From Clostridia bacterium (GTDB lineage Bacteria > Bacillota > Clostridia > Oscillospirales > Acutalibacteraceae): DNA of 64,000 nt. The notes beneath the pieces were generated by a model, which ran no database searches, had not been told where the DNA came from, and saw only the letters and a program-made list of their open reading frames with translations. Below, in pieces: positions 1-64,000 of this stretch (its first letter is position 1; each line of letters begins with the position of its first letter). The stretch covers positions 1 to 64,000 of the forward strand of contig JAFUIO010000025.1 in assembly GCA_017468425.1 (NCBI GenBank). Reading direction: 5' to 3'. The translations under genes were made by a program, and so were the position numbers.

Positions 1-29
1 GTGAAACGTTCGGGTTTGTCCTTTATATA

Positions 30-61
30 TGAAAAAAAGCAGGGAAGAAATTCCCTGCTTT
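30..61 (-). terminator. Intrinsic terminator of the small gene at 73-276
   Basis: Read on the minus strand, the arms GCAGGGA and TCCCTGC (58-52 and 45-39) enclose a short loop and are followed by a run of seven U residues (38-32). It lies 12 bases after the stop codon at 73. Confidence 0.85.
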
Positions 62-72
62 CTCTCTTTGTG

Positions 73-276
73 TCAAGAGATTGTTTTATTATCATTATTA
101 TTCTTCCAATCTTCAAATATTTGTTTTCCTTCGTCGCTTTCATAGAAAGCTATTATTTCGGGCAAAAAAGCATCTGCAATAGCTTTTATTGCCACATCTG
201 ATATATCTTCATTACCAAATTTATTTTCAATTACAATCTCTCCGACAGCGGTTTTCTTTGTCGAAGTTTTTTTCAT
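73..276 (-). CDS. Small hypothetical protein (67 aa)
   Basis: I do not recognise this protein. It starts with a lysine/threonine-rich tail (MKKTSTKKTAVGE) and continues as an acidic, probably helical region with a DVAIKAIADAF stretch and ends NNNDNKTIS. No signal peptide, membrane segment or cysteine motif is visible. It is judged real because a strong GGAGG lies seven bases before the ATG and an intrinsic terminator follows the stop at once. It stands alone: the region upstream (277-664) has no other gene and the next gene runs the other way. It could be a small cytosolic regulatory protein, but nothing in the sequence says so. Confidence 0.6.
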   Translation of the reverse strand: MKKTSTKKTAVGEIVIENKFGNEDISDVAIKAIADAFLPEIIAFYESDEGKQIFEDWKNNNDNKTIS

Positions 277-664
277 GGCTTTACCTCCATTTCAAGTTTT
301 CGTAGTACGTTTTTTATCCACCAAAAATGGTGTAGCCCGTTATACCATTTTTTAGAAAAAAATGGACGGGCCCCTGCGGGGGCTTAAAAGAAACACTGTT
401 TTAAGAATATTTTTGAACGAACAGTGTTCCTTTCAATGCTTTCGCTTGACCCGCAGAGTAAGGATAAACAGGCTCTTTTTCGCCTCTTTTCTGCCTGCTA
501 AGATTTTATCCTGGCAATACAGTATGTAAGATTAGGTAGGTCAAAAAAATCAAGGTGCTATTTTGGTCTTTCTTTTCAAACAGACAAAAAGAAAAAAGCC
601 ACCTGTAAAAGGTGACTTTTCGTGTATACTAAAACTACATAATATTATAGCTTTGTGTTTTTTC
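277..664. other. Noncoding stretch with structured elements
   Basis: No gene is visible here. It holds several strong inverted repeats: GCCCCTGC/GCGGGGGC at 370-383; AACACTGT (392-399) with ACAGTGTT (421-428); and a longer stem of AGGATAAA-CAGGC (461-473) with GCCTG (493-497) and TTTATCCT (505-512). A further hairpin AGTCACC/GGTGACT near 597-620 is flanked by A and T runs and looks like a bidirectional terminator. The set may mark an uncharacterised small RNA or the remains of a small repeat element. I found no match to a known RNA family by eye. Confidence 0.4.
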
Positions 665-693
665 TTGAAATTAATTATGTTTAGTGGTATAAT
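665..693 (+). promoter_or_regulatory. Sigma-A-type promoter for the zinc-ribbon gene at 761
   Basis: TTGAAA (665-670) and TATAAT (688-693) are separated by 17 bases. Transcription should begin near 700, giving a leader of about 60 bases. Confidence 0.85.
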
Positions 694-760
694 GACCGTG
701 CTTTAATAAATTAGGTCTTTGGGTTTATTATCAGCATTCAAAGAGAAAGGATTTTTGTAT

Positions 761-1960
761 ATGGCTTTAATTGAATGTACAGAATGTAAAGAAGAGTTTT
801 CAGATAAGGCGGAGGCTTGCCCACATTGTGGTTGCCCCACTACGTTATCGGCAAATCAGAAAGAAGAAAAGATAGATAAAAATATAAAATCAGCTAAAAC
901 AAAGAGAATTAAACCGTGGATGTTAATTACGGGTATAGTTGTTCTTTTGGCTGTAGTGGTATCTGTAGTGATTGCAATTCTACCATCAAAATATAACTGG
1001 GATGAGGTTATACTAAAATCTGCTTTGCCGACACCATCGTCTCAATATGGTGATTTACATACCAATGATGCGGATGATTTATATTTATCGGTAAACAGAG
1101 TAACCTTTTCTGAATATGAAAACTATTTAAATAGTTGTATTGAGAAAGGCTATGCTTTTGTAGTTGAGTCCAGCGGATCATCATATACAGCTTTTAACAA
1201 AGATGGATATGAACTCAAATTAGATTACAATGAATACAACGAATCTATCGATATATCTCTTAATGTTCGTGTTTCCGGTACTATCAAGTGGTCGAATAGT
1301 AAACTTGCGGCACTATTGCCTGTTCCAAAAGCTAATGTGGGCAGTATTGCGAATGATTACACCTATGGATATGAAGTTTATATTGGAGATATAACTAAAG
1401 TTGATTTTGATACATATATTTCGGAATGCGAATTTAAAGGATTTAATTTAAATATTCAAAAACAAGAAAACGCTTTTTACTCTGAAAATGCCCTTGGGTA
1501 TGAATTAGTAGTTGAGTATTATGATTGTGAATTAATGTACATTAGTCTTAATGTTCCAGAGAATATTGACGATAATGAAGAACATGAAAAAACAACTGAA
1601 GATGAGGAACAAAATACGGAAAAGAAAAACGACCCTTCATCGACAAATAGTTACACTAAAAATTCTTATCAAACAAACACTCAATATTGCGTGGCTACTG
1701 GATGCACAAGAAAGGGTACAAAAACATACAGAGGTATAAGTTCTGAAACTGAATACTATTGTGAAACTCACTACGATGAATTAATAAGCATGATGAGCGA
1801 TATGGAAGAAGATGTTGGTAAAGGTTCATATAGTAAACATACTTGTGAAGAATGTAGTAGAGAGGGTACACATTCAATTATTGGGATTTCAGGCAGTACA
1901 GAATATTATTGTTCAACCCATTATAATGAGTTGAAAGAGTTTATGAAAATTTTTCAGTAG
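761..1960 (+). CDS. Zinc-ribbon membrane protein with duplicated domains
   Basis: The 399-residue protein begins with a zinc ribbon (CTECKEEF...CPHCG, residues about 5-26), then a single membrane helix (about residues 50-72), so the rest is probably outside the cell. The outer part contains two related modules of about 90 residues (each with a Y/FxxY..C..KG(F/Y) core followed by a GYEL(K/V) strand), then a charged linker, then two copies of a C-terminal Cys/His unit (GCTRKGT...YYCETHYDEL and ECSREGT...YYCSTHYNEL). The ATG at 761 is preferred over an upstream TTG because AGAAAGG lies ten bases before it and the zinc ribbon starts right there. Fold resembles the DUF6591-like modules seen in clostridial zinc-ribbon proteins, but that is from memory. 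Function unknown; perhaps an envelope sensor. Confidence 0.75.
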   Translation: MALIECTECKEEFSDKAEACPHCGCPTTLSANQKEEKIDKNIKSAKTKRIKPWMLITGIVVLLAVVVSVVIAILPSKYNWDEVILKSALPTPSSQYGDLHTNDADDLYLSVNRVTFSEYENYLNSCIEKGYAFVVESSGSSYTAFNKDGYELKLDYNEYNESIDISLNVRVSGTIKWSNSKLAALLPVPKANVGSIANDYTYGYEVYIGDITKVDFDTYISECEFKGFNLNIQKQENAFYSENALGYELVVEYYDCELMYISLNVPENIDDNEEHEKTTEDEEQNTEKKNDPSSTNSYTKNSYQTNTQYCVATGCTRKGTKTYRGISSETEYYCETHYDELISMMSDMEEDVGKGSYSKHTCEECSREGTHSIIGISGSTEYYCSTHYNELKEFMKIFQ

Positions 1961-1970
1961 GTGATTAATA

Positions 1971-2294
1971 ATGCTTAAAGATACGTTAATTAGAGCGTTA
2001 ACAGCTTATAAAATTGAACTATATTCAAACAATAAAGAAAATACAGATTTAAAAATAAAACAAATCGATAGCTGTCAAGATTACATAAATAGAGAAAATG
2101 AAATCAATGGAACATGGTTAACGGACAATTATTCGATTCTTTTTAGGGCTGTAAAGTATCATCTTGATCTTAAGAAATTAAATGGAGAAGACAAAGACGA
2201 AGATTATTTGAATTTGAATAAGTGTATTTCTTTTTATGAAAACATTTTTAAAAATATTGATGTTGACCTTTTATATTGCGAAAAAGATATGTAG
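1971..2294 (+). CDS. Hypothetical protein (107 aa)
   Basis: Unrecognised, mainly helical and charged protein with no signal peptide or membrane segment. It begins ten bases after the stop of the zinc-ribbon gene with TAGGTGAT as ribosome binding site, so the two genes are almost certainly transcribed together from the promoter at 665. The AT-rich codon use (many AAT, AAA, TTA codons) matches its two neighbours and is more AT-biased than the genes from 3.7 kb on, so the block 0.7-3.5 kb may have a different history. A partner role for the membrane protein upstream is possible but unsupported. Confidence 0.55.
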   Translation: MLKDTLIRALTAYKIELYSNNKENTDLKIKQIDSCQDYINRENEINGTWLTDNYSILFRAVKYHLDLKKLNGEDKDEDYLNLNKCISFYENIFKNIDVDLLYCEKDM

Positions 2295-2397
2295 AGATTG
2301 TTTTAAAAGTTTCTATTGAGAAAATTTTCTGAAATTGATACCTATAAATAAAAATGTGTTTTAAAAATAAGCCAAAAATTAAAGAGGTCAAAGGAAA

Positions 2398-3516
2398 ATG
2401 AAAAGGATAATTACTATACTAATGTTGATAATTATAATATTGAGTATGAACGCTTGCGCGAACAAAGCATCTCCAAATGATCCAATAGTACAAGAGATTA
2501 GTTTTGCAAAAAATATATTAATCGAAGGCACAAAGGAACGAGTTCTTGAGAGAATTAAAGGTGCAAAGGAAAATAATGAAAAAGTTGTTGTAGAAGCTAC
2601 TTTAGCAGGTGTTGAAGGCTATTATGATTTGTGCTTAGATAATGAAACAGCAGAAATTGAATGGATAATCTTTAGGTATAATTCAGATTTTGATGTTCAG
2701 AAAGCGGTAAAAAATATAAACGGTTACTTGGGTAAATACGATGAATACGATTCCGAATTTGAATGTTATACTTGGGATAATGAAGAACTTGAATTAAATA
2801 TAAGTCTTTATGCAGAAAAAGGAACGTGGATTTATCCGAACTTTGAATACAAAGACGCTCTTTATGAAAGATGCTTGGTTAATGGTCATAAAAATACAAA
2901 ATGGAGTGCTTGGGATACAGATTATAATAATCTGGTAATGGTAAAGGAAAAACTTTGTTTGGATTGTGAACAGATTATTGATAAAGAAACAGTTGATGTT
3001 ACAGATTTTATAGAAAATGATATTTTCACAATTCATGCAGCTGGTTTTGCAGACAGATTTGATAAACAATCCGCAAGGCTGAATGGTATAGAATATTACT
3101 CAGAGAGCGAATATAAAAATAATGACAGTTTCTATGATGAAGACAATACTGTGTTTTATAGAATACAAGATAAGAAAAATAATTATAACGAAATAGGTAT
3201 ATGTTCATTTAATAAAACAAAAGGAAAATTAGTTGCAAGAATGGATGAGTATGAAGAAAATATAATTAGTTGCATAAATATTCTTATATCAGATTATTCA
3301 GAAGTTACGGCAGTTATATATTCATCAATTTTAGCGATTGATCCAAATATTGAGTATAGTGAAGCGGCAGATGTTGGACAAAAAATTGTTGATAATATTA
3401 TTCTTGGCGAAATTGATGAATCTAATTTTAAAGGTATTGACTATAATAATATTAATTATGTTTTGTATCGTGATCATGAATATTATTATCTAATAATAAA
3501 ACCTACGGAAAAATGA
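2398..3516 (+). CDS. Predicted lipoprotein (372 aa), function unknown
   Basis: The protein starts with a typical lipoprotein signal: basic MKR, a hydrophobic core and a lipobox LSMNAC, so it should be lipidated at Cys19 and anchored outside the membrane. After the linker comes a helical region, then a segment with a WSAW motif and CLDCEQ cysteines (about residues 160-185), and a C-terminal region rich in Asn/Tyr. I recognise no enzyme motif. A good ribosome binding site (AAAGGAA) precedes the ATG. It lies 103 bases after the previous gene and ends at a strong terminator, so it is probably the last gene of the operon beginning at 761, although an own promoter cannot be excluded. Confidence 0.65.
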   Translation: MKRIITILMLIIIILSMNACANKASPNDPIVQEISFAKNILIEGTKERVLERIKGAKENNEKVVVEATLAGVEGYYDLCLDNETAEIEWIIFRYNSDFDVQKAVKNINGYLGKYDEYDSEFECYTWDNEELELNISLYAEKGTWIYPNFEYKDALYERCLVNGHKNTKWSAWDTDYNNLVMVKEKLCLDCEQIIDKETVDVTDFIENDIFTIHAAGFADRFDKQSARLNGIEYYSESEYKNNDSFYDEDNTVFYRIQDKKNNYNEIGICSFNKTKGKLVARMDEYEENIISCINILISDYSEVTAVIYSSILAIDPNIEYSEAADVGQKIVDNIILGEIDESNFKGIDYNNINYVLYRDHEYYYLIIKPTEK

Positions 3517-3540
3517 TGATAAAAGTTTAAGAAAAATAAA

Positions 3541-3570
3541 AGCAACCCTCAACAAGAGGGTTGCTTTTTT
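3541..3570 (+). terminator. Intrinsic terminator after the lipoprotein gene
   Basis: AGCAACCCTC, loop AACAA, GAGGGTTGCT, then a run of T. It lies 24 bases after the stop. Confidence 0.95.
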
Positions 3571-3644
3571 GTGCGCATTGCACGGCCGATCGTGAAAAAA
3601 GGCTCGAAAATTTCGTGCGCTATAGCACTTTGACTTATTTGTTT

Positions 3645-3674
3645 ATTGTATTTTCCACATTTCAATGCTATAAT
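3645..3674 (+). promoter_or_regulatory. Extended -10 promoter for the beta-helix gene
   Basis: TGCTATAAT (3666-3674) is a perfect extended -10 element. The -35 (TTGTAT at 3645-3650, 18-base spacer) is weak, as is usual with an extended -10. Confidence 0.6.
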
Positions 3675-3704
3675 TGTTTTATCAGAATTTAAGGAGGTAT
3701 TGTG

Positions 3705-5270
3705 ATGAAAAATTTTTTATCTGTAATTCTTGCTGTTATAATCACTCTGAGCGTAATGCCGTTTGCATTTGCTGCAGGAACGACTTACTATATCGACAGT
3801 GTGTCAGGTGATGACGGAAACAACGGATTGTCCGAAGCTGATGCCTGGAAAACGGTTAATAATATATCATCTTTATCGCTCGAAGCAGGGGATAAAATTC
3901 TCTTTAAGTCTGACGGAGAATACGACTGTGCTATTACGCTTACCTGCTCGGGAACTGAGGATAATCCCATTGTCATTTCATCTTACGGTGAGGGTAAAAA
4001 ACCACATCTCAATACCGATGCACGTGATGCGGTTATGAAGCTTTTTGACTGCTCTTATGTAACCGTTTCCGGGTTTGAGATTACTGCACATAACGGCGGC
4101 GGTATCTGGGTTGATGGTGTTACGAAAGAGTCAAAAGGTGTCAGAATAGAAAACTGCGAATTTCACGATATGCAGAATTACAAAGTAACATACCGTGACA
4201 ATTATACTGAAGGTCCGATTTCAGGCAGAGCTGCAATAGTTATCAAGCGTTATGGCGGTTCACCTTATCCTGTCAACGATTTTCAGGCTGTAAACTGCAA
4301 AATATACGACGTTGGTAACGGCATATTTTTTACAGGCTCTCAGGACCTGAACAAGAATGCACTTGTAAAGAACTGTGAATTTTACAATATGGACGGCGAA
4401 GCAGTTGTTCTTGAAGGCTGCGACGGTGCTCTGGTAACCCATTGCCGTGCGATTGATATCTGTCAGGGCGTGGGACTTGATGAAAACGGAGAAATTCTGT
4501 ATTTTACTGCTGCAATGTGGACTCATTATTCTTCAAACTGCACTTTCAGTTACTGTGAAATAGCAGGTCAGAAAAACTATGGTGACGGAATGACAGTGGA
4601 TTTTGACCACGGTTCATACAACTGTACATACGAATACATTTATTCGCACGATAATATGCGCTTTATGTGCAACAATCCTTCAAGCGGCGGTAACAGGGGC
4701 AACACGGTAAGATACTGTCTGTCCGTCAACGACAATCAGGGCAGAAACAAAATCGGTGTATCCGATGGTGAATGGAATTTCAGCTTTTACAACAACACTA
4801 TAATCAATTGTCCTGAATTTCAGATGACTCAGATTTACGATTCACTGTTTGCAAACAATATTATAGTTTTTAAAGACGGCCATAAGTTTTATTATGTTAA
4901 CAGCGAAATGAAAGATGTGAATAACGTATTTACCAACAACTGCTATTACAATACTTTCAATCCTGCATTTGATAAGGATGCGTTGAACACACTTCCGGGC
5001 TTTGTGGGCGGCGATGACCCGATAAAAGCATATCAGCTTGCAGAGGGTTCACCGTTAATAGGTGCAGGCTTTAAGGTTGAGGATGATTGCATGACAGATT
5101 TTTACGGTAACGAAATAACAAGCAACAATATCGGTTGTTATTCTGCTGACGGTGAGGATGCTGAGCCTGAAACAGAAAACTTCTTCAAAAAAGTCATAAG
5201 AGTTATCCGACAGGTATTTTGTATCGCAATTGAGGAAATCCGCAAGCTGATTGTTGACATTTTTGAATGA
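3705..5270 (+). CDS. Secreted right-handed beta-helix protein
   Basis: A signal peptide (MKNFLSVILAVIITLSVMPFAFA) ends at about residue 23. The mature part begins TTYYIDSVSGDDGNNGLS, the classic entry to DUF1565/pectate-lyase-type right-handed parallel beta helices, followed by many short strand-turn repeats with NCEF, NCxIxxV and NNxIxxC motifs up to about residue 440. Such folds bind or cleave polysaccharides; I cannot identify catalytic residues, so substrate and reaction are unknown. The last 30 residues form an amphipathic helix ending RQVFCIAIEEIRKLIVDIFE, a tail type that recurs in this window. ATG 3705 is chosen because AAGGAGG lies seven bases before it; the overlapping GTG at 3702 is less well placed. 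It is a single-gene unit with its own promoter and terminator. Confidence 0.85.
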   Translation: MKNFLSVILAVIITLSVMPFAFAAGTTYYIDSVSGDDGNNGLSEADAWKTVNNISSLSLEAGDKILFKSDGEYDCAITLTCSGTEDNPIVISSYGEGKKPHLNTDARDAVMKLFDCSYVTVSGFEITAHNGGGIWVDGVTKESKGVRIENCEFHDMQNYKVTYRDNYTEGPISGRAAIVIKRYGGSPYPVNDFQAVNCKIYDVGNGIFFTGSQDLNKNALVKNCEFYNMDGEAVVLEGCDGALVTHCRAIDICQGVGLDENGEILYFTAAMWTHYSSNCTFSYCEIAGQKNYGDGMTVDFDHGSYNCTYEYIYSHDNMRFMCNNPSSGGNRGNTVRYCLSVNDNQGRNKIGVSDGEWNFSFYNNTIINCPEFQMTQIYDSLFANNIIVFKDGHKFYYVNSEMKDVNNVFTNNCYYNTFNPAFDKDALNTLPGFVGGDDPIKAYQLAEGSPLIGAGFKVEDDCMTDFYGNEITSNNIGCYSADGEDAEPETENFFKKVIRVIRQVFCIAIEEIRKLIVDIFE

Positions 5271-5325
5271 TGAGTTTTATATAATATTCGTAAGAATATA
5301 ATTATCAGAAATTTTTAAGTTATCA

Positions 5326-5352
5326 AAAGCAAGTCGGAAGACTTGCTTTTTT
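5326..5352 (+). terminator. Intrinsic terminator after the beta-helix gene
   Basis: AAGCAAGTC, loop GGAA, GACTTGCTT and a T run. Confidence 0.9.
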
Positions 5353-5428
5353 GTATGTAGAGATAAATAAATATATTTTCACATTTCCTTGATTGTTTTG
5401 ATTTGCAGATATGAAAATTCGGGAAATC

Positions 5429-5457
5429 TTGAATTCAAAAAAATCTTATGATAAAAT
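5429..5457 (+). promoter_or_regulatory. Promoter for the kinase/AraC operon
   Basis: TTGAAT (5429-5434), 17-base spacer, TAAAAT (5452-5457), followed by a leader of about 55 bases to the ATG at 5521. Confidence 0.7.
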
Positions 5458-5520
5458 TTTTATAGGAATGAGAGATAACGATATACAAACCTGTAAAATC
5501 AGGATAATGGAGAGTTAACA

Positions 5521-6462
5521 ATGAAAATTCTTGATAACAGCAATAAACATTTATCGTTAATTTTACCGGATATTATTTTGAAAAAACTCAATAAAAAAGT
5601 TGCTGAGTTTAAGTTTATCGGAGGCGGCAGTTACGGGAAAGTATATAAGGTGTTGCTTTCTGACGGCGGAATTATTGCTGTCAAGGCGTATAAACTTCAG
5701 GAAATGCAAAAAGAAGAAGAAAGACAGCTGGGTGTTTTATCAGAAAATACAAGTGTAAAAATGCCTGAAGTGCTTTTTACATATGAGGACGACGATACGG
5801 CAATTCTCGCTATGACTTTTGTTGAAGGTCATAATGTGTTGAATCCGCTGTTTTTGTTAAAAAGCAGAAAAGTAAAACAAAAATTTACCGGTGATGTTGT
5901 TTCAGGTATGCTTGAATGGCATAGTATGACGAATAATAAGTTTGGTTTTTTGTCAAATCCTGTTTATGACAGTTGGTATGATTTTTATAAAACGGAAATG
6001 CAGCAGCCGTGGCTGTGTGGGCTTGAAAAGCTTTGTGATAAAGGTAATTTCAGCCGCAAAAAACTTAATCTGCTCAAAGAAGCGTCAAAGATTTTTGACT
6101 GTGTCTGTCCGGAAGATTCTACTCCTGTGCTTATTCACGGTGACCTTAATATAATGAATATAATGGCTGACACGAAATCTTTTAATCTTATTGCTTTTAT
6201 TGACCCTTGCGGCAGTATGTGGGCAGACAGAGAATATGATTTGTTTCAGTTCAGAAATATGTGGGGCGATGCCTACAGACTTTATGAAACATATAAACAT
6301 AAATGCAGTTTGTCTGAATATGCTGATTTCAGAGTTGCTTATTACGGTGCAATGCTTGAAGCGTCGATGAGACTTAAAGGTGGCTATATTGTACCGCTCT
6401 GGGAAGACCTGAATTTTATCCGTCTGAAAAAAGAAATGAAAAAGCTGAAAGAAAAGATGTGA
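5521..6462 (+). CDS. APH/fructosamine-kinase-like phosphotransferase
   Basis: The 313-residue protein has a protein-kinase-like fold of the aminoglycoside phosphotransferase (APH) superfamily. Visible motifs are the glycine-rich loop GGGSYGKVYKV (about residues 34-44), the lysine of VKAYK, the catalytic loop HGDLNIMNIM (about 206-215) and the metal-binding IDP (about 228). Members phosphorylate hydroxyls on small molecules such as aminoglycosides, choline, homoserine or fructosamines; the substrate here cannot be told. It is preceded by GGAGAG and followed after four bases by an AraC-type regulator, so kinase and regulator form an operon. Antibiotic modification is one possibility, but a role in sugar or amine metabolism is as likely. 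No signal peptide, so it acts in the cytoplasm. Confidence 0.8.
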   Translation: MKILDNSNKHLSLILPDIILKKLNKKVAEFKFIGGGSYGKVYKVLLSDGGIIAVKAYKLQEMQKEEERQLGVLSENTSVKMPEVLFTYEDDDTAILAMTFVEGHNVLNPLFLLKSRKVKQKFTGDVVSGMLEWHSMTNNKFGFLSNPVYDSWYDFYKTEMQQPWLCGLEKLCDKGNFSRKKLNLLKEASKIFDCVCPEDSTPVLIHGDLNIMNIMADTKSFNLIAFIDPCGSMWADREYDLFQFRNMWGDAYRLYETYKHKCSLSEYADFRVAYYGAMLEASMRLKGGYIVPLWEDLNFIRLKKEMKKLKEKM

Positions 6463-6466
6463 TCTG

Positions 6467-7195
6467 ATGAACATAGGTAAGCTTGTAACTGTAAAGACTA
6501 TTGAGAATAAAAATTTTTCTGATGAAAAGCATACTCCCTACAGTGCGGAAATACGTCTGCTTTCCTGCGTTCAGCAAGGTGATATTGAGTCGCTGATAAT
6601 TCAACTTGAAAATCTTGATTCTATAATTGTTATGGGGAGGATGTCGGATGATGAGCTGAGGCAATGCAAGTATATGGCTGTCAGCACAATTACTCTTGCC
6701 ACGCGATATGCCATTCAGGGCGGGTTGGGCGAAACCAAAGCTTATGAATTTTCAGACAGAGTGATAAAAACCATCGACAGACTTGAAGATAAAAACGAAA
6801 TATTTATGTGTATGGGAAATGAAATAGTCAGGCTGACTGAACTGGTGAAAAAGAACAAAAAGCAACCTGAATTTTCTCCCCACATAAGAAATTGCATAAA
6901 ATATATAAATGAAAACATTTCACAGAAAATCAGCGTTTCTGCAATTGCTGAATACTGCGGGATTTCTGCTGATTATCTGTCGCAGATTTTCAAAAAGGAA
7001 ATGGGGGAAAATCTCAGCTCTTATATTTTGAGACAGAAGCTTGAAAAAGCCAAAATCTTATTGCTCAAAGGTATTAACCAAAAAGAAATATGCAATGAAA
7101 TCGGATTTTCTTCACAGACATATTTTATAACGGCGTTTAAAAGATTTTATAATATGACACCATCTGATTATGTGAAATTAGCAAAAACCACCTGA
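6467..7195 (+). CDS. AraC-family transcriptional regulator
   Basis: The 242-residue protein ends in a double helix-turn-helix of the AraC/HTH_18 type (about residues 140-238, with AEYCGISADYLSQIFKKEMG and the second-helix signature EIGFSSQTYFITAFKRFYNM followed by TPSDYV). The N-terminal 130 residues are helical and lack a cupin sugar-binding barrel, resembling the helical sensor region of YSIRK/YesN-like one-component regulators. It begins four bases after the kinase stop, indicating translational coupling. It may control its own operon or a sugar-use operon nearby. The terminator overlaps its stop codon. Confidence 0.85.
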   Translation: MNIGKLVTVKTIENKNFSDEKHTPYSAEIRLLSCVQQGDIESLIIQLENLDSIIVMGRMSDDELRQCKYMAVSTITLATRYAIQGGLGETKAYEFSDRVIKTIDRLEDKNEIFMCMGNEIVRLTELVKKNKKQPEFSPHIRNCIKYINENISQKISVSAIAEYCGISADYLSQIFKKEMGENLSSYILRQKLEKAKILLLKGINQKEICNEIGFSSQTYFITAFKRFYNMTPSDYVKLAKTT

Positions 7196-7215
7196 ATTAA
7201 CCAGGTGGTTTTTCG
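7183..7215. terminator. Bidirectional terminator between convergent genes
   Basis: AAAAACCACCTG, loop AATTAAC, CAGGTGGTTTTT. The left arm overlaps the end of the AraC gene; the minus-strand XRE gene ends at 7235, so both genes can use it. Confidence 0.9.
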
Positions 7216-7234
7216 AATAGTTGAAATGTAATTT

Positions 7235-7990
7235 TTATATCATAATAATTTTTACATCATTAAAGTCATACATATATAAATTTGCACGCTCATCAGATTT
7301 ACCGTTTTTATCGTAAGCTGAAAATTCAGTTTTCATTATAACATCTTCAATCGGCACAGAGCCAAGGACTGATGAAACATCAAACTCTACGTGGATGACA
7401 AATGAAGTTTCAGATGAGTTTGTTGACGTTACAGGATCGGTTTTTGATTTAAAATCCCAGCTGCCCGGCTCACCGCTGAGTTCTGCGTTAAGATTATATG
7501 TGTGTTCAGTAAAATCAAACCACCAATTTTTCACGGTGCAGTTATAATAAAAATCATATTTGTCAGGGTTTTCTTCATCCTGATGGACATAAACGGTATC
7601 AACATTATATAACACCTTATGACGTCTGCCCCAATAGGCATATGCTGCGAGATTCACAAGAGAAAAGAGAAATACCAATGCAAGAAAAAATGATAATATG
7701 GTTTTTGTCCGTTCTTTTTTCGCTTTTTGTAAGGCTTCAATTACAATTTTTTCTGTCTGTTCCTGCACATTTGATTTTTCTGAATATTCTCCGTTAAGCA
7801 ATTCAACAACAGTTACATTTAAAGCATCGGCAATTACGCTCAGAAGAGAAATATCGGGTGAACCTTTTCCTGTTTCCCATTTTGAAACAGCCTTATCAGT
7901 AACATTAAGTTTTTCTGCAAGTTGCTTTTGAGTTAAGTTAAGGGATCTTCTTCGCTGCGCGATAAATTGTCCTGTTCTTTTATTATCCAT
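7235..7990 (-). CDS. XRE regulator with membrane segment and outer domain
   Basis: Residues about 5-65 are a Cro/CI-type helix-turn-helix (LAEKLNVTDKAVSKWETGKG...DISLLSVIADALNV). A charged helical linker follows, then one hydrophobic segment (TILSFFLALVFLFSLVNLAAYA, about 95-115), then about 130 residues of beta-rich sequence probably outside the cell. This makes it a membrane-tethered one-component regulator. Start choice: the ATG at 7990 has AGGTG nine bases upstream; the GTG at 8002 would place its start within that site. A promoter lies in the divergent intergenic region shared with the attenuator-controlled methyltransferase. The family is common in clostridia; ligands are not known. It could sense an envelope or antibiotic signal (inference). 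Confidence 0.8.
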   Translation of the reverse strand: MDNKRTGQFIAQRRRSLNLTQKQLAEKLNVTDKAVSKWETGKGSPDISLLSVIADALNVTVVELLNGEYSEKSNVQEQTEKIVIEALQKAKKERTKTILSFFLALVFLFSLVNLAAYAYWGRRHKVLYNVDTVYVHQDEENPDKYDFYYNCTVKNWWFDFTEHTYNLNAELSGEPGSWDFKSKTDPVTSTNSSETSFVIHVEFDVSSVLGSVPIEDVIMKTEFSAYDKNGKSDERANLYMYDFNDVKIIMI

Positions 7991-8014
7991 AAAATTATTC
8001 ACCTCTCTGCTTTT

Positions 8015-8043
8015 ATTATAACAAACAGAGACATTAAAGTCAC
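8015..8043 (-). promoter_or_regulatory. Promoter for the membrane XRE regulator
   Basis: On the minus strand GTGACT (8043-8038), 17-base spacer, TATAAT (8020-8015). The -10 is perfect and the -35 matches four of six. Confidence 0.65.
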
Positions 8044-8081
8044 CCTACTAATGGTAGAATGCAGAGTTTTAAAAAGAAAAG

Positions 8082-8109
8082 TTGCATTTTTTCATATTTG
8101 TGGTATAAT
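8082..8109 (+). promoter_or_regulatory. Promoter for the attenuator/methyltransferase unit
   Basis: TTGCAT (8082-8087), 16-base spacer, TATAAT (8104-8109), with TGG before the -10. Transcription should start near 8116, ahead of the leader peptide. Confidence 0.8.
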
Positions 8110-8139
8110 CAATTAAAATTTTAATTGGAGGAAAATAGT

Positions 8140-8175
8140 ATGTTCTTTATCTCTATCCGACGCAGACGAAGATAG
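8140..8175 (+). CDS. Leader peptide MFFISIRRRRR
   Basis: An 11-residue open reading frame, MFFISIRRRRR, sits between promoter and methyltransferase gene. GGAGG at 8127-8131 is eight bases before the ATG, as good as any gene here. It ends in five arginine codons (CGA CGC AGA CGA AGA) and then stops. Such short peptides with a stalling run are the sensors of translation-dependent attenuators; macrolide-type drugs are known to stall ribosomes at (R/K)x(R/K) motifs, and rare arginine codons can also slow ribosomes. The ORF lies directly before an antiterminator/terminator pair. The signal that it senses is inferred, not shown. Confidence 0.85.
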   Translation: MFFISIRRRRR

Positions 8176-8291
8176 CTTGTATCTTATTCAGGTACAGGCT
8201 TATGGTGCTTTGTGCCTGACAGAGTGATAGAGAAAAGTTTACTTTTTATATTACTGTTAACGGCACAAAGCTGTTAACAGTATTTTTTATT
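8150..8291 (+). promoter_or_regulatory. Transcription attenuator before the methyltransferase gene
   Basis: Four pairings are visible. Leader-codon bases TCTCTATC (8150-8157) match GATAGAGA (8226-8233). CAGGC (8195-8199) can pair with GCCTG (8214-8218). GCTTTGTGCC (8207-8216) is perfectly complementary to GGCACAAAGC (8262-8271). The last element is an intrinsic terminator: ACTGTTAAC (8253-8261), an 11-base loop that is the GGCACAAAGC segment, GTTAACAGT (8273-8281) and a T run (8282-8290). Pairing of 8207-8216 with the terminator loop would block the terminator, so it is the likely antiterminator. Ribosome position on the leader peptide would decide which structures form. Confidence 0.85.
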
Positions 8292-8310
8292 ATTTTTGGA
8301 GGTTATTAAA

Positions 8311-9057
8311 ATGAACAAATTCAAATATAAGGCATTATTAAAAACAATTGCAGAGCAAATTGATTTACCTGATAACGCGGTAATTGCAGATTTAGGATGT
8401 AAAGACGCAGCTTTTCTTTTGGCTTTTCAGGAAGCTTTTCCCGGCAAAATCAAATCTGCTGTGGGGGTGGATATTACCGATAAATGGTTTAAGGATGTAA
8501 AATATAAAAAGCCGATTGAACTCAAGGTTATGAATTGCTCAAAAAAGCTTGAATTTGATGATAACACCTTTGATTTTGTTTTTACAAAGGATATGTTCGA
8601 ATGCGTACCTGATAAGGATTTTTTAGTCAGTGAAATTCACAGAATATTAAAGCCGGGCGGAATTGTTATTTGCGTTAACTGTGATTGGGACAGTGTGATA
8701 TATAACGGCGAAAACAAAGAACTTATTTCAAAAGCGATACATGCATATGCCGTAACAAAACAACCCTGGATGGAAGACCTTGACAGTTGGATAGGTAGAA
8801 GGATGTATGTTTTTTTCAATAAAAGCAAATTATTTGATAGCTCTGTCAGTGTTTATAATGTTGTTGAAACTGAATATATTGAAGGCACTTTCGGCTATGA
8901 TTTGAGCATGGATATCGCTTGGCTTCATAAAGAAAATACAGGAGCACTCAGCAAAGAAGAATATGATGTGTTCATCGGAAATCTGCAAACTGCTCAGGAA
9001 AGCGGTCAATATATATTTTCAAAACCATATTATATTTATAAAGGTGTAAAAATATAA
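8311..9057 (+). CDS. SAM-dependent class I methyltransferase
   Basis: The 248-residue protein has a Rossmann-type methyltransferase core: motif I VIADLGCKDAAFL (about residues 24-36), acidic motif II VGVDITD (about 55-61), the FDFVFTKDMFE motif (about 89-99) and ILKPGGIVICVN (about 116-127). This is the UbiE/Methyltransf_11 type that works on small molecules; it lacks the NLPY-type catalytic loop of Erm rRNA methyltransferases. The C-terminal half (WMEDLDSWIGRRM...) resembles small-molecule methyltransferases. GGAGG eight bases upstream selects ATG 8311. It lies behind an Arg-rich leader-peptide attenuator, so it is expected to be induced by ribosome stalling; a role in antibiotic resistance or tolerance is plausible but unproven. 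Confidence 0.8.
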   Translation: MNKFKYKALLKTIAEQIDLPDNAVIADLGCKDAAFLLAFQEAFPGKIKSAVGVDITDKWFKDVKYKKPIELKVMNCSKKLEFDDNTFDFVFTKDMFECVPDKDFLVSEIHRILKPGGIVICVNCDWDSVIYNGENKELISKAIHAYAVTKQPWMEDLDSWIGRRMYVFFNKSKLFDSSVSVYNVVETEYIEGTFGYDLSMDIAWLHKENTGALSKEEYDVFIGNLQTAQESGQYIFSKPYYIYKGVKI

Positions 9058-9172
9058 GAAAACAAGAAAAATATATTCCGTAAATAATTTTGCGTTCTTA
9101 CATTTTTCTTTACATTTATGTTTTTTTGTGATAACATTTTTACGTAATTTTGTTCTTATCGGAGGAGTAAAA

Positions 9173-11449
9173 ATGAAAAGACTGATTGCTTGTTTATTAT
9201 CTTTGGTTATTGCAGTTGCCTTTGCAATTCCTTGTTTCGCAGAGGAAGCTGTTCAGGCACCTGTTATTATCGATACAGTTTATCCTACAGAAGATGTGGT
9301 TGTGGCCGATATTATTGCCACTCAGGCACCTTATAACGCAGATAACACAGGTAAAAATGATGCTACAGCCGCAATTCAGAAAGCGATAGACGATTGTTTT
9401 CTGAATGGTGGCGGTACTGTGTGGCTGCCGGAAGGTGAATACAGAGTTACGGGTAATATTTATATACGTAAGTTTGTAACACTGCGCGGTGATTATCAGG
9501 ACCCTGATATGGGGAACGATTACGGAACAATTATTATTGCAGATGTTGAAAGCAGCGACAAAATGCGTCCGTCGCTTTTTACGATTGCTGCAAGTGCAGG
9601 TGCAGTCGGCCTTACTGTATGGTATCCTGAGCAGAGCATTGAAAACGTTAAGCCTTATCCATATACATTTTATGTTGAAGGTAACGATGATTATATGCTC
9701 CAGACTATAAAAAATTGCACACTTCTTAACTCATACAGAGGTATCGGGGGAAGTTCTCAGTGTGAGCTTGGTATTAGTGAAATTCACGAAATGATGACTA
9801 TTGAAAATGTTAAGGGTACTTGTCTTTATGAAGGAGTGAATATCACCAACAGTGCTGACGTTGACACAATCAAAACTCTCTATATTTCAAACAGATATTG
9901 GGCTGATGCAGGTGAAAAATTCAATGCTCCTGACGAAGAAAAAATTGACGCGTACACAAGGAAAAACGGTTACGGTTTAGTTATCGGTGACCTTGAATGG
10001 CCGAATATTGCAGATGTTGAAGTTTCGGATATGCTTTACGGTATCAATTTCAGACCGGGATTCCGCTATGTTTTCAGCGGTCAATTTGTTGATTTGAGAA
10101 TAACAGATTGCGATTATGGTATTTTTATTGAACAAGGAGCAATAAACCGCCGCGGTAAAACATGGGGATTGGCAATTGCCAACAGTATAGTTGAGGGCAG
10201 TGTTTACGCAATTATTCAGGAAGATTACAGCTCAGTGCAACTGACAAACGTTAAAGTTGAAGGAAAAGTAAAGAGCCATTGGGATGGTGAACCTATAAAA
10301 CAATATAAAACTGATACATCTTCACTTTCGCCCGATTACCATATTACATACAAAAAACCGGACAGTTTTCTTTATATTGTTGAAGCTGACAAAACAGGTA
10401 AAACAGATATTTCTGCCGATATTCAGAAGCAACTTGACGAAGCAAAAAACACAGGCGGAGTTGTATATCTCCCTGCAGGACTTTACAGGCTGGATAAACC
10501 TATAACAGTTCCCCAAGGTGTTGAATTAAGAGGTTCTTCAAGCGTTCCTGTTCGTTGTCAAAGAGGATGCAGTAACGGTACATTGATTCTTTCGTACTAC
10601 GGCTACAGTGAAAATGACAAGCCTCTTATAACCTTAGATGGTGACAATGCAGGTCTGAATGGTCTGAGAATAGATTATCCGTTGAATAATCCTGTTGATG
10701 ACAGCGGTAAATATTTAAAAACATCACCTGCCGTTTACAGTAAGTCGGACAACATTTATGTAACCAACTGCACAATTACACTTTCAGCAACAGGTATTGA
10801 GTTAGAGGGTTGCGAAAATGCGTTTCTTAAAAAGGTTATAGGTTGTTGTATTGAGGGAATGTTTAATTTTAAAAACTGTAAAAACGGCATTATTGAGGGT
10901 TGCCATCAGAATGCAAATACATTACCGCGAAACGGCTATGAAAACTTCGATATACCTGAATTGAAAAACAGAGTAAAAGAAGAGAATATTTTTGCTTATT
11001 TTTTCATTCCCGTAGGGAGAATTCAGACAACATTTATAGCTCTCGATACTTGCGAAAATATTACAGTTTTCAATACATTTATTTATGGCGGAAAGTCATT
11101 CCTCAATGCAAAAGACAGTACGGCAACATTTGTTAATGTGGGACACGATGGTTCTTCAAAAACAGAGCCTGCTTTGATACTTTCAGGCGGCAGCATAAAT
11201 TTCCTTAATTCTATGCGTTCCACCGAGGACGGACAGCTTGGTCAGAATTTCTACACCATAGAAAATAAAACAAAATTCCGTTCTTACAACAGTCAGGCAG
11301 TTGATTTGTTATTCAGAGAAAATGTTATTCTGGAAAACATAGAATATGATGAGTTGTTTGATGGTGAAATGAAATACAGAATTTTTGCACCGATGATGAA
11401 GGTGTTCCGCACTATCGGCAAGTGGTATATGAGCATAGCACAAAAATAA
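9173..11449 (+). CDS. Secreted double beta-helix protein (pectate-lyase-3 type)
   Basis: A signal peptide (MKRLIACLLSLVIAVAFAIPCFAEE) targets this 758-residue protein outside. It has two Pectate_lyase_3/GH28-like entry modules: YNADNTGKNDATAAIQKAID with GGTVWLPEGEYRV (about residues 50-90), and ADKTGKTDISADIQKQLDEA with GGVVYLPAGLYRL (about 400-440). Each starts a right-handed beta helix. Such proteins cleave or bind polymers such as pectin or phage/host polysaccharides; I cannot name the substrate. The end forms a short amphipathic segment, FAPMMKVFRTIGKWYMSIAQ. GGAGGAG six bases before the ATG fixes the start at 9173. The next gene begins 54 bases later and is probably co-transcribed. Confidence 0.85.
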   Translation: MKRLIACLLSLVIAVAFAIPCFAEEAVQAPVIIDTVYPTEDVVVADIIATQAPYNADNTGKNDATAAIQKAIDDCFLNGGGTVWLPEGEYRVTGNIYIRKFVTLRGDYQDPDMGNDYGTIIIADVESSDKMRPSLFTIAASAGAVGLTVWYPEQSIENVKPYPYTFYVEGNDDYMLQTIKNCTLLNSYRGIGGSSQCELGISEIHEMMTIENVKGTCLYEGVNITNSADVDTIKTLYISNRYWADAGEKFNAPDEEKIDAYTRKNGYGLVIGDLEWPNIADVEVSDMLYGINFRPGFRYVFSGQFVDLRITDCDYGIFIEQGAINRRGKTWGLAIANSIVEGSVYAIIQEDYSSVQLTNVKVEGKVKSHWDGEPIKQYKTDTSSLSPDYHITYKKPDSFLYIVEADKTGKTDISADIQKQLDEAKNTGGVVYLPAGLYRLDKPITVPQGVELRGSSSVPVRCQRGCSNGTLILSYYGYSENDKPLITLDGDNAGLNGLRIDYPLNNPVDDSGKYLKTSPAVYSKSDNIYVTNCTITLSATGIELEGCENAFLKKVIGCCIEGMFNFKNCKNGIIEGCHQNANTLPRNGYENFDIPELKNRVKEENIFAYFFIPVGRIQTTFIALDTCENITVFNTFIYGGKSFLNAKDSTATFVNVGHDGSSKTEPALILSGGSINFLNSMRSTEDGQLGQNFYTIENKTKFRSYNSQAVDLLFRENVILENIEYDELFDGEMKYRIFAPMMKVFRTIGKWYMSIAQK

Positions 11450-11503
11450 ACTTGTATATTGCTTCAGATATGATAATGAAGTATTATTCAGGAGGAATTT
11501 TAA

Positions 11504-12928
11504 ATGTTTTTATTCAGAAGAATTATTGCTCTTATAGTTTCTGCATGGTTTTTCTTTAACCCGGTGTCAACTGCCACAGTCGGATTTTCTGACGGCACAC
11601 CGATTATTCCCGAGCGTAAGGAATACCGCTATGATAACGACAGACTTCTTGTCGGTGCATATGCTTTCAGACCGTGGGGAATGAATGACGATAATGTGAG
11701 ATATATGAGCGAGGCAGGTCTTGATTTTATTATTTCAGGTGCTACAGAAGAATACCTTGATTTGTGTGAAAAATACGGGGTAGGTGTTATTGCTCAAGGG
11801 TATAGTTTGCCGCACAGCAGTCAGATTATAAGTGATGAAAAATTCAATACATATTCCGCATTGAATAAATCCGCAATCAAAGACCATCCTGCTCTGTGGG
11901 GTGATGATATTGTTGATGAACCCCTTTTTGAAACGCTTGACCGTGCAGGACAATGTCTCGGATATTATAATGAAGTTTATTCTGACAAAAACGGATTCAT
12001 AAACCTTTTACCGGGAAATGCTTTTGACGGAGCAACTGCACCTTTTTCACTCAGGGCTGTGTACTCCGTTATGGCAAAAGGTTTCGGAAAAGTGCAGATT
12101 GATGAATATGCAGGAACAAAGCTTGCAGATGCATATGCTCAGGCACTTTATCATTGCAACCCCTCTGTTTATGAATTCAGAAAATATGTTTCTGATTATG
12201 TAAACAAAGTACCGGGTGACTATATTTCAGTTGATATTTACCCGATGAGACTGAATGACGTAACTCTGGATATGTGGCTTCCCACGCTTGATGTGTGCGC
12301 AACTGCCGCAAGAGATACAGGAAGAGATTTCTGGGTTATTACTCAGAGTTCGGGTTATTTTGAAAACGAAGATAAAGGTGAAGTCAGAGCCTGCAGCGAG
12401 GAAGACTTACGTTGGCAGATGTATACTTCACTTGCTTTCGGTGCAAGGGCAGTTGTTCACGCTACATATTTAGGCGGTTGGTGGGACCACACTGCAAATA
12501 TGATTGATGATAACGGCAACAGAACAGGAAACTACTATTCTGTTCAGAAAGTAAATTCAGAAGTTAAAACCTTTGCGGAAATTTACGGTGACTACAAATG
12601 GAATGGTTGCTACCTTACAAACGGACATCTGGCAGACGGAACTGACAGCGGTTATCTTGATGCAGAGCCTGAAGAAAAGAATTGCGAAATCACAACAGCT
12701 TCACCTGTGCTTACAGGCTGTTTTGAAAGCGAAAATGATGATTCACAAGCATATGTTTTTGTTAATATGCATAACACCGCAGACGATGAAAACGCAAAAA
12801 TAAATGTAACCTTTGACGATGCGGAAAAAATCACAGTTTACCGCAAAGGCATGATAACAGAAATTGACGGGGACACACTTGATATAACCCTTGAAAACGA
12901 AGAAGGCATTTTTGTTATTGTGTCATAA
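11504..12928 (+). CDS. Secreted TIM-barrel glycosidase-like protein
   Basis: The 474-residue protein has an N-terminal hydrophobic signal (about residues 5-24). The body looks like a (beta/alpha)8 glycoside hydrolase of clan-A type: an opening strand LLVGAYAFRPWG, DFIISGATEEYLDL, then ALWGDDIVDEPLFE with an acidic residue after strand 4, YISVDIYPM, and FWVITQSSGYF with a late-barrel FGARAVVHATYLGGWW segment. A beta-sandwich C-terminal domain with VFVNMHNT closes it. I cannot assign a GH family; GH42-like or DUF4434-type enzymes are the closest from memory. CAGGAGG precedes the ATG. It lies directly after the beta-helix gene, suggesting the pair acts on the same extracellular polymer. Confidence 0.65.
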   Translation: MFLFRRIIALIVSAWFFFNPVSTATVGFSDGTPIIPERKEYRYDNDRLLVGAYAFRPWGMNDDNVRYMSEAGLDFIISGATEEYLDLCEKYGVGVIAQGYSLPHSSQIISDEKFNTYSALNKSAIKDHPALWGDDIVDEPLFETLDRAGQCLGYYNEVYSDKNGFINLLPGNAFDGATAPFSLRAVYSVMAKGFGKVQIDEYAGTKLADAYAQALYHCNPSVYEFRKYVSDYVNKVPGDYISVDIYPMRLNDVTLDMWLPTLDVCATAARDTGRDFWVITQSSGYFENEDKGEVRACSEEDLRWQMYTSLAFGARAVVHATYLGGWWDHTANMIDDNGNRTGNYYSVQKVNSEVKTFAEIYGDYKWNGCYLTNGHLADGTDSGYLDAEPEEKNCEITTASPVLTGCFESENDDSQAYVFVNMHNTADDENAKINVTFDDAEKITVYRKGMITEIDGDTLDITLENEEGIFVIVS

Positions 12929-12950
12929 ACATAACACAGGAAAACAGAAA

Positions 12951-12983
12951 AAATCCGAGGATTTAAAAACCTCGGATTTTTGT
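12951..12983. terminator. Bidirectional terminator between convergent genes
   Basis: AAATCCGAGG, loop ATTTAAAAA, CCTCGGATTT, with T run to the right and A run to the left. It serves the glycosidase gene and the minus-strand XRE gene. Confidence 0.9.
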
Positions 12984-13510
12984 TATTTTATTCCGTATCT
13001 GTTGCAGTAGTCAACAACAATCTTTTTGAAATGCTCGTGTCTGAAATTATTTTTCACGTCGCTTATGTCAACATACAATCCGCTGATTAAATTCTGGATT
13101 ATAGCCTCTGCAAGAAAGGCTTCAAAAACGTAATCGTTTGTGAAAGCTTCTTCAATATCTGTGTTAAGGTCAGTGTTTATTCCTTTGATTGCTGCACGGT
13201 AAATGATGTTTTCTTTCCCTAAATATTCACCTGATTTTTTCAGGCAGTCAAGTCCGTTTTTTATATCTGTAACGGTAAACCTACCCTTGTATTCCACAAC
13301 CTTTTCACTGCCGAGTAAAATATAATCAATCGTTGTTTCGAGAATTCTTGCCAAGTCAGGCAAAAGAGTAATATCAGGCAATGTTTCTCCTCTTTCCCAT
13401 TTGCTTACCGCCTGAAAAGACACTCCGATTCTGTCGCCCAATTCACTCTGAGTAAGTCCTTTTGCTTTTCTCAAAGCGGCAATCTGTCCGCCGATTTTTT
13501 CAATGTTCAT
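12983..13510 (-). CDS. XRE-family regulator (175 aa)
   Basis: Residues about 8-62 form a Cro/CI-type helix-turn-helix (LTQSELGDRIGVSFQAVSKW followed by ERGETLPDITLLPDLARIL). The remaining 110 residues are helical and acidic with no membrane segment, a usual layout for clostridial XRE proteins with a dimerisation or ligand domain. AGGAGG on the minus strand lies about nine bases before the ATG. It is divergent from the WbsX-type gene at 13777 and convergent with the secreted glycosidase, so it could control either; the promoter of the WbsX gene lies in the shared intergenic region. Confidence 0.85.
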   Translation of the reverse strand: MNIEKIGGQIAALRKAKGLTQSELGDRIGVSFQAVSKWERGETLPDITLLPDLARILETTIDYILLGSEKVVEYKGRFTVTDIKNGLDCLKKSGEYLGKENIIYRAAIKGINTDLNTDIEEAFTNDYVFEAFLAEAIIQNLISGLYVDISDVKNNFRHEHFKKIVVDYCNRYGIK

Positions 13511-13630
13511 CGCCCCTGCCTCCTTTTGTTATTTTCAATTTTATTATAACAGTTGAGAAGGTAAAAGGAAATAACCCTGTGATTGAATTTAACTTTTTAT
13601 AATTCAACTGCAGTTTTGCAGTGTGCTTTA

Positions 13631-13659
13631 TTGAAAAAGCTGTATCTGTATGCTATAAT
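13631..13659 (+). promoter_or_regulatory. Promoter for the WbsX/GH99-like gene
   Basis: TTGAAA (13631-13636), 17-base spacer, TATAAT (13654-13659) with an extended TG before the -10. The untranslated leader is about 110 bases. Confidence 0.85.
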
Positions 13660-13776
13660 CGTGTTATAAAAGCAGACAAAGCCGTTTTATCAACTCAGGA
13701 TATCGGCGGAATTTTAATTTTATTTTTTGTTGTGGAAGAATATGATTTTTATTTACAGACGAAGGAGCGATAACAT

Positions 13777-14913
13777 ATGAAAAACTACGATATTGCAGCA
13801 TTTATATGGCCGTCTTATACAGGTGATGAGCCTCGCACACGCATTTTCTGGCCCGAGGGTTACGGTGAATGGCAGACAGTTAAAGCAATGACAAATAAAG
13901 GCTACAAAGGGTGCCGTTGGCCTCGTATTCCCACATGGGGTTATGTGAATGAAGCAGACAGCAGAGTTATGGAAATGCAGATTGATTGTGCAGTTTCTCA
14001 CGGTGTTAATGTTTTTATTTACGACTGGTATTGGTACGATAACAGACCTTTTCTTGAAAACTGCCTTAACGACGGTTTCCTGAAAGCAAGAAACAATAAA
14101 GAAATGAAATTCTGTCTTATGTGGGCAAATCACGATGCAACTCATCTGTGGGATAAACGTAACTCTGACCGCGACCTTTCAACAGCAATATGGAAAGGTG
14201 TTGTTAATCCCGAAATTTTTTCCGAAATCTGCGACAGGACAATTGAAAAATATTTTTCACAAGATAACTATTACTGCATAGACGGTTGCCCTGTGTATAT
14301 GATTTTTGATATTGATAATTTCATCCGCTCATTTAAAACAAGCGATGAGTGCAGAAAGGGCATTGAAGAATTCCGCAGAAAAACGGTGGAAGCGGGATTC
14401 AAAGGTCTTCATTTTCAGGTTGTACATTGGAGAGACCGCGTTTTCAACTGGCTTCGCGATGAAGATTCGCAGAACGGCGTTACTTCTGCCGAAATGTATG
14501 ATTTTCTTGGCGTAGATTCAGTCACAAACTATAACTGGGGTGGTGTGGTTGATTTTGACGGAGACTTCAACGATATTGCTGACAATTATATAAACGCACT
14601 TGAAGAACATTCTTCAAAGCTTAACGTGCCATACTATCCCAATATTTCCGTCGGCTGGGATAATAATGTAAGATTCAACGATTTTATGCCCGGCGTTGTT
14701 GAAAACAACACACCGGAAAACTTTAAACGCGCTTGTGAAAAAGTTAAAGAATTTGCAGATTCTTCAATGAAAAACGGTGTTATGAAAGCTCCTTTTATAA
14801 CAGTAAACAGCTGGAATGAATGGACAGAAACAAGTTATCTCCAGCCTGATGACCTTTATGGTTACGGTTACCTTGAAGCAATCAGAGACGTGTTCACCGA
14901 AGCTGATAAATAA
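13777..14913 (+). CDS. WbsX/GH99-like glycan-active protein
   Basis: The 378-residue protein has hallmarks of the Glyco_tran_WbsX / GH99-like TIM-barrel family: an opening strand IAAFIWPSYTGD with GYGEWQTVK (about residues 27-37), NVFIYDWYWYDNRPFLE (about 70-86), and the C-terminal signature SWNEWTETSYLQPDDLYGYG YLEA split over about residues 344-367. The family includes proteins annotated as glycosyltransferases in O-antigen clusters and GH99-related endo-mannosidases and GH families in gut bacteria. No signal peptide is present, so it should act in the cytoplasm on imported glycans or on glycan precursors. AAGGAG precedes the ATG. It is a single-gene unit with its own promoter and terminator. 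Confidence 0.75.
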   Translation: MKNYDIAAFIWPSYTGDEPRTRIFWPEGYGEWQTVKAMTNKGYKGCRWPRIPTWGYVNEADSRVMEMQIDCAVSHGVNVFIYDWYWYDNRPFLENCLNDGFLKARNNKEMKFCLMWANHDATHLWDKRNSDRDLSTAIWKGVVNPEIFSEICDRTIEKYFSQDNYYCIDGCPVYMIFDIDNFIRSFKTSDECRKGIEEFRRKTVEAGFKGLHFQVVHWRDRVFNWLRDEDSQNGVTSAEMYDFLGVDSVTNYNWGGVVDFDGDFNDIADNYINALEEHSSKLNVPYYPNISVGWDNNVRFNDFMPGVVENNTPENFKRACEKVKEFADSSMKNGVMKAPFITVNSWNEWTETSYLQPDDLYGYGYLEAIRDVFTEADK

Positions 14914-14929
14914 GATATATTTTAAAAAA

Positions 14930-14968
14930 CTCTCCCTATAGTTTCTGAAACTGTGGGGAGAATTTTTT
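14930..14968 (+). terminator. Intrinsic terminator after the WbsX-like gene
   Basis: CTCTCCC...TAGTTTC, loop, GAAACTG...GGGGAGA and a T run. It ends 19 bases before the next promoter. Confidence 0.85.
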
Positions 14969-14986
14969 ATATGTATAAATTAATAC

Positions 14987-15025
14987 TTGACAAAAGCATA
15001 ATACTATGATATTCTATGCATAGAA
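14987..15025 (+). promoter_or_regulatory. Promoter with palindromic operator for the padR operon
   Basis: TTGACA (14987-14992), 17-base spacer and TATTCT (15010-15015). A perfect 14-base palindrome, TTCTATGCATAGAA (15012-15025), overlaps the -10 and the start of transcription. An extra half site CTATG lies at 15004-15008. This is the right place for an autoregulatory PadR operator, since PadR proteins bind short inverted repeats over their own promoters. Confidence 0.8.
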
Positions 15026-15063
15026 CTTCGATGTATTGCGTTTATAAAAAAGGAGATGGCGGT

Positions 15064-15408
15064 ATGAATATAAAAAAAGAACTTACAAAAGGAAGCTCTG
15101 CTTTGCTTGTTCTTTCCGTACTTGAAAAGGAAGATTTGTATGGCTACAGAATAATCAAAGAAATTGAATTGCGTTCTGATTTTGTTTTCTCTTTTAAAGA
15201 GGGAACACTTTATCCCATACTTCATGCCTTTGAAAAGGAAGGACTTGTTGAGTCTTATTGGGAAGGCAAAGAAGGAGAGCGCAGAAGAAAATATTATCAT
15301 CTTACTAAAAAAGGTATTAAAATTCTCAACGAAAACAAGAAAGAATGGACATCTTATTCCGAAGCCGTAGGCAAGGTTATAGGAGGGGTCTTGAATGCAA
15401 CAACATAA
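15064..15408 (+). CDS. PadR-family transcriptional regulator
   Basis: The 114-residue protein is a compact PadR winged helix: ELTKGSSALLVLSVLEKEDL (residues 5-24), YGYRIIKEIE, then FKEGTLYPILHAFEKEGLVE (recognition region) and the wing ERRRKYYHLTKKG. PadR repressors of this subfamily usually control membrane-protein partners. AAGGAGA ten bases before the ATG selects 15064 over a frame-open ATG at 15016. The gene overlaps the next one by 14 bases. Likely represses its own operon through the palindrome at 15012-15025. Confidence 0.9.
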   Translation: MNIKKELTKGSSALLVLSVLEKEDLYGYRIIKEIELRSDFVFSFKEGTLYPILHAFEKEGLVESYWEGKEGERRRKYYHLTKKGIKILNENKKEWTSYSEAVGKVIGGVLNATT

Positions 15409-16870
15409 AATAGTTGAAGAATATCTTGACAGAATTATTCCGCAGAGAATTTCCCCGAAAACAGAAGAAGAAATCCGCGAAGAAATAGAAAGCCATATTT
15501 ATGATAAAGCTGATTTCTATATGGAAATCGGATACGATGAAGAAACGGCAATAAAAAAAGCCGTTGAGCAGATGGGCGAAACAGAAGATGTAAAAGCAAA
15601 ATTCAGTGCTCTTTACAAAGACAGTTTATTAAAAGCGATTCTGCTTTTCTTCGGTATATGTACCTGGAATGTGGCGGCTGTTACGGCATATCTGGGATAT
15701 ATGAATTTTGTTGACCCCGTAGATTATGAGCTTCCGACTATTGCTTTTCTTATTCCCGTTCTTGCAGCAATTGTATTACTGATTGTTTATACTATAAAAT
15801 GCATAAGGCAGAAACTGCAGAAACAACTTCTGGGTATAATCGGGGCTTTTGTGCTTGTAAGTCTCGGTTCTTTTGTAACAAGCGGTATATTTTTCCCCGT
15901 AATCAATGCAGGAAAACTTATTATAAAATACATAACCAACGGTGTTTATCCGACAGAAGGTCCTGTAGCCGGAAGTGATATGGATATCATAATTGCAAAT
16001 ATTATTCTTGTTATTCTTTATACGGCTCTTTCATTCAGAGCTTATAACAAAATGGGATTCAGAAATAAGCCGTATCGTTTGTCTTTAAAACAGATAACCG
16101 TAATTCTTTCTGTTGTAAGCTTGTGTTTTACTGTTGTTTACGGTTTTGCTTATGCGAAATACGAGTGGAACTATACACAGGTTCTGAATGAAGCAAAAGA
16201 AAATGATGTCAGTAATTCAGCTGTGACCGCAGAGCAGAGAAAAATGTATGACTGTATTGAAATAGGAGATAAAATAGAAGAAACAGAAAAAATTCTTACA
16301 CAAAACGGTTTTGTAAAACAGAAGAAAAATTTTTCTGATTACATATCTGGTTGCTATATGCCGTTCTGGGTGGACGATTATCTGGCAGAAAAGAATCCTG
16401 AAAAATCAGATGAAAGCGAACATTACGTATACTGCCATACAATCGAATCGGAATGCAGTGATATTATCAGTTGCATTGTTGTTTCCTGTAATGCCAATGG
16501 TGAAATCGGGTATAAGTTGTTTATTCCTGATGTTGAACAAATCGGACAGATATGCTATCTTAATTACAGCCACGGAGAAGAAATGGCAGATTTATCTGAC
16601 AATATAAAAAAAGGGGACAGCGTAGAAAATATTCTTAAGCTTGTAAGAACTACAGATGCTCATATTATTGAAGATGAAAATCACGTCGGAGAAAAAACAG
16701 TTAACACTTATAAAATTTATTTCAGTTGTTATTATCCTCTTGAGCCTGATTTTTTTGATCTGATATTTAACAGTTTTGATGAGGAAAAATATGAAAACGA
16801 TTTGGAAATAGTCGCCGAAAACGGTGCAATAAAAGAGTTTGAAGTGATTGATAAGGCAGGTGCAGAATGA
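15395..16870 (+). CDS. HAAS-domain membrane protein (PadR partner)
   Basis: The first 75 residues are the HAAS/permease-prefix type helical domain found after PadR genes (VEEYLDRII, EEIREEIESHIYDKADFYME, IGYDEETAIKKAVEQMG). Then come about five membrane helices (about residues 80-260), and an outer or cytosolic C-terminal part of about 230 residues with two SmpA-like segments (IGDKIEETEKILTQNGF and IKKGDSVENILKLVR). It overlaps padR by 14 bases and overlaps the next gene by four (ATGA), so all three are translationally coupled. In related operons the HAAS protein is thought to work with the PadR repressor; the exact job, perhaps stress sensing at the membrane, is unknown. Confidence 0.75.
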   Translation: MQQHKIVEEYLDRIIPQRISPKTEEEIREEIESHIYDKADFYMEIGYDEETAIKKAVEQMGETEDVKAKFSALYKDSLLKAILLFFGICTWNVAAVTAYLGYMNFVDPVDYELPTIAFLIPVLAAIVLLIVYTIKCIRQKLQKQLLGIIGAFVLVSLGSFVTSGIFFPVINAGKLIIKYITNGVYPTEGPVAGSDMDIIIANIILVILYTALSFRAYNKMGFRNKPYRLSLKQITVILSVVSLCFTVVYGFAYAKYEWNYTQVLNEAKENDVSNSAVTAEQRKMYDCIEIGDKIEETEKILTQNGFVKQKKNFSDYISGCYMPFWVDDYLAEKNPEKSDESEHYVYCHTIESECSDIISCIVVSCNANGEIGYKLFIPDVEQIGQICYLNYSHGEEMADLSDNIKKGDSVENILKLVRTTDAHIIEDENHVGEKTVNTYKIYFSCYYPLEPDFFDLIFNSFDEEKYENDLEIVAENGAIKEFEVIDKAGAE

Positions 16871-17721
16871 AACCTTTTTACGGAATTGATAACACAATAA
16901 ATAATGATAACGAAAAAGAAAACGGCGATGAATTTTTAATTCAGAAGCCTGATGAAAAATTGTATAAAGAATACGACAATGCAGTTAACGGTGTGCTGGC
17001 AAAGATAGGCAAAAAATTCAGATTACCGTTTATACTGAAAATTTTTCAGTATCTTTTTTGTTGTGCAGGTTTTATATTTCTGAGTGTTCTGGCAGAAATC
17101 GGATTTTCTTCCGAAGCCAAAAATCAGGTTTTCAACACAATTGTAATGCAGATGATTTGCGTAGTTATAATTTGCACAGCGGGTTTTCTGATTCTGCATT
17201 TTGCAGTTAAAAAATTAAAGAAAAAAGAAGAAGAAAACGATGCTCAGGATATGCAAAGCAGAAAAGTCAGGTCCTTACTGCAACAGATTCTGAATGATTT
17301 AGGTGTGCCTTCATACGCTTGTGAAATTGATGTTCTTTCATTCAATTATGAAGTTCAGAAAGACGAAATTAAAATTGATAAATGCGGAATGTCAGTACCG
17401 CTGTTTAATCCGATGAGTTTTAATATTTTTAAAGACGAAGAAAATTTTTATCTTGTTTGCGATTCGGGAAAGTATGCTTTTAAACTTTCTTCAATAAAAA
17501 ATCTTCACAGAATTGAAAATAAAAATGCACTGTTCTTCTGGAACAAAAGCACACCATGTAACGAAGGTGATTACAAGAAATACAAAATGCGTGAAGATGA
17601 AATGGGAAACATCCGTTGTAAAGCGTATTACATTTTAGAAATTGAAAAAGACGGCGAAACGTGGGGAATATATCTTCCCGAATATGAAAAAGAAACAATA
17701 GAAAAAATAAAAATATTTTAG
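16867..17721 (+). CDS. Two-helix membrane protein of unknown function
   Basis: The 284-residue protein has a hydrophilic N-terminal 55 residues, two membrane helices (about 58-80 and 92-115) with a short loop, then a charged KKLKKKEEEN stretch and a soluble C-terminal domain of about 150 residues with several aromatic beta-strand-like segments. The two-helix arrangement resembles the membrane anchor of DUF-type proteins that share operons with HAAS proteins, but I do not recognise the family. Its ATG overlaps the stop of the HAAS gene, and a terminator follows after 14 bases, so it is the last gene of the padR operon. Confidence 0.6.
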   Translation: MKPFYGIDNTINNDNEKENGDEFLIQKPDEKLYKEYDNAVNGVLAKIGKKFRLPFILKIFQYLFCCAGFIFLSVLAEIGFSSEAKNQVFNTIVMQMICVVIICTAGFLILHFAVKKLKKKEEENDAQDMQSRKVRSLLQQILNDLGVPSYACEIDVLSFNYEVQKDEIKIDKCGMSVPLFNPMSFNIFKDEENFYLVCDSGKYAFKLSSIKNLHRIENKNALFFWNKSTPCNEGDYKKYKMREDEMGNIRCKAYYILEIEKDGETWGIYLPEYEKETIEKIKIF

Positions 17722-17734
17722 CAGTAGAAGAGAA

Positions 17735-17765
17735 ACAGACCTTGTAAAACACAAGGTCTGTTTTG
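17735..17765. terminator. Bidirectional terminator between convergent genes
   Basis: AAACAGACCTTGT, loop AAAAC, ACAAGGTCTGTTT. It lies between the padR operon and the minus-strand phosphoesterase gene that ends at 17781. Confidence 0.9.
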
Positions 17766-17780
17766 CTGTAATTTTGAGTT

Positions 17781-18683
17781 TTAATACACAAAGCTATATT
17801 CGTGTTCCGTAACCCATTTTCCGTCATCAAAATCGCGGAAACGGAGAAGAACTTCGTTTTCATAAACTTCAACAACCGCACCGATTCCGGGCTCATATCC
17901 TTCTGTTGCGTGTTCGGTTGATTTGGGAAGATTAATCTGCTGAACGCCGTTCACTTCAGAAACGGAATGGTCTGAAAGTGCAGCATGAGTGTGTCCGCAG
18001 AAGAAAAGAACATTTTCATAATCGTCAATTACATTTGAAAGTCTGTCAGACGGTCCGTCTTCAATGTAATTTACAGGATGGTGAGAAAAAACAAAAACAG
18101 GTTTATTTTCCTTTGTTGCTTCGTCAAGGACACCTTTGAGCCATTCAAGCTGTGCATCGGAAATGTCAATTCCGTTGACAGAATCGCTTTCAGTTGTGAG
18201 AACAATAAAATAGTATCCGTCAATGATTTTACAGTAATTATTTTTTTCAATTTTACAACCTGCAAAGTTTGCGTAGTTGTTGAATCTCTCATACATTTTG
18301 TCGTATCCGCCGGTGCCGTTTGCATAGTCGTGGTTACCGGGAGCTATTATAAGATTTTCAGCAGGTTTTGACAATGCAAGAGCACCGAAAAAGAAAATAC
18401 TTTCAATATCCTGTCCGTTCATTGTGTTATCGCCTAAAAAAACAAGAGTGTCGTTGTTTTTGCTGTTGTTTACTTCTTTGAGGATTTCAGAGTATTCCTT
18501 GAAAGTCTGATAATTATTGCCTTCAATATGAATATCGGAAAGCACTGTAAAACTTGTTTTGAGTGCTTCGGGGTCTTTTGCATCGTAACTGTCTGTAGGC
18601 GGGATTATAAAAGACAGCGGAAGATAAAGAAGTGTAAAAACTGTCAAAATTACGTGTTTTGCAAAATCGAGATAAACGTTCAT
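17781..18683 (-). CDS. Membrane-anchored calcineurin-like phosphoesterase
   Basis: A hydrophobic N-terminal segment (about residues 9-28) acts as signal anchor. The rest is a metallophosphoesterase with all five metal motifs: SDIH (D50, H52), GDNTMNG (about 81), GNHD (about 116), SHHP (about 202) and GHTH (about 232). Unlike the other phosphoesterases in this window, motif I is the canonical D-x-H. These enzymes use two metal ions to hydrolyse phosphate esters; substrate unknown. A promoter (TTTACA-18-TATAAT) lies on the minus strand. It is divergent from the sialidase-fold gene, and AGAAGG precedes the ATG. Confidence 0.85.
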   Translation of the reverse strand: MNVYLDFAKHVILTVFTLLYLPLSFIIPPTDSYDAKDPEALKTSFTVLSDIHIEGNNYQTFKEYSEILKEVNNSKNNDTLVFLGDNTMNGQDIESIFFFGALALSKPAENLIIAPGNHDYANGTGGYDKMYERFNNYANFAGCKIEKNNYCKIIDGYYFIVLTTESDSVNGIDISDAQLEWLKGVLDEATKENKPVFVFSHHPVNYIEDGPSDRLSNVIDDYENVLFFCGHTHAALSDHSVSEVNGVQQINLPKSTEHATEGYEPGIGAVVEVYENEVLLRFRDFDDGKWVTEHEYSFVY

Positions 18684-18709
18684 AAAATAACCTTCTTTCG
18701 TTTTTCTAT

Positions 18710-18739
18710 ATTATATCATCAATAAAGGTATAATGTAAA
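18710..18739 (-). promoter_or_regulatory. Promoter for the phosphoesterase gene
   Basis: Minus-strand TTTACA (18739-18734), 18-base spacer, TATAAT (18715-18710). Confidence 0.75.
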
Positions 18740-18745
18740 GATAAC

Positions 18746-18774
18746 TTGAAAGTTTAATATTTTTATGATACAAT
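18746..18774 (+). promoter_or_regulatory. Promoter for the sialidase-fold/transporter operon
   Basis: TTGAAA (18746-18751), 17-base spacer, TACAAT (18769-18774). It is only seven bases from the divergent promoter, so the two -35 regions almost touch and shared control is possible. Confidence 0.8.
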
Positions 18775-18809
18775 TCTGTCATCGTATAAACTGTAAAGCA
18801 GGTGTGAGA

Positions 18810-19994
18810 ATGGATAAAATTTGTTTTAAACTGATGATAATATTTCTGACAATTTTCAGATTTATTTTTTCTTTTGACGCAAACGTTGATTATGATAAAC
18901 TTCCAGTTAATTTTGAAGTGGAAAGTGTGAGCGACATTTTTGTTCCCGCAAGTCCTGATGCAAATGTAAGTGAATATCCCACAATTATAAAGCTTTGCCA
19001 TCAGGAAAACGAAGAAGACAACGGAAAGCTTCTCGTTGCTTTTGAAAAATGGGGAGGTACATATCCCGTTTACAGAAGTGACGATGACGGAAAAACATGG
19101 GAGCATATATCGTTTGTAAAAGATAATTTTAATGAAGGTTATTATAACGAGTGGATGCCCTTTTTGTATGAGCTTCCGGCAGATATGGGTTCTTTCTCCA
19201 AAGGTACAATTATCCTCGCTGCAACATCAATACTCGGTGCAGGAGATAACATTTCTTCAAGCACAATCACATTATACTCAAGCACAGACCTTGGTAAAAC
19301 GTGGAATGCTTTCTGCAACGTAGACAAAGCGGGAGGTATTGACTGGGGCGTGTGGGAGCCGTATTTTATATATGAAGAAGAAACAGGCAGACTTTTCTGC
19401 TTTTATTCAGATGATTCAGACCCTGAACATTCACAAAAGCTGGTTTACAAATATTCAACAGACCTTGTAAACTGGAGTGAAAAATATGAATGCGTGGCTT
19501 GCAGTGACCCTGATTTACGTCCCGGAATGCCTTCTGTTACAAAAATGGGTAACGGAGAATATTTTTTGGCATATGAAATTGTAGGTAAGGATGATGTTCC
19601 GATTTATTACAGAAAAACAACTTCCCTTGATGATTGGGGCGATGTTTCCGATTGCGGAAAAGTTGTTTCTGCTACAGGCAAAAGATTAGGTTCATCTCCT
19701 TATGTTGCGTGGACACCTGCAGGGGGAGAGTGCGGCACACTTGTGGTTGTTGCACATCATAATGCAAAATACGGAAGCAGCACAGGCAGCGATATGTTTT
19801 TAAGTTTTGACTACGGAAAAACTTTTGTGCCCATAGATAATCCCATACCGTATTCGCACGAATTTACGGAAAGATGCGGCTACAGTCCGTCACTGTTTTT
19901 CTCCGAAGACGGCTCAACTCTTTATTATGTAAATAATCCCGATTGCCTGGGCACTACATACAAAATAACAATGGCAAAAATAAAAATATCATAG
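18810..19994 (+). CDS. Secreted sialidase-fold (BNR/Asp-box) protein
   Basis: An N-terminal hydrophobic signal (about residues 3-21) is followed by a six-bladed beta-propeller pattern. Asp-box motifs are visible: SDDDGKTWEH, SSTDLGKTWN and SFDYGKTF, plus repeated blades with VYKYSTDLVNWS. This is the sialidase/neuraminidase-type fold of exo-glycosidases (GH33, GH93 and relatives); the arginine triad needed for true sialidases cannot be confirmed by eye. ATG 18810 is chosen because AGGTGTGAG lies just before it and starts the signal; the longer frame from 18765 adds a poor N-terminus. A membrane transporter follows after 31 bases in the same operon. Confidence 0.75.
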   Translation: MDKICFKLMIIFLTIFRFIFSFDANVDYDKLPVNFEVESVSDIFVPASPDANVSEYPTIIKLCHQENEEDNGKLLVAFEKWGGTYPVYRSDDDGKTWEHISFVKDNFNEGYYNEWMPFLYELPADMGSFSKGTIILAATSILGAGDNISSSTITLYSSTDLGKTWNAFCNVDKAGGIDWGVWEPYFIYEEETGRLFCFYSDDSDPEHSQKLVYKYSTDLVNWSEKYECVACSDPDLRPGMPSVTKMGNGEYFLAYEIVGKDDVPIYYRKTTSLDDWGDVSDCGKVVSATGKRLGSSPYVAWTPAGGECGTLVVVAHHNAKYGSSTGSDMFLSFDYGKTFVPIDNPIPYSHEFTERCGYSPSLFFSEDGSTLYYVNNPDCLGTTYKITMAKIKIS

Positions 19995-20025
19995 TTTAAA
20001 AATACTGAAAGAAAGAAATGATTAA

Positions 20026-21246
20026 ATGACAAACTCGTTGACAGGAAAAAAATCAAATTTTCTTATTTTTCTTTGCTGGGCAGCGTATACTTCAGCGTAT
20101 GTAGCAAGGCTTAATTACAACGCATCAATGGTTGAAATTCTCGCTCAGCTTGGCACAACAAAGGAGGCCGCAGGAACAGTAAGCTCGTTTTTCTTTTTTG
20201 CTTACGGTGCAGGCCAGCTTGTGAACGGACTTCTCTGCAAAAAATATAACACAAAATATTCTGTTGCCGTTGCTCTTGCGGCATCGTGTGTTATCAACTT
20301 TTCAATGACTTATTGTCAGGGAATTGAAATGATGAAATATCTCTGGATGCTCAACGGTATTTTCCAGTCAATTCTCTGGGCATCTCTTATTAAAACTCTT
20401 TCTGATAATCTTGCAGATAACAAGCTTTCCAGAGCAGTTATGGTGATGAGTACCACAGTAGCAACAGGTACTTTCACCGCATACGGTCTTGCGGCACTTT
20501 TCTCTGCCCTTGAAATGAAATGGACTTTAATTTTCTATGTTGGATCTGCTCTTGTGGGAATAGTTGCAGTAATCTGGTTTATCGGAATGAGCAGTATCCG
20601 TAAAGATAAAAACGGAATTGAAGAGAGCGAAAAAACAGAAAAGAAAAAATTATCCGTCACTCCCGTGCTTGTTATGAGTGTTGTTGTAATACTTATTTCT
20701 GCAGTTACAAACGGGTTTATAAAGGACGGTGTTACAACATGGGTGCCGTCAATTCTTAAAGAAGAATTGGGTGTACCTTCATCACTTTCAATTATTGTAA
20801 CGCTGCTTCTTCCCGTGCTTTCAATTTTCGGTGCATCTCTTGTGAAAGTACTTCACAAAAAACAGAAAAACGAAAATGTACTTAACGGAATTTTTTATTT
20901 CGGAGCAATGATTCTTGCAGGACTTATTATTCTTACAATCAATCTGAAATCAGTGCCTCTCACACTTGCTCTTTTCGGCGGAATTGCCTGTCTTATGTCG
21001 GCAGTCAATAACGTAATAACAAGCGTTGTTCCTCTTTATTCAAGAGATAAAATTGATTCAGGACTTTCAGCAGGTCTTCTCAACACATTCTGCTATGTGG
21101 GAAGTACACTTGCAACATCGCTTCTCGGAAAAATTGCAGACACAAAAGGCTGGAATGATGTGTTCCTCTGCATACTTATTTTTACTGTTGCGGCTTTTGC
21201 AGTGTGCGTTGTTTCGGCAGTTATTACAAGAAAAAAGAAAATATAA
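20026..21246 (+). CDS. MFS transporter, GlpT/UhpT-like
   Basis: The 406-residue protein has twelve predicted membrane helices. The first helix region WAAYTSAYVARLNYNASM resembles the organophosphate:phosphate antiporter (GlpT/UhpT) branch of the major facilitator superfamily, where this R-x-N-x-x-x-A pattern is usual. Such carriers bring in glycerol-3-phosphate or hexose phosphates in exchange for phosphate. It is 31 bases downstream of the sialidase-fold gene, with no promoter between, so both are probably one operon. A sugar or sugar acid released outside could be the substrate (inference). A strong terminator follows. Confidence 0.8.
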   Translation: MTNSLTGKKSNFLIFLCWAAYTSAYVARLNYNASMVEILAQLGTTKEAAGTVSSFFFFAYGAGQLVNGLLCKKYNTKYSVAVALAASCVINFSMTYCQGIEMMKYLWMLNGIFQSILWASLIKTLSDNLADNKLSRAVMVMSTTVATGTFTAYGLAALFSALEMKWTLIFYVGSALVGIVAVIWFIGMSSIRKDKNGIEESEKTEKKKLSVTPVLVMSVVVILISAVTNGFIKDGVTTWVPSILKEELGVPSSLSIIVTLLLPVLSIFGASLVKVLHKKQKNENVLNGIFYFGAMILAGLIILTINLKSVPLTLALFGGIACLMSAVNNVITSVVPLYSRDKIDSGLSAGLLNTFCYVGSTLATSLLGKIADTKGWNDVFLCILIFTVAAFAVCVVSAVITRKKKI

Positions 21247-21251
21247 ATAAT

Positions 21252-21292
21252 AAAAAATCCCGTCAGATATTCTGAATCTGACGGGATTTTTT
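21252..21292. terminator. Bidirectional terminator between convergent transporters
   Basis: AAAAAATCCCGTCAGAT, loop ATTCTGA, ATCTGACGGGATTTTTT. It serves both the plus-strand MFS gene and the minus-strand GPH transporter gene. Confidence 0.95.
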
Positions 21293-21305
21293 ATGGAAAA
21301 TCTGA

Positions 21306-22739
21306 TTAATTTTCTTCAGTTTTTCTGCGTTTTTCAAGCTCTGCTTCAACTTCTGCTTTCTGCTGGGGTGTGTATCTGATAAAGAGAAGGGGTATAATGT
21401 AAAGCAGTGCGGCAATTGCAGGAGTAAGCATAACAAGGGGCCATATCCAGTTTTCAAATGCCTGTGACTGTGTGCCGATGAAAACTGCACCGGGTACGTC
21501 TGCAACTTCTTTGTAGTTCATAAGCGAAAGTGCAAACATTGCAAGGGCACCTGTAATACCGCTTGAAATTTTTGTAAAGAATGTCTGCATCGCGAAAGTA
21601 ACGCCTTCTGTGCGTTTGCCTGTTTTCCATTCCATATAGTCCACACTGTCGCAGAAAAGTGAAGTCTGTGCAATGGAAGCGGCACCTGAAAGAAGAGAAC
21701 ACAAAGACATAATTACCATACCGATAAGGAGATTAATGCCGTTATAGCCGATAAAATAAGCAATAACTCTGCCTACAATTGTGGATATCTGAATTGCAAT
21801 GAGAACATTTTTATACCCTTTGAAAAGGTGTTTGAATTTATCTGCAAAAATCATTCCGAGGAAACTGGGTGCGTATGTGATTGCACCGTAAACTGTTGTA
21901 AGTGTAAGAGGTCCGAGAACAATTCCCGCAAATGAAATTTCAGGGATTTTATATTTGAAGAAGTATGTAACAAGGTTGTTGCCGAAAGCGAGTGAGCCGA
22001 AAATGTTGGAAAGAGTAACGAGCATAAGCATCTTGTTACTGAACAGAAGTTTGAAACATTCTGCAATAGAATTTTGCTGTGATTCAGGCTTGACAAGACG
22101 CACTCTTTCCTGTGCGGCATAACATTTTGTGCTGACAAGAGCACCGCCGAGGCCGAAGATTGCTGCAAACAAAACAGTCATAAGTGCAAGAGAATTTCCT
22201 GATTGTTTTGCAACCAATTCCATTATCATAGGAATTACCGCGCTGAAAATACCGTAGAAAATTGAACCTACCGTACGTGCCAACTGAACAAATTTGTCGC
22301 GTTCATCAGAATCGGGAGTAACAACGGAAGTCATACCCCATATTGCAACGTCCTGCAGGGTGTAAGTGATATCCCAGCAGAGATACATTATCACAAAATA
22401 TCCCACACGAAGCCACAGAAGATTTTCTGCAGTTGAAAAAACAACGAAGATAAGAACTGTGAAAATGCCTACGGGTACGGGTGTGTATTTGAGCAGAGGT
22501 CTTAATTTTTCTCCGTTTTTAAAACGGCGACGGTCAACGAGTGAGCCGATAATGGGGTCGTTCACACCGTCCCATATTTTCATAATAATAAGAAGTACAG
22601 CAACTACAGATGCAGGGAATGCGGCAATATCGGTAAGAAAGTAATTGAAAAACGATGCACCGATAAAGCAGTAAACAATGTTCTGCCCTGCAAGGCCGGT
22701 AAGGAAATTGAACCGTTCTTTTTTGCTTATGTATTTCAC
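21306..22739 (-). CDS. GPH-family sugar:cation symporter (MelB-like)
   Basis: The 477-residue protein has about twelve membrane helices and the glycoside-pentoside-hexuronide (GPH) signature DGVNDPIIGSLVDRRRF (about residues 57-74), typical of MelB/XylP/UidB-type transporters that carry oligosaccharides or glycosides with Na+ or H+. GTG 22739 is preferred as start: GGGGTG lies six bases before it, whereas the GTG at 22748 would overlap that site. The gene lies downstream of the Dabb-domain gene on the same strand, with a 63-base gap that holds an inverted repeat (CGCCG/CGGCG). Substrate cannot be read from sequence. Confidence 0.85.
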   Translation of the reverse strand: MKYISKKERFNFLTGLAGQNIVYCFIGASFFNYFLTDIAAFPASVVAVLLIIMKIWDGVNDPIIGSLVDRRRFKNGEKLRPLLKYTPVPVGIFTVLIFVVFSTAENLLWLRVGYFVIMYLCWDITYTLQDVAIWGMTSVVTPDSDERDKFVQLARTVGSIFYGIFSAVIPMIMELVAKQSGNSLALMTVLFAAIFGLGGALVSTKCYAAQERVRLVKPESQQNSIAECFKLLFSNKMLMLVTLSNIFGSLAFGNNLVTYFFKYKIPEISFAGIVLGPLTLTTVYGAITYAPSFLGMIFADKFKHLFKGYKNVLIAIQISTIVGRVIAYFIGYNGINLLIGMVIMSLCSLLSGAASIAQTSLFCDSVDYMEWKTGKRTEGVTFAMQTFFTKISSGITGALAMFALSLMNYKEVADVPGAVFIGTQSQAFENWIWPLVMLTPAIAALLYIIPLLFIRYTPQQKAEVEAELEKRRKTEEN

Positions 22740-22802
22740 AAAAAACACCCCTTTAAAATTTCGCCGACTACTTTTGGGCAGCCGGCGTTTAAGTTTGCAA
22801 AA

Positions 22803-23102
22803 TTATTTTGTTTCGTAATCAAAAGAAAGTCTTGTGTCAACGTTGGGTCTTACTTTACCGTTTGCGATTTCAACATGGAGAGGATGTTTCTGATAGTTGC
22901 TGAGAGCCTCTGCACTTTCAAAAGTTGAGTCCATCATAATATCTCCCGTTGAAGCGGGAAAACTTTCTGTTAAAATGTGCATTTCCGTAAGGCCGTCAAT
23001 TTTTCCTACAAGGCCTTCAAGGGCTTCTTTGATTTCCTTTGCACAAGCAGCTTTGTCGGAAACTTCATCTTTGAGTTTCCAGATAATCATGTGTTTTACC
23101 AT
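22803..23102 (-). CDS. Dabb (stress-responsive A/B barrel) protein
   Basis: The 99-residue protein starts MVKHMIIWKLKDE and has the spacing of the Dabb alpha/beta-barrel family (dimeric ferredoxin-like fold): VKHMIIWK strand, long helix with ALEGLVGKI, strand EMHILTES, and the C-terminal FESAEALSNYQKHPLHVE motif. Members include small stress proteins and some enzymes of polyketide or cannabinoid pathways; most bacterial ones have no known role. AAAGGA precedes the ATG by about nine bases. It lies 32 bases after the 3' end of RNase P RNA with no clear terminator between, so it may be read from the rnpB promoter. Confidence 0.85.
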   Translation of the reverse strand: MVKHMIIWKLKDEVSDKAACAKEIKEALEGLVGKIDGLTEMHILTESFPASTGDIMMDSTFESAEALSNYQKHPLHVEIANGKVRPNVDTRLSFDYETK

Positions 23103-23134
23103 TATATATTTTCCTTTCGGTTATTTTAAAAAGC

Positions 23135-23469
23135 GAGAAGGTCTGTAAGCCGAGTTCTGTCGTTTAAGGCAATCATCTTTCTAGGCGTTACGTTGCCGTA
23201 ACGCTCAAGCCACCCTTCGAGATATACATCGAGCAAATGCAGAATCTCAGTCGGTGTTGCTCCGGATAGGGTTTACTTGGCTGTGCAGTCTCCTGCACAC
23301 CGGTGCGCTCTTACCGCACCATCTCAACCTTACCGCGAAAAATCACGGCGGTATATTTCTATGCACTTTCCCTAAGGTCACCCTCGGCGGCCGTTAGCCG
23401 TTATCCTGCTCTGTGGGGCTCGGACTTTCCTCGCCTGAAAAAATTCAGCCGCGACTGCCCAACCTTCTC
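23135..23469 (-). ncRNA. rnpB: RNase P RNA (bacterial type A)
   Basis: The minus strand contains the conserved ribozyme elements in order: 5' end GAGAAGGTTGGGCAGTCGCG, the GAGGAAAGTCCGAGCCCC region of CR-I (near 23430-23415), AACGGCTAACGGCC, GAGGGTGACCTTAGGGAAAG, then GTAAACCCTATCCGGAGCAA (CR-IV region, near 23273) and the closing CGACAGAACTCGGCTTACAG before CCTTCTC. The two ends (GAGAAGG/CCTTCTC) form helix P1. Length of about 335 bases is normal. It processes the 5' ends of tRNAs. A strong promoter precedes it with the start base about seven bases after the -10. Confidence 0.97.
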
Positions 23470-23476
23470 AAAATAA

Positions 23477-23505
23477 ATTTTAAAACAAAAAGATGTGTTT
23501 GTCAA
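23477..23505 (-). promoter_or_regulatory. rnpB promoter
   Basis: Minus-strand TTGACA (23505-23500), 17-base spacer, TAAAAT (23482-23477). The predicted start agrees with the mature 5' end of the RNA. Confidence 0.9.
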
Positions 23506-23532
23506 TAAAATAGCTCAATTTAACTTTAGTTA

Positions 23533-23561
23533 TTGCATAATAATGCGTTTTGGTGTAAAAT
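23533..23561 (+). promoter_or_regulatory. Promoter for the LCP gene
   Basis: TTGCAT (23533-23538), 17-base spacer, TAAAAT (23556-23561), divergent from the rnpB promoter. Confidence 0.7.
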
Positions 23562-23598
23562 GACTTTGTAGATTTAATTTTAAATAAGGATGATGATT

Positions 23599-24894
23599 TT
23601 GGCAGATTATAACGGACGCAGACCTTCTGATATACCGGTGAACAGAAACCGCAACACTCAGAATAATGCCGGCAGACAAAGCAATCCTTACAGTTACGAC
23701 GACCTTATGCGTCGTGCAAACGGACAAGCACCTGTCAGACGGAAGCAACCTGCAGAAAACAGAGAAAATGATATATATGTGGGCAGAAATCCTGAGCGAC
23801 GTCAGCCGCGAAGAAACAGTTATGACAGTTACAGGGAGGATATCAGCATTTCTTCAGGTAACAGACGCGTAAATCCGCAAGACGGCAGGCGTGCAAATCC
23901 GCAGCCTGCAGAGTATTCAAAAGGCGGCTCACGTAAAACTGCAAAAGCACCAAAAGAAGAGAAAAGCGGATTCTTCAGAAAATTTATGGCAATTGTAATC
24001 GTTCTTGCTATAGTTTATGTAGGTGCTACGGGATATATCTGTTCTGTTTTTGCAAACACAGAATATGTTAAAACAGAAAGCAGTTTCAACTCATCCCAAG
24101 GTCTTGTAAACGACAGCAGAGTCAAAAATATTCTTCTTTTAGGCGTTGACGATAAAAAAGGCGGAAACACTTCAAGAAGTGATACGATGATTCTTGTATC
24201 TATCGATAAAAAACACCGTCAGCTGAAGCTTACATCTTTTCTGCGTGATACATATGTGGAAATTCCCGGTCACGGAGAAAACAGAATGAATGCTGCCTGC
24301 ACATACGGCGGACCTCAGCTTGTAATGGAAACTATTGAACACAACTTCGGCATAGATGTAGACAATTATCTTCTTGTTGATTTTTCGGCATTTGAAGATA
24401 TTGTAGACGGCTTAGGCGGTGTAACTGTGGAAGTTGAACAGAGAGAAGCCGAGTTTATCAATAACACCACAAGGTATACCATTGACTATGGTGAAAATGT
24501 AAAACTTACAGGCGGAGAAGCTCTGACATATGTAAGAATCAGAAAGCTGGACAGCGATTTTTACAGAACACAGCGTCAGCGTAAGGTTATTGCATCAATT
24601 CTTGAACAAGTGAAAAAAACCAATCCTTTTGAACTTGTTGATATGGGAAAAACTGTTATGGAATATATCGAAACTGATATGAACAGCCTTCAGCTTACTT
24701 TCCTTGCAGAGGGTGCGGTGCTTTCTTATATGCATTATGATATGGTGCAGTCAAGAGTTCCTGTTGATGAAAATTACACATCTCAGACAATCAACGGTGC
24801 ATCTGTGCTTGTTATAGACAGAGATGCAACGGCACGTAAGGTGCAGGATTTTATTTATGAAAAAGCTGAAATCGAAGAAGAAACAACAGATTAA
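23599..24894 (+). CDS. LytR-CpsA-Psr (LCP) family cell-wall ligase
   Basis: The 431-residue protein has a disordered Arg/Asn/Pro-rich cytosolic N-terminus (about 115 residues), one membrane helix (MAIVIVLAIVYVGATGYI, about 130-148) and an outer LCP domain with ILLLGVDDKKG, RSDTMILVSID, LKLTSFLRDTYVEIPGHG, the RMNAACTYGG motif, NYLLVDFSAFEDIVD and YVRIRKLDSDFYRTQRQR. LCP enzymes transfer lipid-linked glycopolymers (teichoic acid, capsule, glycans) to peptidoglycan. Start: TTG 23599 has AAGGA eight bases upstream; the ATGs at 23590 and 23593 overlap or crowd that site. A zinc-ribbon membrane protein follows after 13 bases, so both form an operon. The rml genes elsewhere in the window could supply rhamnose for such polymers. 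Confidence 0.9.
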   Translation: MADYNGRRPSDIPVNRNRNTQNNAGRQSNPYSYDDLMRRANGQAPVRRKQPAENRENDIYVGRNPERRQPRRNSYDSYREDISISSGNRRVNPQDGRRANPQPAEYSKGGSRKTAKAPKEEKSGFFRKFMAIVIVLAIVYVGATGYICSVFANTEYVKTESSFNSSQGLVNDSRVKNILLLGVDDKKGGNTSRSDTMILVSIDKKHRQLKLTSFLRDTYVEIPGHGENRMNAACTYGGPQLVMETIEHNFGIDVDNYLLVDFSAFEDIVDGLGGVTVEVEQREAEFINNTTRYTIDYGENVKLTGGEALTYVRIRKLDSDFYRTQRQRKVIASILEQVKKTNPFELVDMGKTVMEYIETDMNSLQLTFLAEGAVLSYMHYDMVQSRVPVDENYTSQTINGASVLVIDRDATARKVQDFIYEKAEIEEETTD

Positions 24895-24907
24895 AGGAGA
24901 GAAACCT

Positions 24908-26650
24908 ATGTTCTGTGAACGTTGTGGTAAAGAAATCGATAATGATTCCTTCGCGTGTAAGCACTGCGGCGGAATTGTCAGCGAAAAATCACCAATTCAG
25001 AATAAAAATATGAAATCGCCAAAGAAAAGGTTATCATTGAAAATAATAGTGCCGGTTGTAGCGGTAGTTTTGATTCTTGCGATTATTTTTTTCATTGCAG
25101 TTAAAAACTATAAGAAAAATGAGGATTTGGAAATACTTGAGGCGATTCTCCGAGAAAGCACGGAAAAGCCGATAGCAGATTTTGTTTATGAAGACTATGA
25201 TTCTGACGGCACGTATGAAGTTTTTGCGGTAGTTGGTGAATCAGCCATAAAAGATAAACGAACAGAATATTCAGATGCTGATATTTACTTTGTAAATCAT
25301 ACAGAAGCACAACTTATTAAAGAAAGTGTCTGTGGGTATTTTAACGGAGTAATTGAAACTGACGACAGAATTTATGTGTCTCTTGAAGTATATGAAGATG
25401 AAGCAGATAAAGGTTTTTCTTATATTTACTCTGCAGATGCAGAATTTCCTGTGGAATCGGACATTTCAGGTAAATATTCAGAAGTTCATGAAGAAAAAGG
25501 AAAAATTATAGTAAAAGACGCATCGTGCAATTTTATAGAAATTGAAATTCCGGAAAAGGTAAATATGATTTCTAAATATTTAGTTGCAACTGACGAAGAT
25601 AAGAAAAATTTTAATGATTTTGTCAGTTCAGCATCAAACTGTTTCTATAATAATTTTGATTCAGATGCATCAGATGCAATAGAACAGGCCTACGGTTTTA
25701 TAAATGCTCATCATGGAAGTGAAATATATAGGTTTTTCTTTGATCGTGATAGTTATAAATCATATGATTTATACACTTTCCCTGATGATGAGAAGAAATT
25801 AAAATCAATTTTAAATGAGGCAGATCCCCTGAACAGATTCGGAGAAGCTCATTTTATTTATGCCAAATATCCTGCCCAAAATATAGATTGGATTATAAAA
25901 AATATTTTTGGCCTTACTCCCGATAGAAGTATAAGTAGTGCAGACAACGAACCTCAACACGGTTATTATTATGAGGGTGATTTTTACATGAACGGAGGAG
26001 AAGGTATTCCATATACTGTTACCTTTGAGACGAAGTTTAATCAACTTCCCGACGGAAGATATAAAGCTACAACCATCGGTACGGGTGAAGAATCTGAACT
26101 TTTCTGTACAATTAATTCGATTGTAGGCCTTAGAGACATTGGTGGTAAAAGGGTGTGGACAATCTCAAAAACGACCTGCACATATCCGGAAGAAGAAACT
26201 GAAACAACTACTGAAAGTAACACGACAGAATTAAATTCAGAAAACCTGAGTAATGTTGTAAAGTATTTAGGAGGTCCAATTTCGGAAGTCTTTAAAGATT
26301 ATGGTGAAGATTATGAATCCGTGTCATTTGAGGGCGGACACCAGGCGGGTTATTATAATGGTTCAGTTTATTTCGGTAAGAATGATTGGGAAGATTTTAA
26401 TGAAAATGCCAGTAACACAGTTACGCACATAATTGCAATAGATAATGTGCATTTGTGTGGAGATTTTTATTCTGATATGTCTTATAATGACCTGAAGAAA
26501 GTACTGCCTGATCTCAAGTTTTCAAGTGGTGGTGAATATTGCGATCATTATATAAGTTTTGAATATGAAAACTATTCTTTTTCTTATTTTTGGTACGAAG
26601 AAGGTTCGGATGAAGACACAATATGTAGCGAAGTCTGGGTTTACGCTTAA
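24908..26650 (+). CDS. Zinc-ribbon membrane protein with large outer part
   Basis: The 580-residue protein begins with a zinc ribbon (MFCERCGKEI...FACKHCGG, residues 1-23), then a basic stretch and one membrane helix (IIVPVVAVVLILAIIFFIAV, about 44-63). The outer region of about 510 residues is acidic and aromatic. It contains a DYDSDGTYEVFAV repeat-like segment, a FLDR/ALPDDE-type middle domain and, after a TETTTESNTTE linker, a C-terminal module starting NVVKYLGGPISEVFKDYG. I recognise no enzyme. AAAGGAGA selects ATG 24908; the longer frame from 24824 runs back into the LCP gene. It is the second gene of the LCP operon and may help in wall assembly or sensing. Confidence 0.75.
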   Translation: MFCERCGKEIDNDSFACKHCGGIVSEKSPIQNKNMKSPKKRLSLKIIVPVVAVVLILAIIFFIAVKNYKKNEDLEILEAILRESTEKPIADFVYEDYDSDGTYEVFAVVGESAIKDKRTEYSDADIYFVNHTEAQLIKESVCGYFNGVIETDDRIYVSLEVYEDEADKGFSYIYSADAEFPVESDISGKYSEVHEEKGKIIVKDASCNFIEIEIPEKVNMISKYLVATDEDKKNFNDFVSSASNCFYNNFDSDASDAIEQAYGFINAHHGSEIYRFFFDRDSYKSYDLYTFPDDEKKLKSILNEADPLNRFGEAHFIYAKYPAQNIDWIIKNIFGLTPDRSISSADNEPQHGYYYEGDFYMNGGEGIPYTVTFETKFNQLPDGRYKATTIGTGEESELFCTINSIVGLRDIGGKRVWTISKTTCTYPEEETETTTESNTTELNSENLSNVVKYLGGPISEVFKDYGEDYESVSFEGGHQAGYYNGSVYFGKNDWEDFNENASNTVTHIIAIDNVHLCGDFYSDMSYNDLKKVLPDLKFSSGGEYCDHYISFEYENYSFSYFWYEEGSDEDTICSEVWVYA

Positions 26651-26734
26651 ATAATAATGAGCGTTTCAGGTGTATAGGCAGATAATGAATCTTTATGCAA
26701 AGCTTTGTGTAATATTGTCAGAGTTGACTTTTTG

Positions 26735-26763
26735 CTGACAAAATCTTACAAACGAAATACAAT
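26735..26763 (+). promoter_or_regulatory. Promoter for the purple-acid-phosphatase-like gene
   Basis: CTGACA (26735-26740), 17-base spacer, TACAAT (26758-26763). Confidence 0.75.
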
Positions 26764-26798
26764 ATTGAAAGAAAGATTTTTATAAAGGAGATATAACA

Positions 26799-28448
26799 AT
26801 GGCAGAAACAAAAGCAAAACCCGCAGGTTTTTCCACAGAAAAGCCTGACCACATTATGATTTCGATTAACGGAGATGCAACAAAGCAGATGGCTGTAACC
26901 TGGAGAACAGATATGTCTGCAGAAACAAGTTACATTGAATACAGAGAAGAAAACACAGAAAATGTTATAAGAAAAGATTCAGAAAATCTTGTTTTTAAAA
27001 GTGACAGAGATGAAAGTTATATTCACACTGCAATTGCAGACGGATTAAAACCCGGCACAAAATATTTCTACACCTGCGGTGATGGTAAAAACAGAAGTGA
27101 AGAATATTTCTTCACAACAGCAGAAGAAAACCTTGAAAAATTTACCTTCATTGCAATTTCAGACCAGCAGCAGGGTAATTTCTATGAGCAGGATTATTCA
27201 AAAATCAACGCTTTTCTCAAAGAAATTTTAAGAAGACATCCTGAAGTTAAATTTATCGTAACAGGCGGCGATAACACAGACTGCGGTCAGCACGTTGTGC
27301 AGTGGAACGGTGCTCTCAAAGGTATGGAAGGTATAATGGAATACCGTCCGCTGATGATGACTCTTGGTAACCACGATAACCGCGGCTTTAAAGATTACGA
27401 AACAGGCGAAGGCAGATATTACGCAGAGCCTGCAGAATTTTTCAACACACAGTTTAAAATGGCATATCCCGATAACGGCCCCGGAATATGGAAAACAGAA
27501 AACTATTCTTTCGACTACGGCAATGTGCACGTATGTGTTATGGGTATCAACGGTCCTGATGAAGTAGGCGAATGGATTAAAGAGGATTTATCCCAGAGCG
27601 ATAAAACATGGAAAATCGGTACATACCATTTCCCCATTTATTATTCAAACCCTGCAGGTCACAACTTTGACGCTTTCCCCTGGATGAGAGAAGGCGTTGA
27701 TATGTGCGATATTATGCTTGCAGGTCACGAGCATAATTTCTCAAGAAGCTTCCCAATTAAAAACGATGCAATTTTTGCAAAGCCTTCACAGGGGACAATT
27801 CATTATATGCTTTCAAACGCAGGCGGCGGTGCTCCCGGATGCAACTCACAGCAGAGCATTTTCCACGCAGCGTTCTACCCTCAGGAAATTGAAGGCCGTC
27901 CGTCATTTGCACTTTTTGAAGTTGACGGAAAGAAAATGAAAATAACATCTTACCTCGGTCTGGGAGATGATATTGAAGCAGATATTATAGACCAGGTTAT
28001 TATTGATAAAGAAAAAGACGAAATTCTTCCTTACGCAATGCCTCCCGTTTACCTTGAGAGACATCCGAGAATGGTATTCAAGGGTATGCTTGCAGGTCTT
28101 GGCGGAGTAGATGCTTTCCCCGTTAAGAAAGACGGAATATGGTTTGCACCTCTTTCAGTTGTTTTCCAGAGTGTAGGCGCTTATGTTGCAAAAGAAAAAG
28201 GAAAAATGACTCTCGGAATTTACGGAAAGAAAGTAACATTCACAGAAGGCAGTGACATCGCAGTTACAGATAAAGGAGAAGAGATTAAACTTGACGCACC
28301 TGTTTTCCGAGGTATGAGAGGTCTTCTTTATGTACCTGCATTCAGCGCATCTGCAATTTACGGATTCAGATGTGTTTATGTTGAACACAATAACTTTATG
28401 TTCTGGGAACACGAAGAAGAAAGTATCCCCTTGTTTGAACAACCGTAA
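26799..28448 (+). CDS. Purple-acid-phosphatase-like metallophosphoesterase
   Basis: The 549-residue protein has an N-terminal fibronectin-III-like purple acid phosphatase domain (ISINGDATKQMAVTWRTD...GLKPGTKYFYTCG, about 20-105), then a metallophosphoesterase domain with motifs AISDQQQ (motif I as D-x-Q), GGDNTD, LGNHDN, TYHFPIYY and AGHEHNF, and finally a copper-amine-oxidase-N-like stalk domain (FAPLSVVFQSVGAYV...GKKVTFTEGS, about 445-540). No signal peptide is present although relatives are normally exported, so it may act inside the cell or leave by another route. Its own promoter, AAGGAGA site and terminator make it a single-gene unit. Confidence 0.85.
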   Translation: MAETKAKPAGFSTEKPDHIMISINGDATKQMAVTWRTDMSAETSYIEYREENTENVIRKDSENLVFKSDRDESYIHTAIADGLKPGTKYFYTCGDGKNRSEEYFFTTAEENLEKFTFIAISDQQQGNFYEQDYSKINAFLKEILRRHPEVKFIVTGGDNTDCGQHVVQWNGALKGMEGIMEYRPLMMTLGNHDNRGFKDYETGEGRYYAEPAEFFNTQFKMAYPDNGPGIWKTENYSFDYGNVHVCVMGINGPDEVGEWIKEDLSQSDKTWKIGTYHFPIYYSNPAGHNFDAFPWMREGVDMCDIMLAGHEHNFSRSFPIKNDAIFAKPSQGTIHYMLSNAGGGAPGCNSQQSIFHAAFYPQEIEGRPSFALFEVDGKKMKITSYLGLGDDIEADIIDQVIIDKEKDEILPYAMPPVYLERHPRMVFKGMLAGLGGVDAFPVKKDGIWFAPLSVVFQSVGAYVAKEKGKMTLGIYGKKVTFTEGSDIAVTDKGEEIKLDAPVFRGMRGLLYVPAFSASAIYGFRCVYVEHNNFMFWEHEEESIPLFEQP

Positions 28449-28478
28449 TTTTCAGCTTGCAAAATAAAAGTTTTTATG

Positions 28479-28508
28479 ACCTCTCCTTGTTTTCAAGGGG
28501 AGGTTTTT
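28479..28508 (+). terminator. Intrinsic terminator after the phosphatase-like gene
   Basis: ACCTCTCCTTG, loop TTTT, CAAGGGGAGGT and a T run. Confidence 0.9.
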
Positions 28509-28703
28509 GGTATAAGCGTATAGATTTAACGTTTTTGTTAAAAATTGATGCATTTTCGTAAAAGCATCTTGACAATCTTGTGATTATATATGAAAATTAA
28601 ATTGAAAAGCACAACTGATAAAGCAAAACAAATAATATACTTAAAACAAGTATTAATTAAACATCTGTTTCTTTTTAAGAAAGGTATGGTGGTTCCAATG
28701 TGG
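28509..28703. other. AT-rich noncoding stretch
   Basis: No gene or clear structure is visible. A TTGACA at 28569-28574 followed by 17 bases and GAAAAT could be a second, weak promoter for the protease gene. Confidence 0.3.
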
Positions 28704-28732
28704 TTGATAATCAATTAGTAAATCAATAAAAT
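28704..28732 (+). promoter_or_regulatory. Promoter for the V8-like protease operon
   Basis: TTGATA (28704-28709), 17-base spacer, TAAAAT (28727-28732), leaving a short leader to the ribosome binding site AAAGGAGG at 28751. Confidence 0.7.
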
Positions 28733-28766
28733 GAACCATAAAGACAACACAAAGGAGGAAAAATTT

Positions 28767-29708
28767 ATGAAAACAAATATCAGAAAAATTTCAGCGATAG
28801 TTTGTTCTCTTGTTGTTTTAACAACAGCGGTATGCAGTTCTTCTTTATTTACCACTGCACAATCAACACCCGAAACAACAAAGGAATCACTTGATATCGT
28901 TGAATTCAACTGTGACACAGGAACAACACGCGAATATACTTTTGAATACGACAGCATAGATATTAATGCTCCCGGTGCGGCACAAATGTTGACCTCCGCT
29001 CCGGAACAGTGTACAACAGAAAAGACAACTTCTGATATTTCAACAAGAAATATATTGCCCAATAGCTCTTTTGGGAAGGTTAATGCTACAGTTTCACCGT
29101 ATCGTAAGGTTCTATATATTAGATCCTATGGTGATTCAGACGGCAATGGTCAAAACGATTATGTTGAATACGGAACAGCATTTCTTGTTCATGACGATTT
29201 AGCACTTACAGCTGCTCATTGTGTTATGGAAGATGGAAAATATTCCACAAGGATGGAAATTTATACCAAACAAAATAGCAAAACTCTCAACTCCACATAT
29301 TACAGTCCAAAACAATGGTCTATCCCTGTAAATTACAGTCAGAATGGAAACATAAATTATGACTGGTGTATTATTAAATTGAAAAATAATCTTGGTAGTT
29401 CAAATTCTCTTGGACATTTTGAATATAAGGTTCCTACTGCAACGGAAAAAATTTTTGTAAATGGATATCCCACTGATACAACATACAGATATTTTCAATG
29501 TATGGGGCAAGGAAATTTTTCTCTTGAAAGTGGGGGGTTCGTTTTAGTGCATACAGCAAGCACTATGACGGGTATGAGTGGCGGACCCGTATATAATAAA
29601 TCCGAATATGTTGTAGGAATTCAACGATCAGGGGGCTCAAGTTACAATTATGCTTGTAAAATTACTCAGGCTCTGTATAACTTAATTGAGACTTGTAAAA
29701 ATGAATAA
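28767..29708 (+). CDS. Secreted trypsin-fold serine protease (V8-like)
   Basis: The 313-residue preprotein has a signal peptide (about residues 1-31, SAIVCSLVVLTTAV core), a propeptide-like region of about 85 residues, and a chymotrypsin-fold protease. The catalytic triad is visible: His151 in LTAAHCV, Asp199 in YDWCIIKL and Ser271 in GMSGGPVY. The fold and size match the glutamyl endopeptidase/V8 (S1B) branch, where an N-terminal propeptide must be removed. AAAGGAGG eight bases before ATG 28767 fixes the start. A lipoprotein with an Ig-like domain follows after 21 bases in the same operon. AT-rich codon use differs from the neighbours. Confidence 0.85.
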   Translation: MKTNIRKISAIVCSLVVLTTAVCSSSLFTTAQSTPETTKESLDIVEFNCDTGTTREYTFEYDSIDINAPGAAQMLTSAPEQCTTEKTTSDISTRNILPNSSFGKVNATVSPYRKVLYIRSYGDSDGNGQNDYVEYGTAFLVHDDLALTAAHCVMEDGKYSTRMEIYTKQNSKTLNSTYYSPKQWSIPVNYSQNGNINYDWCIIKLKNNLGSSNSLGHFEYKVPTATEKIFVNGYPTDTTYRYFQCMGQGNFSLESGGFVLVHTASTMTGMSGGPVYNKSEYVVGIQRSGGSSYNYACKITQALYNLIETCKNE

Positions 29709-29729
29709 AAAACAGAAAGGATTTTCGTT

Positions 29730-30320
29730 ATGAAAAAAATGTACATTTTCTTTTTTGCATTAATATTACTTTTTGTTTTAGGCTGTAATAAAATACACAA
29801 GACATCTGAAATTGTTAACGAAACAACTGAAGATAAACCTTCTGTTACTGAATATATGACTATTGAAGAACGTCACACAGATGTCCCTAATACTGATCCC
29901 GATGTGCCTGATGATTTCAAAGAACCTGATATAGTTGACAATCATATTGAAATGGAATCAAATTATGACAATATTATTTTTGAAGTGGAGGAAGATGAAT
30001 ATTCTCTGAATTGTGAACAAGTAAGAGCTGTTTTTACAAACAAGAGAAAAGATGTTGCTTTTAGAGCGTATCGCTATCCGTTTTTGGAAAAAAAGGTGGG
30101 AAGCAAATGGGTAAGGGTACCTTACTATAGAGATGGTATGTTTAATGATGGTATGGATTGGGTGTATGTTATGAGTCCGGATCAGTCGGGCATTAATTAT
30201 AGTTTTACAATTGATTTATTTACTGAAAATGTATATGCGGAACTAACTCCCGGTAAATACCGATTAGTAGGATTCGCGGGTGATAAAAAGTATTATGGGG
30301 AGTTTGAGTTTGCAGAATAA
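29730..30320 (+). CDS. Lipoprotein with Ig-like domain
   Basis: The 196-residue protein has a lipoprotein signal (MKKMYIFFFALILLFVLGC) with Cys19 after VLG, a Thr/Asp/Pro linker of about 60 residues and a C-terminal domain (about 75-196) with beta strands: VEEDEYSLNCEQVRAVFTN, VGSKWVRVPYYRDG and TPGKYRLVGFAGDKKYYGEF. This is the bacterial Ig-like (Big_14-type) pattern often seen in small surface lipoproteins. CAGAAAGGA precedes the ATG. It is co-transcribed with the secreted protease, so it might be its inhibitor, chaperone or substrate; this is inference only. A terminator follows its stop. Confidence 0.7.
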   Translation: MKKMYIFFFALILLFVLGCNKIHKTSEIVNETTEDKPSVTEYMTIEERHTDVPNTDPDVPDDFKEPDIVDNHIEMESNYDNIIFEVEEDEYSLNCEQVRAVFTNKRKDVAFRAYRYPFLEKKVGSKWVRVPYYRDGMFNDGMDWVYVMSPDQSGINYSFTIDLFTENVYAELTPGKYRLVGFAGDKKYYGEFEFAE

Positions 30321-30322
30321 TA

Positions 30323-30364
30323 TAAAAAATGCTCTTCCTGATTTTTTAGGAGGAGCATTTTTAT
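30323..30364. terminator. Bidirectional terminator between convergent operons
   Basis: AAAAAATGCTCTTCCT, loop GATTTTTT, AGGAGGAGCATTTTTA. Serves the protease operon and the minus-strand azlCD operon. Confidence 0.9.
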
Positions 30365-30365
30365 A

Positions 30366-30674
30366 TTATTTTAAGAAAAGTTCAAGCAGGAAAACAACTG
30401 CGCAGGAAGCGACTGATACAATCAGCAGGCTTCCTCCTTTCCATGCGATAAGCACGCCGATTACAAGCGCTGCCAGTCCTGACCACACACTTCCTGTTGC
30501 TTCTAATATTGCAGGGAAAGTCATAACAGTCAGAGTGACATAGGGTACATAGTAAAGGAATGAGCGTATTGTTTTGCTTTTGATTTCTTTTCTGAAAATT
30601 GTCATAGGAAGCACTCTCATAAGATATGTTACAAGTGCCATTATGCCTATGTAAATATACACATTATTACTCAT
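30366..30674 (-). CDS. azlD: AzlD-type amino-acid exporter subunit
   Basis: The 102-residue protein has three to four membrane helices and the AzlD family pattern: IYIGIMALVTYLMRVLPM (with the conserved TYLxRxLP motif), VPYVTLTVMTFPAILEA and a Gly-rich last helix. Together with AzlC it forms a branched-chain amino-acid (or related small molecule) efflux system. ATG 30674 is preferred because GGAGG lies nine bases before it and this start overlaps the azlC stop by eight bases, the usual azlCD layout. It is the last gene of the five-gene operon starting at 34968. Confidence 0.9.
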   Translation of the reverse strand: MSNNVYIYIGIMALVTYLMRVLPMTIFRKEIKSKTIRSFLYYVPYVTLTVMTFPAILEATGSVWSGLAALVIGVLIAWKGGSLLIVSVASCAVVFLLELFLK

Positions 30675-31404
30675 TGCTTTCATCCTCCTTTACGCTTTCA
30701 TCTTCCTTTATAGGGAAGAAAATTGCCGCTAAAAGAGCAATCACAACTGTGAGAATAATTGTTTTTGTTCCCGATGAAATTGCATCAAAAACAGGTATTT
30801 TATAAAACGCAAAGCTTGCAGCCATTGAAAACAGCACAATTCCCAGAAGGACTTTGTTCTGCTTTGCAGGCGGTACTACAATGGCAATAAACATACCGAA
30901 AAGTCCGACGCTTAATGCACTTACAATATTTGCGGGTAAAACATTTCCCATTATAACACCAAGGCAGGTGCCCAGAGCCCATCCCGGGATGGCAACGGAG
31001 AATGCACCGTATGAAAAATAAGGATTAAGCTTGCCCGGCTCAGCAATGGAAATGCCGAAAATTTCGTCTGTAAGGTCAAAGGCAACAAGAAGACGGTGGT
31101 GCAGCTTCATATCCTGGGGGATTTTCTGGCTCATTGCAAAGCTCATAAGCAGATATCGCGCATTGGCAACTATCTGCATTACCATCATTGTAAGATAACC
31201 TGAGTTTTCAGCAATAACCGCAAAGCCGGCATATTCGCCGGCTGATGCGTTGTTTGTGATACTTGCAAGTGTTGCCTGAAAAGCTGTAAGACCTGCGTTT
31301 GCAGCGGCAATCCCTAATGTGAATGCTACGGCAAAATAACCCAGAGCAATGGGAATACCGTTTTTTATACCTTTTTTATATGCTTGTCTGTTTTCGCGTT
31401 TCAA
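30667..31404 (-). CDS. azlC: AzlC-type amino-acid exporter, large subunit
   Basis: The 245-residue protein has about six to eight membrane helices and AzlC signatures: GIPIALGYFAVAFTLGIAA (about 16-34), NNASAGEYAGFAVI (about 51-64), NARYLLMSFAMS (about 81-92) and DEIFGIS. AzlCD exports branched-chain amino acids or analogues such as azaleucine. The start codon is TTG (31404) with AAGGGG nine bases upstream. It lies only 22 bases after the third metallophosphoesterase gene and probably shares its transcript, an unusual neighbourhood for azlC, which normally sits with Lrp-type regulators. Confidence 0.9.
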   Translation of the reverse strand: MKRENRQAYKKGIKNGIPIALGYFAVAFTLGIAAANAGLTAFQATLASITNNASAGEYAGFAVIAENSGYLTMMVMQIVANARYLLMSFAMSQKIPQDMKLHHRLLVAFDLTDEIFGISIAEPGKLNPYFSYGAFSVAIPGWALGTCLGVIMGNVLPANIVSALSVGLFGMFIAIVVPPAKQNKVLLGIVLFSMAASFAFYKIPVFDAISSGTKTIILTVVIALLAAIFFPIKEDESVKEDESNE

Positions 31405-31426
31405 AGTGTTTTGCCCCTTATGGTTT

Positions 31427-32602
31427 TTAAGTAATCAGATGTATAAAAGATTTTACGGGAATAGTAAGTCCCATAATAAACATATCCCAGATATATTTCA
31501 GACCTTCGATGTGATAGAGCATTACTTCAATGGGCTCTGTGCAACATGTTTCAAGGTAATGGATTGTTTCTGTTTCGTATGTGTCGGTGTTGTTTTCGTC
31601 AAGGACTATTATACGCACACCTCTGTTATCTGCACCGTATCCGCCGAAGCCTGCTGCAGGAGTAGTGCTGAGGTCAATTCCCATATATGGCACAACAAAA
31701 TCATTTTTATGGTCGTGTCCGAAGAACATTGCTTTAACGTCGCCCTGTTCCAACATCTTTTCAAACTGCATACTGTCGCGTGCAGGTGCAGCGGGACGTT
31801 CAAGCAAAGAGCCTGTTGCATTTTCGGGAAGTGCAAGGAATTTGTCGCCCACCTGTACTGCGTTGGGAGCACCTTCTTCTGATTCAACAAGAGCGTTGAA
31901 AATTTCTCCTACAATAATATGCTGGAAAACCATTGAAGGAACGGGATTTCCGCCGTTGAGAGCTTTAAGTTCATTTGATTTTTCAACATACCAGTCAATC
32001 TGGTCTTCATGTACATGGTCATATCCGTCAGCCAACGGGTCGTACATATTTGAGTCGAAAAGCCAGAGATTATATGCAATTCTGCTTGCGTCAGAAGAAA
32101 GAATAGGCAGATTATATGTACCGCAGCCTGAAATTCTTTCGCCCTCGTCTATTGCAATGCAGCAGTCGTATTCGTTATAGATTGCCATCTGTTCTTCTTT
32201 TGAAACATAGCCTTCTGCATCGTGGTTGCCGAAAATAACTGCAACGGGAACACCGATTTCTTCAAAAACAGACATAAAAGCGTCAATAGCTTTTCTTACT
32301 TTTTTTACAGAATGAGCTTTTGTGAAGCCTCTTGCAACTGAGTCTGAAATGTTATCGCCTGTAAGGATAAACAAGTCAGGTTTTTCCTCTGCTGCAATTT
32401 CTTTTATGTATTCAAGTGCCTTTTTTGAAGGGTTAGCAGTGTCCTGAAGGTCAGCAACCTGCATAATTTTAAAAGAGCCGTCTTCGTTGAATTTAAGAGT
32501 TGTTTCTGCTGAAGTATCGGCAACTTCTTCTGCATAAGGTGAAATCACTGCGATGCTGAAACACATAATTACAGCAAGAATAATTGATAATACTTTGTTC
32601 AT
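31427..32602 (-). CDS. Secreted metallophosphoesterase, tandem copy 3
   Basis: The 391-residue protein has a signal peptide (MNKVLSIILAVIMCFSIAV) and a calcineurin-like phosphoesterase domain of the same subgroup as its two upstream neighbours: FKIMQVADLQDT (motif I with Gln in place of His), LTGDNISD, FGNHDAEG, CGTYNLPILSS and a late GHDH (FFGHDHKND). The C-terminus ends in a hydrophobic helix, FIMGLTIPVKSFIHLIT. AAAGGAGGG seven to eight bases before ATG 32602 fixes the start over an upstream extension. Substrate unknown; phosphate scavenging from extracellular esters is likely. It is gene three of a five-gene operon ending in azlCD. Confidence 0.85.
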   Translation of the reverse strand: MNKVLSIILAVIMCFSIAVISPYAEEVADTSAETTLKFNEDGSFKIMQVADLQDTANPSKKALEYIKEIAAEEKPDLFILTGDNISDSVARGFTKAHSVKKVRKAIDAFMSVFEEIGVPVAVIFGNHDAEGYVSKEEQMAIYNEYDCCIAIDEGERISGCGTYNLPILSSDASRIAYNLWLFDSNMYDPLADGYDHVHEDQIDWYVEKSNELKALNGGNPVPSMVFQHIIVGEIFNALVESEEGAPNAVQVGDKFLALPENATGSLLERPAAPARDSMQFEKMLEQGDVKAMFFGHDHKNDFVVPYMGIDLSTTPAAGFGGYGADNRGVRIIVLDENNTDTYETETIHYLETCCTEPIEVMLYHIEGLKYIWDMFIMGLTIPVKSFIHLIT

Positions 32603-32624
32603 CGGGGTATTCCCTCCTTTGATT

Positions 32625-33752
32625 TTATGATACCATACAGAAAATTTCGTATATTGCAGTAAAAGGTGATACGCCGTTAAACGGAGCAAGGAAAAGATAT
32701 TTCAGACAATTCAGTATAGGTGAAATGCTTGAATTCACATAATATCTGCAACGTGAAAAATCGTCTGTGCAATAAGTTTCGAAATAGTTGATAATATAAG
32801 TTTCATAGGTTGAAGTGTCTTTTTCGTTTATAGTGACAAATCTTAAACCTCTGTTATAATCGCCGTAAGAGCCGAAGCCTGATGTGGGGGCATTTACGAG
32901 ATGAAGTCCATTGTAGTCGGCTATGTATGTGTTTACATGGTCATGGCCGAAGAAAATTGCTCTCACATCGCCCTGAGCCATCATTGCAGGCACCTGAAGT
33001 GATTCGCCTGATGAAGGGCTGGGAGGCTCATTTGTTTCGCCGCTGAGAATCTTTGCGTCAAGAACTTCTTTCGGAACAATATGCTGGAAAGCCAAAGAAC
33101 CTACAGGCTTTCCACCGTTTTCTTTTTTCAGTCTTTCTGATTCGCTGATGTACCAGTCAATCTGGTCCTGCTGGATATTATCAGAAATTCCTTTTTCTGC
33201 ATCGTGAAGATATGAGTCGAAGAACCAGAGGTTAAAAGCAGTTTTTGTTCCGTCAGAAGAAAGAATGGGAAGGTTGTATGTTCCGCAGCCTGAAATTTCT
33301 TCGCCGTCATCTCTTGCAAGGCAGCAATCGTAAGACATATACATCTGCATCTGTTCTTCTTTTGTAACTTCATTTTCCGTATCGTGGTTTCCGAAAACCA
33401 TAGCTACGGGAATTGATTTTTCTTCGAAGAAAGACATATAGCAGTCAATTGCTTTTGCTGTGTTCTTACGTGCTTTTTCAATATCTTCAAAGTCGCTGGG
33501 AACACCGCTTATATTATCTCCGAGAAGAATTACCAGGTCAGGCTTTTCTGACTGAATAGCATTATCGAAATATTCAAGTGTTGCAGGGATAAGGTGGTGG
33601 TCGTCCTGTATGTCAGCAACAAGCATCATTTTGAAAGAACCGTCTTTGTTGAACTTAAGTGTGGCGGTGCTTTCTTCTGCACCGCCACTGATAGTAAATA
33701 CGGACAAAATGAAAATGACAACAAGAACAACTGATGTTATTTTTTTAATCAT
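32625..33752 (-). CDS. Secreted metallophosphoesterase, tandem copy 2
   Basis: The 375-residue protein has a signal peptide (VVLVVIFILSVFTISGGA core) and the same domain as the flanking copies: LVADIQDD (motif I, again D-x-Q), LLGDNISG, FGNHDTEN, CGTYNLPILSS, LAFQHIVP and FFGHDHVN. The loop between motifs IV and V is shorter than in the other two copies. It ends in a hydrophobic amphipathic helix (SPFTAIYEIFCMVS). The ribosome binding site is a weak GGGAG. It lies exactly 22 bases from both neighbours. Tandem duplication followed by divergence explains the three genes. Confidence 0.85.
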   Translation of the reverse strand: MIKKITSVVLVVIFILSVFTISGGAEESTATLKFNKDGSFKMMLVADIQDDHHLIPATLEYFDNAIQSEKPDLVILLGDNISGVPSDFEDIEKARKNTAKAIDCYMSFFEEKSIPVAMVFGNHDTENEVTKEEQMQMYMSYDCCLARDDGEEISGCGTYNLPILSSDGTKTAFNLWFFDSYLHDAEKGISDNIQQDQIDWYISESERLKKENGGKPVGSLAFQHIVPKEVLDAKILSGETNEPPSPSSGESLQVPAMMAQGDVRAIFFGHDHVNTYIADYNGLHLVNAPTSGFGSYGDYNRGLRFVTINEKDTSTYETYIINYFETYCTDDFSRCRYYVNSSISPILNCLKYLFLAPFNGVSPFTAIYEIFCMVS

Positions 33753-33774
33753 TTTTTCTGCTCCCGTCAGTTAA

Positions 33775-34968
33775 TTATAAAATGAGACAAAGTACTTCAT
33801 AAAATGCATCGAAGAAAGATACACCGATTTCTGAAGAAGTGAAGAGGTAACGGAGTGCATTCAGTACAGGACTTTCTTCGTTATTCATAAGATAACGGTA
33901 TTCTGCAGCACCGTCAGCTGCAAATTTATCGTAATAGTTAATAAGCTTTGTTTCGTATGTTGAAGTATCGTTTTCGTTGATTGTGATAATTCTTACACCG
34001 CGTGATCTGTCACCGTAAGAACCGAAGCCTGATGTGGGAGAGTTGACAATATCAATTCCCTGGTAGTTTACTTCAAATGTGTTCATGTGGTCATGGCCGA
34101 AGAACATTGCTTTAACGTCGCCCTGTGCTACCATTGTTTCAAACTGAAGTGAATCCTGTGTGCCGGGGCAGGGACCTTCGCTGAGATTGCCTTTTGCACC
34201 TTCGGGAAGACCGAGCCATTTGTCGCCTGAGGGAATTGAGTTGGGAGTGCCTGCAGGTACTTCAACAAGTGCGTTATAAATTTCGTTAACGATAATGTGC
34301 TGGAATACCATTGAGGGAACAACTTCGCCGCCGTTTTTTGCTTTGAGTGCATTTGAAGTGTTTACATACCATTCAATCTGGTCTTCGTGAACATAGTCAT
34401 AACCGCCCTTTTCCCGGTCATACATATTTGAGTCAAACATCCAGAGGTTGTAAGCTACTTTTTCACCTTTTGAAGAGTAAACGGGAAGATTGTATGTACC
34501 GCAACCATAGAGGCTGTCGCCTTCATCATAGCCTACGCAGCAACCGTATGTCTGATACATAGCCATCTGTTCTTCTTTGCCGATGAGAGCCTCACCGTCG
34601 TGGTTGCCGAAAACAACTGCAACGGGAACACCGATTTCTTCAAAGAAAGACATTGTTTCATCTATTGCTTTTTTTACCTGCCATCTTGCGATTGATTCAA
34701 AAAGAGCATCGCCTGTGCCGCCTGCGATGTTATCGCCTGTAAGCACAATAAGGTCGGGGTCTTCTTCAGCAATGATTGTTCTGAGATAGTCGTATGTTGC
34801 TGGTGCAGGGTAAGATGTGTCCTGCAAGTCAGCGACCTGCATAATTTTGAATTCATTGTTGCCTTTGAATCTGAGGGTTTTGTCAGCAACATCTACTGCA
34901 CCGGCAGAAATGCTCATAATACCGAGGCACATAATGATTGCCATAATGATTGATAAGAATTTTTTCAT
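33775..34968 (-). CDS. Secreted metallophosphoesterase, tandem copy 1
   Basis: The 397-residue protein has a signal peptide (MKKFLSIIMAIIMCLGIMS) and the domain shared with the two genes behind it: FKIMQVADLQDTS (motif I with Gln), LTGDNIAG, FGNHDGEA, CGTYNLPVYSS, VFQHIIVN and FFGHDHMN. It keeps a long loop with the KWLGLPEGAKGN sequence also seen in copy 3. The C-terminal helix ends FDAFYEVLCLIL. AGGAGATG lies upstream of the ATG, and a perfect TTGACA-17-TATAAT promoter at 35013-35041 drives the whole operon. It is probably the ancestral or main copy, because copies 1 and 3 are most alike. Confidence 0.88.
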   Translation of the reverse strand: MKKFLSIIMAIIMCLGIMSISAGAVDVADKTLRFKGNNEFKIMQVADLQDTSYPAPATYDYLRTIIAEEDPDLIVLTGDNIAGGTGDALFESIARWQVKKAIDETMSFFEEIGVPVAVVFGNHDGEALIGKEEQMAMYQTYGCCVGYDEGDSLYGCGTYNLPVYSSKGEKVAYNLWMFDSNMYDREKGGYDYVHEDQIEWYVNTSNALKAKNGGEVVPSMVFQHIIVNEIYNALVEVPAGTPNSIPSGDKWLGLPEGAKGNLSEGPCPGTQDSLQFETMVAQGDVKAMFFGHDHMNTFEVNYQGIDIVNSPTSGFGSYGDRSRGVRIITINENDTSTYETKLINYYDKFAADGAAEYRYLMNNEESPVLNALRYLFTSSEIGVSFFDAFYEVLCLIL

Positions 34969-35012
34969 AATTCTTCATCTCCTTTTCATTATAATGTTAA
35001 TATTATGAAATA

Positions 35013-35041
35013 ATTATATACTTCTCGTTCGTCATTGTCAA
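35013..35041 (-). promoter_or_regulatory. Promoter of the phosphoesterase-azlCD operon
   Basis: Minus-strand TTGACA (35041-35036), 17-base spacer, TATAAT (35018-35013): both hexamers match the consensus fully. Confidence 0.95.
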
Positions 35042-35050
35042 CTTAATATA

Positions 35051-35079
35051 TTGATTTTTGGTGATGTATTATGTATAAT
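35051..35079 (+). promoter_or_regulatory. Promoter of the SurA-like/C_GCAxxG/protease operon
   Basis: TTGATT (35051-35056), 17-base spacer, TATAAT (35074-35079), divergent from the phosphoesterase promoter. Confidence 0.85.
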
Positions 35080-35114
35080 TACAATAACAATAATGGGGAA
35101 AGCAGGTGTTCTGA

Positions 35115-35795
35115 GTGAAAAAAATCACAGCGTTATTGTTGATGCTCGTAATGCTTATTATGTTTGCTTCCTGCGGTGAAGAAACTGTTTCGGAAACATC
35201 AGCCGTTGCAGAAGTAAACGGTGAAGTTATAACGCAGGAGGAAATTGATTATTTCAAAGGCAAAATCAAGGCAGAAGTGCTTAACGATTTTATTGAAAAA
35301 TACAGCGTTGAATATACGGAAGATTTCTGGCAGACAGAATTTGAAGGCACAACACCGCAACAGGTTCTTGATGAAAAAGCTCTTGAAGAAAGCATTATGG
35401 TAAAGCTTCAGTTTATAGAAATGCGTGAAGAGGGGATATATGAAGATATATCTTTCAGAGGCCTTCGGGAAAAGGCAGAAATGTTCAATGAAGAAAACGC
35501 AGATAAAGAAGGCGTAGTGGGAATAAGGTCAATAAAAATGTCGCAGTTTTATACCTATTATTTCCAGAACGGTGTGATGGAGCTTAAGAATATTTATGCT
35601 GAAGGAAAGCTTAAACCTACTGAAAAAGAAATAGAAGAAAAAATCAGGGAACTTAACCTTGAATCCGAAAACGGTGATGCAGGTGTATTACCTGAAGATT
35701 ATGAAAATGTAGCAGCAGATAAATTGAAAACTGAAAAGTATGATTTATATATTGCTGAATTAAGAAAAAATGCAGAAATAAAGGCAGGTTTATAA
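35115..35795 (+). CDS. Lipoprotein with SurA-N-like domain
   Basis: The 226-residue protein begins with GTG and a lipoprotein signal ending in FASC (Cys20). The next segment AVAEVNGEVITQEEIDYFKG is the usual entry of SurA/PrsA-type peptidyl-prolyl isomerase N-terminal chaperone domains, and a C-terminal helix follows (ADKLKTEKYDLYIAELRKNA). The isomerase (parvulin) domain itself is missing, so it is probably a chaperone-like foldase remnant or a holdase. The next gene begins one base after the stop, and a secreted protease gene follows, so it may help exported proteins fold. Confidence 0.75.
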   Translation: MKKITALLLMLVMLIMFASCGEETVSETSAVAEVNGEVITQEEIDYFKGKIKAEVLNDFIEKYSVEYTEDFWQTEFEGTTPQQVLDEKALEESIMVKLQFIEMREEGIYEDISFRGLREKAEMFNEENADKEGVVGIRSIKMSQFYTYYFQNGVMELKNIYAEGKLKPTEKEIEEKIRELNLESENGDAGVLPEDYENVAADKLKTEKYDLYIAELRKNAEIKAGL

Positions 35796-35796
35796 A

Positions 35797-36243
35797 ATGG
35801 AAAACAGAGTAGAAAAGGCAGCAGAACTTTTTAATGCAGGATATAACTGTTCACAGGCAGTTTTCTGTGCGTTTGCAGATAAGTTCGGTATAGATGAAGA
35901 AACCGCAATGAAAATTTCATTGGGATTCGGCGGAGGTTTCGGAAGACTCCGCGAAGTATGCGGTGCTTTCAGCGCTTGTACAATGCTGGCAGGTCTTGCA
36001 AACAAAAGTGACCTCAATGATGCGGCTCAGGCAAAAAAAGATGCATATGAAGAAATCAGAAAATTAAAAGACGAATTTGAAAAAAGAAACGGCGGCTCTT
36101 TTATCTGCCGTGACCTTCTCGGCCTTTCAGGCCCTTCCGAAAGTCCTGTACCCGAAGCAAGAACAGAACATTATAAAAAGACACGTCCTTGCGAAGAAAT
36201 CGTAAAAGAAGCGGCAAGGATAATGGAAGAATATCTTAAATAA
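35797..36243 (+). CDS. C_GCAxxG_C_C family protein
   Basis: The 148-residue protein shows the family signature in full: AGYNCSQAVFCAF (Cys at about 18), the GGGFGRLREVCGAFSACTM segment (C-G-A-x-x-A/G variant, about 49-67) and the later CRDLLG and TRPCEEIV cysteines. The family is named after these cysteines, is common in clostridia and is often found with redox or membrane proteins; no reaction is established. The cysteines suggest metal or Fe-S binding. It starts one base after the preceding lipoprotein gene with AGGCAGG upstream, so the two are translationally coupled. Confidence 0.9.
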   Translation: MENRVEKAAELFNAGYNCSQAVFCAFADKFGIDEETAMKISLGFGGGFGRLREVCGAFSACTMLAGLANKSDLNDAAQAKKDAYEEIRKLKDEFEKRNGGSFICRDLLGLSGPSESPVPEARTEHYKKTRPCEEIVKEAARIMEEYLK

Positions 36244-36280
36244 ATCAGGAAAGTAAAAAACAGGAAAGCGGGTGAGTATG

Positions 36281-39082
36281 ATGAAAAATAAAATTTTGTC
36301 GTGTATTCTGGCTTTAGCTATGCTTCTGAGTTGTTTTTCGGCAACGGGCATAACAACATATGCCTCCGGGTTGTCGGACGAGCTTACGTTTGCAAGTCTT
36401 ACGGAAGAAGAACTTGCTGCTCTGCGTAACGGAGGAACAATATCAACAAAGCAGGTTTCGCAGATACCGCGTAAACTTTATGCAAATAAATCGGAAGAAG
36501 TTCCCGAAAGATATTTTCTTTTGGGCGACGGTCTGCGTACAAATGTAGGAAATCAGGGAAAATTCGGCACTTGCTGGGCTTTTTCGGCTCTTACATCAAG
36601 TGAAACTTTTCTTATGAAACGTAATTCTGACATAAATCTGTCGGAAGCACATCTTTCATACTTCACCTATTCCACAAAAAATCAGAAAAAAGCATACAGG
36701 CATATGTTCGGCACATACGACCCCTTTATGAACGGTGGATTTGACTTTACTGCAATGAATTCACTTGCCAACTGGTACGGTCCTGCATCTGAAGAAGATT
36801 TTCCGTACTCAAATGCAACAATTCCTGAAGAACACCGTTATGATTCTGTTGCCCATCTGCAGAATGTTATTTCGTTCCCCGAATATGCTTATGAGAATGA
36901 AGAAGAACAGCAGCTTGCCCGTGAAACTCTTGTTGAGCAGGTTAAAAACGAAATGCTCAGATACAGGCAGGCAGTGGATATTGCCTATCTTTCTTCCAAA
37001 AGGTCTACCTGCTATAATGCGGAAACAAATGCGTGGTATAATCCTGTTGGTGACCATACTGACCACGCAGTAACAATTATCGGTTGGGACGATAATTATT
37101 CCAAAGAAAATTTTTATAATTCAGATTCAATTAAGAATAACGGTGCCTGGCTTATCCAGAACAGTTGGGGCGAGGATTGGGGCCTTAACGGTTGCTTCTG
37201 GTTGTCATACGAAGACGTCACCATTGATTACGTCGGAATTTATCGTTATGAAAGCAACAAGAATTATGAAAATATATATTCTCACGATGAAAGCATACAG
37301 TATACTCCCGTAGGCTTCAACGATTCTACGGAAATACATATGGCAAACGTGTTTGAAAGTGCACGTGATGAAATTCTTGAAGCAGTATCTTTTTACACCA
37401 CAGATGTAAACACCGAATATACGGTGAAAATTTTTACAGGTATTGAAAATGCAGATGACCCAACTTCAGGAAAACTTTGTGCAGAATTCAGCGGAAGAAA
37501 AAGTTTACCCGGTTACTATACCGAAACTTTGCCTGAAGCGGTTGAACTTGAAAAAGATGAAACTTTCAGCGTTGTGGTTTATCTTAAAAACCCCACACAG
37601 ATTCTCACTGCACACGTAGAAGCTATTTATATGGAATACAGAGTGCAGAGTGTGGATGCCGTAAGTAATGCAGGCGAAAGCTTTGTAAGTGCAGACGGCG
37701 AAAAGTGGGAAGATATCCACAAAAAAGTTATAAAAGGCTTTGACGGAAATAATTATATGAGGCTTGGTAATTTCACAATCAAAGCTTTTACAAGTTGCGA
37801 TAAGTATGTTAAGTTTTCTCTTGACAGCGGTGAAATCTCTTTTGCGGAAAATCTGAAGCTTTTCTGCTCAGGTGCAGATGAAATTTATTACACTACAGAC
37901 AACACTGACCCTACTGTAAACGGAATTCTTTATACGGGAGAAATTGACCTTGACAGTGAAACTGTGGTGAAAGCCGTTGCGAAAAAAGACGGTGTTTTCG
38001 GTGAAATTTATCAACGTGAATATTATCAGGCAAAAACAATGCTGTCGGGTGTAGTTGTTTCAGCTGACGGAAAAGATTATGAAATGGATTTGTCAACCAG
38101 GTGGCCTGATGCATTGGTGCTTGATAATGATTGCACTTCTGTGACGGTTACCCCCACTTCAATGTACGATATCAGAATCAATGGTGTTGTTGCTGAAAGC
38201 GGTGAAGAAAAAGAAATTGAATTGAATAAATACGAAAAAAATACTATTGAAATTTCTGTCAGTGAAGACGGTTACAGCGATTATGTTTATACCGTAACAG
38301 CTTTTGTTAATCCTATTGAATATGATTATGAAAATGAGACGATGCACTTTGACGAAAGCAGAGTTTCTGTCAAAACGAAGTTTTACAAGGCTGTGCAAAG
38401 CGGGCAGAGTGTTACCGAATGGATAGATTCGGCTTCTATGATGACGTTTATTGTAAGCGTAAATGATGAGGTTTTCCTTACTTCTCTTCCGGGCAGAGTT
38501 TCTCTGCCTGAGCCGCATATTGATTTTATTAACGAAACATCAATCGAAAAATACGGACAGAGAGTATATTATAAATTCAGTCAGGAAGAAGATTTCTGCG
38601 AAGAAAATTCTGTGGAAAAAGATTATATTCCCGTTTTCCCCGGAAAAACAATGTACCTTCAAAGAAAAGCTGAAAACGGACTTTTCGGCTCTGAAATAAT
38701 AGAATGGGTAATTCCTGAAAGGCCCGAATTCTCTACTGAAATATATCCGGTCAAAGTAAAGAAAACAAAAGTCGTTTTCCCTTATGATACAGACCTTCTG
38801 TATATCAGCGATAAATCCGATACTTTCCTTACAGGTTCATTCATAAATCTTACGCCCGGTGAAGACTATGTTTTCAGCGTTTATAAACCTGCAACGGCAG
38901 ATACTTTTGCAACAGAAACACTGACTTTTGAAATTACCACAAAAACAGATTCTTTATACGAAGATTTAAAAGCAGATATTGCGGCAGGCGAAACTGACGA
39001 TTCTTTTTTAGTGCAGATAAGAGCCTTTTTTGCAACCGTTTTTTATAATGTGAGAATTTATCTGACAAGTGTGTTTGAATAA
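36281..39082 (+). CDS. Large secreted papain-family cysteine protease
   Basis: The 933-residue protein has a signal peptide (ILSCILALAMLLSCFSATG core). A papain (C1A) domain follows with the oxyanion/catalytic segment NQGKFGTCWAFSALTSSE (Cys98), DHAVTIIGWDDNY (His262) and QNSWGEDWGLNGCFWLSY (Asn294). After it come a lectin-like beta domain (about 320-490), a chitobiase/HEX-C-like Ig module (YYTTDNTDPTVNG, about 530-560), a cadherin-like region and a C-terminal helix with IRAFFATVFYNVRIYLTSVF. The layout is that of secreted clostridial C1 peptidases with lectin domains. Start: ATG 36281 is best spaced from GGGTG; ATG 36278 is also possible. It is the third gene of the operon from 35051. Confidence 0.88.
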   Translation: MKNKILSCILALAMLLSCFSATGITTYASGLSDELTFASLTEEELAALRNGGTISTKQVSQIPRKLYANKSEEVPERYFLLGDGLRTNVGNQGKFGTCWAFSALTSSETFLMKRNSDINLSEAHLSYFTYSTKNQKKAYRHMFGTYDPFMNGGFDFTAMNSLANWYGPASEEDFPYSNATIPEEHRYDSVAHLQNVISFPEYAYENEEEQQLARETLVEQVKNEMLRYRQAVDIAYLSSKRSTCYNAETNAWYNPVGDHTDHAVTIIGWDDNYSKENFYNSDSIKNNGAWLIQNSWGEDWGLNGCFWLSYEDVTIDYVGIYRYESNKNYENIYSHDESIQYTPVGFNDSTEIHMANVFESARDEILEAVSFYTTDVNTEYTVKIFTGIENADDPTSGKLCAEFSGRKSLPGYYTETLPEAVELEKDETFSVVVYLKNPTQILTAHVEAIYMEYRVQSVDAVSNAGESFVSADGEKWEDIHKKVIKGFDGNNYMRLGNFTIKAFTSCDKYVKFSLDSGEISFAENLKLFCSGADEIYYTTDNTDPTVNGILYTGEIDLDSETVVKAVAKKDGVFGEIYQREYYQAKTMLSGVVVSADGKDYEMDLSTRWPDALVLDNDCTSVTVTPTSMYDIRINGVVAESGEEKEIELNKYEKNTIEISVSEDGYSDYVYTVTAFVNPIEYDYENETMHFDESRVSVKTKFYKAVQSGQSVTEWIDSASMMTFIVSVNDEVFLTSLPGRVSLPEPHIDFINETSIEKYGQRVYYKFSQEEDFCEENSVEKDYIPVFPGKTMYLQRKAENGLFGSEIIEWVIPERPEFSTEIYPVKVKKTKVVFPYDTDLLYISDKSDTFLTGSFINLTPGEDYVFSVYKPATADTFATETLTFEITTKTDSLYEDLKADIAAGETDDSFLVQIRAFFATVFYNVRIYLTSVFE

Positions 39083-39153
39083 GCATTTAGAGGTGTTTTA
39101 TTGATACATTTTTTATAAATTGCTAAAATTATTAAAGAATATTAAAGAAAAAT

Positions 39154-39182
39154 TTGACGAAATTGAAAAAAAGTTCTATAAT
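39154..39182 (+). promoter_or_regulatory. Promoter of the rmlACD operon
   Basis: TTGACG (39154-39159), 17-base spacer, TATAAT (39177-39182). Confidence 0.9.
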
Positions 39183-39228
39183 GTATGTGTCTGTGTGTGC
39201 AGACGTTAAAAGAAAGGAGCGTGTTTAG

Positions 39229-40164
39229 GTGAAAGGCATTATTCTTGCAGGCGGTTCAGGTACAAGACTTTACCCCCTGACAATGGTTACCAGTAAACAG
39301 CTTTTACCGGTTTATGATAAACCGATGATATATTATCCGCTTTCAGTTCTTATGCTGGCGGGTATCAGAGAAATTCTTATTATCTCCACAATAGAAGACA
39401 CTCCCAAATTCGAACATCTTTTAGGTGACGGCAAGCAGTTCGGTCTTAAGCTTTCCTATGCAGTTCAGGAAAAACCCGAAGGTCTTGCACAGGCATTTGT
39501 TATAGGCGAGAAGTTTATCGGCAAAGACAACGTTGCAATGGTTCTCGGTGATAACATTTTCTACGGCAGCGGTCTCGGTCACATTCTTCGTCAGGCTGCA
39601 AAGCGTGAAGAAGGTGCAACAATCTTCGGTTATTATGTTGACGACCCCAGAGCATTCGGTGTTGTTGAGTTTGATAAAGACGGACACGCTGTTTCTATTG
39701 AAGAAAAACCCCAGGAGCCCAAATCAAACTATGCGGTAACAGGGCTTTATTTCTACGATAACAAGGTTGTTGAATATGCCAAAGGCCTTGAAAAAAGCGC
39801 AAGAGGCGAATATGAAATAACTGATATTAACAGAATGTATCTTGAAGCAGGTACTCTGGAAGTGAAAACTATGGGCAGAGGCTTTGCGTGGCTTGATACA
39901 GGTACTGTTGATTCGCTTATGGATGCAGGTAATTTTATAAAAACTATCGAAACTCTTCAGGGTATCAAAATTTCAGCACCTGAAGAAATCGCATATAATA
40001 TGCATTGGATTACTAAAGCAAAACTTATTGAATCAGCAAAAAAATACGGAAAATCCTCTTACGGTCAGCATCTTATGAGAGTTGCAGAAGGTAAGATTCT
40101 CTATGCCGATAAGCCGGGTCAGCGTCCTCATTGGGGACGTGAGGACGAATCTCACGGCAAATAA
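39229..40164 (+). CDS. rmlA: Glucose-1-phosphate thymidylyltransferase
   Basis: The 311-residue enzyme joins dTTP and glucose-1-phosphate to dTDP-glucose, the first step to dTDP-L-rhamnose. Diagnostic motifs are [14 protein letters not shown] (about 5-18), the KPMIYYPLS segment, [43 protein letters not shown] and the FAWLDTGT signature. The start codon is GTG at 39229 with AAAGGAGC nine bases upstream. The C-terminus is about 20 residues longer than many RmlA proteins ([15 protein letters not shown]). It heads an operon with rmlC and rmlD; rmlB is not in the window. Confidence 0.97.
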
Positions 40165-40192
40165 AAGCTGACAGTCTGAAAGGAATTTTAAG

Positions 40193-40765
40193 ATGAATAT
40201 TATTAAAACTTCTCTTGCCGATGCGTTTGTTATTGAACCGAAAGTTTTCGGCGACCATCGCGGATGGTTTATGGAAAGCTACAATAAAAACGCTTTTGCC
40301 CAGGCGGGGATTGATATAGATTTTGTGCAGGATAACCGTTCTTTTTCACAGAAAAAAGGCACATTACGCGGTCTTCACTGCCAGACAAACCCTAAATGTC
40401 AGGCAAAGCTTGTAACCTGCATAAAAGGTGCAGTGCTTGATGTTATTGTTGATATAAGAGAAGGCTCACCCAGCTACCTTAAGTGGATCGGGGTTGAACT
40501 TTCTGAAGAAAATAAAAAGCAGCTTTTTGTACCCAAAGGATTTCTGCACGGATTCGTAACTCTTACTGACGATGTGGAATTTTCCTACAAGGTTGATGAT
40601 TATTATTCACCTGAAAACGACAGAAGTGTATGCTTCTGTGACGAAGTTTTCGGAATAGATTGGGGAATTGAAAACCCGATTTTAAGTGAAAAAGACATAA
40701 AGGCACCGAAACTCTGTGACAGTGACGTGAGATTTTTCTATGAAAGGGCTGAAAGTCTGAAATGA
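40193..40765 (+). CDS. rmlC: dTDP-4-dehydrorhamnose 3,5-epimerase
   Basis: The 190-residue protein is a cupin epimerase with the RmlC motifs VFGDHRGWFMESYN, FVQDNRSFSQKKGTLRGLHCQ (catalytic His in the GLHCQ part), VDIREGSPSYLKW and FVPKGFLHGFVTL. It epimerises C3 and C5 of dTDP-4-keto-6-deoxyglucose, the step between RmlB and RmlD. A good AAAGGA site precedes the ATG. The stop overlaps the rmlD start by four bases (ATGA), and the gene lies 28 bases after rmlA. Confidence 0.95.
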   Translation: MNIIKTSLADAFVIEPKVFGDHRGWFMESYNKNAFAQAGIDIDFVQDNRSFSQKKGTLRGLHCQTNPKCQAKLVTCIKGAVLDVIVDIREGSPSYLKWIGVELSEENKKQLFVPKGFLHGFVTLTDDVEFSYKVDDYYSPENDRSVCFCDEVFGIDWGIENPILSEKDIKAPKLCDSDVRFFYERAESLK

Positions 40766-41607
40766 AAATTCTTGTAACAGGTGTTATGGGACAGCTTGGT
40801 CACGATGTAACGGAAGAACTTGAAAAACATAATATTGAATATATCGGTTGCGACAGGGAAGAATTTGACCTGACTGATAAAGATGCAACTGAAAGTTTTA
40901 TTCTTGAAAATAAGCCTGACGGTGTTATTCACTGTGCGGCATATACTGCAGTTGACAAGGCAGAGGACGAAGAAGAGCTATGCAGAAAAATCAATGCGGA
41001 CGGAAGCCTTTATATTGCAGAGGCTTGTGAAAAAATCGGTGCGAAGATGATATATGTAAGCACGGATTACGTTTTCGGCGGTGACGGCGAAAAACCTTAT
41101 GAGCCTGCAGATGAAAAAAATCCGCAGAATGTTTACGGAAGAACAAAGCTTGAGGGCGAAAAAAATGCCCTTGAAAACTGCTCAAGAACATTTATTGTGA
41201 GAACATCATGGGTTTACGGCATAAACGGCAATAACTTTGTTAAAACAATGCGTCGCCTTGCTGAAACAAGGGATGAACTGAATGTTGTTGCAGACCAGAT
41301 AGGCTCGCCTACATACACACGCGACCTGGCAAAGCTGCTTGCAGAAATGATTAAAACTGAAAAATACGGCATTTACCACGCAACGAACGAAGGTTTTATG
41401 AGTTGGGCAGAGTTTGCCGAAAATATAATGAAAAAATCAGGCCTTTCCACGAAGATAAATTATATTCCCACATCAGAATATCCCGTGAAAGCAAAACGAC
41501 CTTTAAACTCAAGACTTTCAAAAAAATGTCTTATTGATAACGGCTTTTCACTTTTGCCCTCACAGGACGATGCACTGGAAAGATATATCGAAGAACTTAA
41601 TAAATAA
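40762..41607 (+). CDS. rmlD: dTDP-4-dehydrorhamnose reductase
   Basis: The 281-residue enzyme is an SDR-type reductase. It has the dinucleotide-binding VTGVMGQLGHDV (about 5-16), VIHCAAYTAVDKAEDE (about 55-70), STDYVFGGDGEKPY (about 100-113, including the catalytic STDYVF), the YGRTKLEGE motif (Tyr and Lys, about 128-136) and RTSWVYG. It reduces dTDP-6-deoxy-L-lyxo-4-hexulose to dTDP-L-rhamnose, ending the pathway. It is the last gene of the operon, overlapping rmlC, and ends near a strong terminator. Confidence 0.95.
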   Translation: MKILVTGVMGQLGHDVTEELEKHNIEYIGCDREEFDLTDKDATESFILENKPDGVIHCAAYTAVDKAEDEEELCRKINADGSLYIAEACEKIGAKMIYVSTDYVFGGDGEKPYEPADEKNPQNVYGRTKLEGEKNALENCSRTFIVRTSWVYGINGNNFVKTMRRLAETRDELNVVADQIGSPTYTRDLAKLLAEMIKTEKYGIYHATNEGFMSWAEFAENIMKKSGLSTKINYIPTSEYPVKAKRPLNSRLSKKCLIDNGFSLLPSQDDALERYIEELNK

Positions 41608-41611
41608 AATC

Positions 41612-41654
41612 ACACCCGACAGATTTTCAACAGAATCCGTCGGGTGTTTTTTTG
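41612..41654. terminator. Bidirectional terminator between rmlD and asnB
   Basis: CACCCGACAGATT...AATCCGTCGGGTG with T run to the right and an AT-rich run to the left, so it can stop both the rml operon and the convergent asnB transcript. Confidence 0.9.
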
Positions 41655-41693
41655 CAGAGATTTTTCAGAACAGGTTTTCTGCGGTGACAGTAT

Positions 41694-43526
41694 TTATACT
41701 ATTTTTACCTTGTATTTCCGCAGCCAATAATCAAACTGCAGGAAATATGCAATGGTCTGCGGTGTTGTCATCAGCTGACCGTACCACGGCTGTGAAGTGT
41801 TTTCGGTAAGCAGCTTTTCCAGAGAACTTTTTTTGATTATCTGAAGGATAGGTGAGGCAGGGTCGTTTATAATTTCTCTGAGCTTTTCAGACACTTTTTT
41901 CAGATAAGCAGGGTTGTGAGTTTTGGGATAGGGGCTTTTCTTTCTCCACAAAATTTCCTCAGGCAGATAATCTTCCATTGCTTTTCTCAAAAGACCTTTT
42001 TCATAATTATTATAGTCTTTGTATTCCCAGGGTACATTGTACAGATATTCTGCAATTCTGTAATCACAGAAGGGTACACGCACCTCAAGCCCGTTATACA
42101 TGCTCATTCTGTCTTTTCTGTCAAGCAGAGTCTGCATAAACCAGTCAAGATTCAGCTTCATCATTTCTTTCATCCGTCTGTCAAGGGCGGATTTTGTTTT
42201 TCTCGTGTCTGCAGATTGTACCGTGTTCCTGTAACGCGAATCAACAAATTCTGCAGGGTTGATTTTTTCTGCAAATTCATCTTTAAGGAAGCTGTATCTG
42301 TAAAAAGTTGTCTGTGACCAGGGGAAACCGTCTCTTTCCCGTATTGTTTTATCTCTGTACCAGGGATATCCTCCGAAAATTTCGTCTGCACATTCTCCGC
42401 TCAATGCCACCGTGCCCTGTTTTTTGATTTCTTTGCAGAAAAGGAGGAGGGAAGAATCAACGTCCGCCATACCGGGCAAATCTCTTGCATCCACCGCATC
42501 AAAAAGTGCGTCAACCAGCTCGTCTGTGTCAAGCTTTATCAGATGGTTTTCGCCGTGAAGATAATCTCCCATTATATTAATGAAAGCGGAATCGCTGTTT
42601 GGCTGAAATTTGCTTTCTTTAAAATACAGATTATTGTCTTTGTAATCAAGTGAAAAGGTGTGGAGTTTTTCGCCGCGTTTTCGGAAATATCTGTCTGCAA
42701 CCGATGAAATCAGGCTTGAATCAAGTCCGCCTGAAAGGAAGGTGCATACAGGCACATCAGAAACCAACTGCCTTTCTATTGAATCAGTTACAAGAAAACG
42801 CACTTTTTCAACAGTATCAGAAAGGTTATCGGTATGCTCTTTATCTTCAAGGTGCCAGTATTTCCAGGTTTTAAGTCCGTTTTTATCATAATATCCGCAG
42901 GTAGCAGGGGGTAATTCTTCAATATCCTTAAAAACACCCTGCCCGGGAGTTCTACCCGGTCCGAGAAGAATAAGTTCAGAAATTGTGTTGATATCGGCCA
43001 CGGGCTCTGCAAGTCCGCTCGCTAAAATTGCCTTGATTTCCGAAGCAAAAACAAACTCATCTTTTCTATTATAATAGAAAAAGGGTTTCACGCCGATTCT
43101 GTCACGGGCAATAAATAACTTTTCTGTTTTTTTCTCCCACACAGCAAACGCAAAAATGCCGTTGAATTTTTCCACACATTTCTCTTTCCATATAATATAG
43201 GATTTTAAAAGAACTTCCGTATCGGAATGGCTGCGGAAAGTGACACCGTGAGAAATAAGTTCTTTACGGATTTCGTCTGTATTATACAGTTCACCGTTGT
43301 ATACTATTATATAGTCCTGATTCCCGTCAGATTCTGTCATGGGCTGTCTGCCGTTTTCAATATCAATTACTGCAAGACGTGTATGTATCAGAGAAGCGTG
43401 ATTATCACAGAAAATGCCGTTTCCGTCAGGTCCGCGTCTTGTAAGCGTGTTCTGCATTCTGATAAAAACAGCATTTTCATCTGTCAGATTTCCGCTGAAA
43501 TCAATTTTACCTGAAATTGAGCACAT
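41694..43526 (-). CDS. asnB: Asparagine synthetase (glutamine-hydrolysing)
   Basis: The 610-residue protein starts MCSISGKID: the initiator Met must be followed by Cys, the catalytic glutaminase nucleophile (Cys2). This fixes ATG 43526, with GAGGTG seven bases before it. The N-terminal class II glutaminase shows TRRGPDGNGIF and YNGELYN; the C-terminal synthetase has the PP-loop FLSGGLDSSLISS (about 257-269) and SGECADEIFGGYPW. It makes asparagine from aspartate, glutamine and ATP, or, in some surface-polysaccharide clusters, amidates sugar acids. It is convergent with rmlACD, so it is not in the same operon. Confidence 0.95.
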   Translation of the reverse strand: MCSISGKIDFSGNLTDENAVFIRMQNTLTRRGPDGNGIFCDNHASLIHTRLAVIDIENGRQPMTESDGNQDYIIVYNGELYNTDEIRKELISHGVTFRSHSDTEVLLKSYIIWKEKCVEKFNGIFAFAVWEKKTEKLFIARDRIGVKPFFYYNRKDEFVFASEIKAILASGLAEPVADINTISELILLGPGRTPGQGVFKDIEELPPATCGYYDKNGLKTWKYWHLEDKEHTDNLSDTVEKVRFLVTDSIERQLVSDVPVCTFLSGGLDSSLISSVADRYFRKRGEKLHTFSLDYKDNNLYFKESKFQPNSDSAFINIMGDYLHGENHLIKLDTDELVDALFDAVDARDLPGMADVDSSLLLFCKEIKKQGTVALSGECADEIFGGYPWYRDKTIRERDGFPWSQTTFYRYSFLKDEFAEKINPAEFVDSRYRNTVQSADTRKTKSALDRRMKEMMKLNLDWFMQTLLDRKDRMSMYNGLEVRVPFCDYRIAEYLYNVPWEYKDYNNYEKGLLRKAMEDYLPEEILWRKKSPYPKTHNPAYLKKVSEKLREIINDPASPILQIIKKSSLEKLLTENTSQPWYGQLMTTPQTIAYFLQFDYWLRKYKVKIV

Positions 43527-43781
43527 AATTATCACCTCATATTATATTATGCAGCAGAAAAAATTAGGTTAAATGTAAAAATGTTGCATATTTCTGACAT
43601 TCAGGCATATAATTGTAATGTGTTGTAACACTTTTGTAATTTTTGCACTTTGACGAAAAAATAGTGTCAGCTATATGTCGAAAAACGCAAAATATGGTAA
43701 ATTTTGGATGCGAATTTTTTTATTTTTCTAAATCAGCATTTTGATTTGTGCAAAAGCACCAATTTTTTTGTTTTTTTTTAT

Positions 43782-43810
43782 TTGACAAGTCAAAAACTTC
43801 AAATTATAAT
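43782..43810 (+). promoter_or_regulatory. Promoter for the 3D-domain gene
   Basis: TTGACA (43782-43787), 17-base spacer, TATAAT (43805-43810): a full consensus. The remaining intergenic bases (43527-43781) show no gene. Confidence 0.95.
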
Positions 43811-43885
43811 GGTGGCACGATGCAAAAGTATAGTTGCAATCGTTATCAAGGCAGAAAGCAGTTCTGCTGTAAAAAGGAGAAAATT

Positions 43886-45151
43886 ATGATTAAGGTAAAC
43901 CGCGAAAACAAGGGTTGGAAAATTGCCAGAGTGGTAATTGCCATAGTTCTTGTTGTAATGTGTGCAATGACTATTGTTGCAGCAGCATCGGGTGCAACTT
44001 ATGACGTAACTATTATTGAAGATTCAAAAAGCGTGACAATCACAACCAAAGCTGAATCACTTATGGCTGTTCTTGCCGATGCAAATATCAAAACAGACGA
44101 TAATGATATTATTATTGCAGACGATTTTGTTATAGGCCAGCCCGGCACAATCAGAATCAACAGAGGTTATAATGTTACGGTAACCTATCACGGCGAAACA
44201 TTCAAAACAGTAGGCTACAAAGATGTTGAAAATGTAATCAGACAGGAAAAACTTGAAATTACAGACAGAGACGTAATCAATTTCCCGCTTGATAACAAGC
44301 TTTCAAACGGAATGAAAATTGTAATTGAGAATCCTCTTGTTGTTAAGGTTTCAGTTGACGGCGAAGTTATCAAAAGAAAAGTATTTTCAGGAACAGTTGA
44401 AAAAATCCTTTCCAAATGCGGAGTGGAAGTAGGTCCCGACGATATCGTAGAGCCTGACAGAAAAGCCGTTCTTAAGGACAATACTGCAATTACTGTTAAA
44501 CGTGTAGTGTTTACAGAAAGAAAAGAAATTGAAAAAATCGACTACGGAACAACTTATGAGGATAACTCTAAGATGTATAAAGGCACAACCCATACTAAAA
44601 CTGCAGGTGTAAAAGGTGAGAAAGAAATAGTTTACCTTGATACTGTAGTTGACGGTCAGGTTACAGAAAGCAAGTTTGTTTCAGAAGCTGTTATCAAAGA
44701 GCCTGTAAACAAGGTTGTGGTAAGAGGTACAAAGAAAGCAGAATCAGGTCATACATCTGCAAATGTAACTCTCGTGAATGCAGAAACAATCAAAACCGTT
44801 TCCAATTTCACTCTTCCCTCAAAATATTCAATTGACGAAAATCTTGTTCCCACAAGCTATAAAAAGAAATTTGTAGGCCAGAGTACGGCTTATTACGGCG
44901 ATTCAGGCACTGCATCAGGCAGAAAGCCTCAGCCCGGTGTTATTGCTGTAAATCCCAGTATGATTCCTTACGGCACAAAGCTCTGGATTGTTTCAAACGA
45001 CGGCAAATATGTTTACGGTTATGCCGTAGCAGGTGATACAGGCGGATTCGCTTATAACGGAAGCGGTGTTATTTCAGACCTTTACTTCCCCTCAGAAGAA
45101 GCTTGTGTACAGTTCGGCAGACGTGATGTTACAATCTACGTACTCGATTAG
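43886..45151 (+). CDS. DUF348/G5/3D-domain cell-wall protein (YabE-like)
   Basis: The 421-residue protein has one N-terminal membrane helix or signal (VVIAIVLVVMCAMTIVAAAS), two DUF348 repeats (VTIIEDSKSVTITTKAES... and VTVTYHGETFKTVGY... plus a third VKVSVDGEVIKRKVF), a G5 domain (ERKEIEKIDYGTTYEDNS) and a C-terminal 3D (Asp-Asp-Asp) domain with STAYYGDSGTASGR, IPYGTKLWIVS and VAGDTGGF. This is the YabE/resuscitation-promoting-factor-like layout of peptidoglycan lytic enzymes that act during growth. AAAGGAG nine bases before ATG 43886 fixes the start; the frame upstream to 43748 is poor. A terminator follows. Confidence 0.92.
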   Translation: MIKVNRENKGWKIARVVIAIVLVVMCAMTIVAAASGATYDVTIIEDSKSVTITTKAESLMAVLADANIKTDDNDIIIADDFVIGQPGTIRINRGYNVTVTYHGETFKTVGYKDVENVIRQEKLEITDRDVINFPLDNKLSNGMKIVIENPLVVKVSVDGEVIKRKVFSGTVEKILSKCGVEVGPDDIVEPDRKAVLKDNTAITVKRVVFTERKEIEKIDYGTTYEDNSKMYKGTTHTKTAGVKGEKEIVYLDTVVDGQVTESKFVSEAVIKEPVNKVVVRGTKKAESGHTSANVTLVNAETIKTVSNFTLPSKYSIDENLVPTSYKKKFVGQSTAYYGDSGTASGRKPQPGVIAVNPSMIPYGTKLWIVSNDGKYVYGYAVAGDTGGFAYNGSGVISDLYFPSEEACVQFGRRDVTIYVLD

Positions 45152-45171
45152 TATATTATAAACAAGTCTTT

Positions 45172-45205
45172 AAAAGCATCTGGTTATCAGATGCTTTTTC
45201 TTTTT
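45172..45205 (+). terminator. Intrinsic terminator after the 3D-domain gene
   Basis: AAAAGCATCTG, loop GTTAT, CAGATGCTTTTTC and more T. Confidence 0.92.
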
Positions 45206-45413
45206 AAAGGAAATATTTAAAGTAAGAGTGTTTCTAAAAAGGCATTTTCGGAATTTTACGGAAATATCACAAAATTATTAATACAATATTAATAATTTGT
45301 TTTAAATTTGTTCATAATGTGACAAAAAGATAAAATTCGATTAAAATGTATATTTTCTAACTTGATTTTTTGAAAAAAACTGACAAAATTAATAATTTTT
45401 TATAAATTTACTC
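45206..45413. other. AT-rich noncoding spacer
   Basis: Nothing beyond extreme AT-richness and runs of A and T is seen. The A-tracts just upstream of the dockerin-gene promoter could act as an UP element. Confidence 0.35.
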
Positions 45414-45442
45414 TTTACTTTTTTTCAAACCTGTGTTAATAT
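45414..45442 (+). promoter_or_regulatory. Promoter for the dockerin-protein gene
   Basis: TTTACT (45414-45419), 17-base spacer, TAATAT (45437-45442), preceded by A/T tracts. Transcription should start close to 45450. Confidence 0.7.
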
Positions 45443-45449
45443 GATACTG

Positions 45450-45600
45450 CGAAGTAGTGTGAACATCTGCTTTTGGTAAGTCATATCCATCCGAAGTTAT
45501 CCGGAAACGGATGCAGACTTTCAGGTATTGTTACAAACTTTGCAGTATAAGTCACACGTTTAGCCCGTCTGAACGTAATGACGGGTAATTTTCACGGAGG
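45450..45600 (+). promoter_or_regulatory. Structured 5' leader of the dockerin-protein gene
   Basis: The leader of about 160 bases folds into a closed multi-stem element. GTGTGA (45457-45462) pairs with TCACAC (45552-45557), CTGC (45467-45470) with GCAG (45542-45545), and inside CATCCG (45488-45493) pairs with CGGATG (45508-45513). A second hairpin, CCCGTC (45564-45569) with GACGGG (45580-45585), sits just before the ribosome binding site ACGGAGG. It does not match a riboswitch class that I know. It may stabilise the message of this highly expressed gene or sense a ligand. Confidence 0.6.
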
Positions 45601-45611
45601 TGTTTTACAAA

Positions 45612-48600
45612 ATGAAACAAGCCAAAAAAATGTTGTGCATGCTTCTTGTAATGCTTCTCGCTTTCTCTTCAATAAGCGTAGGCGTTAGCGCTGCATACAC
45701 AAGCTATGCGACTCCCGCATCTTACGATTTGCACGAAAGCCCCGTGCTTTCAACAGCACAGAGAGGTTCTCAGCTCCTCGACTACGTAGACGCAATGCTC
45801 TATGATATGAGAGACGACCTCTATATCGACATCACTGTTATGAAACTCGACTTCACAAGTGTTGACAAGGCTCTTGACACAGTTGCAGGCCTTGAAGGCG
45901 CAGCAGGTCTTGTTGGTGGTGACGTTAATAAGATCGACTTTGATGCTGTTCCTACAACAAGAAGAGGTACAGCAGGTAAGACAGACCTTAACATTCTCTA
46001 CGAACTTCTTTACTTCCTCAACCAGAACAGAGGTATCGTAGGTAACTTTGTAAGAGGTGAACTTGACCTCGGTATCATCAAATCTTTCGTTGACCTTGAT
46101 TTTGATATTCATAATCTTCTCATCGATATGCTTTATGAAATGATGATCGACGAAACTTATGATCCCGATGTTGCTACTGTTGACTATGGTGTATGGACAG
46201 CAGACAAAATCCTTCAGCAGTATGTTGACACAATGCTCCTCGGCGGTACAGGTGCTGATGGCCAGCCTGTAGAAGGCTTCCTTCCCTCAATGGCAGGTAA
46301 AACAAACATCAACACACAGACAATCTGGGGTATCATTGAAAACGCTGCAAATGCTGCAACAAAGGACCTTCTCCTTCCCTTCATCAAGAACGACCTTGGT
46401 GCTCTTCTTGACGAAGCTAAGGCAGCTAATCCCCACCCCGCATGGGATTATATCAACGTTTCAAACCTTAACCTTGACAACTATGTATGGGGTCAGTATG
46501 ACAAAACAAACGGTATCATCGCTGAACTCAACCACTTACTCTATGTAGTTCTTGATCAGGTTTGGACAGGTGAAGATTTCTGGGTAGACGGCGGTAACGA
46601 CAAACTCGAGCAGAACCTTGATAGTGCTCTTGAAATCGTTTACAAAGAACTCGGAACACTCATCCTTCCCGCAACAGCAGAATTCATCGACCAGGCTGAC
46701 TTTGAAGATATGGACCTTCAGGCTAAAGTAGCTTATGTTGCAAAACAGTTCATCCGTTCAGAAATGCCTTACGTTCTCTGGGAAGATACATACGGCGAAC
46801 CTCTTCCTCTTGATAACCTCGGTCAGGTAGCTTGCTACATTGTTTACTCAATCGCAGCAGACATCCTTCCCGTTAACTACATGGAAGAAGTTGAATACGG
46901 CTATGCAGAATGGGGCACAGACCTTGCTCTCTATATGCTCGCTGACATCGGTGCTTACTACCTTAACGGTGCACTTCCCATCGAAATCCAGTACGGTTCA
47001 GGCGTAGAACAGTTCCTTAACGTTCTTGTTAACTGGGCTCTCCAGGATAACAACTTTGGCGGCTTCTTCAAAGGCTGCGGCGTTTCAGACTCAGACAGCC
47101 CCTGGACAAAGATTGACAAAACTGTATTCACAGTTCTTCCTCTCCACAAGATTCTTGGTGGCGGCGCAACAGGTTCTTACGACCTTCTTATGAATAAGAT
47201 CCTCAACAGCCTCCTTAACCTTGACCTTGAAAACTTCCTCAGCATTCTCTACAAAGCTGACTACAGCCTTCTCAACAAGACTATTCCTCAGTTTGTAATT
47301 TACATTGTAAACAATGTTCTCAACATCATCGTTGCAAGAAATACTCAGCCCGCTATGTTCTCAACATCACTTACATCAATTGATGCTCTTATCCAGAACT
47401 CAAACCTTGGCGGCACAGCAGAAAGACTTCTCAATGGTCTTTACAACGCTGGTAGATATCAGTATTTCTGGGATTCACTTCTTCCCATCCTCAATCCCCT
47501 TCTTATCGATGAAAGCGAATACAGCTACAACATCGTTGCAGCTCCTTCAGGATATGCTGTAAATTCTTATGCAACTCTTGAAGCAAAACTCGGCGAATGG
47601 GATGAAACTCTTGCAGAACCCGATGTATACGATAATAACGGTGCTAACTGGAACGAATCAGAAGACTATGTTCTTTGGAGATTCGATAAAGTTGAAGCTG
47701 CAATTGACGAAGCATGGGATGTACTCGGCGGATATGACGGTGCAGTTCAGTGGGTGGCAGACGCTAACCAGCAGCTTGCAGATGCTAACGCATCAGGCGA
47801 TGCAAACGCTATCACAGATGCACAGAACAATCTTGCAGAAGCACAGGCAGAACTTGCTTCTTACACAGCTAAGAAATATGCAGACGCAGCTTATAAGATT
47901 GAATACTATGCAGCAAAAGCAGCAGCTAACCAGAACGAAGCTGTTCAGTGTCATCTTATGAACGTTCTCTATCTTGCAGATTCTAAGGGATACAGAGAAA
48001 AGGATTACGATCCTGCAGTATGGGCAAACTACGAAGAAGCTTATAACTATGCATATGAACTCTATGAAACTCTTCCCTACGACGAAGATACATATCTTCC
48101 CTCACCTGACCTTAAACAGTCAATGGTTAACGCAGCAAGAAAGAACCTTCTTGACGCTATGATGAAACTTGAAGTTAAGCTTGCTGACCTTTCAGCTCTT
48201 ATCGCTTACTACGAAGAAGTTAAGTACACAGTATTGGATGGCTTCTCAGCAGAAACAGTAGAAAGATTCAACAATGCTCTTGCAAATGCACTTTCACTTA
48301 TCGATGAAGGTATCCTTACAGCTGACAGACAGCTCGATATCAACGAAGCTCTTGAAGAACTCAAAGCAGCATTCGAAGGTCTCAGCGAATTCGTAGAAAC
48401 AATCGTTCCCGAACTCAATAAGATCAAGGAAGAAATCAAAACAGCAGTTGTAAATGATACAGCTCTTATCTGGAACTTCGCTACAAACCTTACACCCGAT
48501 GCACTTCTCAAAGATTTCGTTAACTCAGACGAAAACGGTACTCTTGAAGTTGAAACAGTAGTTGACGGTGTTGTTGGTACAGGTTCAAAACTTGTTCTTA

Positions 48601-48857
48601 AAGACGCAGAAGGTACAGTTGTTGAAGAATACGAAGTAGTTATCTTCGGTGACGCTAACGGTGACGGCGTTGTTGACATCATGGATACAATCTGCCTTGA
48701 CCTTTACACAGTATATGAAACAAACTATGCTGAAGGCAGCGCACAGTGGTATGCTCTTAACCTTGTTGCAGACGGTGAGGTTAACGCAAACGACGCAGTT
48801 GTTCTTGATGCATATACAAACTTCGAAGGTACAATTGACCAGGGTTCAATCTATTAA
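45612..48857 (+). CDS. Giant secreted FIVAR/dockerin protein, highly expressed
   Basis: The 1081-residue protein has a signal peptide (MLCMLLVMLLAFSSISVGVSAA core). Residues about 30-670 are a long helical region rich in Asp, Leu and Tyr. Then come coiled-coil-like WVADANQQLADANASGD and two FIVAR-like helical repeats (LADSKGYREKDYDPAVWANY and LSALIAYYEEVKYTVLDGFS), and a C-terminal type I dockerin: GDANGDGVVDIMDTICLDLY (calcium loop and helix) and the second repeat VADGEVNANDAVVLDAY. Codon choice strongly favours CTC, ATC, TTC and AAC, as in very highly expressed genes. ATG 45612 follows ACGGAGG. It is probably an abundant surface or scaffold protein. Confidence 0.85.
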   Translation: MKQAKKMLCMLLVMLLAFSSISVGVSAAYTSYATPASYDLHESPVLSTAQRGSQLLDYVDAMLYDMRDDLYIDITVMKLDFTSVDKALDTVAGLEGAAGLVGGDVNKIDFDAVPTTRRGTAGKTDLNILYELLYFLNQNRGIVGNFVRGELDLGIIKSFVDLDFDIHNLLIDMLYEMMIDETYDPDVATVDYGVWTADKILQQYVDTMLLGGTGADGQPVEGFLPSMAGKTNINTQTIWGIIENAANAATKDLLLPFIKNDLGALLDEAKAANPHPAWDYINVSNLNLDNYVWGQYDKTNGIIAELNHLLYVVLDQVWTGEDFWVDGGNDKLEQNLDSALEIVYKELGTLILPATAEFIDQADFEDMDLQAKVAYVAKQFIRSEMPYVLWEDTYGEPLPLDNLGQVACYIVYSIAADILPVNYMEEVEYGYAEWGTDLALYMLADIGAYYLNGALPIEIQYGSGVEQFLNVLVNWALQDNNFGGFFKGCGVSDSDSPWTKIDKTVFTVLPLHKILGGGATGSYDLLMNKILNSLLNLDLENFLSILYKADYSLLNKTIPQFVIYIVNNVLNIIVARNTQPAMFSTSLTSIDALIQNSNLGGTAERLLNGLYNAGRYQYFWDSLLPILNPLLIDESEYSYNIVAAPSGYAVNSYATLEAKLGEWDETLAEPDVYDNNGANWNESEDYVLWRFDKVEAAIDEAWDVLGGYDGAVQWVADANQQLADANASGDANAITDAQNNLAEAQAELASYTAKKYADAAYKIEYYAAKAAANQNEAVQCHLMNVLYLADSKGYREKDYDPAVWANYEEAYNYAYELYETLPYDEDTYLPSPDLKQSMVNAARKNLLDAMMKLEVKLADLSALIAYYEEVKYTVLDGFSAETVERFNNALANALSLIDEGILTADRQLDINEALEELKAAFEGLSEFVETIVPELNKIKEEIKTAVVNDTALIWNFATNLTPDALLKDFVNSDENGTLEVETVVDGVVGTGSKLVLKDAEGTVVEEYEVVIFGDANGDGVVDIMDTICLDLYTVYETNYAEGSAQWYALNLVADGEVNANDAVVLDAYTNFEGTIDQGSIY

Positions 48858-48884
48858 TAGATTAACTTACTGAAGTTTAAAAAC

Positions 48885-48932
48885 TAAAATCCCAGTCCGG
48901 GGCAGGATCTTCTCCTGTCCCGGATTTTAGGC
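48885..48932 (+). terminator. Intrinsic terminator after the dockerin gene
   Basis: AAAATCC(CAG)TCCGGGGCAGGA, loop TCTTC, TCCTGTCCCGGATTTTA. Long GC-rich stem followed by T. Confidence 0.85.
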
Positions 48933-48996
48933 ATATTGCATAATTAAGCGAACCCCCGATTGTTTATATTTCTTAATTTTTATTTATTGAATATAA

Positions 48997-49025
48997 TTGA
49001 CCTGAGAAAAAAATGATGATATAAT
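48997..49025 (+). promoter_or_regulatory. Promoter for the DUF4474 gene
   Basis: TTGACC (48997-49002), 17-base spacer, TATAAT (49020-49025). Only 22 bases separate it from the ribosome binding site region. Confidence 0.85.
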
Positions 49026-49047
49026 ATCAAGGCAGGAGGTGAGACGG

Positions 49048-50052
49048 ATGGCATATGAAGGTAAGGATAAAAACAAAATTATTAATATAGTTGCAATAGT
49101 TCTTACTATAGCAATTGTTACAGGCGTCGGAGCGATATTTATTTCGCGCCATAAACAAAACGAAGAAAATAACATCAAAAAGGAAGAAAGCGTTACATCT
49201 TTTTCTATCATCGGCAACGCAGATTCGGAAAATTCAGATATTCCTACCCAGGTAGTAACTAATCAGGGTAGTGAAGCACAGACAAACGAAGTAGTTACAA
49301 ATAAAGACGGAAATACGGTTACTAATAAGAAACCTGACAATACAACACAGAAAACAACAAAATATCAACACAATATTTCTGTTGTTGCTCCCAATAATCA
49401 GTCAACACAGAAAGTTGATGAAAGCACTCCTGTTAATCAGGATACTGCGAAACAGCAGGCAGGTGCTTTCGGATTTACGTGGGACCCCAACAGCGGTGTT
49501 TTCTATTCAACATCAGACCCGTGGCAGAGACAATTCGGTTACAACAAGTATTACGATGTTTTCGGCGGTTATGTTGCACTGTGGTATGATACTGTCAGAA
49601 TCAAGTTCAACTACGGTGGCTATGACTGGCTTGTTCAGTTCTGGAAAGGTCAGTACGGTTTCCTTCTTCTCGGCGCGGAAGCAGGCGTGTATTATAAAGA
49701 AGAAGGGCTTGATACATCACAGTATATATGCTCCGATAACAATATGAGGCTGAAAATCGGTTATACGTGCTATAATAAGGGTGATGTCCTCTTCACAAGA
49801 GATTATCAGGATACGTGGTGGCTTACAGGCTTCGTGCCCGGAAAACTTGACAAATATTCAGACAGAAGCCAGATGAAAATGAAAATCAGGATAACCCTTA
49901 AGGATGCGGCGATGAAAGATGCTTTTGTTGAAGCAATTCAGCAGCCTGGCGTAGGTTTTTCTCAGGGTAACGCATCATCGGCAGATACTTTCTACACAAG
50001 CGGCAATGATGTTTACCTTATGTGGCAAAGTGACCGAAGCAAGACATCATAA
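49048..50052 (+). CDS. Membrane-anchored DUF4474 protein
   Basis: The 334-residue protein has one N-terminal membrane helix (IINIVAIVLTIAIVTGVGAIFI, about 10-31), a Thr/Asn/Gln-rich outer linker of about 110 residues and a C-terminal DUF4474 domain from about residue 142: AFGFTWDPNSGVFYSTSDPW, YDVFGGYVALWYDTVRIKFN and YDWLVQFWKGQYGFLLLGAE, which are family signatures. The domain is common in clostridial surface proteins and its role is not known; the aromatic, beta-rich pattern suggests a binding fold. GGAGGTGAG seven bases before ATG 49048 fixes the start. Confidence 0.88.
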   Translation: MAYEGKDKNKIINIVAIVLTIAIVTGVGAIFISRHKQNEENNIKKEESVTSFSIIGNADSENSDIPTQVVTNQGSEAQTNEVVTNKDGNTVTNKKPDNTTQKTTKYQHNISVVAPNNQSTQKVDESTPVNQDTAKQQAGAFGFTWDPNSGVFYSTSDPWQRQFGYNKYYDVFGGYVALWYDTVRIKFNYGGYDWLVQFWKGQYGFLLLGAEAGVYYKEEGLDTSQYICSDNNMRLKIGYTCYNKGDVLFTRDYQDTWWLTGFVPGKLDKYSDRSQMKMKIRITLKDAAMKDAFVEAIQQPGVGFSQGNASSADTFYTSGNDVYLMWQSDRSKTS

Positions 50053-50090
50053 CAGGTAATATTTTGTCAATAAAATATTATATAAAAGTA

Positions 50091-50119
50091 TTGACATAAG
50101 ATAAAAAATGCAGTATACT
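50091..50119 (+). promoter_or_regulatory. Promoter for the IPETG surface-protein gene
   Basis: TTGACA (50091-50096), 17-base spacer, TATACT (50114-50119). Inverted repeats CTATTAACGTTAGTAG and GGGT/ACCC follow in the early leader. Confidence 0.9.
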
Positions 50120-50177
50120 ATTAACGTTAGTAGGGTGTAACATTACCCATATTCACAATTGAAAGGAATGTAGTGAA

Positions 50178-50876
50178 ATGAAAAAAGTACTTAGTATCCT
50201 TCTTGCAGTTGCTCTTTGCTTTGCATTTACAACAATGGCATTCGCAGCTGAAGAAACAGTAGCAGAAATTGATAAAGAAGAACTCAGCAGCATCGTAGAC
50301 GATATCGTTGGTGCAGTAGGCGAAGGCGATTACGAAGATTTAGCAGGTGCTGTTCAGGTTAATGCTGACAAACTTGCAGCAGCTTTTGGTGACATCGTTG
50401 AAGGTACAGATACAGTTGCAGCTGACGAAGCAGCAGACTATGTTATCACAGCTATCAGCGACCTCACAGGTGCTGACATGGAAAGCGTTAGAGAAATTGT
50501 TATGGATGCTATTGATGAATACGGCATCAGCGATGTAGAAATCCCTGAATCAAGCGAAGTTGCAGGTCTTGTTGATAAAATCCTTGAAAGACTTGAAGAA
50601 TGCGGCATTGATACAGATCCCATCATCGACACACTTGCATCAAGCAAAGTTGGCGGTGCTATCATCGGCATCTACACAGGTGAAGTAACAACTGAACCTG
50701 AAGTTACAACTGATGAGCCGACAACAGAAGAAATTTCTTCTGATGATCCCTCAGAAGCTCCCACAGATGATATTGATATCCCTGAAACAGGTCACGCTTC
50801 ATCAGTAGCAGCTTTTGCAGTTCTTGCAGTTGCAGCAGCAGGTGCATTCGTTTGCACAAGAAAAAAGGCTGAATAA
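50178..50876 (+). CDS. Acidic surface protein with sortase-type IPETG anchor
   Basis: The 232-residue preprotein has a signal peptide (MKKVLSILLAVALCFAFTTMAFA), an acidic helical body of about 135 residues rich in Ala, Asp and Glu (for example ELSSIVDDIVGAVGEGDYED), a Thr/Glu/Pro linker and a C-terminal sorting signal: IPETG, then a hydrophobic stretch SSVAAFAVLAVAAAGAFVC and the positive tail TRKKAE. Sortase is expected to cut between T and G and link the protein to the wall. Codon use is biased as in the dockerin gene, pointing to high expression. AAAGGA is followed by the ATG after about ten bases. No sortase gene is in the window. Confidence 0.85.
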   Translation: MKKVLSILLAVALCFAFTTMAFAAEETVAEIDKEELSSIVDDIVGAVGEGDYEDLAGAVQVNADKLAAAFGDIVEGTDTVAADEAADYVITAISDLTGADMESVREIVMDAIDEYGISDVEIPESSEVAGLVDKILERLEECGIDTDPIIDTLASSKVGGAIIGIYTGEVTTEPEVTTDEPTTEEISSDDPSEAPTDDIDIPETGHASSVAAFAVLAVAAAGAFVCTRKKAE

Positions 50877-50897
50877 TTCAGTTTATAATTAAAAAAT

Positions 50898-50928
50898 CAA
50901 CGAGCATCGTTATGATGCTCGTTTTTTT
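50898..50928 (+). terminator. Intrinsic terminator after the IPETG gene
   Basis: ACGAGCATC, loop GTTAT, GATGCTCGT and seven T. Confidence 0.95.
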
Positions 50929-51137
50929 ATGTAAAAAATGCAATAACACAAAATTTAGCCACAAAATTGCCGCAGAGGCGGTTTTGAAAAAGAAGTTGAA
51001 GAGAGAGTTACCGCGACCTGATTCGCGGTGCGTAATGCGGTTTTCAGTCCGATATGGTGCTTCCGTAGTCTTAAAGAGCTTATTGATTACAGAGTAAACC
51101 AGTTATCGAGATTCTTTGTCATAATGCTCTTTAACAG
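50929..51137. other. Noncoding stretch with small hairpins
   Basis: No credible gene is visible. Two GC-rich hairpins are seen: GCCGCAGAGGCGGT near 50974-50986 and ACCGCGA...TCGCGGT near 51010-51029. The run GAGAGAGTTACCGC resembles part of a T-box specifier loop, but no T-box sequence follows. Confidence 0.35.
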
Positions 51138-51172
51138 AAAAAAAGATACAGGTCAGAAAACTGACCTGTATC
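51138..51172 (-). terminator. Terminator for the minus-strand M20 peptidase gene
   Basis: Read on the minus strand, GATACAGGTCAG, loop TTTT, CTGACCTGTATC (12-bp perfect stem), then seven U. It lies about 195 bases after the peptidase stop, so that transcript has a long 3' tail. Confidence 0.85.
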
Positions 51173-51367
51173 AGGAATTTATATGTTCTGTGCGTGATAT
51201 TTGTTAGCTTTGCGGAACACATAAAATATTGAAAAAGCATCGCTGAAAATAATTTACTTTTACATACCATACCGGTAATGTAAATCAAAATTTAACTTCA
51301 TTTCTACGATTACATAACAGCAACAATTTACATTTCCTGGAAACCTTATTGCAGGAGAGGAAAGAAC
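51173..51367. other. Long 3' region of the M20 gene with repeated TTTACAT
   Basis: No gene is visible. The inverted repeat TTTACAT (51259-51265) / ATGTAAA (51278-51284) and another TTTACAT at 51327-51333 are present. A hairpin GAGGAAAGA/TCTTTCCTC overlaps the end of the peptidase gene near 51358-51380. Confidence 0.35.
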
Positions 51368-52864
51368 TTATCTTTCCTCTTTTTCCTTTGATGCGAGTTT
51401 AACATATCTTTTAAAGAAAGTAACGGCTTCTTCAAGGGTGTTTACAGGGCAACATTCGTTAGTTGCGTGTGTACGTGTGAGAAGCTCTGCACTTACTCTG
51501 AAGGGGGAGAAGCGAAGTACGTTGTCGCAGATAGGGCCGTAATGGTAAGCGTCTGTACTGCCCATTACAAGGAACGGAACGACAAAGTTTTTCTTCGGGT
51601 CTGTACGGCTGCAGATTTCATCAAGTGCACGGTAAGCCTGAGAATCTTTTGTAGCAAACTGTGAAACTTCTTTGCAACCGAGAAGTTCTATATCAATATT
51701 TTTGTTTCTTACAACTTTTCTGATATGATTTTCAACATCTTTTACGCTTGTGCCGGGCATCTGACGGAAGTTAACTGTACAGGATGCACTCTGGGGAAGA
51801 ACGTTCGAAGCAGGACTTCCCTTTGCCATAGTAACTGCTGTTGTTGTTCTTGTAAGGCAGGCAGCAGGGGGGATTTTTTTGCAAATTGCAAGAATAATCG
51901 GTTTAAGTAAAGGGATGTTGCAAGTAACAAGTCTTGCGGGATAGCTAACACGTTTGCCCACACTTGTGAAAAGGTCAATCATAAAGGGCATAAGCTTTGC
52001 TTTAAACTGATGTTTTTCAAGGTCGTGAATAACATCTGCAAGGTCACCCAGAGCAGAATGAACGGGCGGCTGTGAAGAATGTCCGCCTTTTGCGTGAACG
52101 GTGATGCGGTAGTCACTGTATCCTTTTTCTGCCATACCGATACCTGCAATTGACTGGTCAATAATACCCTTGATTTTAACTGTAAGGAAAGCACCGCCTT
52201 CGTCAAGGACACTGTCGAGATGAACGCCTCTTTCTTTGAGAGTGTTTACAATATCAACCGCACCTGAAAGACCGTTGTCGTTTACTTCTTCATCGTGAGC
52301 AAAGCAGAGATAAACGTCTCTGTCAGGCTGATAACCTTCTTCAAGAAGTGTTTCGATTGCTTCCATAACGCAGATAAGATGGTTTTTCATATCAAGAGCG
52401 CCTCTGCCCCAGATAAATTCGCCATCGTTATGTCCACTGAAAGCAGGGTATTTCCAGTCGCCTTCAGTGCCCGGAGTAACAGGCACAACGTCCTGATGTG
52501 AAAGAAGTGCCATAGGCTTCAAATCGCTGTTTTTACCTTTCCAGCGGTAAATGAGGCTGGCACCTGTGATGATTTCTTTTGAAAGGTTTTTGTGGATAAG
52601 CGGATAAGCTTCTTCAAGGAAATCGCGGAATTTTCTGAATTCTTCCCATTCTGTTTCTTCGGGATTTGTTCTTGCGATTGTTTTGAAAGTAAGAGCTTTA
52701 CTTAAGTTTTTTGCAGCACGTTCAACATCTGCTTTTTCAGGCTCTAAGGGTGGCTTTTCAAGTTCACTTTTTTTCGGTCTGAAGAACAGAGCTTTAATGG
52801 CAGTGATTACTATAGCCAGTGCAATTACACCTAAAATAATCAGAAAAATTTCTTTTGGTCCCAT
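51368..52864 (-). CDS. M20-family metallopeptidase, membrane-anchored
   Basis: The 498-residue protein has an N-terminal membrane helix (FLIILGVIALAIVITAIKALFF, about 6-27) and the M20 di-zinc peptidase fold with LLSHQDVVPV (His, about 121), WGRGALDMK (Asp, about 156), CFAHDEE (Glu-Glu, about 190), DEGGAF and the C-terminal HATNECC (His, about 474). The dimerisation domain (GYSDYRITVHAKGGHSSQPP) matches carboxypeptidase PM20D1/CPS1-like enzymes, which act on N-acyl amino acids or dipeptides. TAAGGAGA precedes the ATG. It has a promoter of its own and a distant terminator. Confidence 0.9.
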   Translation of the reverse strand: MGPKEIFLIILGVIALAIVITAIKALFFRPKKSELEKPPLEPEKADVERAAKNLSKALTFKTIARTNPEETEWEEFRKFRDFLEEAYPLIHKNLSKEIITGASLIYRWKGKNSDLKPMALLSHQDVVPVTPGTEGDWKYPAFSGHNDGEFIWGRGALDMKNHLICVMEAIETLLEEGYQPDRDVYLCFAHDEEVNDNGLSGAVDIVNTLKERGVHLDSVLDEGGAFLTVKIKGIIDQSIAGIGMAEKGYSDYRITVHAKGGHSSQPPVHSALGDLADVIHDLEKHQFKAKLMPFMIDLFTSVGKRVSYPARLVTCNIPLLKPIILAICKKIPPAACLTRTTTAVTMAKGSPASNVLPQSASCTVNFRQMPGTSVKDVENHIRKVVRNKNIDIELLGCKEVSQFATKDSQAYRALDEICSRTDPKKNFVVPFLVMGSTDAYHYGPICDNVLRFSPFRVSAELLTRTHATNECCPVNTLEEAVTFFKRYVKLASKEKEER

Positions 52865-52896
52865 ACTGAATTCTCCTTAACTATAAATATACAGAA

Positions 52897-52925
52897 ATTT
52901 TACCATATAAATATATAAAAATCAA
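52897..52925 (-). promoter_or_regulatory. Promoter for the M20 peptidase gene
   Basis: Minus-strand TTGATT (52925-52920), 17-base spacer, TAAAAT (52902-52897). Confidence 0.75.
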
Positions 52926-52996
52926 ATGAAAACAGATGCGAATATATAATATTTTGAGAAATTTTTAATTTTTTACAAAATTTAATAAAAAGTTAT

Positions 52997-53025
52997 TTGA
53001 TTATATTAATGAAATGTAGTATAAT
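52997..53025 (+). promoter_or_regulatory. Promoter for the asp23-fakA-recG-luxS operon
   Basis: TTGATT (52997-53002), 17-base spacer, TATAAT (53020-53025). The -10 is perfect. Confidence 0.85.
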
Positions 53026-53057
53026 TATAATAATTAATGTACAAGGGAGCGGTGAGA

Positions 53058-53414
53058 ATGATTACTTTAGAAAATCACCTCGGTAAGATTGATATTTGTG
53101 AAAACTATTTCCGCAAACTGATCGGTAACGCTGCAACCTCATGTTTTGGTGTAGCCGCTATGTCAGACGGCAATGTCAAACAGGGTATTCGCTCAAAGGT
53201 TTTCAGCAAGCGTTCATATATTGACCAGGGCGTTGTTGTTATAAAAGAAGAAAATGGTATTTCCGTTGACTTGCATATTGTTGTAACATACGGCCTTAAT
53301 ATAAGAGCAGTGGTAAACAGTATTGATGAAAAAGTTCGTTACACTGTTGAAGAAGCAACAGGTATCAGAGTTAACAACGTTAACGTGTTTGTAGATAATT
53401 TAAAAGACGAATAA
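53058..53414 (+). CDS. Asp23/Gls24 family envelope-stress protein
   Basis: The 118-residue protein shows the Asp23/Gls24 fold signature: strand GKIDICENYFRKLIGNAATS, GVAAMSDG, then GVVVIKEENGISVDLHIVVTYGLNI and VRYTVEEATGIRVNNVNVFVD. Members are abundant cytoplasmic or membrane-linked proteins that support envelope homeostasis; one Asp23 homologue is nearly always found just before the YloV/FakA gene. GGGAGCGGTGAG before ATG 53058 supports this start, not the GTG-like start at 53037. It is the first gene of a four-gene operon. Confidence 0.92.
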   Translation: MITLENHLGKIDICENYFRKLIGNAATSCFGVAAMSDGNVKQGIRSKVFSKRSYIDQGVVVIKEENGISVDLHIVVTYGLNIRAVVNSIDEKVRYTVEEATGIRVNNVNVFVDNLKDE

Positions 53415-53432
53415 GTTTTGAGGAGTTTATCG

Positions 53433-55094
53433 ATGATTACAGGAAAGCACATTATTGATGCTGTTATTTCAGCATCAAACAACATAAATAATCTCAGAGC
53501 AGAAGTAGATGCATTGAACGTTTTCCCTGTTCCCGATGGTGATACAGGTACAAATATGTCAATGACTATCGGCGCTGCAGCAAGAGAGCTTAAACATCTG
53601 CCCGAAACTTCAACAGTAAGTGAAGTGCTTGATAAAGCTGCATCAGCTTTGCTTCGCGGTGCAAGAGGTAATTCCGGTGTTATCTTATCTCTTATTTTCA
53701 GAGGCATTGCGAAAGGTGCAAAGGGTGCAGAAAATTTAACAAGTGAAGTTATTGTAAATGCACTTAAGAATGGTAAGGAATCAGCATATAATGCTGTTAT
53801 GAAACCTACGGAAGGTACAATTCTCACAGTTATCCGCGAAACTTCTGATAAAATTGCAGAAATTTACGAGGCTGATAACAGTATTGAACCTGCTGAACTC
53901 TGGAAAAAGGTATGCGAATATGCAGAGGAATCACTTGCACGTACACCTGAAATTCTTCCGGTGCTCAAAACTGCAGGCGTTGTTGACGCAGGCGGTAAAG
54001 GTCTTCTTTGTATTTTTGAAGGTATGAGAAACGTTTTCTGCGAAGGTGAGATTATCACCTTGCTCGGCGACAGTGCAAAACCTGTTGAAGCAACAACAAG
54101 AGCAGTAAGCGAAGAAAACGTTGACATTAAATTCTGCTATTGCACAGAATTTATTATTGATAAAAATAAAGACCTTAAAGAGGGCTCTGCAATTAAAATG
54201 AGAGCATATCTTGAATCAATCGGCGACTGCGTTGTAGTTGTTGAAGATGATGAAATTGTTAAGGTTCACGTTCATACAAACGAACCCGGTAATGCTATTC
54301 AGGCAGCACTTAAACTCGGTTCACTTATGAATATTAAGATTGAAAATATGCGTCTTCAGCACGCAAATGCTGAATGGGGTGCAGGCGATAAAGTGGAAGA
54401 AGAAACAGATATTCCTCTTGCAGAGCCTGAAAAGAAATACGGCTTTGTTGCCGTTGCTGCAGGTGAAGGAATTTCACAGCTTTTCACTGAAATCGGTGTT
54501 GATAACGTTGTAAGCGGTGGCCAGACAATGAACCCCAGCACAGCAGATTTGCTTAAGGCTGTTAATATGACAGCGGCTGAACACGTTTTCATTCTTCCTA
54601 ATAACAAAAACATTATTATGGCAGCAGAGCAGGTTGTGCCTCTTACATCAAAGAAGGTTCATGTTCTCAGAACAAAAACAATTCCTCAGGGAATTACTGC
54701 AATGCTTAACTTTGACGAAAGTGTACGTTCAAACGAAAACCTGAACAATATGATGGTTGCCGCAAATAAAGTGCAGACAGGTCAGGTAACTTTTGCTGCA
54801 CGTGACAGCGTTGTTGACGGCAGAGCTGTTAAAGAAGGCGAAATTCTCGGCCTTGAAAACGGTAAAATTACTGAGATTGAACATTCACCTGTAAAGGCAG
54901 GATACAAAATCACAAAGAGCCTTATCAAGAAAATCGATGCTTCTATGGTAACAATTATTTACGGTGAAGATTCATCTGAAGAAGAAGCAAATGAACTTGA
55001 GGCACTTATTTCAAATAAATTCGCAGGTAAAGTTGATGTAGCCGTATTGAACGGCGGTCAGCCTGTATACAGTTTCGTGATTTCAGTAGAATAA
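53433..55094 (+). CDS. fakA: FakA-like fatty-acid kinase (DAK/DhaL domain)
   Basis: The 553-residue protein (YloV family) has an N-terminal DhaL-type kinase domain with the nucleotide/metal motif NVFPVPDGDTGTNMSMT (about 30-46), RGARGNSGVILS (about 81-92) and AGVVDAGGKGLLCIF (about 182-196), a middle Zn-binding-type domain (FCYCTEFII) and a C-terminal DegV-like region. FakA phosphorylates FakB-bound fatty acids in Gram-positive bacteria, feeding acyl-phosphate into phospholipid synthesis. ATG 53433 is used, with GAGGAG upstream; an earlier in-frame TTG at 53418 would overlap the site. It sits in the usual asp23-fakA-recG order. Confidence 0.9.
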   Translation: MITGKHIIDAVISASNNINNLRAEVDALNVFPVPDGDTGTNMSMTIGAAARELKHLPETSTVSEVLDKAASALLRGARGNSGVILSLIFRGIAKGAKGAENLTSEVIVNALKNGKESAYNAVMKPTEGTILTVIRETSDKIAEIYEADNSIEPAELWKKVCEYAEESLARTPEILPVLKTAGVVDAGGKGLLCIFEGMRNVFCEGEIITLLGDSAKPVEATTRAVSEENVDIKFCYCTEFIIDKNKDLKEGSAIKMRAYLESIGDCVVVVEDDEIVKVHVHTNEPGNAIQAALKLGSLMNIKIENMRLQHANAEWGAGDKVEEETDIPLAEPEKKYGFVAVAAGEGISQLFTEIGVDNVVSGGQTMNPSTADLLKAVNMTAAEHVFILPNNKNIIMAAEQVVPLTSKKVHVLRTKTIPQGITAMLNFDESVRSNENLNNMMVAANKVQTGQVTFAARDSVVDGRAVKEGEILGLENGKITEIEHSPVKAGYKITKSLIKKIDASMVTIIYGEDSSEEEANELEALISNKFAGKVDVAVLNGGQPVYSFVISVE

Positions 55095-55106
55095 TAGGAG
55101 TCAGAG

Positions 55107-57131
55107 ATGGACATCAGCACTGATATCAGATTTTTAAAAGGTGTTGGAGAAAAACGAGCCGAGCTTTTTTCAAAGCTCGGCATTAACTCTGTAGGCGACA
55201 TTCTTGAGTATTATCCCAGAATGTACGAGGATTGGAGTAAGGTTAAAAAAATTTCGGAAACCGTTGTAGGTGAAACTGTTTGTGTGAAAGGTTTTGTTAC
55301 GCACACTCCCACAAAAGCACTTATAAAAAAAGGTATGACCATTTACAAAACGGGTATCTGTGACGGCGAAGATGTTATGGAACTGACAATTTTCAATAAT
55401 CGTTTTGCTGCAGAAGCACTTAAAGAAGGCGAAGAGTATGTATTCTTCGGAAAAATCGGCGGAAATCTTTATAAAAGAGAAATGACGAATCCTGCTTTTG
55501 CTTCAAGCGAAGGCGGCGACAGAATAAGGCCCATTTACAGTTCAACCCAGGCTCTTTCTACAAAGATTATTGAAAAAACAGTAAGAACAGCTATTGACAA
55601 AGTAAAAGATTCTTTAAACGAAACACTACCTGACAGAATAAGAAACACATATAAATTAGCATCTCTTATTTTTTCGCTGGAAAATGTTCATTTTCCGCAG
55701 TCGGAAAAGAATCTTGAAGTTGCAAGAAGAAGACTTATTTTTGAAGAACTTTTTATTCTGCAGTTAGGTCTTTTACTTCTTCGCTCAAGGTCAAAAAAAA
55801 TAACAACCAATATAATAAAAGAAGATAAAACAGAAGAATTCTGTTCATACCTTCCGTTTACAATGACAGGTGCACAGTCACGTGCTGTCAGAGAAGCAGT
55901 TGAAGATATGAAAAAAGATGTTCCTATGAACAGGCTTGTGCAGGGTGATGTAGGTTCAGGTAAAACTGCAGTTGCGGCGGCAATTATATATAATGCGGCA
56001 AAAAACGGTTTCCAGAGTGCTCTGATGGCACCGACTGAAATCCTTGCAACACAGCATTACCATACACTTGCAAAATTCTTTGAAAACACAGACATAAATG
56101 TGGCTTTGCTTACAGGGTCTGTGCGTAAAAAGCAGAAAGACGAAATAAAAGAAAAACTGAAAAACGGTGAAATAGATTTGCTCGTAGGTACTCACGCAAT
56201 AATTCAGGATGATGTTGAGTTTTGTAATTTAGGGCTTGCCGTAACTGATGAACAGCACCGTTTTGGTGTGGCACAAAGAGGTAACCTTTCTAAAAAAGGC
56301 GAAGAACCCCATCTGCTCGTTATGTCTGCAACGCCTATTCCAAGAACGCTGGCATTGATGATTTACGGCGACCTTGATGTATCAATTCTTGATGAATTGC
56401 CCCCGGGCAGACAGAAAATTGACACTTTCTATGTTGATTACAAAAAGCACGAAAGAGCAATGAATTACGTAAAAAAACATCTTGACAGAGGTTTGCAGGG
56501 ATATATTGTTTGTCCTCTTGTTGAATCGGAAGAAAGTGAACTTGTATCTGCCACACAGATTTATGAAAATTTTAAAAACAATGAGTTTAAAGATTATACT
56601 GTAGGACTTCTCCACGGCAAGATGAAGCCGAAAGAAAAAGACGAAGTAATGAAAAAATTTGCAGACGGCGAAACACAACTTCTTATTGCAACAACTGTAA
56701 TTGAAGTTGGTGTTGACGTGCCCAATGCAGTTATAATGGTAATTGAAAATGCGGAAATGTTCGGACTTTCACAGCTTCATCAGTTAAGGGGCAGAGTAGG
56801 CAGAGGTGAAGAAAAGTCTACCTGCATTTTAGTAAGTGACGCGCAGAATGATGAGGCAAAAACAAGGCTTAACGTTATGTGCAAAACTTCTGACGGATTT
56901 AAAATTGCCGATGAAGATTTAAAATTACGCGGACCCGGAGATTTCTTCGGTTCACGTCAGCACGGTCTGCCGAAAATGAAAATTGCAAACCTGCTCAATG
57001 ATATGAAAACGCTGAAAGAAGCACAGGCGGAAGCAAAAAAAGTTCTGGCAGATGACCCAAAACTCCGCAAGAAAGAAAACGAATTTTTAAGAAAAGCAGT
57101 TATAAATCTTTATGAAAATATGAAGGATTAA
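55107..57131 (+). CDS. recG: ATP-dependent DNA helicase RecG
   Basis: The 674-residue enzyme regresses stalled replication forks and branch-migrates Holliday junctions. It opens with an OB-fold wedge domain (KGVGEKRAELFSKLGI, about 10-25; VCVKGFVTHTPTK), followed by the SF2 helicase core: Walker A GDVGSGKTAVAAA (about 278-290), DEQHRFG (about 377-383), SATPIPRTLAL, and motif VI QLRGRVGRG. The C-terminal KLRGPGDFFGSRQHGLP is the conserved RecG wedge-contact motif. The length is normal. It starts twelve bases after fakA and ends two bases before the luxS leader region, all in one operon. Confidence 0.97.
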   Translation: MDISTDIRFLKGVGEKRAELFSKLGINSVGDILEYYPRMYEDWSKVKKISETVVGETVCVKGFVTHTPTKALIKKGMTIYKTGICDGEDVMELTIFNNRFAAEALKEGEEYVFFGKIGGNLYKREMTNPAFASSEGGDRIRPIYSSTQALSTKIIEKTVRTAIDKVKDSLNETLPDRIRNTYKLASLIFSLENVHFPQSEKNLEVARRRLIFEELFILQLGLLLLRSRSKKITTNIIKEDKTEEFCSYLPFTMTGAQSRAVREAVEDMKKDVPMNRLVQGDVGSGKTAVAAAIIYNAAKNGFQSALMAPTEILATQHYHTLAKFFENTDINVALLTGSVRKKQKDEIKEKLKNGEIDLLVGTHAIIQDDVEFCNLGLAVTDEQHRFGVAQRGNLSKKGEEPHLLVMSATPIPRTLALMIYGDLDVSILDELPPGRQKIDTFYVDYKKHERAMNYVKKHLDRGLQGYIVCPLVESEESELVSATQIYENFKNNEFKDYTVGLLHGKMKPKEKDEVMKKFADGETQLLIATTVIEVGVDVPNAVIMVIENAEMFGLSQLHQLRGRVGRGEEKSTCILVSDAQNDEAKTRLNVMCKTSDGFKIADEDLKLRGPGDFFGSRQHGLPKMKIANLLNDMKTLKEAQAEAKKVLADDPKLRKKENEFLRKAVINLYENMKD

Positions 57132-57142
57132 AGGTGATAAAA

Positions 57143-57598
57143 ATGAAAAAAATCGCAAGCTTTACTATCGACCATACAATTCTCCCCAAAGGAATGTACA
57201 CATCACGCGTTGACGGCGATGTTGTAACATACGATATCAGAATGAGAAGACCGAATGTGGAAGAAGTTCTCACAAACGGTTCAATCCATACAATTGAACA
57301 TCTTTTTGCGACTTATGTAAGAAATTCAGAGTTTGCAGATAATATAATTTATTTCGGACCTATGGGCTGCAGAACAGGTTGTTATTTCCTCACACGCGGA
57401 ATGGACGGTCAGGATGTAATAAATCTCACAAGAGAAGCATTTGAATTTATTGCTGATTATGAAGGTGAAATTCCCGGTGTGAGTGCAGTTGAATGCGGAA
57501 ACTACCGCGACCACGATTTAGCACAGGCAAAAATTGATGCTGCAGATATGGTAAAAGTTTTAACAGGTTACACTAACCTTGAATATCCTACAAAATAA
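57143..57598 (+). CDS. luxS: S-ribosylhomocysteine lyase
   Basis: The 151-residue protein cleaves S-ribosylhomocysteine to homocysteine and DPD, the precursor of autoinducer-2. The zinc ligands are visible: HTIEHLF (His-x-x-x-His, about 50-54) and the Cys of VECGNYRDHDL (about 124). GPMGCRTGCY carries the catalytic Cys. AAAGGTG six bases before ATG 57143 fixes the start; the in-frame GTG at 57134 belongs to the site itself. It lies right behind recG. No pfs/mtn gene is nearby. The mobile element at 57629 begins 30 bases after its stop. Confidence 0.97.
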   Translation: MKKIASFTIDHTILPKGMYTSRVDGDVVTYDIRMRRPNVEEVLTNGSIHTIEHLFATYVRNSEFADNIIYFGPMGCRTGCYFLTRGMDGQDVINLTREAFEFIADYEGEIPGVSAVECGNYRDHDLAQAKIDAADMVKVLTGYTNLEYPTK

Positions 57599-57628
57599 AA
57601 TATCCAAAGTTTATAACATTGATTTACA

Positions 57629-57684
57629 GGCTCCCTTGTGTAAAGGGAGCTGGCAAAATCTGTGATTTTGACTGAGGGATTGTC
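57629..57684 (+). repeat. Left inverted arm of the DUF559 element
   Basis: The hairpin GGCTCCCTT...AAGGGAGC (57629-57650) is followed by CAAAATC/GATTTTG and GACTGAGGGATTGTC (57670-57684), the last 15 bases an exact inverse of 58106-58120. Confidence 0.85.
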
Positions 57685-57747
57685 GGAAAGAAAAGGTGAT
57701 TCCTTACGGACAGAAAACATAATAAAGAAATAGTTCCTGTTGCGAAA

Positions 57748-58071
57748 ATGCTTCGGAAAAATATGACAAAAGAAGAGAAACATCTATGGTATGATTTTCT
57801 TAAAACATATCCTGTTCGTTTTTTTAGGCAAAAGGTTCTTGGGAAATATGTTGCAGATTTTTATTCAGCTTCCGCAAAGTCGGTAATAGAACTTGACGGT
57901 TCACAGCATTATGAGGCTGGTGGTATGGAAAAAGATGCAGAACGAACCAAATATCTTGAAGAATACGGCTTGAAAATAATAAGAATCCCAAACGATGAAA
58001 TTAATCAGAATTTCAGAGGAGTTTGTGAGTATATTGACAAAATTGTTAAACAATCCTTGAATCAGCCGTGA
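57748..58071 (+). CDS. DUF559 (Vsr-like fold) endonuclease-domain protein
   Basis: The protein (107 residues from this ATG) has the DUF559 signature: LRKNMTKEEKHLWYDFLKTY, PVRFFRQKVLGKYVADFY (with the acidic residue of the active site), the VIELDGSQHYE motif and a C-terminal GLKIIRIPNDEI. DUF559 is a PD-(D/E)XK/Vsr-like nuclease fold that is common in small mobile units. The family usually starts further upstream; in frame at 57706 there is ACG in the right place seven bases after AAAAGGTG, so the original start has probably changed from ATG to ACG. Translation may begin weakly there or at ATG 57748. Confidence 0.85.
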   Translation: MLRKNMTKEEKHLWYDFLKTYPVRFFRQKVLGKYVADFYSASAKSVIELDGSQHYEAGGMEKDAERTKYLEEYGLKIIRIPNDEINQNFRGVCEYIDKIVKQSLNQP

Positions 58072-58105
58072 TGAGAAAATTTTAAAAATATTATGATGTG
58101 AGGGT

Positions 58106-58160
58106 GACAATCCCTCAGTCATTTTTAACAAAATGACAGCTCCCTTTACACAAGGGAGCC
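58106..58160 (-). repeat. Right inverted arm of the DUF559 element
   Basis: Reads GACAATCCCTCAGTC then a TTTTTAACAAAA loop region and GCTCCCTTT, ACAC, AAGGGAGCC, followed by GTTTTT. On the plus strand this works as a terminator for the DUF559 gene. Confidence 0.85.
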
Positions 58161-58164
58161 GTTT

Positions 58165-58476
58165 TTATTTTGAAATCAGGTCGATTATAATTGATACAGC
58201 TTTTTTCTTCTCTTCTGACAGACACTGTATTTTGTCTGATAATTGTGTGCTTGAATTTGTTTCTGAACTGTTGCCGAACATGAGGGTTTGCTCGTCAGTT
58301 TCCAGAATTTCTGAAATTTTTTCTATCAGGGTCAGACTTGGTCTGTATGAACCTGTTTCAATTCTGCTTAAGTGCTCTGTTGAAATATCAAGTGCTTCAG
58401 CAAGCTTCTCCTGGGTTAAATTCTGTTCTTTTCGTATTCTTTTTATTCTTTGTCCGATTGCCTTGAAATTTATCAT
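58165..58476 (-). CDS. XRE-family regulator (103 aa)
   Basis: The N-terminal 60 residues are a Cro/CI-type helix-turn-helix (LTQEKLAEALDISTEHLSRI followed by ETGSYRPSLTLIEKISEIL). The short C-terminal tail (about 40 residues) is helical and acidic-basic mixed. GAGG lies before the ATG. The gene is divergent from the frameshifted zinc-ribbon gene and its stop is five bases from the end of the DUF559 element. Divergent promoters with repeated AATATTATTA-like sequences fit autoregulation plus control of the neighbouring membrane genes. Confidence 0.85.
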   Translation of the reverse strand: MINFKAIGQRIKRIRKEQNLTQEKLAEALDISTEHLSRIETGSYRPSLTLIEKISEILETDEQTLMFGNSSETNSSTQLSDKIQCLSEEKKKAVSIIIDLISK

Positions 58477-58508
58477 ATGCTAAACCTCACAACAATATTA
58501 TTTGATAT

Positions 58509-58537
58509 ATTTTATCAATATTATTATGATGTGTTAA
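58509..58537 (-). promoter_or_regulatory. Promoter for the XRE regulator gene
   Basis: Minus-strand TTAACA (58537-58532), 17-base spacer, TAAAAT (58514-58509). Confidence 0.75.
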
Positions 58538-58555
58538 TGATTTTTAATATTATTA

Positions 58556-58584
58556 TTGACAAATAAAATCAATAATGATATAAT
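58556..58584 (+). promoter_or_regulatory. Promoter for the zinc-ribbon membrane gene pair
   Basis: TTGACA (58556-58561), 17-base spacer, TATAAT (58579-58584): full consensus, divergent from the XRE promoter. Confidence 0.92.
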
Positions 58585-58628
58585 TTAAAAAAATTGTTAG
58601 TTTAGCGCAATATAAGGAGTGTGTTAAT

Positions 58629-59173
58629 ATGTTTTGTAAAAATGTGGCATGGAAATTGACGAAAATACTAAATTTTGTTCTAAATGTGGCGCAACGCTTA
58701 ATCAGTGCGACCAACAGCATAATAATCCGATGCCACCACCGCCACAGATTAATATAGAATACAATTCATACGATTCAAGCGGAAAGGGGAAATCGAAGGG
58801 ATTCGGACAAACAATTTTAAATTTGTTTGCATCTAAAGTTGGCAAAATTGCGTTGACAATTATCATTGGCATGATTGTGTGGGGCGTAATGATTAGTTTT
58901 ATGATAAATGAAAATGTTCCTTTCCTGTTTGTTACTATTGCTGTGTGTGCTTTCTTCGGGTGGAAAAGTTTGAATAAAATTACTTCTAAAATATTTTTGT
59001 GGATGAATTTTGTTGGTTGGATTATTTATTTTGTGGTAAAGGGTTTTCTTTCAGTACTTGTTGGTTGGGTTATTGCTCCGTTTAAAATAGCAAGCATGAT
59101 TTCTGAATATGCAATTAAGGTTCTTGGAGCTTCTGCAAAATATATACAGAACAGTCATGATTCAAAAAAATGA
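58629..59173 (+). pseudogene. Zinc-ribbon membrane protein gene with an early frameshift
   Basis: The ribosome binding site AAGGAG (58614-58619) is nine bases from ATG 58629, which reads MFCKN and then loses frame; the frame starting at ATG 58649 reads MEIDENTKFCSKCGATLNQ. Adding one T after 58643 would give MFCKNCGMEIDENTKFCSKC, the canonical double-CxxC zinc ribbon. So one base has been lost. The rest is intact: a Pro/Gln linker, then two to three membrane helices (TIIIGMIVWGVMISFMI; VTIAVCAFFGW; FVGWIIYFVVKGFLSVL). Without a fix, translation could restart at ATG 58649 and give a protein with only half a zinc ribbon. A sequencing error is possible. Confidence 0.75.
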
Positions 59174-59208
59174 TATATATTTCAGTTAAATAGAATTATG
59201 AGGTATAT

Positions 59209-59727
59209 ATGATGGTTCCTGTTTATTTCTTTACGGGATTTGATGTGTTAATAGTACTGGCTATGTTTGCTATTCCGATATTAGGAATGGGAATGGGTTT
59301 GCTTGAAGCTGCGAAATGGCTAATGGGAAATTCCGAAAGAGTCGTTGCTATAGTTTTGATGATTTTTTTGTTAATAGCGGTACTGACATATCTTTTTTCC
59401 AAAAATATTCGATATGCAGTATCTGTGTTTGTAGGAATGCCGTTTTATCTTGTTAATCCGGTGATGACTTTTGCCAGTACATGGTTATCAGCCGGGGGTG
59501 AGGACGGCAATCTCTTTGAGATAATCTGTTCTTTGTTTTGTGCAGTATTGATGGGGCTTATATCCTTTGCTGTATCAACATTGTTTTTGATTGTGTCAAT
59601 GAATGGCTTCACCGGACTATTTGATTCAGATGAGGATGATACGCGTAGACCAATAACTTTTGTAATCCAAAACATAATAATTTTTATAGGACAAATGATT
59701 GCGACCGGGTTTTGGAGTTCTTTATAA
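59209..59727 (+). CDS. Four-helix membrane protein (172 aa)
   Basis: The protein has about five hydrophobic segments (VLIVLAMFAIPILGMGMGLL; VVAIVLMIFLLIAVLTYLF; YAVSVFVGMPFYLVNPVMTF; IICSLFCAVLMGLISFAVSTLFLIV split; FVIQNIIIFIGQMIATGFW) and short loops, one of them acidic (DSDEDDTRR). Family not recognised. It lies 35 bases after the frameshifted zinc-ribbon gene in the same direction, with GAGG before its ATG, so both form the operon opposite the XRE regulator. The two membrane proteins may work together. A terminator follows. Confidence 0.65.
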   Translation: MMVPVYFFTGFDVLIVLAMFAIPILGMGMGLLEAAKWLMGNSERVVAIVLMIFLLIAVLTYLFSKNIRYAVSVFVGMPFYLVNPVMTFASTWLSAGGEDGNLFEIICSLFCAVLMGLISFAVSTLFLIVSMNGFTGLFDSDEDDTRRPITFVIQNIIIFIGQMIATGFWSSL

Positions 59728-59730
59728 AAA

Positions 59731-59770
59731 TCACCGCTGAAGTTTTTAAATGACTTCAGCGGCTTTGTCT
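59731..59770. terminator. Bidirectional terminator between convergent genes
   Basis: CACCGCTGAAGT, loop TTTTAAATG, ACTTCAGCGG followed by CTTTGTCTTTTTTT. Serves the membrane-protein operon and the GH20 gene on the other strand. Confidence 0.85.
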
Positions 59771-59777
59771 TTTTTTA

Positions 59778-61178
59778 TTATCTTTTAGAACACCAATATT
59801 TAATTGTACAACCAAGTCTTTTGAACGGGTTGGGGTTTACATCTTTTAAATCAGCAGGGTTGATTCCCATTGATTTGAAATACGGATAAAGTGTTTTAAG
59901 ATTTTCATAAAATCTTCCGTAATTTTTATTCTTATTTTCAGTCCAGCCGATTTCTGCAACGGCACAGATTCTTGGGAAAAGCATAAAAGAAAGCTTATTA
60001 AAATCTCTTATATATTCTGACCACGCAGGAGTTTCAACTCCAAGCAGATTTTCTGTTTTCTCTGCAGAGAAACTGTAGACTTTTTTAAGCGGTGTCATAT
60101 GGTAAGGATAATCAGAATAAAAATGGAAGAAATCTGATTCGATATATTTGCCGCCGTCACTTATAAAGTTTTCCATAATTTTTTTATCGTGAAGCCAATG
60201 CTGAATGACAGTGGTTTCAGGATTTATTTTTCCGCTTTTGAGAGTGTCATTCCACATAATGGGAGTTTTATTTTTGGCGAGCAGATATTCTGCAATTCTG
60301 TTCATAAAATATCCCTGAAGCTGGTGGAAGTTTTCAAGATTTTCGCTCGCAAGTTTTTTTCTGCAGTCTTCGCAATTTTTCCATTTTGTTTTCGGCACTT
60401 CGTCGCCGCCGATGTGAAAATATTCTGACGGGAAAAGCGGAATGATTTCATCCAGAAGTTCAAAAATAAATTCATAAGCTTCTTCGTTTCCCGCACAGAG
60501 AATTTCAGGGAAAATTCCTTGCTTCATACATACGTCAATTTTTTTCTTTTCACAGGAAAGTTCAGGGTATGACGCAATAATTGCCATAGTATGACCGGGT
60601 AAATCAATTTCGGGAATAACTTCAATAAATCTCTCTTTGCAGTATGAAACAATATCTTTGATTTCATCTTGTGTGAAATACCCACCGTGAGGTTTTCCTT
60701 CGTTTGTACCGCCGAAAAGCGAATTTTTTCTGTGAGAGCCTATTTCATTAAGAAGCGGAAATTTTTTGCTTTCAATGCGGAATCCCTGGTCATCGCTTAA
60801 ATGGAAATGAAAAACATTCATTTTGAGATATGCTGCGACATCGATAATTTTTTTGATTTCGTCTACTGTTAAAAAGTGACGGCAAGGGTCAAGCATAAAA
60901 CCTCTGTGAGAAAACTGAGGTTTATCTTTTATAATGCAATCAGGAATTTCTTCTCCTGAATTTTTAAATTGTTCAAGAGTTTTTTCTGCATAAAACTTTC
61001 CTTGATTTTCAGAAAAACTCACTGTGATTTTTCCGTTTTTGATTTCAATTCTGTATTCATCTTTTGCAAAATTGTTTTCTTGTCTTTCAAAATTGATTTC
61101 AGAAAAATTTATGTCACTTTTGTTTTCGGAAAATTTTACTTCGTTGGGATAAGGGATAAGCGGTAAACTTTTATTCAT
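59778..61178 (-). CDS. GH20 beta-N-acetylhexosaminidase
   Basis: The 466-residue enzyme has a short N-terminal beta domain and a GH20 TIM barrel: FSHRGFMLDPCRHFLTVDEI (about 88-107), MNVFHFHLSDDQGFRIESKK (about 115-134), VIPEIDLPGHTMAIIASYPE (about 188-207), FHIGGDEVP with the catalytic Asp-Glu pair (about 246-254) and IMWNDTL (about 306-312). The GH20 reaction releases terminal GlcNAc or GalNAc from glycans by substrate-assisted catalysis. No signal peptide is seen, so it works inside on imported oligosaccharides. It is 58 bases downstream of the GH3 gene, separated by a terminator. Confidence 0.93.
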   Translation of the reverse strand: MNKSLPLIPYPNEVKFSENKSDINFSEINFERQENNFAKDEYRIEIKNGKITVSFSENQGKFYAEKTLEQFKNSGEEIPDCIIKDKPQFSHRGFMLDPCRHFLTVDEIKKIIDVAAYLKMNVFHFHLSDDQGFRIESKKFPLLNEIGSHRKNSLFGGTNEGKPHGGYFTQDEIKDIVSYCKERFIEVIPEIDLPGHTMAIIASYPELSCEKKKIDVCMKQGIFPEILCAGNEEAYEFIFELLDEIIPLFPSEYFHIGGDEVPKTKWKNCEDCRKKLASENLENFHQLQGYFMNRIAEYLLAKNKTPIMWNDTLKSGKINPETTVIQHWLHDKKIMENFISDGGKYIESDFFHFYSDYPYHMTPLKKVYSFSAEKTENLLGVETPAWSEYIRDFNKLSFMLFPRICAVAEIGWTENKNKNYGRFYENLKTLYPYFKSMGINPADLKDVNPNPFKRLGCTIKYWCSKR

Positions 61179-61192
61179 AAAATCACACTTTC

Positions 61193-61220
61193 AAAAAAAG
61201 GGTTGCAGAAGCAACCCTTT
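61193..61220 (-). terminator. Terminator between the GH3 and GH20 genes
   Basis: Minus-strand AAAGGGTTGC, loop TTCT, GCAACCCTTT and a U run. It separates the GH3 gene from GH20, which has no clear promoter of its own, so read-through may supply GH20. Confidence 0.9.
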
Positions 61221-61236
61221 TACTTGTTTTGTTACA

Positions 61237-63669
61237 TCAGATCTGTTTTAATTTGCCGAGATTCTTGATAAGATTCGGAACACCTTTGAAAATGATTTTC
61301 AGACCCTTGCACATTTTGTCTTCGTTAAGAATAACAAGAAGACCGTTTGCCATATCAGGACTGAAAAGACCGAAACTCATTGAGATGAAGTTCTTAATCG
61401 GTGTCTGCAGAGCAACGGCACCCATAAGAGTATCTTCGCCAAGGAATTTCTTGAGCATTCTGTTAAGTCTTCCGCCCCACTTGCCGTCTGCTGCATCTTC
61501 AAGGGTGTTAAGGAAGTTAAGGGGCTGGCTCTTATCTCTCTGTGAGGGAGGAAGTGCTTTGCCGTAAACAGCAACAAATTCTTCGTCTTTAACGCCTGTG
61601 ATGTCAGCACCGTAATAACAGGGAGCTGATTTGCTGTAATCAGGAATTTCTGCTTCAACAGTTGATTCAACGTAAACTGATGTTTCGAGCTTTATGTCAC
61701 GGCTTGAAGCACCTACGAGAATTCTGAAATCACCGCTTTCAACGTGCCAGTCGTGAATGTTTACGTTGTAGTAAGCAAAAGCACGTTTGTCAAGGCTGAT
61801 TGAAACTTCTTTTTCTTCACCTGCTTTGAGGAATACTTTCTTAAAGCCTTTAAGCTCTTTAACGGGGCGGTAAATTGTGCTTTCAACGTCGCTTACATAA
61901 AGCTGAGCAATTTCGGCACCGTCAACTGAGCCTGTATTTTTAATTTTAAATGAAACAGTAACTGTATCAGTATCTTTGATTTTATCTGCAGAAACTTTTA
62001 CATCGCTGTATTCAAATGTTGTGTATGAAAGACCGTGACCGAAGGGGAAACGTACTTCTTTCTTTGCAGTGTCGTAGTATTTGTAGCCTACATAAATGCC
62101 TTCTCTGTATTCAACTGAAACAGATGTGCCGGGGAAATAATTGTAGCTTGAGTTATCTTTGAGTGAAAGGGGATATGTTTCGGCAAGCTTACCGCTGGGG
62201 TTAACGTCACCGAAAATAATATCGCAAACGGCACTTCCGCCTGCCTGACCTGTAAGGAACATATTGAGAATTGAAGGAACTTTGTCTGCCCAGGGCATTT
62301 CGATTGTAGCACCGCCTGAAAGCACAACAACAACATTTTTGTTTACTTTAAGAACTTCGTCAACAAGTTTATTGTGAAGTTCAGGTATATTAAGGTGCTT
62401 TCTGTCGTTACCTTCAGTTTCATATTCATCTGTAAGACCGATGAAGAGAAGTGCAACTTCTGCATCTTTTGCAGCGTTGACTGCTTCTGAAATATAAACT
62501 TCGTCGCTCTTTCTGCCTTTTTTGCTTGTTGAATAACCCTGTGCGTAATTGAAGTTGATTCCCATATCTGTAAGTGTGGAATATGCTGAGTCAAGGTTGA
62601 TGGGGTTAATAAGTGAAGAACCTGCACCCTGATATCTGGGTGTTTTTGCCATTTCACCGATAACTGCAATTTTTGCATTCTTTTTAAGGGGAAGAAGGTT
62701 GTTATCGTTCTTCATAAGAACCATACACTGAGTTGCAATTTCACGTGCAATTTTGTGATGTTCTTTGGGATCATATGTATAATTGCCAAGGCTCTTTTCT
62801 GCTTTTTCAACAAGGTTGAGAATTCTTGTGCATGCAGTGTCGAGAACGCTCTCGTCAAGAGTGCCGTTTTTAACTGCTTCCACAATCTTACGTGCACCTT
62901 CGCCTGAAGATGTGGGCATTTCGATTTCCTGACCTGCAATAAGTCCGGGAACACGTTCGTTTTCTGCACCCCAGTCTGTAATTACAAGGTTTTCAAAGCC
63001 CCAGTTATCACGGAGTACATCAGTGAGAAGCCATTTGTTTTCTGCACCGTAAGTGCCGTTAACGCGGTTGTAGCAACACATTACTGTCCAGGGCTGTGCT
63101 TTTTTTACAGCAATTTCGAAAGGAAGAAGATATGTTTCGCGGAGTGTTCTTTCGTCAATTACTGCGTTGACAGTCATTCTGTGTGTTTCCTGGTTGTTAG
63201 CAGCGTAGTGCTTGAGAGATGTGCCGATGCCTTTACTCTGAACACCGTTTACAAAAGCTGCTGACATTTCACCTGCAAGCACGCCGTCTTCTGAAAAATA
63301 TTCAAAGTTTCTGCCGCAGAGTGGTGAACGTTTTATGTTAGTGCCGGGGCCGAGAAGAACTGAAACCTGTTCTTTCAGGCATTCGTCACCGAGTGCCTGA
63401 CCCATTTTATAAATAAGATCTGTATCCCATGAACAAGCGGTTGCTGATGCTGTGGGGAAGCAAATTGCCGGAACGCCTTTGAGAAGGTCGTTGTTTTCTT
63501 CAGGGTTGCCTTTTTTACGGATTCCGTGAGGTCCGTCATTGAACGCAATTGAGCGAAGTCCCAGTCTTTCTATCGGCTGGCTGTGCCAATAGTCAAGGCC
63601 ATCGCAAAGACTTGCTTTTTCTTCAAGTGTCATTTTGCGGAGCATTTCCTGATATTTATTTTCTGACAA
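61237..63669 (-). CDS. GH3 family beta-glycosidase
   Basis: The 810-residue enzyme shows the GH3 features: N-terminal TIM-barrel domain with LGLRSIAFNDGPHGIR (about 37-52), GRNFEYFSEDGVLAGEM (about 118-134), GTSLKHYAANNQETHR (about 149-164) and the nucleophile motif NLVITDWGAEN (Asp near residue 233), then the (alpha/beta)6 domain (TPRYQGAGSS; LFIGLTDEYETEGNDRKHL) and a fibronectin-III-like domain (FGHGLSYTTFEYSDVKVSAD). The family cleaves beta-glucosides, xylosides or N-acetylglucosaminides. It has no signal peptide, and a C-terminal helical extension (about 120 residues) of unknown function ends IIFKGVPNLIKNLGKLKQ. It has its own promoter. Confidence 0.95.
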   Translation of the reverse strand: MSENKYQEMLRKMTLEEKASLCDGLDYWHSQPIERLGLRSIAFNDGPHGIRKKGNPEENNDLLKGVPAICFPTASATACSWDTDLIYKMGQALGDECLKEQVSVLLGPGTNIKRSPLCGRNFEYFSEDGVLAGEMSAAFVNGVQSKGIGTSLKHYAANNQETHRMTVNAVIDERTLRETYLLPFEIAVKKAQPWTVMCCYNRVNGTYGAENKWLLTDVLRDNWGFENLVITDWGAENERVPGLIAGQEIEMPTSSGEGARKIVEAVKNGTLDESVLDTACTRILNLVEKAEKSLGNYTYDPKEHHKIAREIATQCMVLMKNDNNLLPLKKNAKIAVIGEMAKTPRYQGAGSSLINPINLDSAYSTLTDMGINFNYAQGYSTSKKGRKSDEVYISEAVNAAKDAEVALLFIGLTDEYETEGNDRKHLNIPELHNKLVDEVLKVNKNVVVVLSGGATIEMPWADKVPSILNMFLTGQAGGSAVCDIIFGDVNPSGKLAETYPLSLKDNSSYNYFPGTSVSVEYREGIYVGYKYYDTAKKEVRFPFGHGLSYTTFEYSDVKVSADKIKDTDTVTVSFKIKNTGSVDGAEIAQLYVSDVESTIYRPVKELKGFKKVFLKAGEEKEVSISLDKRAFAYYNVNIHDWHVESGDFRILVGASSRDIKLETSVYVESTVEAEIPDYSKSAPCYYGADITGVKDEEFVAVYGKALPPSQRDKSQPLNFLNTLEDAADGKWGGRLNRMLKKFLGEDTLMGAVALQTPIKNFISMSFGLFSPDMANGLLVILNEDKMCKGLKIIFKGVPNLIKNLGKLKQI

Positions 63670-63707
63670 TTAAATCACCATTCTTTCCCATAATAATTTA
63701 TATAATT

Positions 63708-63736
63708 ATGATAACAGTTATTTCAATAAAAGTCAA
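63708..63736 (-). promoter_or_regulatory. Promoter for the GH3 gene
   Basis: Minus-strand TTGACT (63736-63731), 17-base spacer, TATCAT (63713-63708). It is divergent from the T-box promoter. Confidence 0.75.
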
Positions 63737-63746
63737 TGAAATATCC

Positions 63747-63775
63747 TTGACAGAGTTCAAAAGAGGTGATATAAT
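63747..63775 (+). promoter_or_regulatory. Promoter of the T-box-controlled gene
   Basis: TTGACA (63747-63752), 17-base spacer, TATAAT (63770-63775): full consensus. Transcription should start near 63782. Confidence 0.95.
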
Positions 63776-63781
63776 TCAGGT

Positions 63782-64000
63782 ATATTGAAACAATACAGGA
63801 AATCGAAGACGGAGAAGGCTGTTTTCAACTGCTTTTTTTCAGAGAGCGTCCGACATCGGCTGAAATCGGATGTAAAAAAGAGAGAACAGTTACCGCTCCC
63901 GAGAGCTGCCGAAAGCATTGATTAAGGCAGACGTGTGACCTGCGTTAAAGGTTATTGAGTGGTCACTTTTGTGGCAATACGGGTGGAACCGTGGGCAGAC
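63782..64000 (+). promoter_or_regulatory. T-box leader, probably threonine-specific (cut by window end)
   Basis: The leader holds the Stem I distal element TTCAGAGAGC...GCTGAAATC, then the specifier region GAACAGTTACCGCTCCCGAG with ACC (Thr) at 63892-63894 followed by G and CTCCCGAG, a stem III GTGACC (63935-63940) with GGTCAC (63961-63966), and the T-box GGGTGGAACCGTGG (63981-63994). The variable base after TGG is A, matching tRNAs with U73 such as tRNA-Thr, tRNA-Gly or tRNA-Cys; with ACC this points to Thr. Uncharged tRNA binding would allow read-through. The downstream gene (probably thrS) is outside the window. Confidence 0.9.

Follow-up and report, generated by a model that had tools for sequence, protein, structure and literature searches.

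Units in which a gene for a DUF559 nuclease is held between inverted palindromic arms form a mobile family, one member of which occupies positions 57629-58160 of the window (the whole 64,000-nucleotide stretch of DNA analysed here). The family is mobile because it occurs in multiple copies beside unrelated neighbours, because one site is filled in some genomes and empty in their sisters, because gene-less derivatives exist, and because arms and protein co-diverge. We judge it probable that these units are very small mobile elements with nothing more than a DUF559 nuclease gene and a double-hairpin arm on either side of it, propagating by the cycle proposed below; if so, they represent a new type of element, moving by a Vsr-like nuclease in place of a transposase, and DUF559/YcjD, a domain of unknown function, gains a testable role. 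The family is widespread and so far undescribed, in gut bacteria and in other phyla: a literature search that left subscription journals largely uncovered found neither a published link of DUF559 to repeats nor a description of how such a unit moves, in agreement with the original prediction on the latter point.

The window unit comprises the following features:

57629 to 57684, forward strand: left arm (hairpin 1 at 57629-57650, hairpin 2 at about 57651-57672, tail TGAGGGATTGTC)
57706 to 58071, forward strand: DUF559 (PF04480) nuclease gene (ACG at 57706, first ATG at 57748)
58106 to 58160, reverse strand: right arm, the left arm inverted (tail, then hairpin 2 at about 58118-58137 and hairpin 1 at 58138-58160)

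The inverted arm pair encloses the gene and matches as inverted copies at 82% over its entire 55-56 nt, with outer parts (57629-57655 and 58134-58160; 27 nt) that are 96% complementary and inner parts (57669-57684 and 58106-58121; 16 nt) that are 100% complementary. Folding as single-stranded DNA gives two hairpins in each arm (z -6.9 to -8.8; equalled by 0 of 200 shuffles), which bears out the original prediction of a nuclease gene enclosed by hairpin arms; the predicted arm length of 55 bases holds for the right arm, and the left arm measures 56 nt. A predicted second role of the right arm as a terminator is consistent with a pattern match, by which the hairpin and the T-run after it score as terminator-like. 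Rfam returned only sub-threshold chance matches. Open from 57700, the reading frame counts 107 codons from the ATG at 57748 to a stop at 58071; its product matches the PF04480 DUF559 profile (E 1.3e-26, positions 10-107 of 109), with just two weakly matched nuclease families beyond it in Pfam, and keeps the catalytic-type residues E10, D37, E48, D50, H54 and D63 intact (numbered from the ATG at 57748). DUF559 is the sole gene between the arms, and the self-contained unit without a transposase foreseen for this locus is found within a family that is mobile.

A search with the window protein returned 80 loci in Oscillospiraceae and other Clostridia, nearly all with arms tight around the gene, and the unit is present more than once in some genomes (for example JAFUQQ, JAFVTV, SVSS, JAFXHA and SVQX), among unrelated neighbour genes. 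An inverted arm pair, defined by an inverted-repeat score of at least 30, is present at 139 of 174 scorable related DUF559 loci, a recurrence elsewhere that the original prediction had proposed to look for. The controls gave none, among 30 luxS loci and 189 places drawn at random from the same loci (0 of 219 control places in all). Among DUF559 loci sampled by Pfam only, the pair is present at 66 of 96, a strong arm pair being missing at about one-third. The arms belong with the DUF559 gene, beyond chance repeats. An ordinarily inherited gene amid coincidental intergenic repeats, with arms that are merely terminators, is a scarcely credible explanation: the terminator-like right arm would suit it, as would a window copy without a second in its genome or a resolved empty site, yet control loci never carry such arms, the arms are family-specific, and filled and empty sites exist. 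Ordinary inheritance was rejected at the level of the family on the filled and empty sites of the L136 locus, and is possible for the window copy taken alone.

L136 is the one locus where empty sites in sister genomes prove an insertion: it is filled in G039 and its sister G491 and empty in the sisters G492 and G086; a 39-bp target duplication (TCGGCGCGAGCTTCGCGCTCACCGCGCCGAAGATAAAGA) accompanies the filled site and stands as a single copy in the empty sites, supplying the filled-to-empty comparison suggested with the original prediction. The insert is 473 bp long, with 11 and 8 filler bases outside the arms. At a second locus (L133), a 56-bp direct duplication lies a few bases from the arms; other target duplications are shorter (20-30 bp), and most elements show none. 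Flanking direct repeats scoring at least 12 accompany 9 of 135 elements, against 0.3% of shuffled flank pairs, and those at L179, L180, L210 and L213 may be conserved flanks instead, leaving fewer clear cases. Across about 20 sites of G039 compared with about 1 Mb of the sister G491, one DUF559 unit differs in presence (G039:C10). This place (L368, about 300-1330) is an arm array with a repeated flank, TCGCAGCAGCGCGGCCTT, and a DUF559 gene inside, the gene being absent from the matching G491 array (flank about 95% identical); it was set aside as a clean insertion, since the surrounding arm array blurs the element ends.

At least eight sequence families of arms were distinguished, namely CTCCCTTGTGTAAAGGGAG, CTCCCTTGCCTAAAGGGAG, CTTCCCCTTGAGGGGAAG, CTCCCCTGTGTAAGGGGAG, CTCTCCC-type, CTCCCTC-type, CCCTCTTT-type and TCCCCTCC-type. 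A common plan, resting on arms extracted from all families except the last two, runs from hairpin 1 through TG, hairpin 2 and C(G/T)GA to a G-rich tail (consensus: hairpin 1-TG(G/T)C-hairpin 2-C(G/T)GA...), and hairpin 2 has a stem of at least 5 pairs in 88 of 116 distinct sequences, compared with 10% of shuffles. A hairpin 1 ending in GC is followed by a CTG tail in 47 of 47 distinct arms, and one ending in GG by a CGG or TGG tail in 82 of 82. The left arm is of the GG-ending type in most elements, with GGAGGG directly before ATG, and TGTAATG stands directly after the tail in 65 arms; judging by such motifs, the left arm appears to double as a ribosome-binding site in most elements outside the window genus. 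The window and its genus sisters carry the GC-ending type on both sides, the window left arm being of the R type (GC at the end of hairpin 1, tail CTGAGGG). Pairing between tail and hairpin was considered as a cause of the left and right arm types and discarded; it fails in the CTTCCCC family and fits some others.

Arm family tracks the clade of the DUF559 protein, not the host. On a tree of 157 DUF559 proteins it changes 26 times (shuffled assignments: 70.4, with none of 200 that low), a clustering inflated by near-copies on a short tree with many unresolved forks; more telling are single hosts (G096, G043, G340, G470 and G166) with several DUF559s, each bearing the arm family of its own clade. 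Strong purifying selection on the gene is evident from its dN/dS ratios (group 1, 0.057; group 2, 0.093), the catalytic-type residues listed above are conserved at 99-100% among copies, and Q28 and G51 are also nearly invariant. An AlphaFold2 model (pLDDT 83) matches best in Foldseek to the homing endonuclease I-Bth0305I (3r3p; E 2.3e-5, TM 0.71-0.78), then to the Neisseria protein NGO0050 (3hrl, also matched by sequence at E 6e-10), with weaker matches to PvuRts1I, an R2 retrotransposon protein and Vsr (1vsr, E 0.12). The model and the conserved residues give the protein, a predicted nuclease, the Vsr/EDxHD fold.

The form of the arms is what recommends a single-strand route of the RAYT/IS200 kind, by which DUF559 would cut hairpins extruded on the lagging strand and the element would move as single-stranded DNA: the double hairpins are conserved, with stems varied in sequence yet paired (88 of 116), left and right arm types are distinct, and the organisation is the same as that of REPIN/RAYT. 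IS200/IS605 insertion makes no target duplication. None is expected on this route, yet duplications of 39 and 56 bp are seen, and structure matches give the DUF559 protein no HUH fold, with no HUH structure among the top 50 matches listed for the model; we regard the route as improbable, and identity with RAYT or IS200-IS605 was itself rejected, since neither Pfam nor fold matches reveal an HUH tyrosine transposase. Homing, in which the nuclease would cut an element-less allele and gene conversion would copy the element in, draws on the same structural comparison, the closest solved fold being that of a homing endonuclease; it is disfavoured, and very improbable, for it requires homologous flanks and yields no duplication, whereas copies stand at unrelated sites with duplications.

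Derivatives of the units lacking the gene occur as doublets, solo arms and single-hairpin scars. In the sister species G001, DUF559 is not detected and about ten gene-less doublets (left arm, short spacer, right arm) are present. Hairpin 1, with at most one mismatch, occurs in 24 of 98 relatives' genomes, where the reversed pattern has a single chance match, and a strong DUF559 match is found in 14 of 17 genomes with at least two hairpin 1 copies compared with 11 of 81 others (p 6e-8); when copies on DUF559 elements are excluded, the association holds in 12 of 15 (p 2e-6). About 11 hairpin copies each are found in G001 and G020 with DUF559 not detected (genome completeness 79% and 89%, respectively), possibly reflecting another mover or a lost nuclease. 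Single-hairpin scars account for 9 of 30 further loci sampled by hairpin-1 sequence, and one such scar (L337, around 1500) lies within a longer perfect palindrome, ACAACCTCCGG...CCGGAGGTTGT.

The DUF559 units of group 1 (30 loci) are contained in larger cassettes that have inverted ends of their own, and such carriage could account for the spread of these copies; the same spot near the right end of the cassette is occupied by the full unit in some loci and by a doublet or a single-hairpin scar in others, and elsewhere lacks an element and has another terminator. These larger cassettes (L018 2199-3502; L011 2174-3500; also L008, L010, L022, L025, L031 and L064) have inverted ends ACTCTAAAGGACAGTTTT and carry a variable cargo gene with a DUF559 unit or doublet; at L018 and L011 the cassette sits within the stem-loop of a rho-independent terminator (for example AATCCACCGA...TCGGTGGATTTTT).

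Such arrangements bear on the main rival, an unlikely one in our estimation, by which an unknown trans-acting transposase recognises the arms and DUF559 is a MITE-like passenger, cargo kept for defence or repair, for example. Gene-less doublets, the many arms of G001 and G020 with no DUF559 detected, and group-1 units within cassettes with separate inverted ends all accord with it, and inverted ends, gene-less derivatives and target duplication are shared with DDE MITEs. Against it, one and the same gene is found inside at least eight arm families, with arm family tracking the clade of that gene, and all other genes near arms vary; to our knowledge, moreover, known DDE transposases do not typically leave target duplications of 39 or 56 bp. 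Inside the arm pairs, DUF559 is the only gene found. From DDE MITEs the units differ in ends that are double hairpins, in duplications that are long and variable as opposed to fixed at 2-14 bp, and in that no DDE transposase was recognised.

In preference to a passenger role, we infer that DUF559 is the mover of the elements, binding the arms and performing the nicking, by a strand-level route that would proceed as follows; it might also nick its own hairpin ends, as the original prediction suggested. The nuclease would be expressed from the element, the left-arm tail CGGAGGGATTGTAATG serving as ribosome-binding site in most elements outside the window genus, and the right arm with its T-run would terminate the transcript. 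It would then recognise the hairpin arms of its own family, both on full elements and, in trans, on gene-less doublets, and nick target DNA in a staggered fashion, often just downstream of genes, the element being joined in during repair of the nicked target. Filling in of widely spaced nicks would duplicate about 20-56 bp of the target and leave a few bases of filler, and the long, variable duplications and filler observed would suit such nicks followed by repair; the wide spacing is made plausible by I-Bth0305I, for which dimerisation on a target of nearly 60 bp has been reported (PMC3943268). Doublets, solos and single-hairpin scars would arise by deletions running from one hairpin-1 palindrome to the other.

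Among described systems, REPIN/RAYT (PMC3116915, PMC3733652) offers similarities in its short palindromic repeats, with inverted doublets as non-autonomous units, and in its single nuclease gene with repeats of the matching class on either side, which co-diverge with the enzyme; multi-copy inverted doublets tied to a nuclease gene, characteristic of REPINs, are likewise found here (G001 and group-1 cassettes; p 6e-8). The DUF559 enzyme is, by contrast, of the Vsr/EDxHD type and unrelated to the HUH tyrosine transposase, the arms inspected carry no GTAG or CGTC tag of the REPIN kind, and full DUF559 units occur in several copies per genome and with long target duplications, whereas RAYTs are reported as single copy (PMC3116915, PMC3733652). 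With EDxHD homing endonucleases (I-Bth0305I, PDB 3r3p), the units share the best structural match of the catalytic domain and the character of a small selfish nuclease gene, but they differ in having no intron or intein, in a protein of 107-122 aa with no extra DNA-binding domain, and in occupying unrelated sites with target duplication instead of a fixed homing site. DUF559 (YcjD) has been placed near Vsr in the PD-(D/E)XK superfamily (PMC1189080); E. coli YcjD and the protein of PDB 3hrl (NGO0050) belong to the same protein family as the window nuclease, and the papers retrieved contain no report of mobility for either.

Beyond Clostridia, a sample of seven loci, to be read as a lead and not a census, places DUF559 between inverted palindromic arms on plasmids of Deinococcus proteolyticus (score 97), Pseudanabaena (108) and Sphingomonas (46) and on one faecal phage contig (45), and the Pseudanabaena arm palindrome occurs 11 times on its 215-kb plasmid. 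E. coli and Neisseria DUF559 loci gave no convincing arm pair: E. coli ycjD, annotated as DUF559, has a single chromosomal location (sapF on one side, fabI on the other), an inverted-repeat score of 18 and no matched arms. At that locus (L349, 2369-2722), a 41-bp palindromic repeat lies between ycjD and fabI and seems to explain why a few further places match in each E. coli genome; ycjD was also tried as a filled and empty comparison and rejected, the efflux genes after sapF in CFT073 and O157 Xuzhou21 representing a replacement.

Palindromic repeats are common in bacteria. Some of their families are reported to be without a dedicated transposase (PMC3733652), and a link of one nuclease family to many repeat families in different phyla would point to a likely source of such repeats. 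Whether DUF559 constitutes a new class of mobilising enzyme is a proposition on which we are evenly divided: hairpin-ended elements, and the derivatives of them that lack the gene, would be moved by a Vsr-like nuclease alone, with target duplications both long and variable, and in this nuclease many families of palindromic repeats in Bacillota, Cyanobacteria, Deinococcota and Proteobacteria would find their missing mover.

The window copy itself is probably ageing and may be decaying, because ACG (57706) stands as its start codon where the aligned codon of sister copies is ATG (G006) or GTG (G004); starting at the first usable ATG (57748) would lose 14 conserved residues, and the copy may be poorly translated from its seemingly damaged start codon. 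The unit does not lie beside luxS in relatives, and sister members of the window genus carry it at another site, so that relatives do not show the shared position between the same genes which the original prediction named as its refutation. No target duplication is apparent at the window copy, and no clean empty site for it was found among sister species: G002, G003 and G006 were rejected as empty sites, for all are without a 2.1-kb block after luxS (57601-59723) that includes the DUF559 unit and more, so that the element cannot be delimited alone. The site common to G004 and G006 was likewise discarded as an insertion test, its sister sites being too diverged for the limits of the insert. Besides the DUF559 unit, the 2.1-kb block between luxS and the next gene contains an HTH gene (58165-58476) and genes for two small membrane proteins. 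In the window genome, the window copy is the one DUF559, accompanied by one doublet-like remnant at C7 (L283) and by solo arms of a related family. A solo-arm repeat family of this genome (L278-L282, on C41, C26, C9, C38 and C40) has AAATTATAATTT on either side, which may be a fixed target or a duplication.
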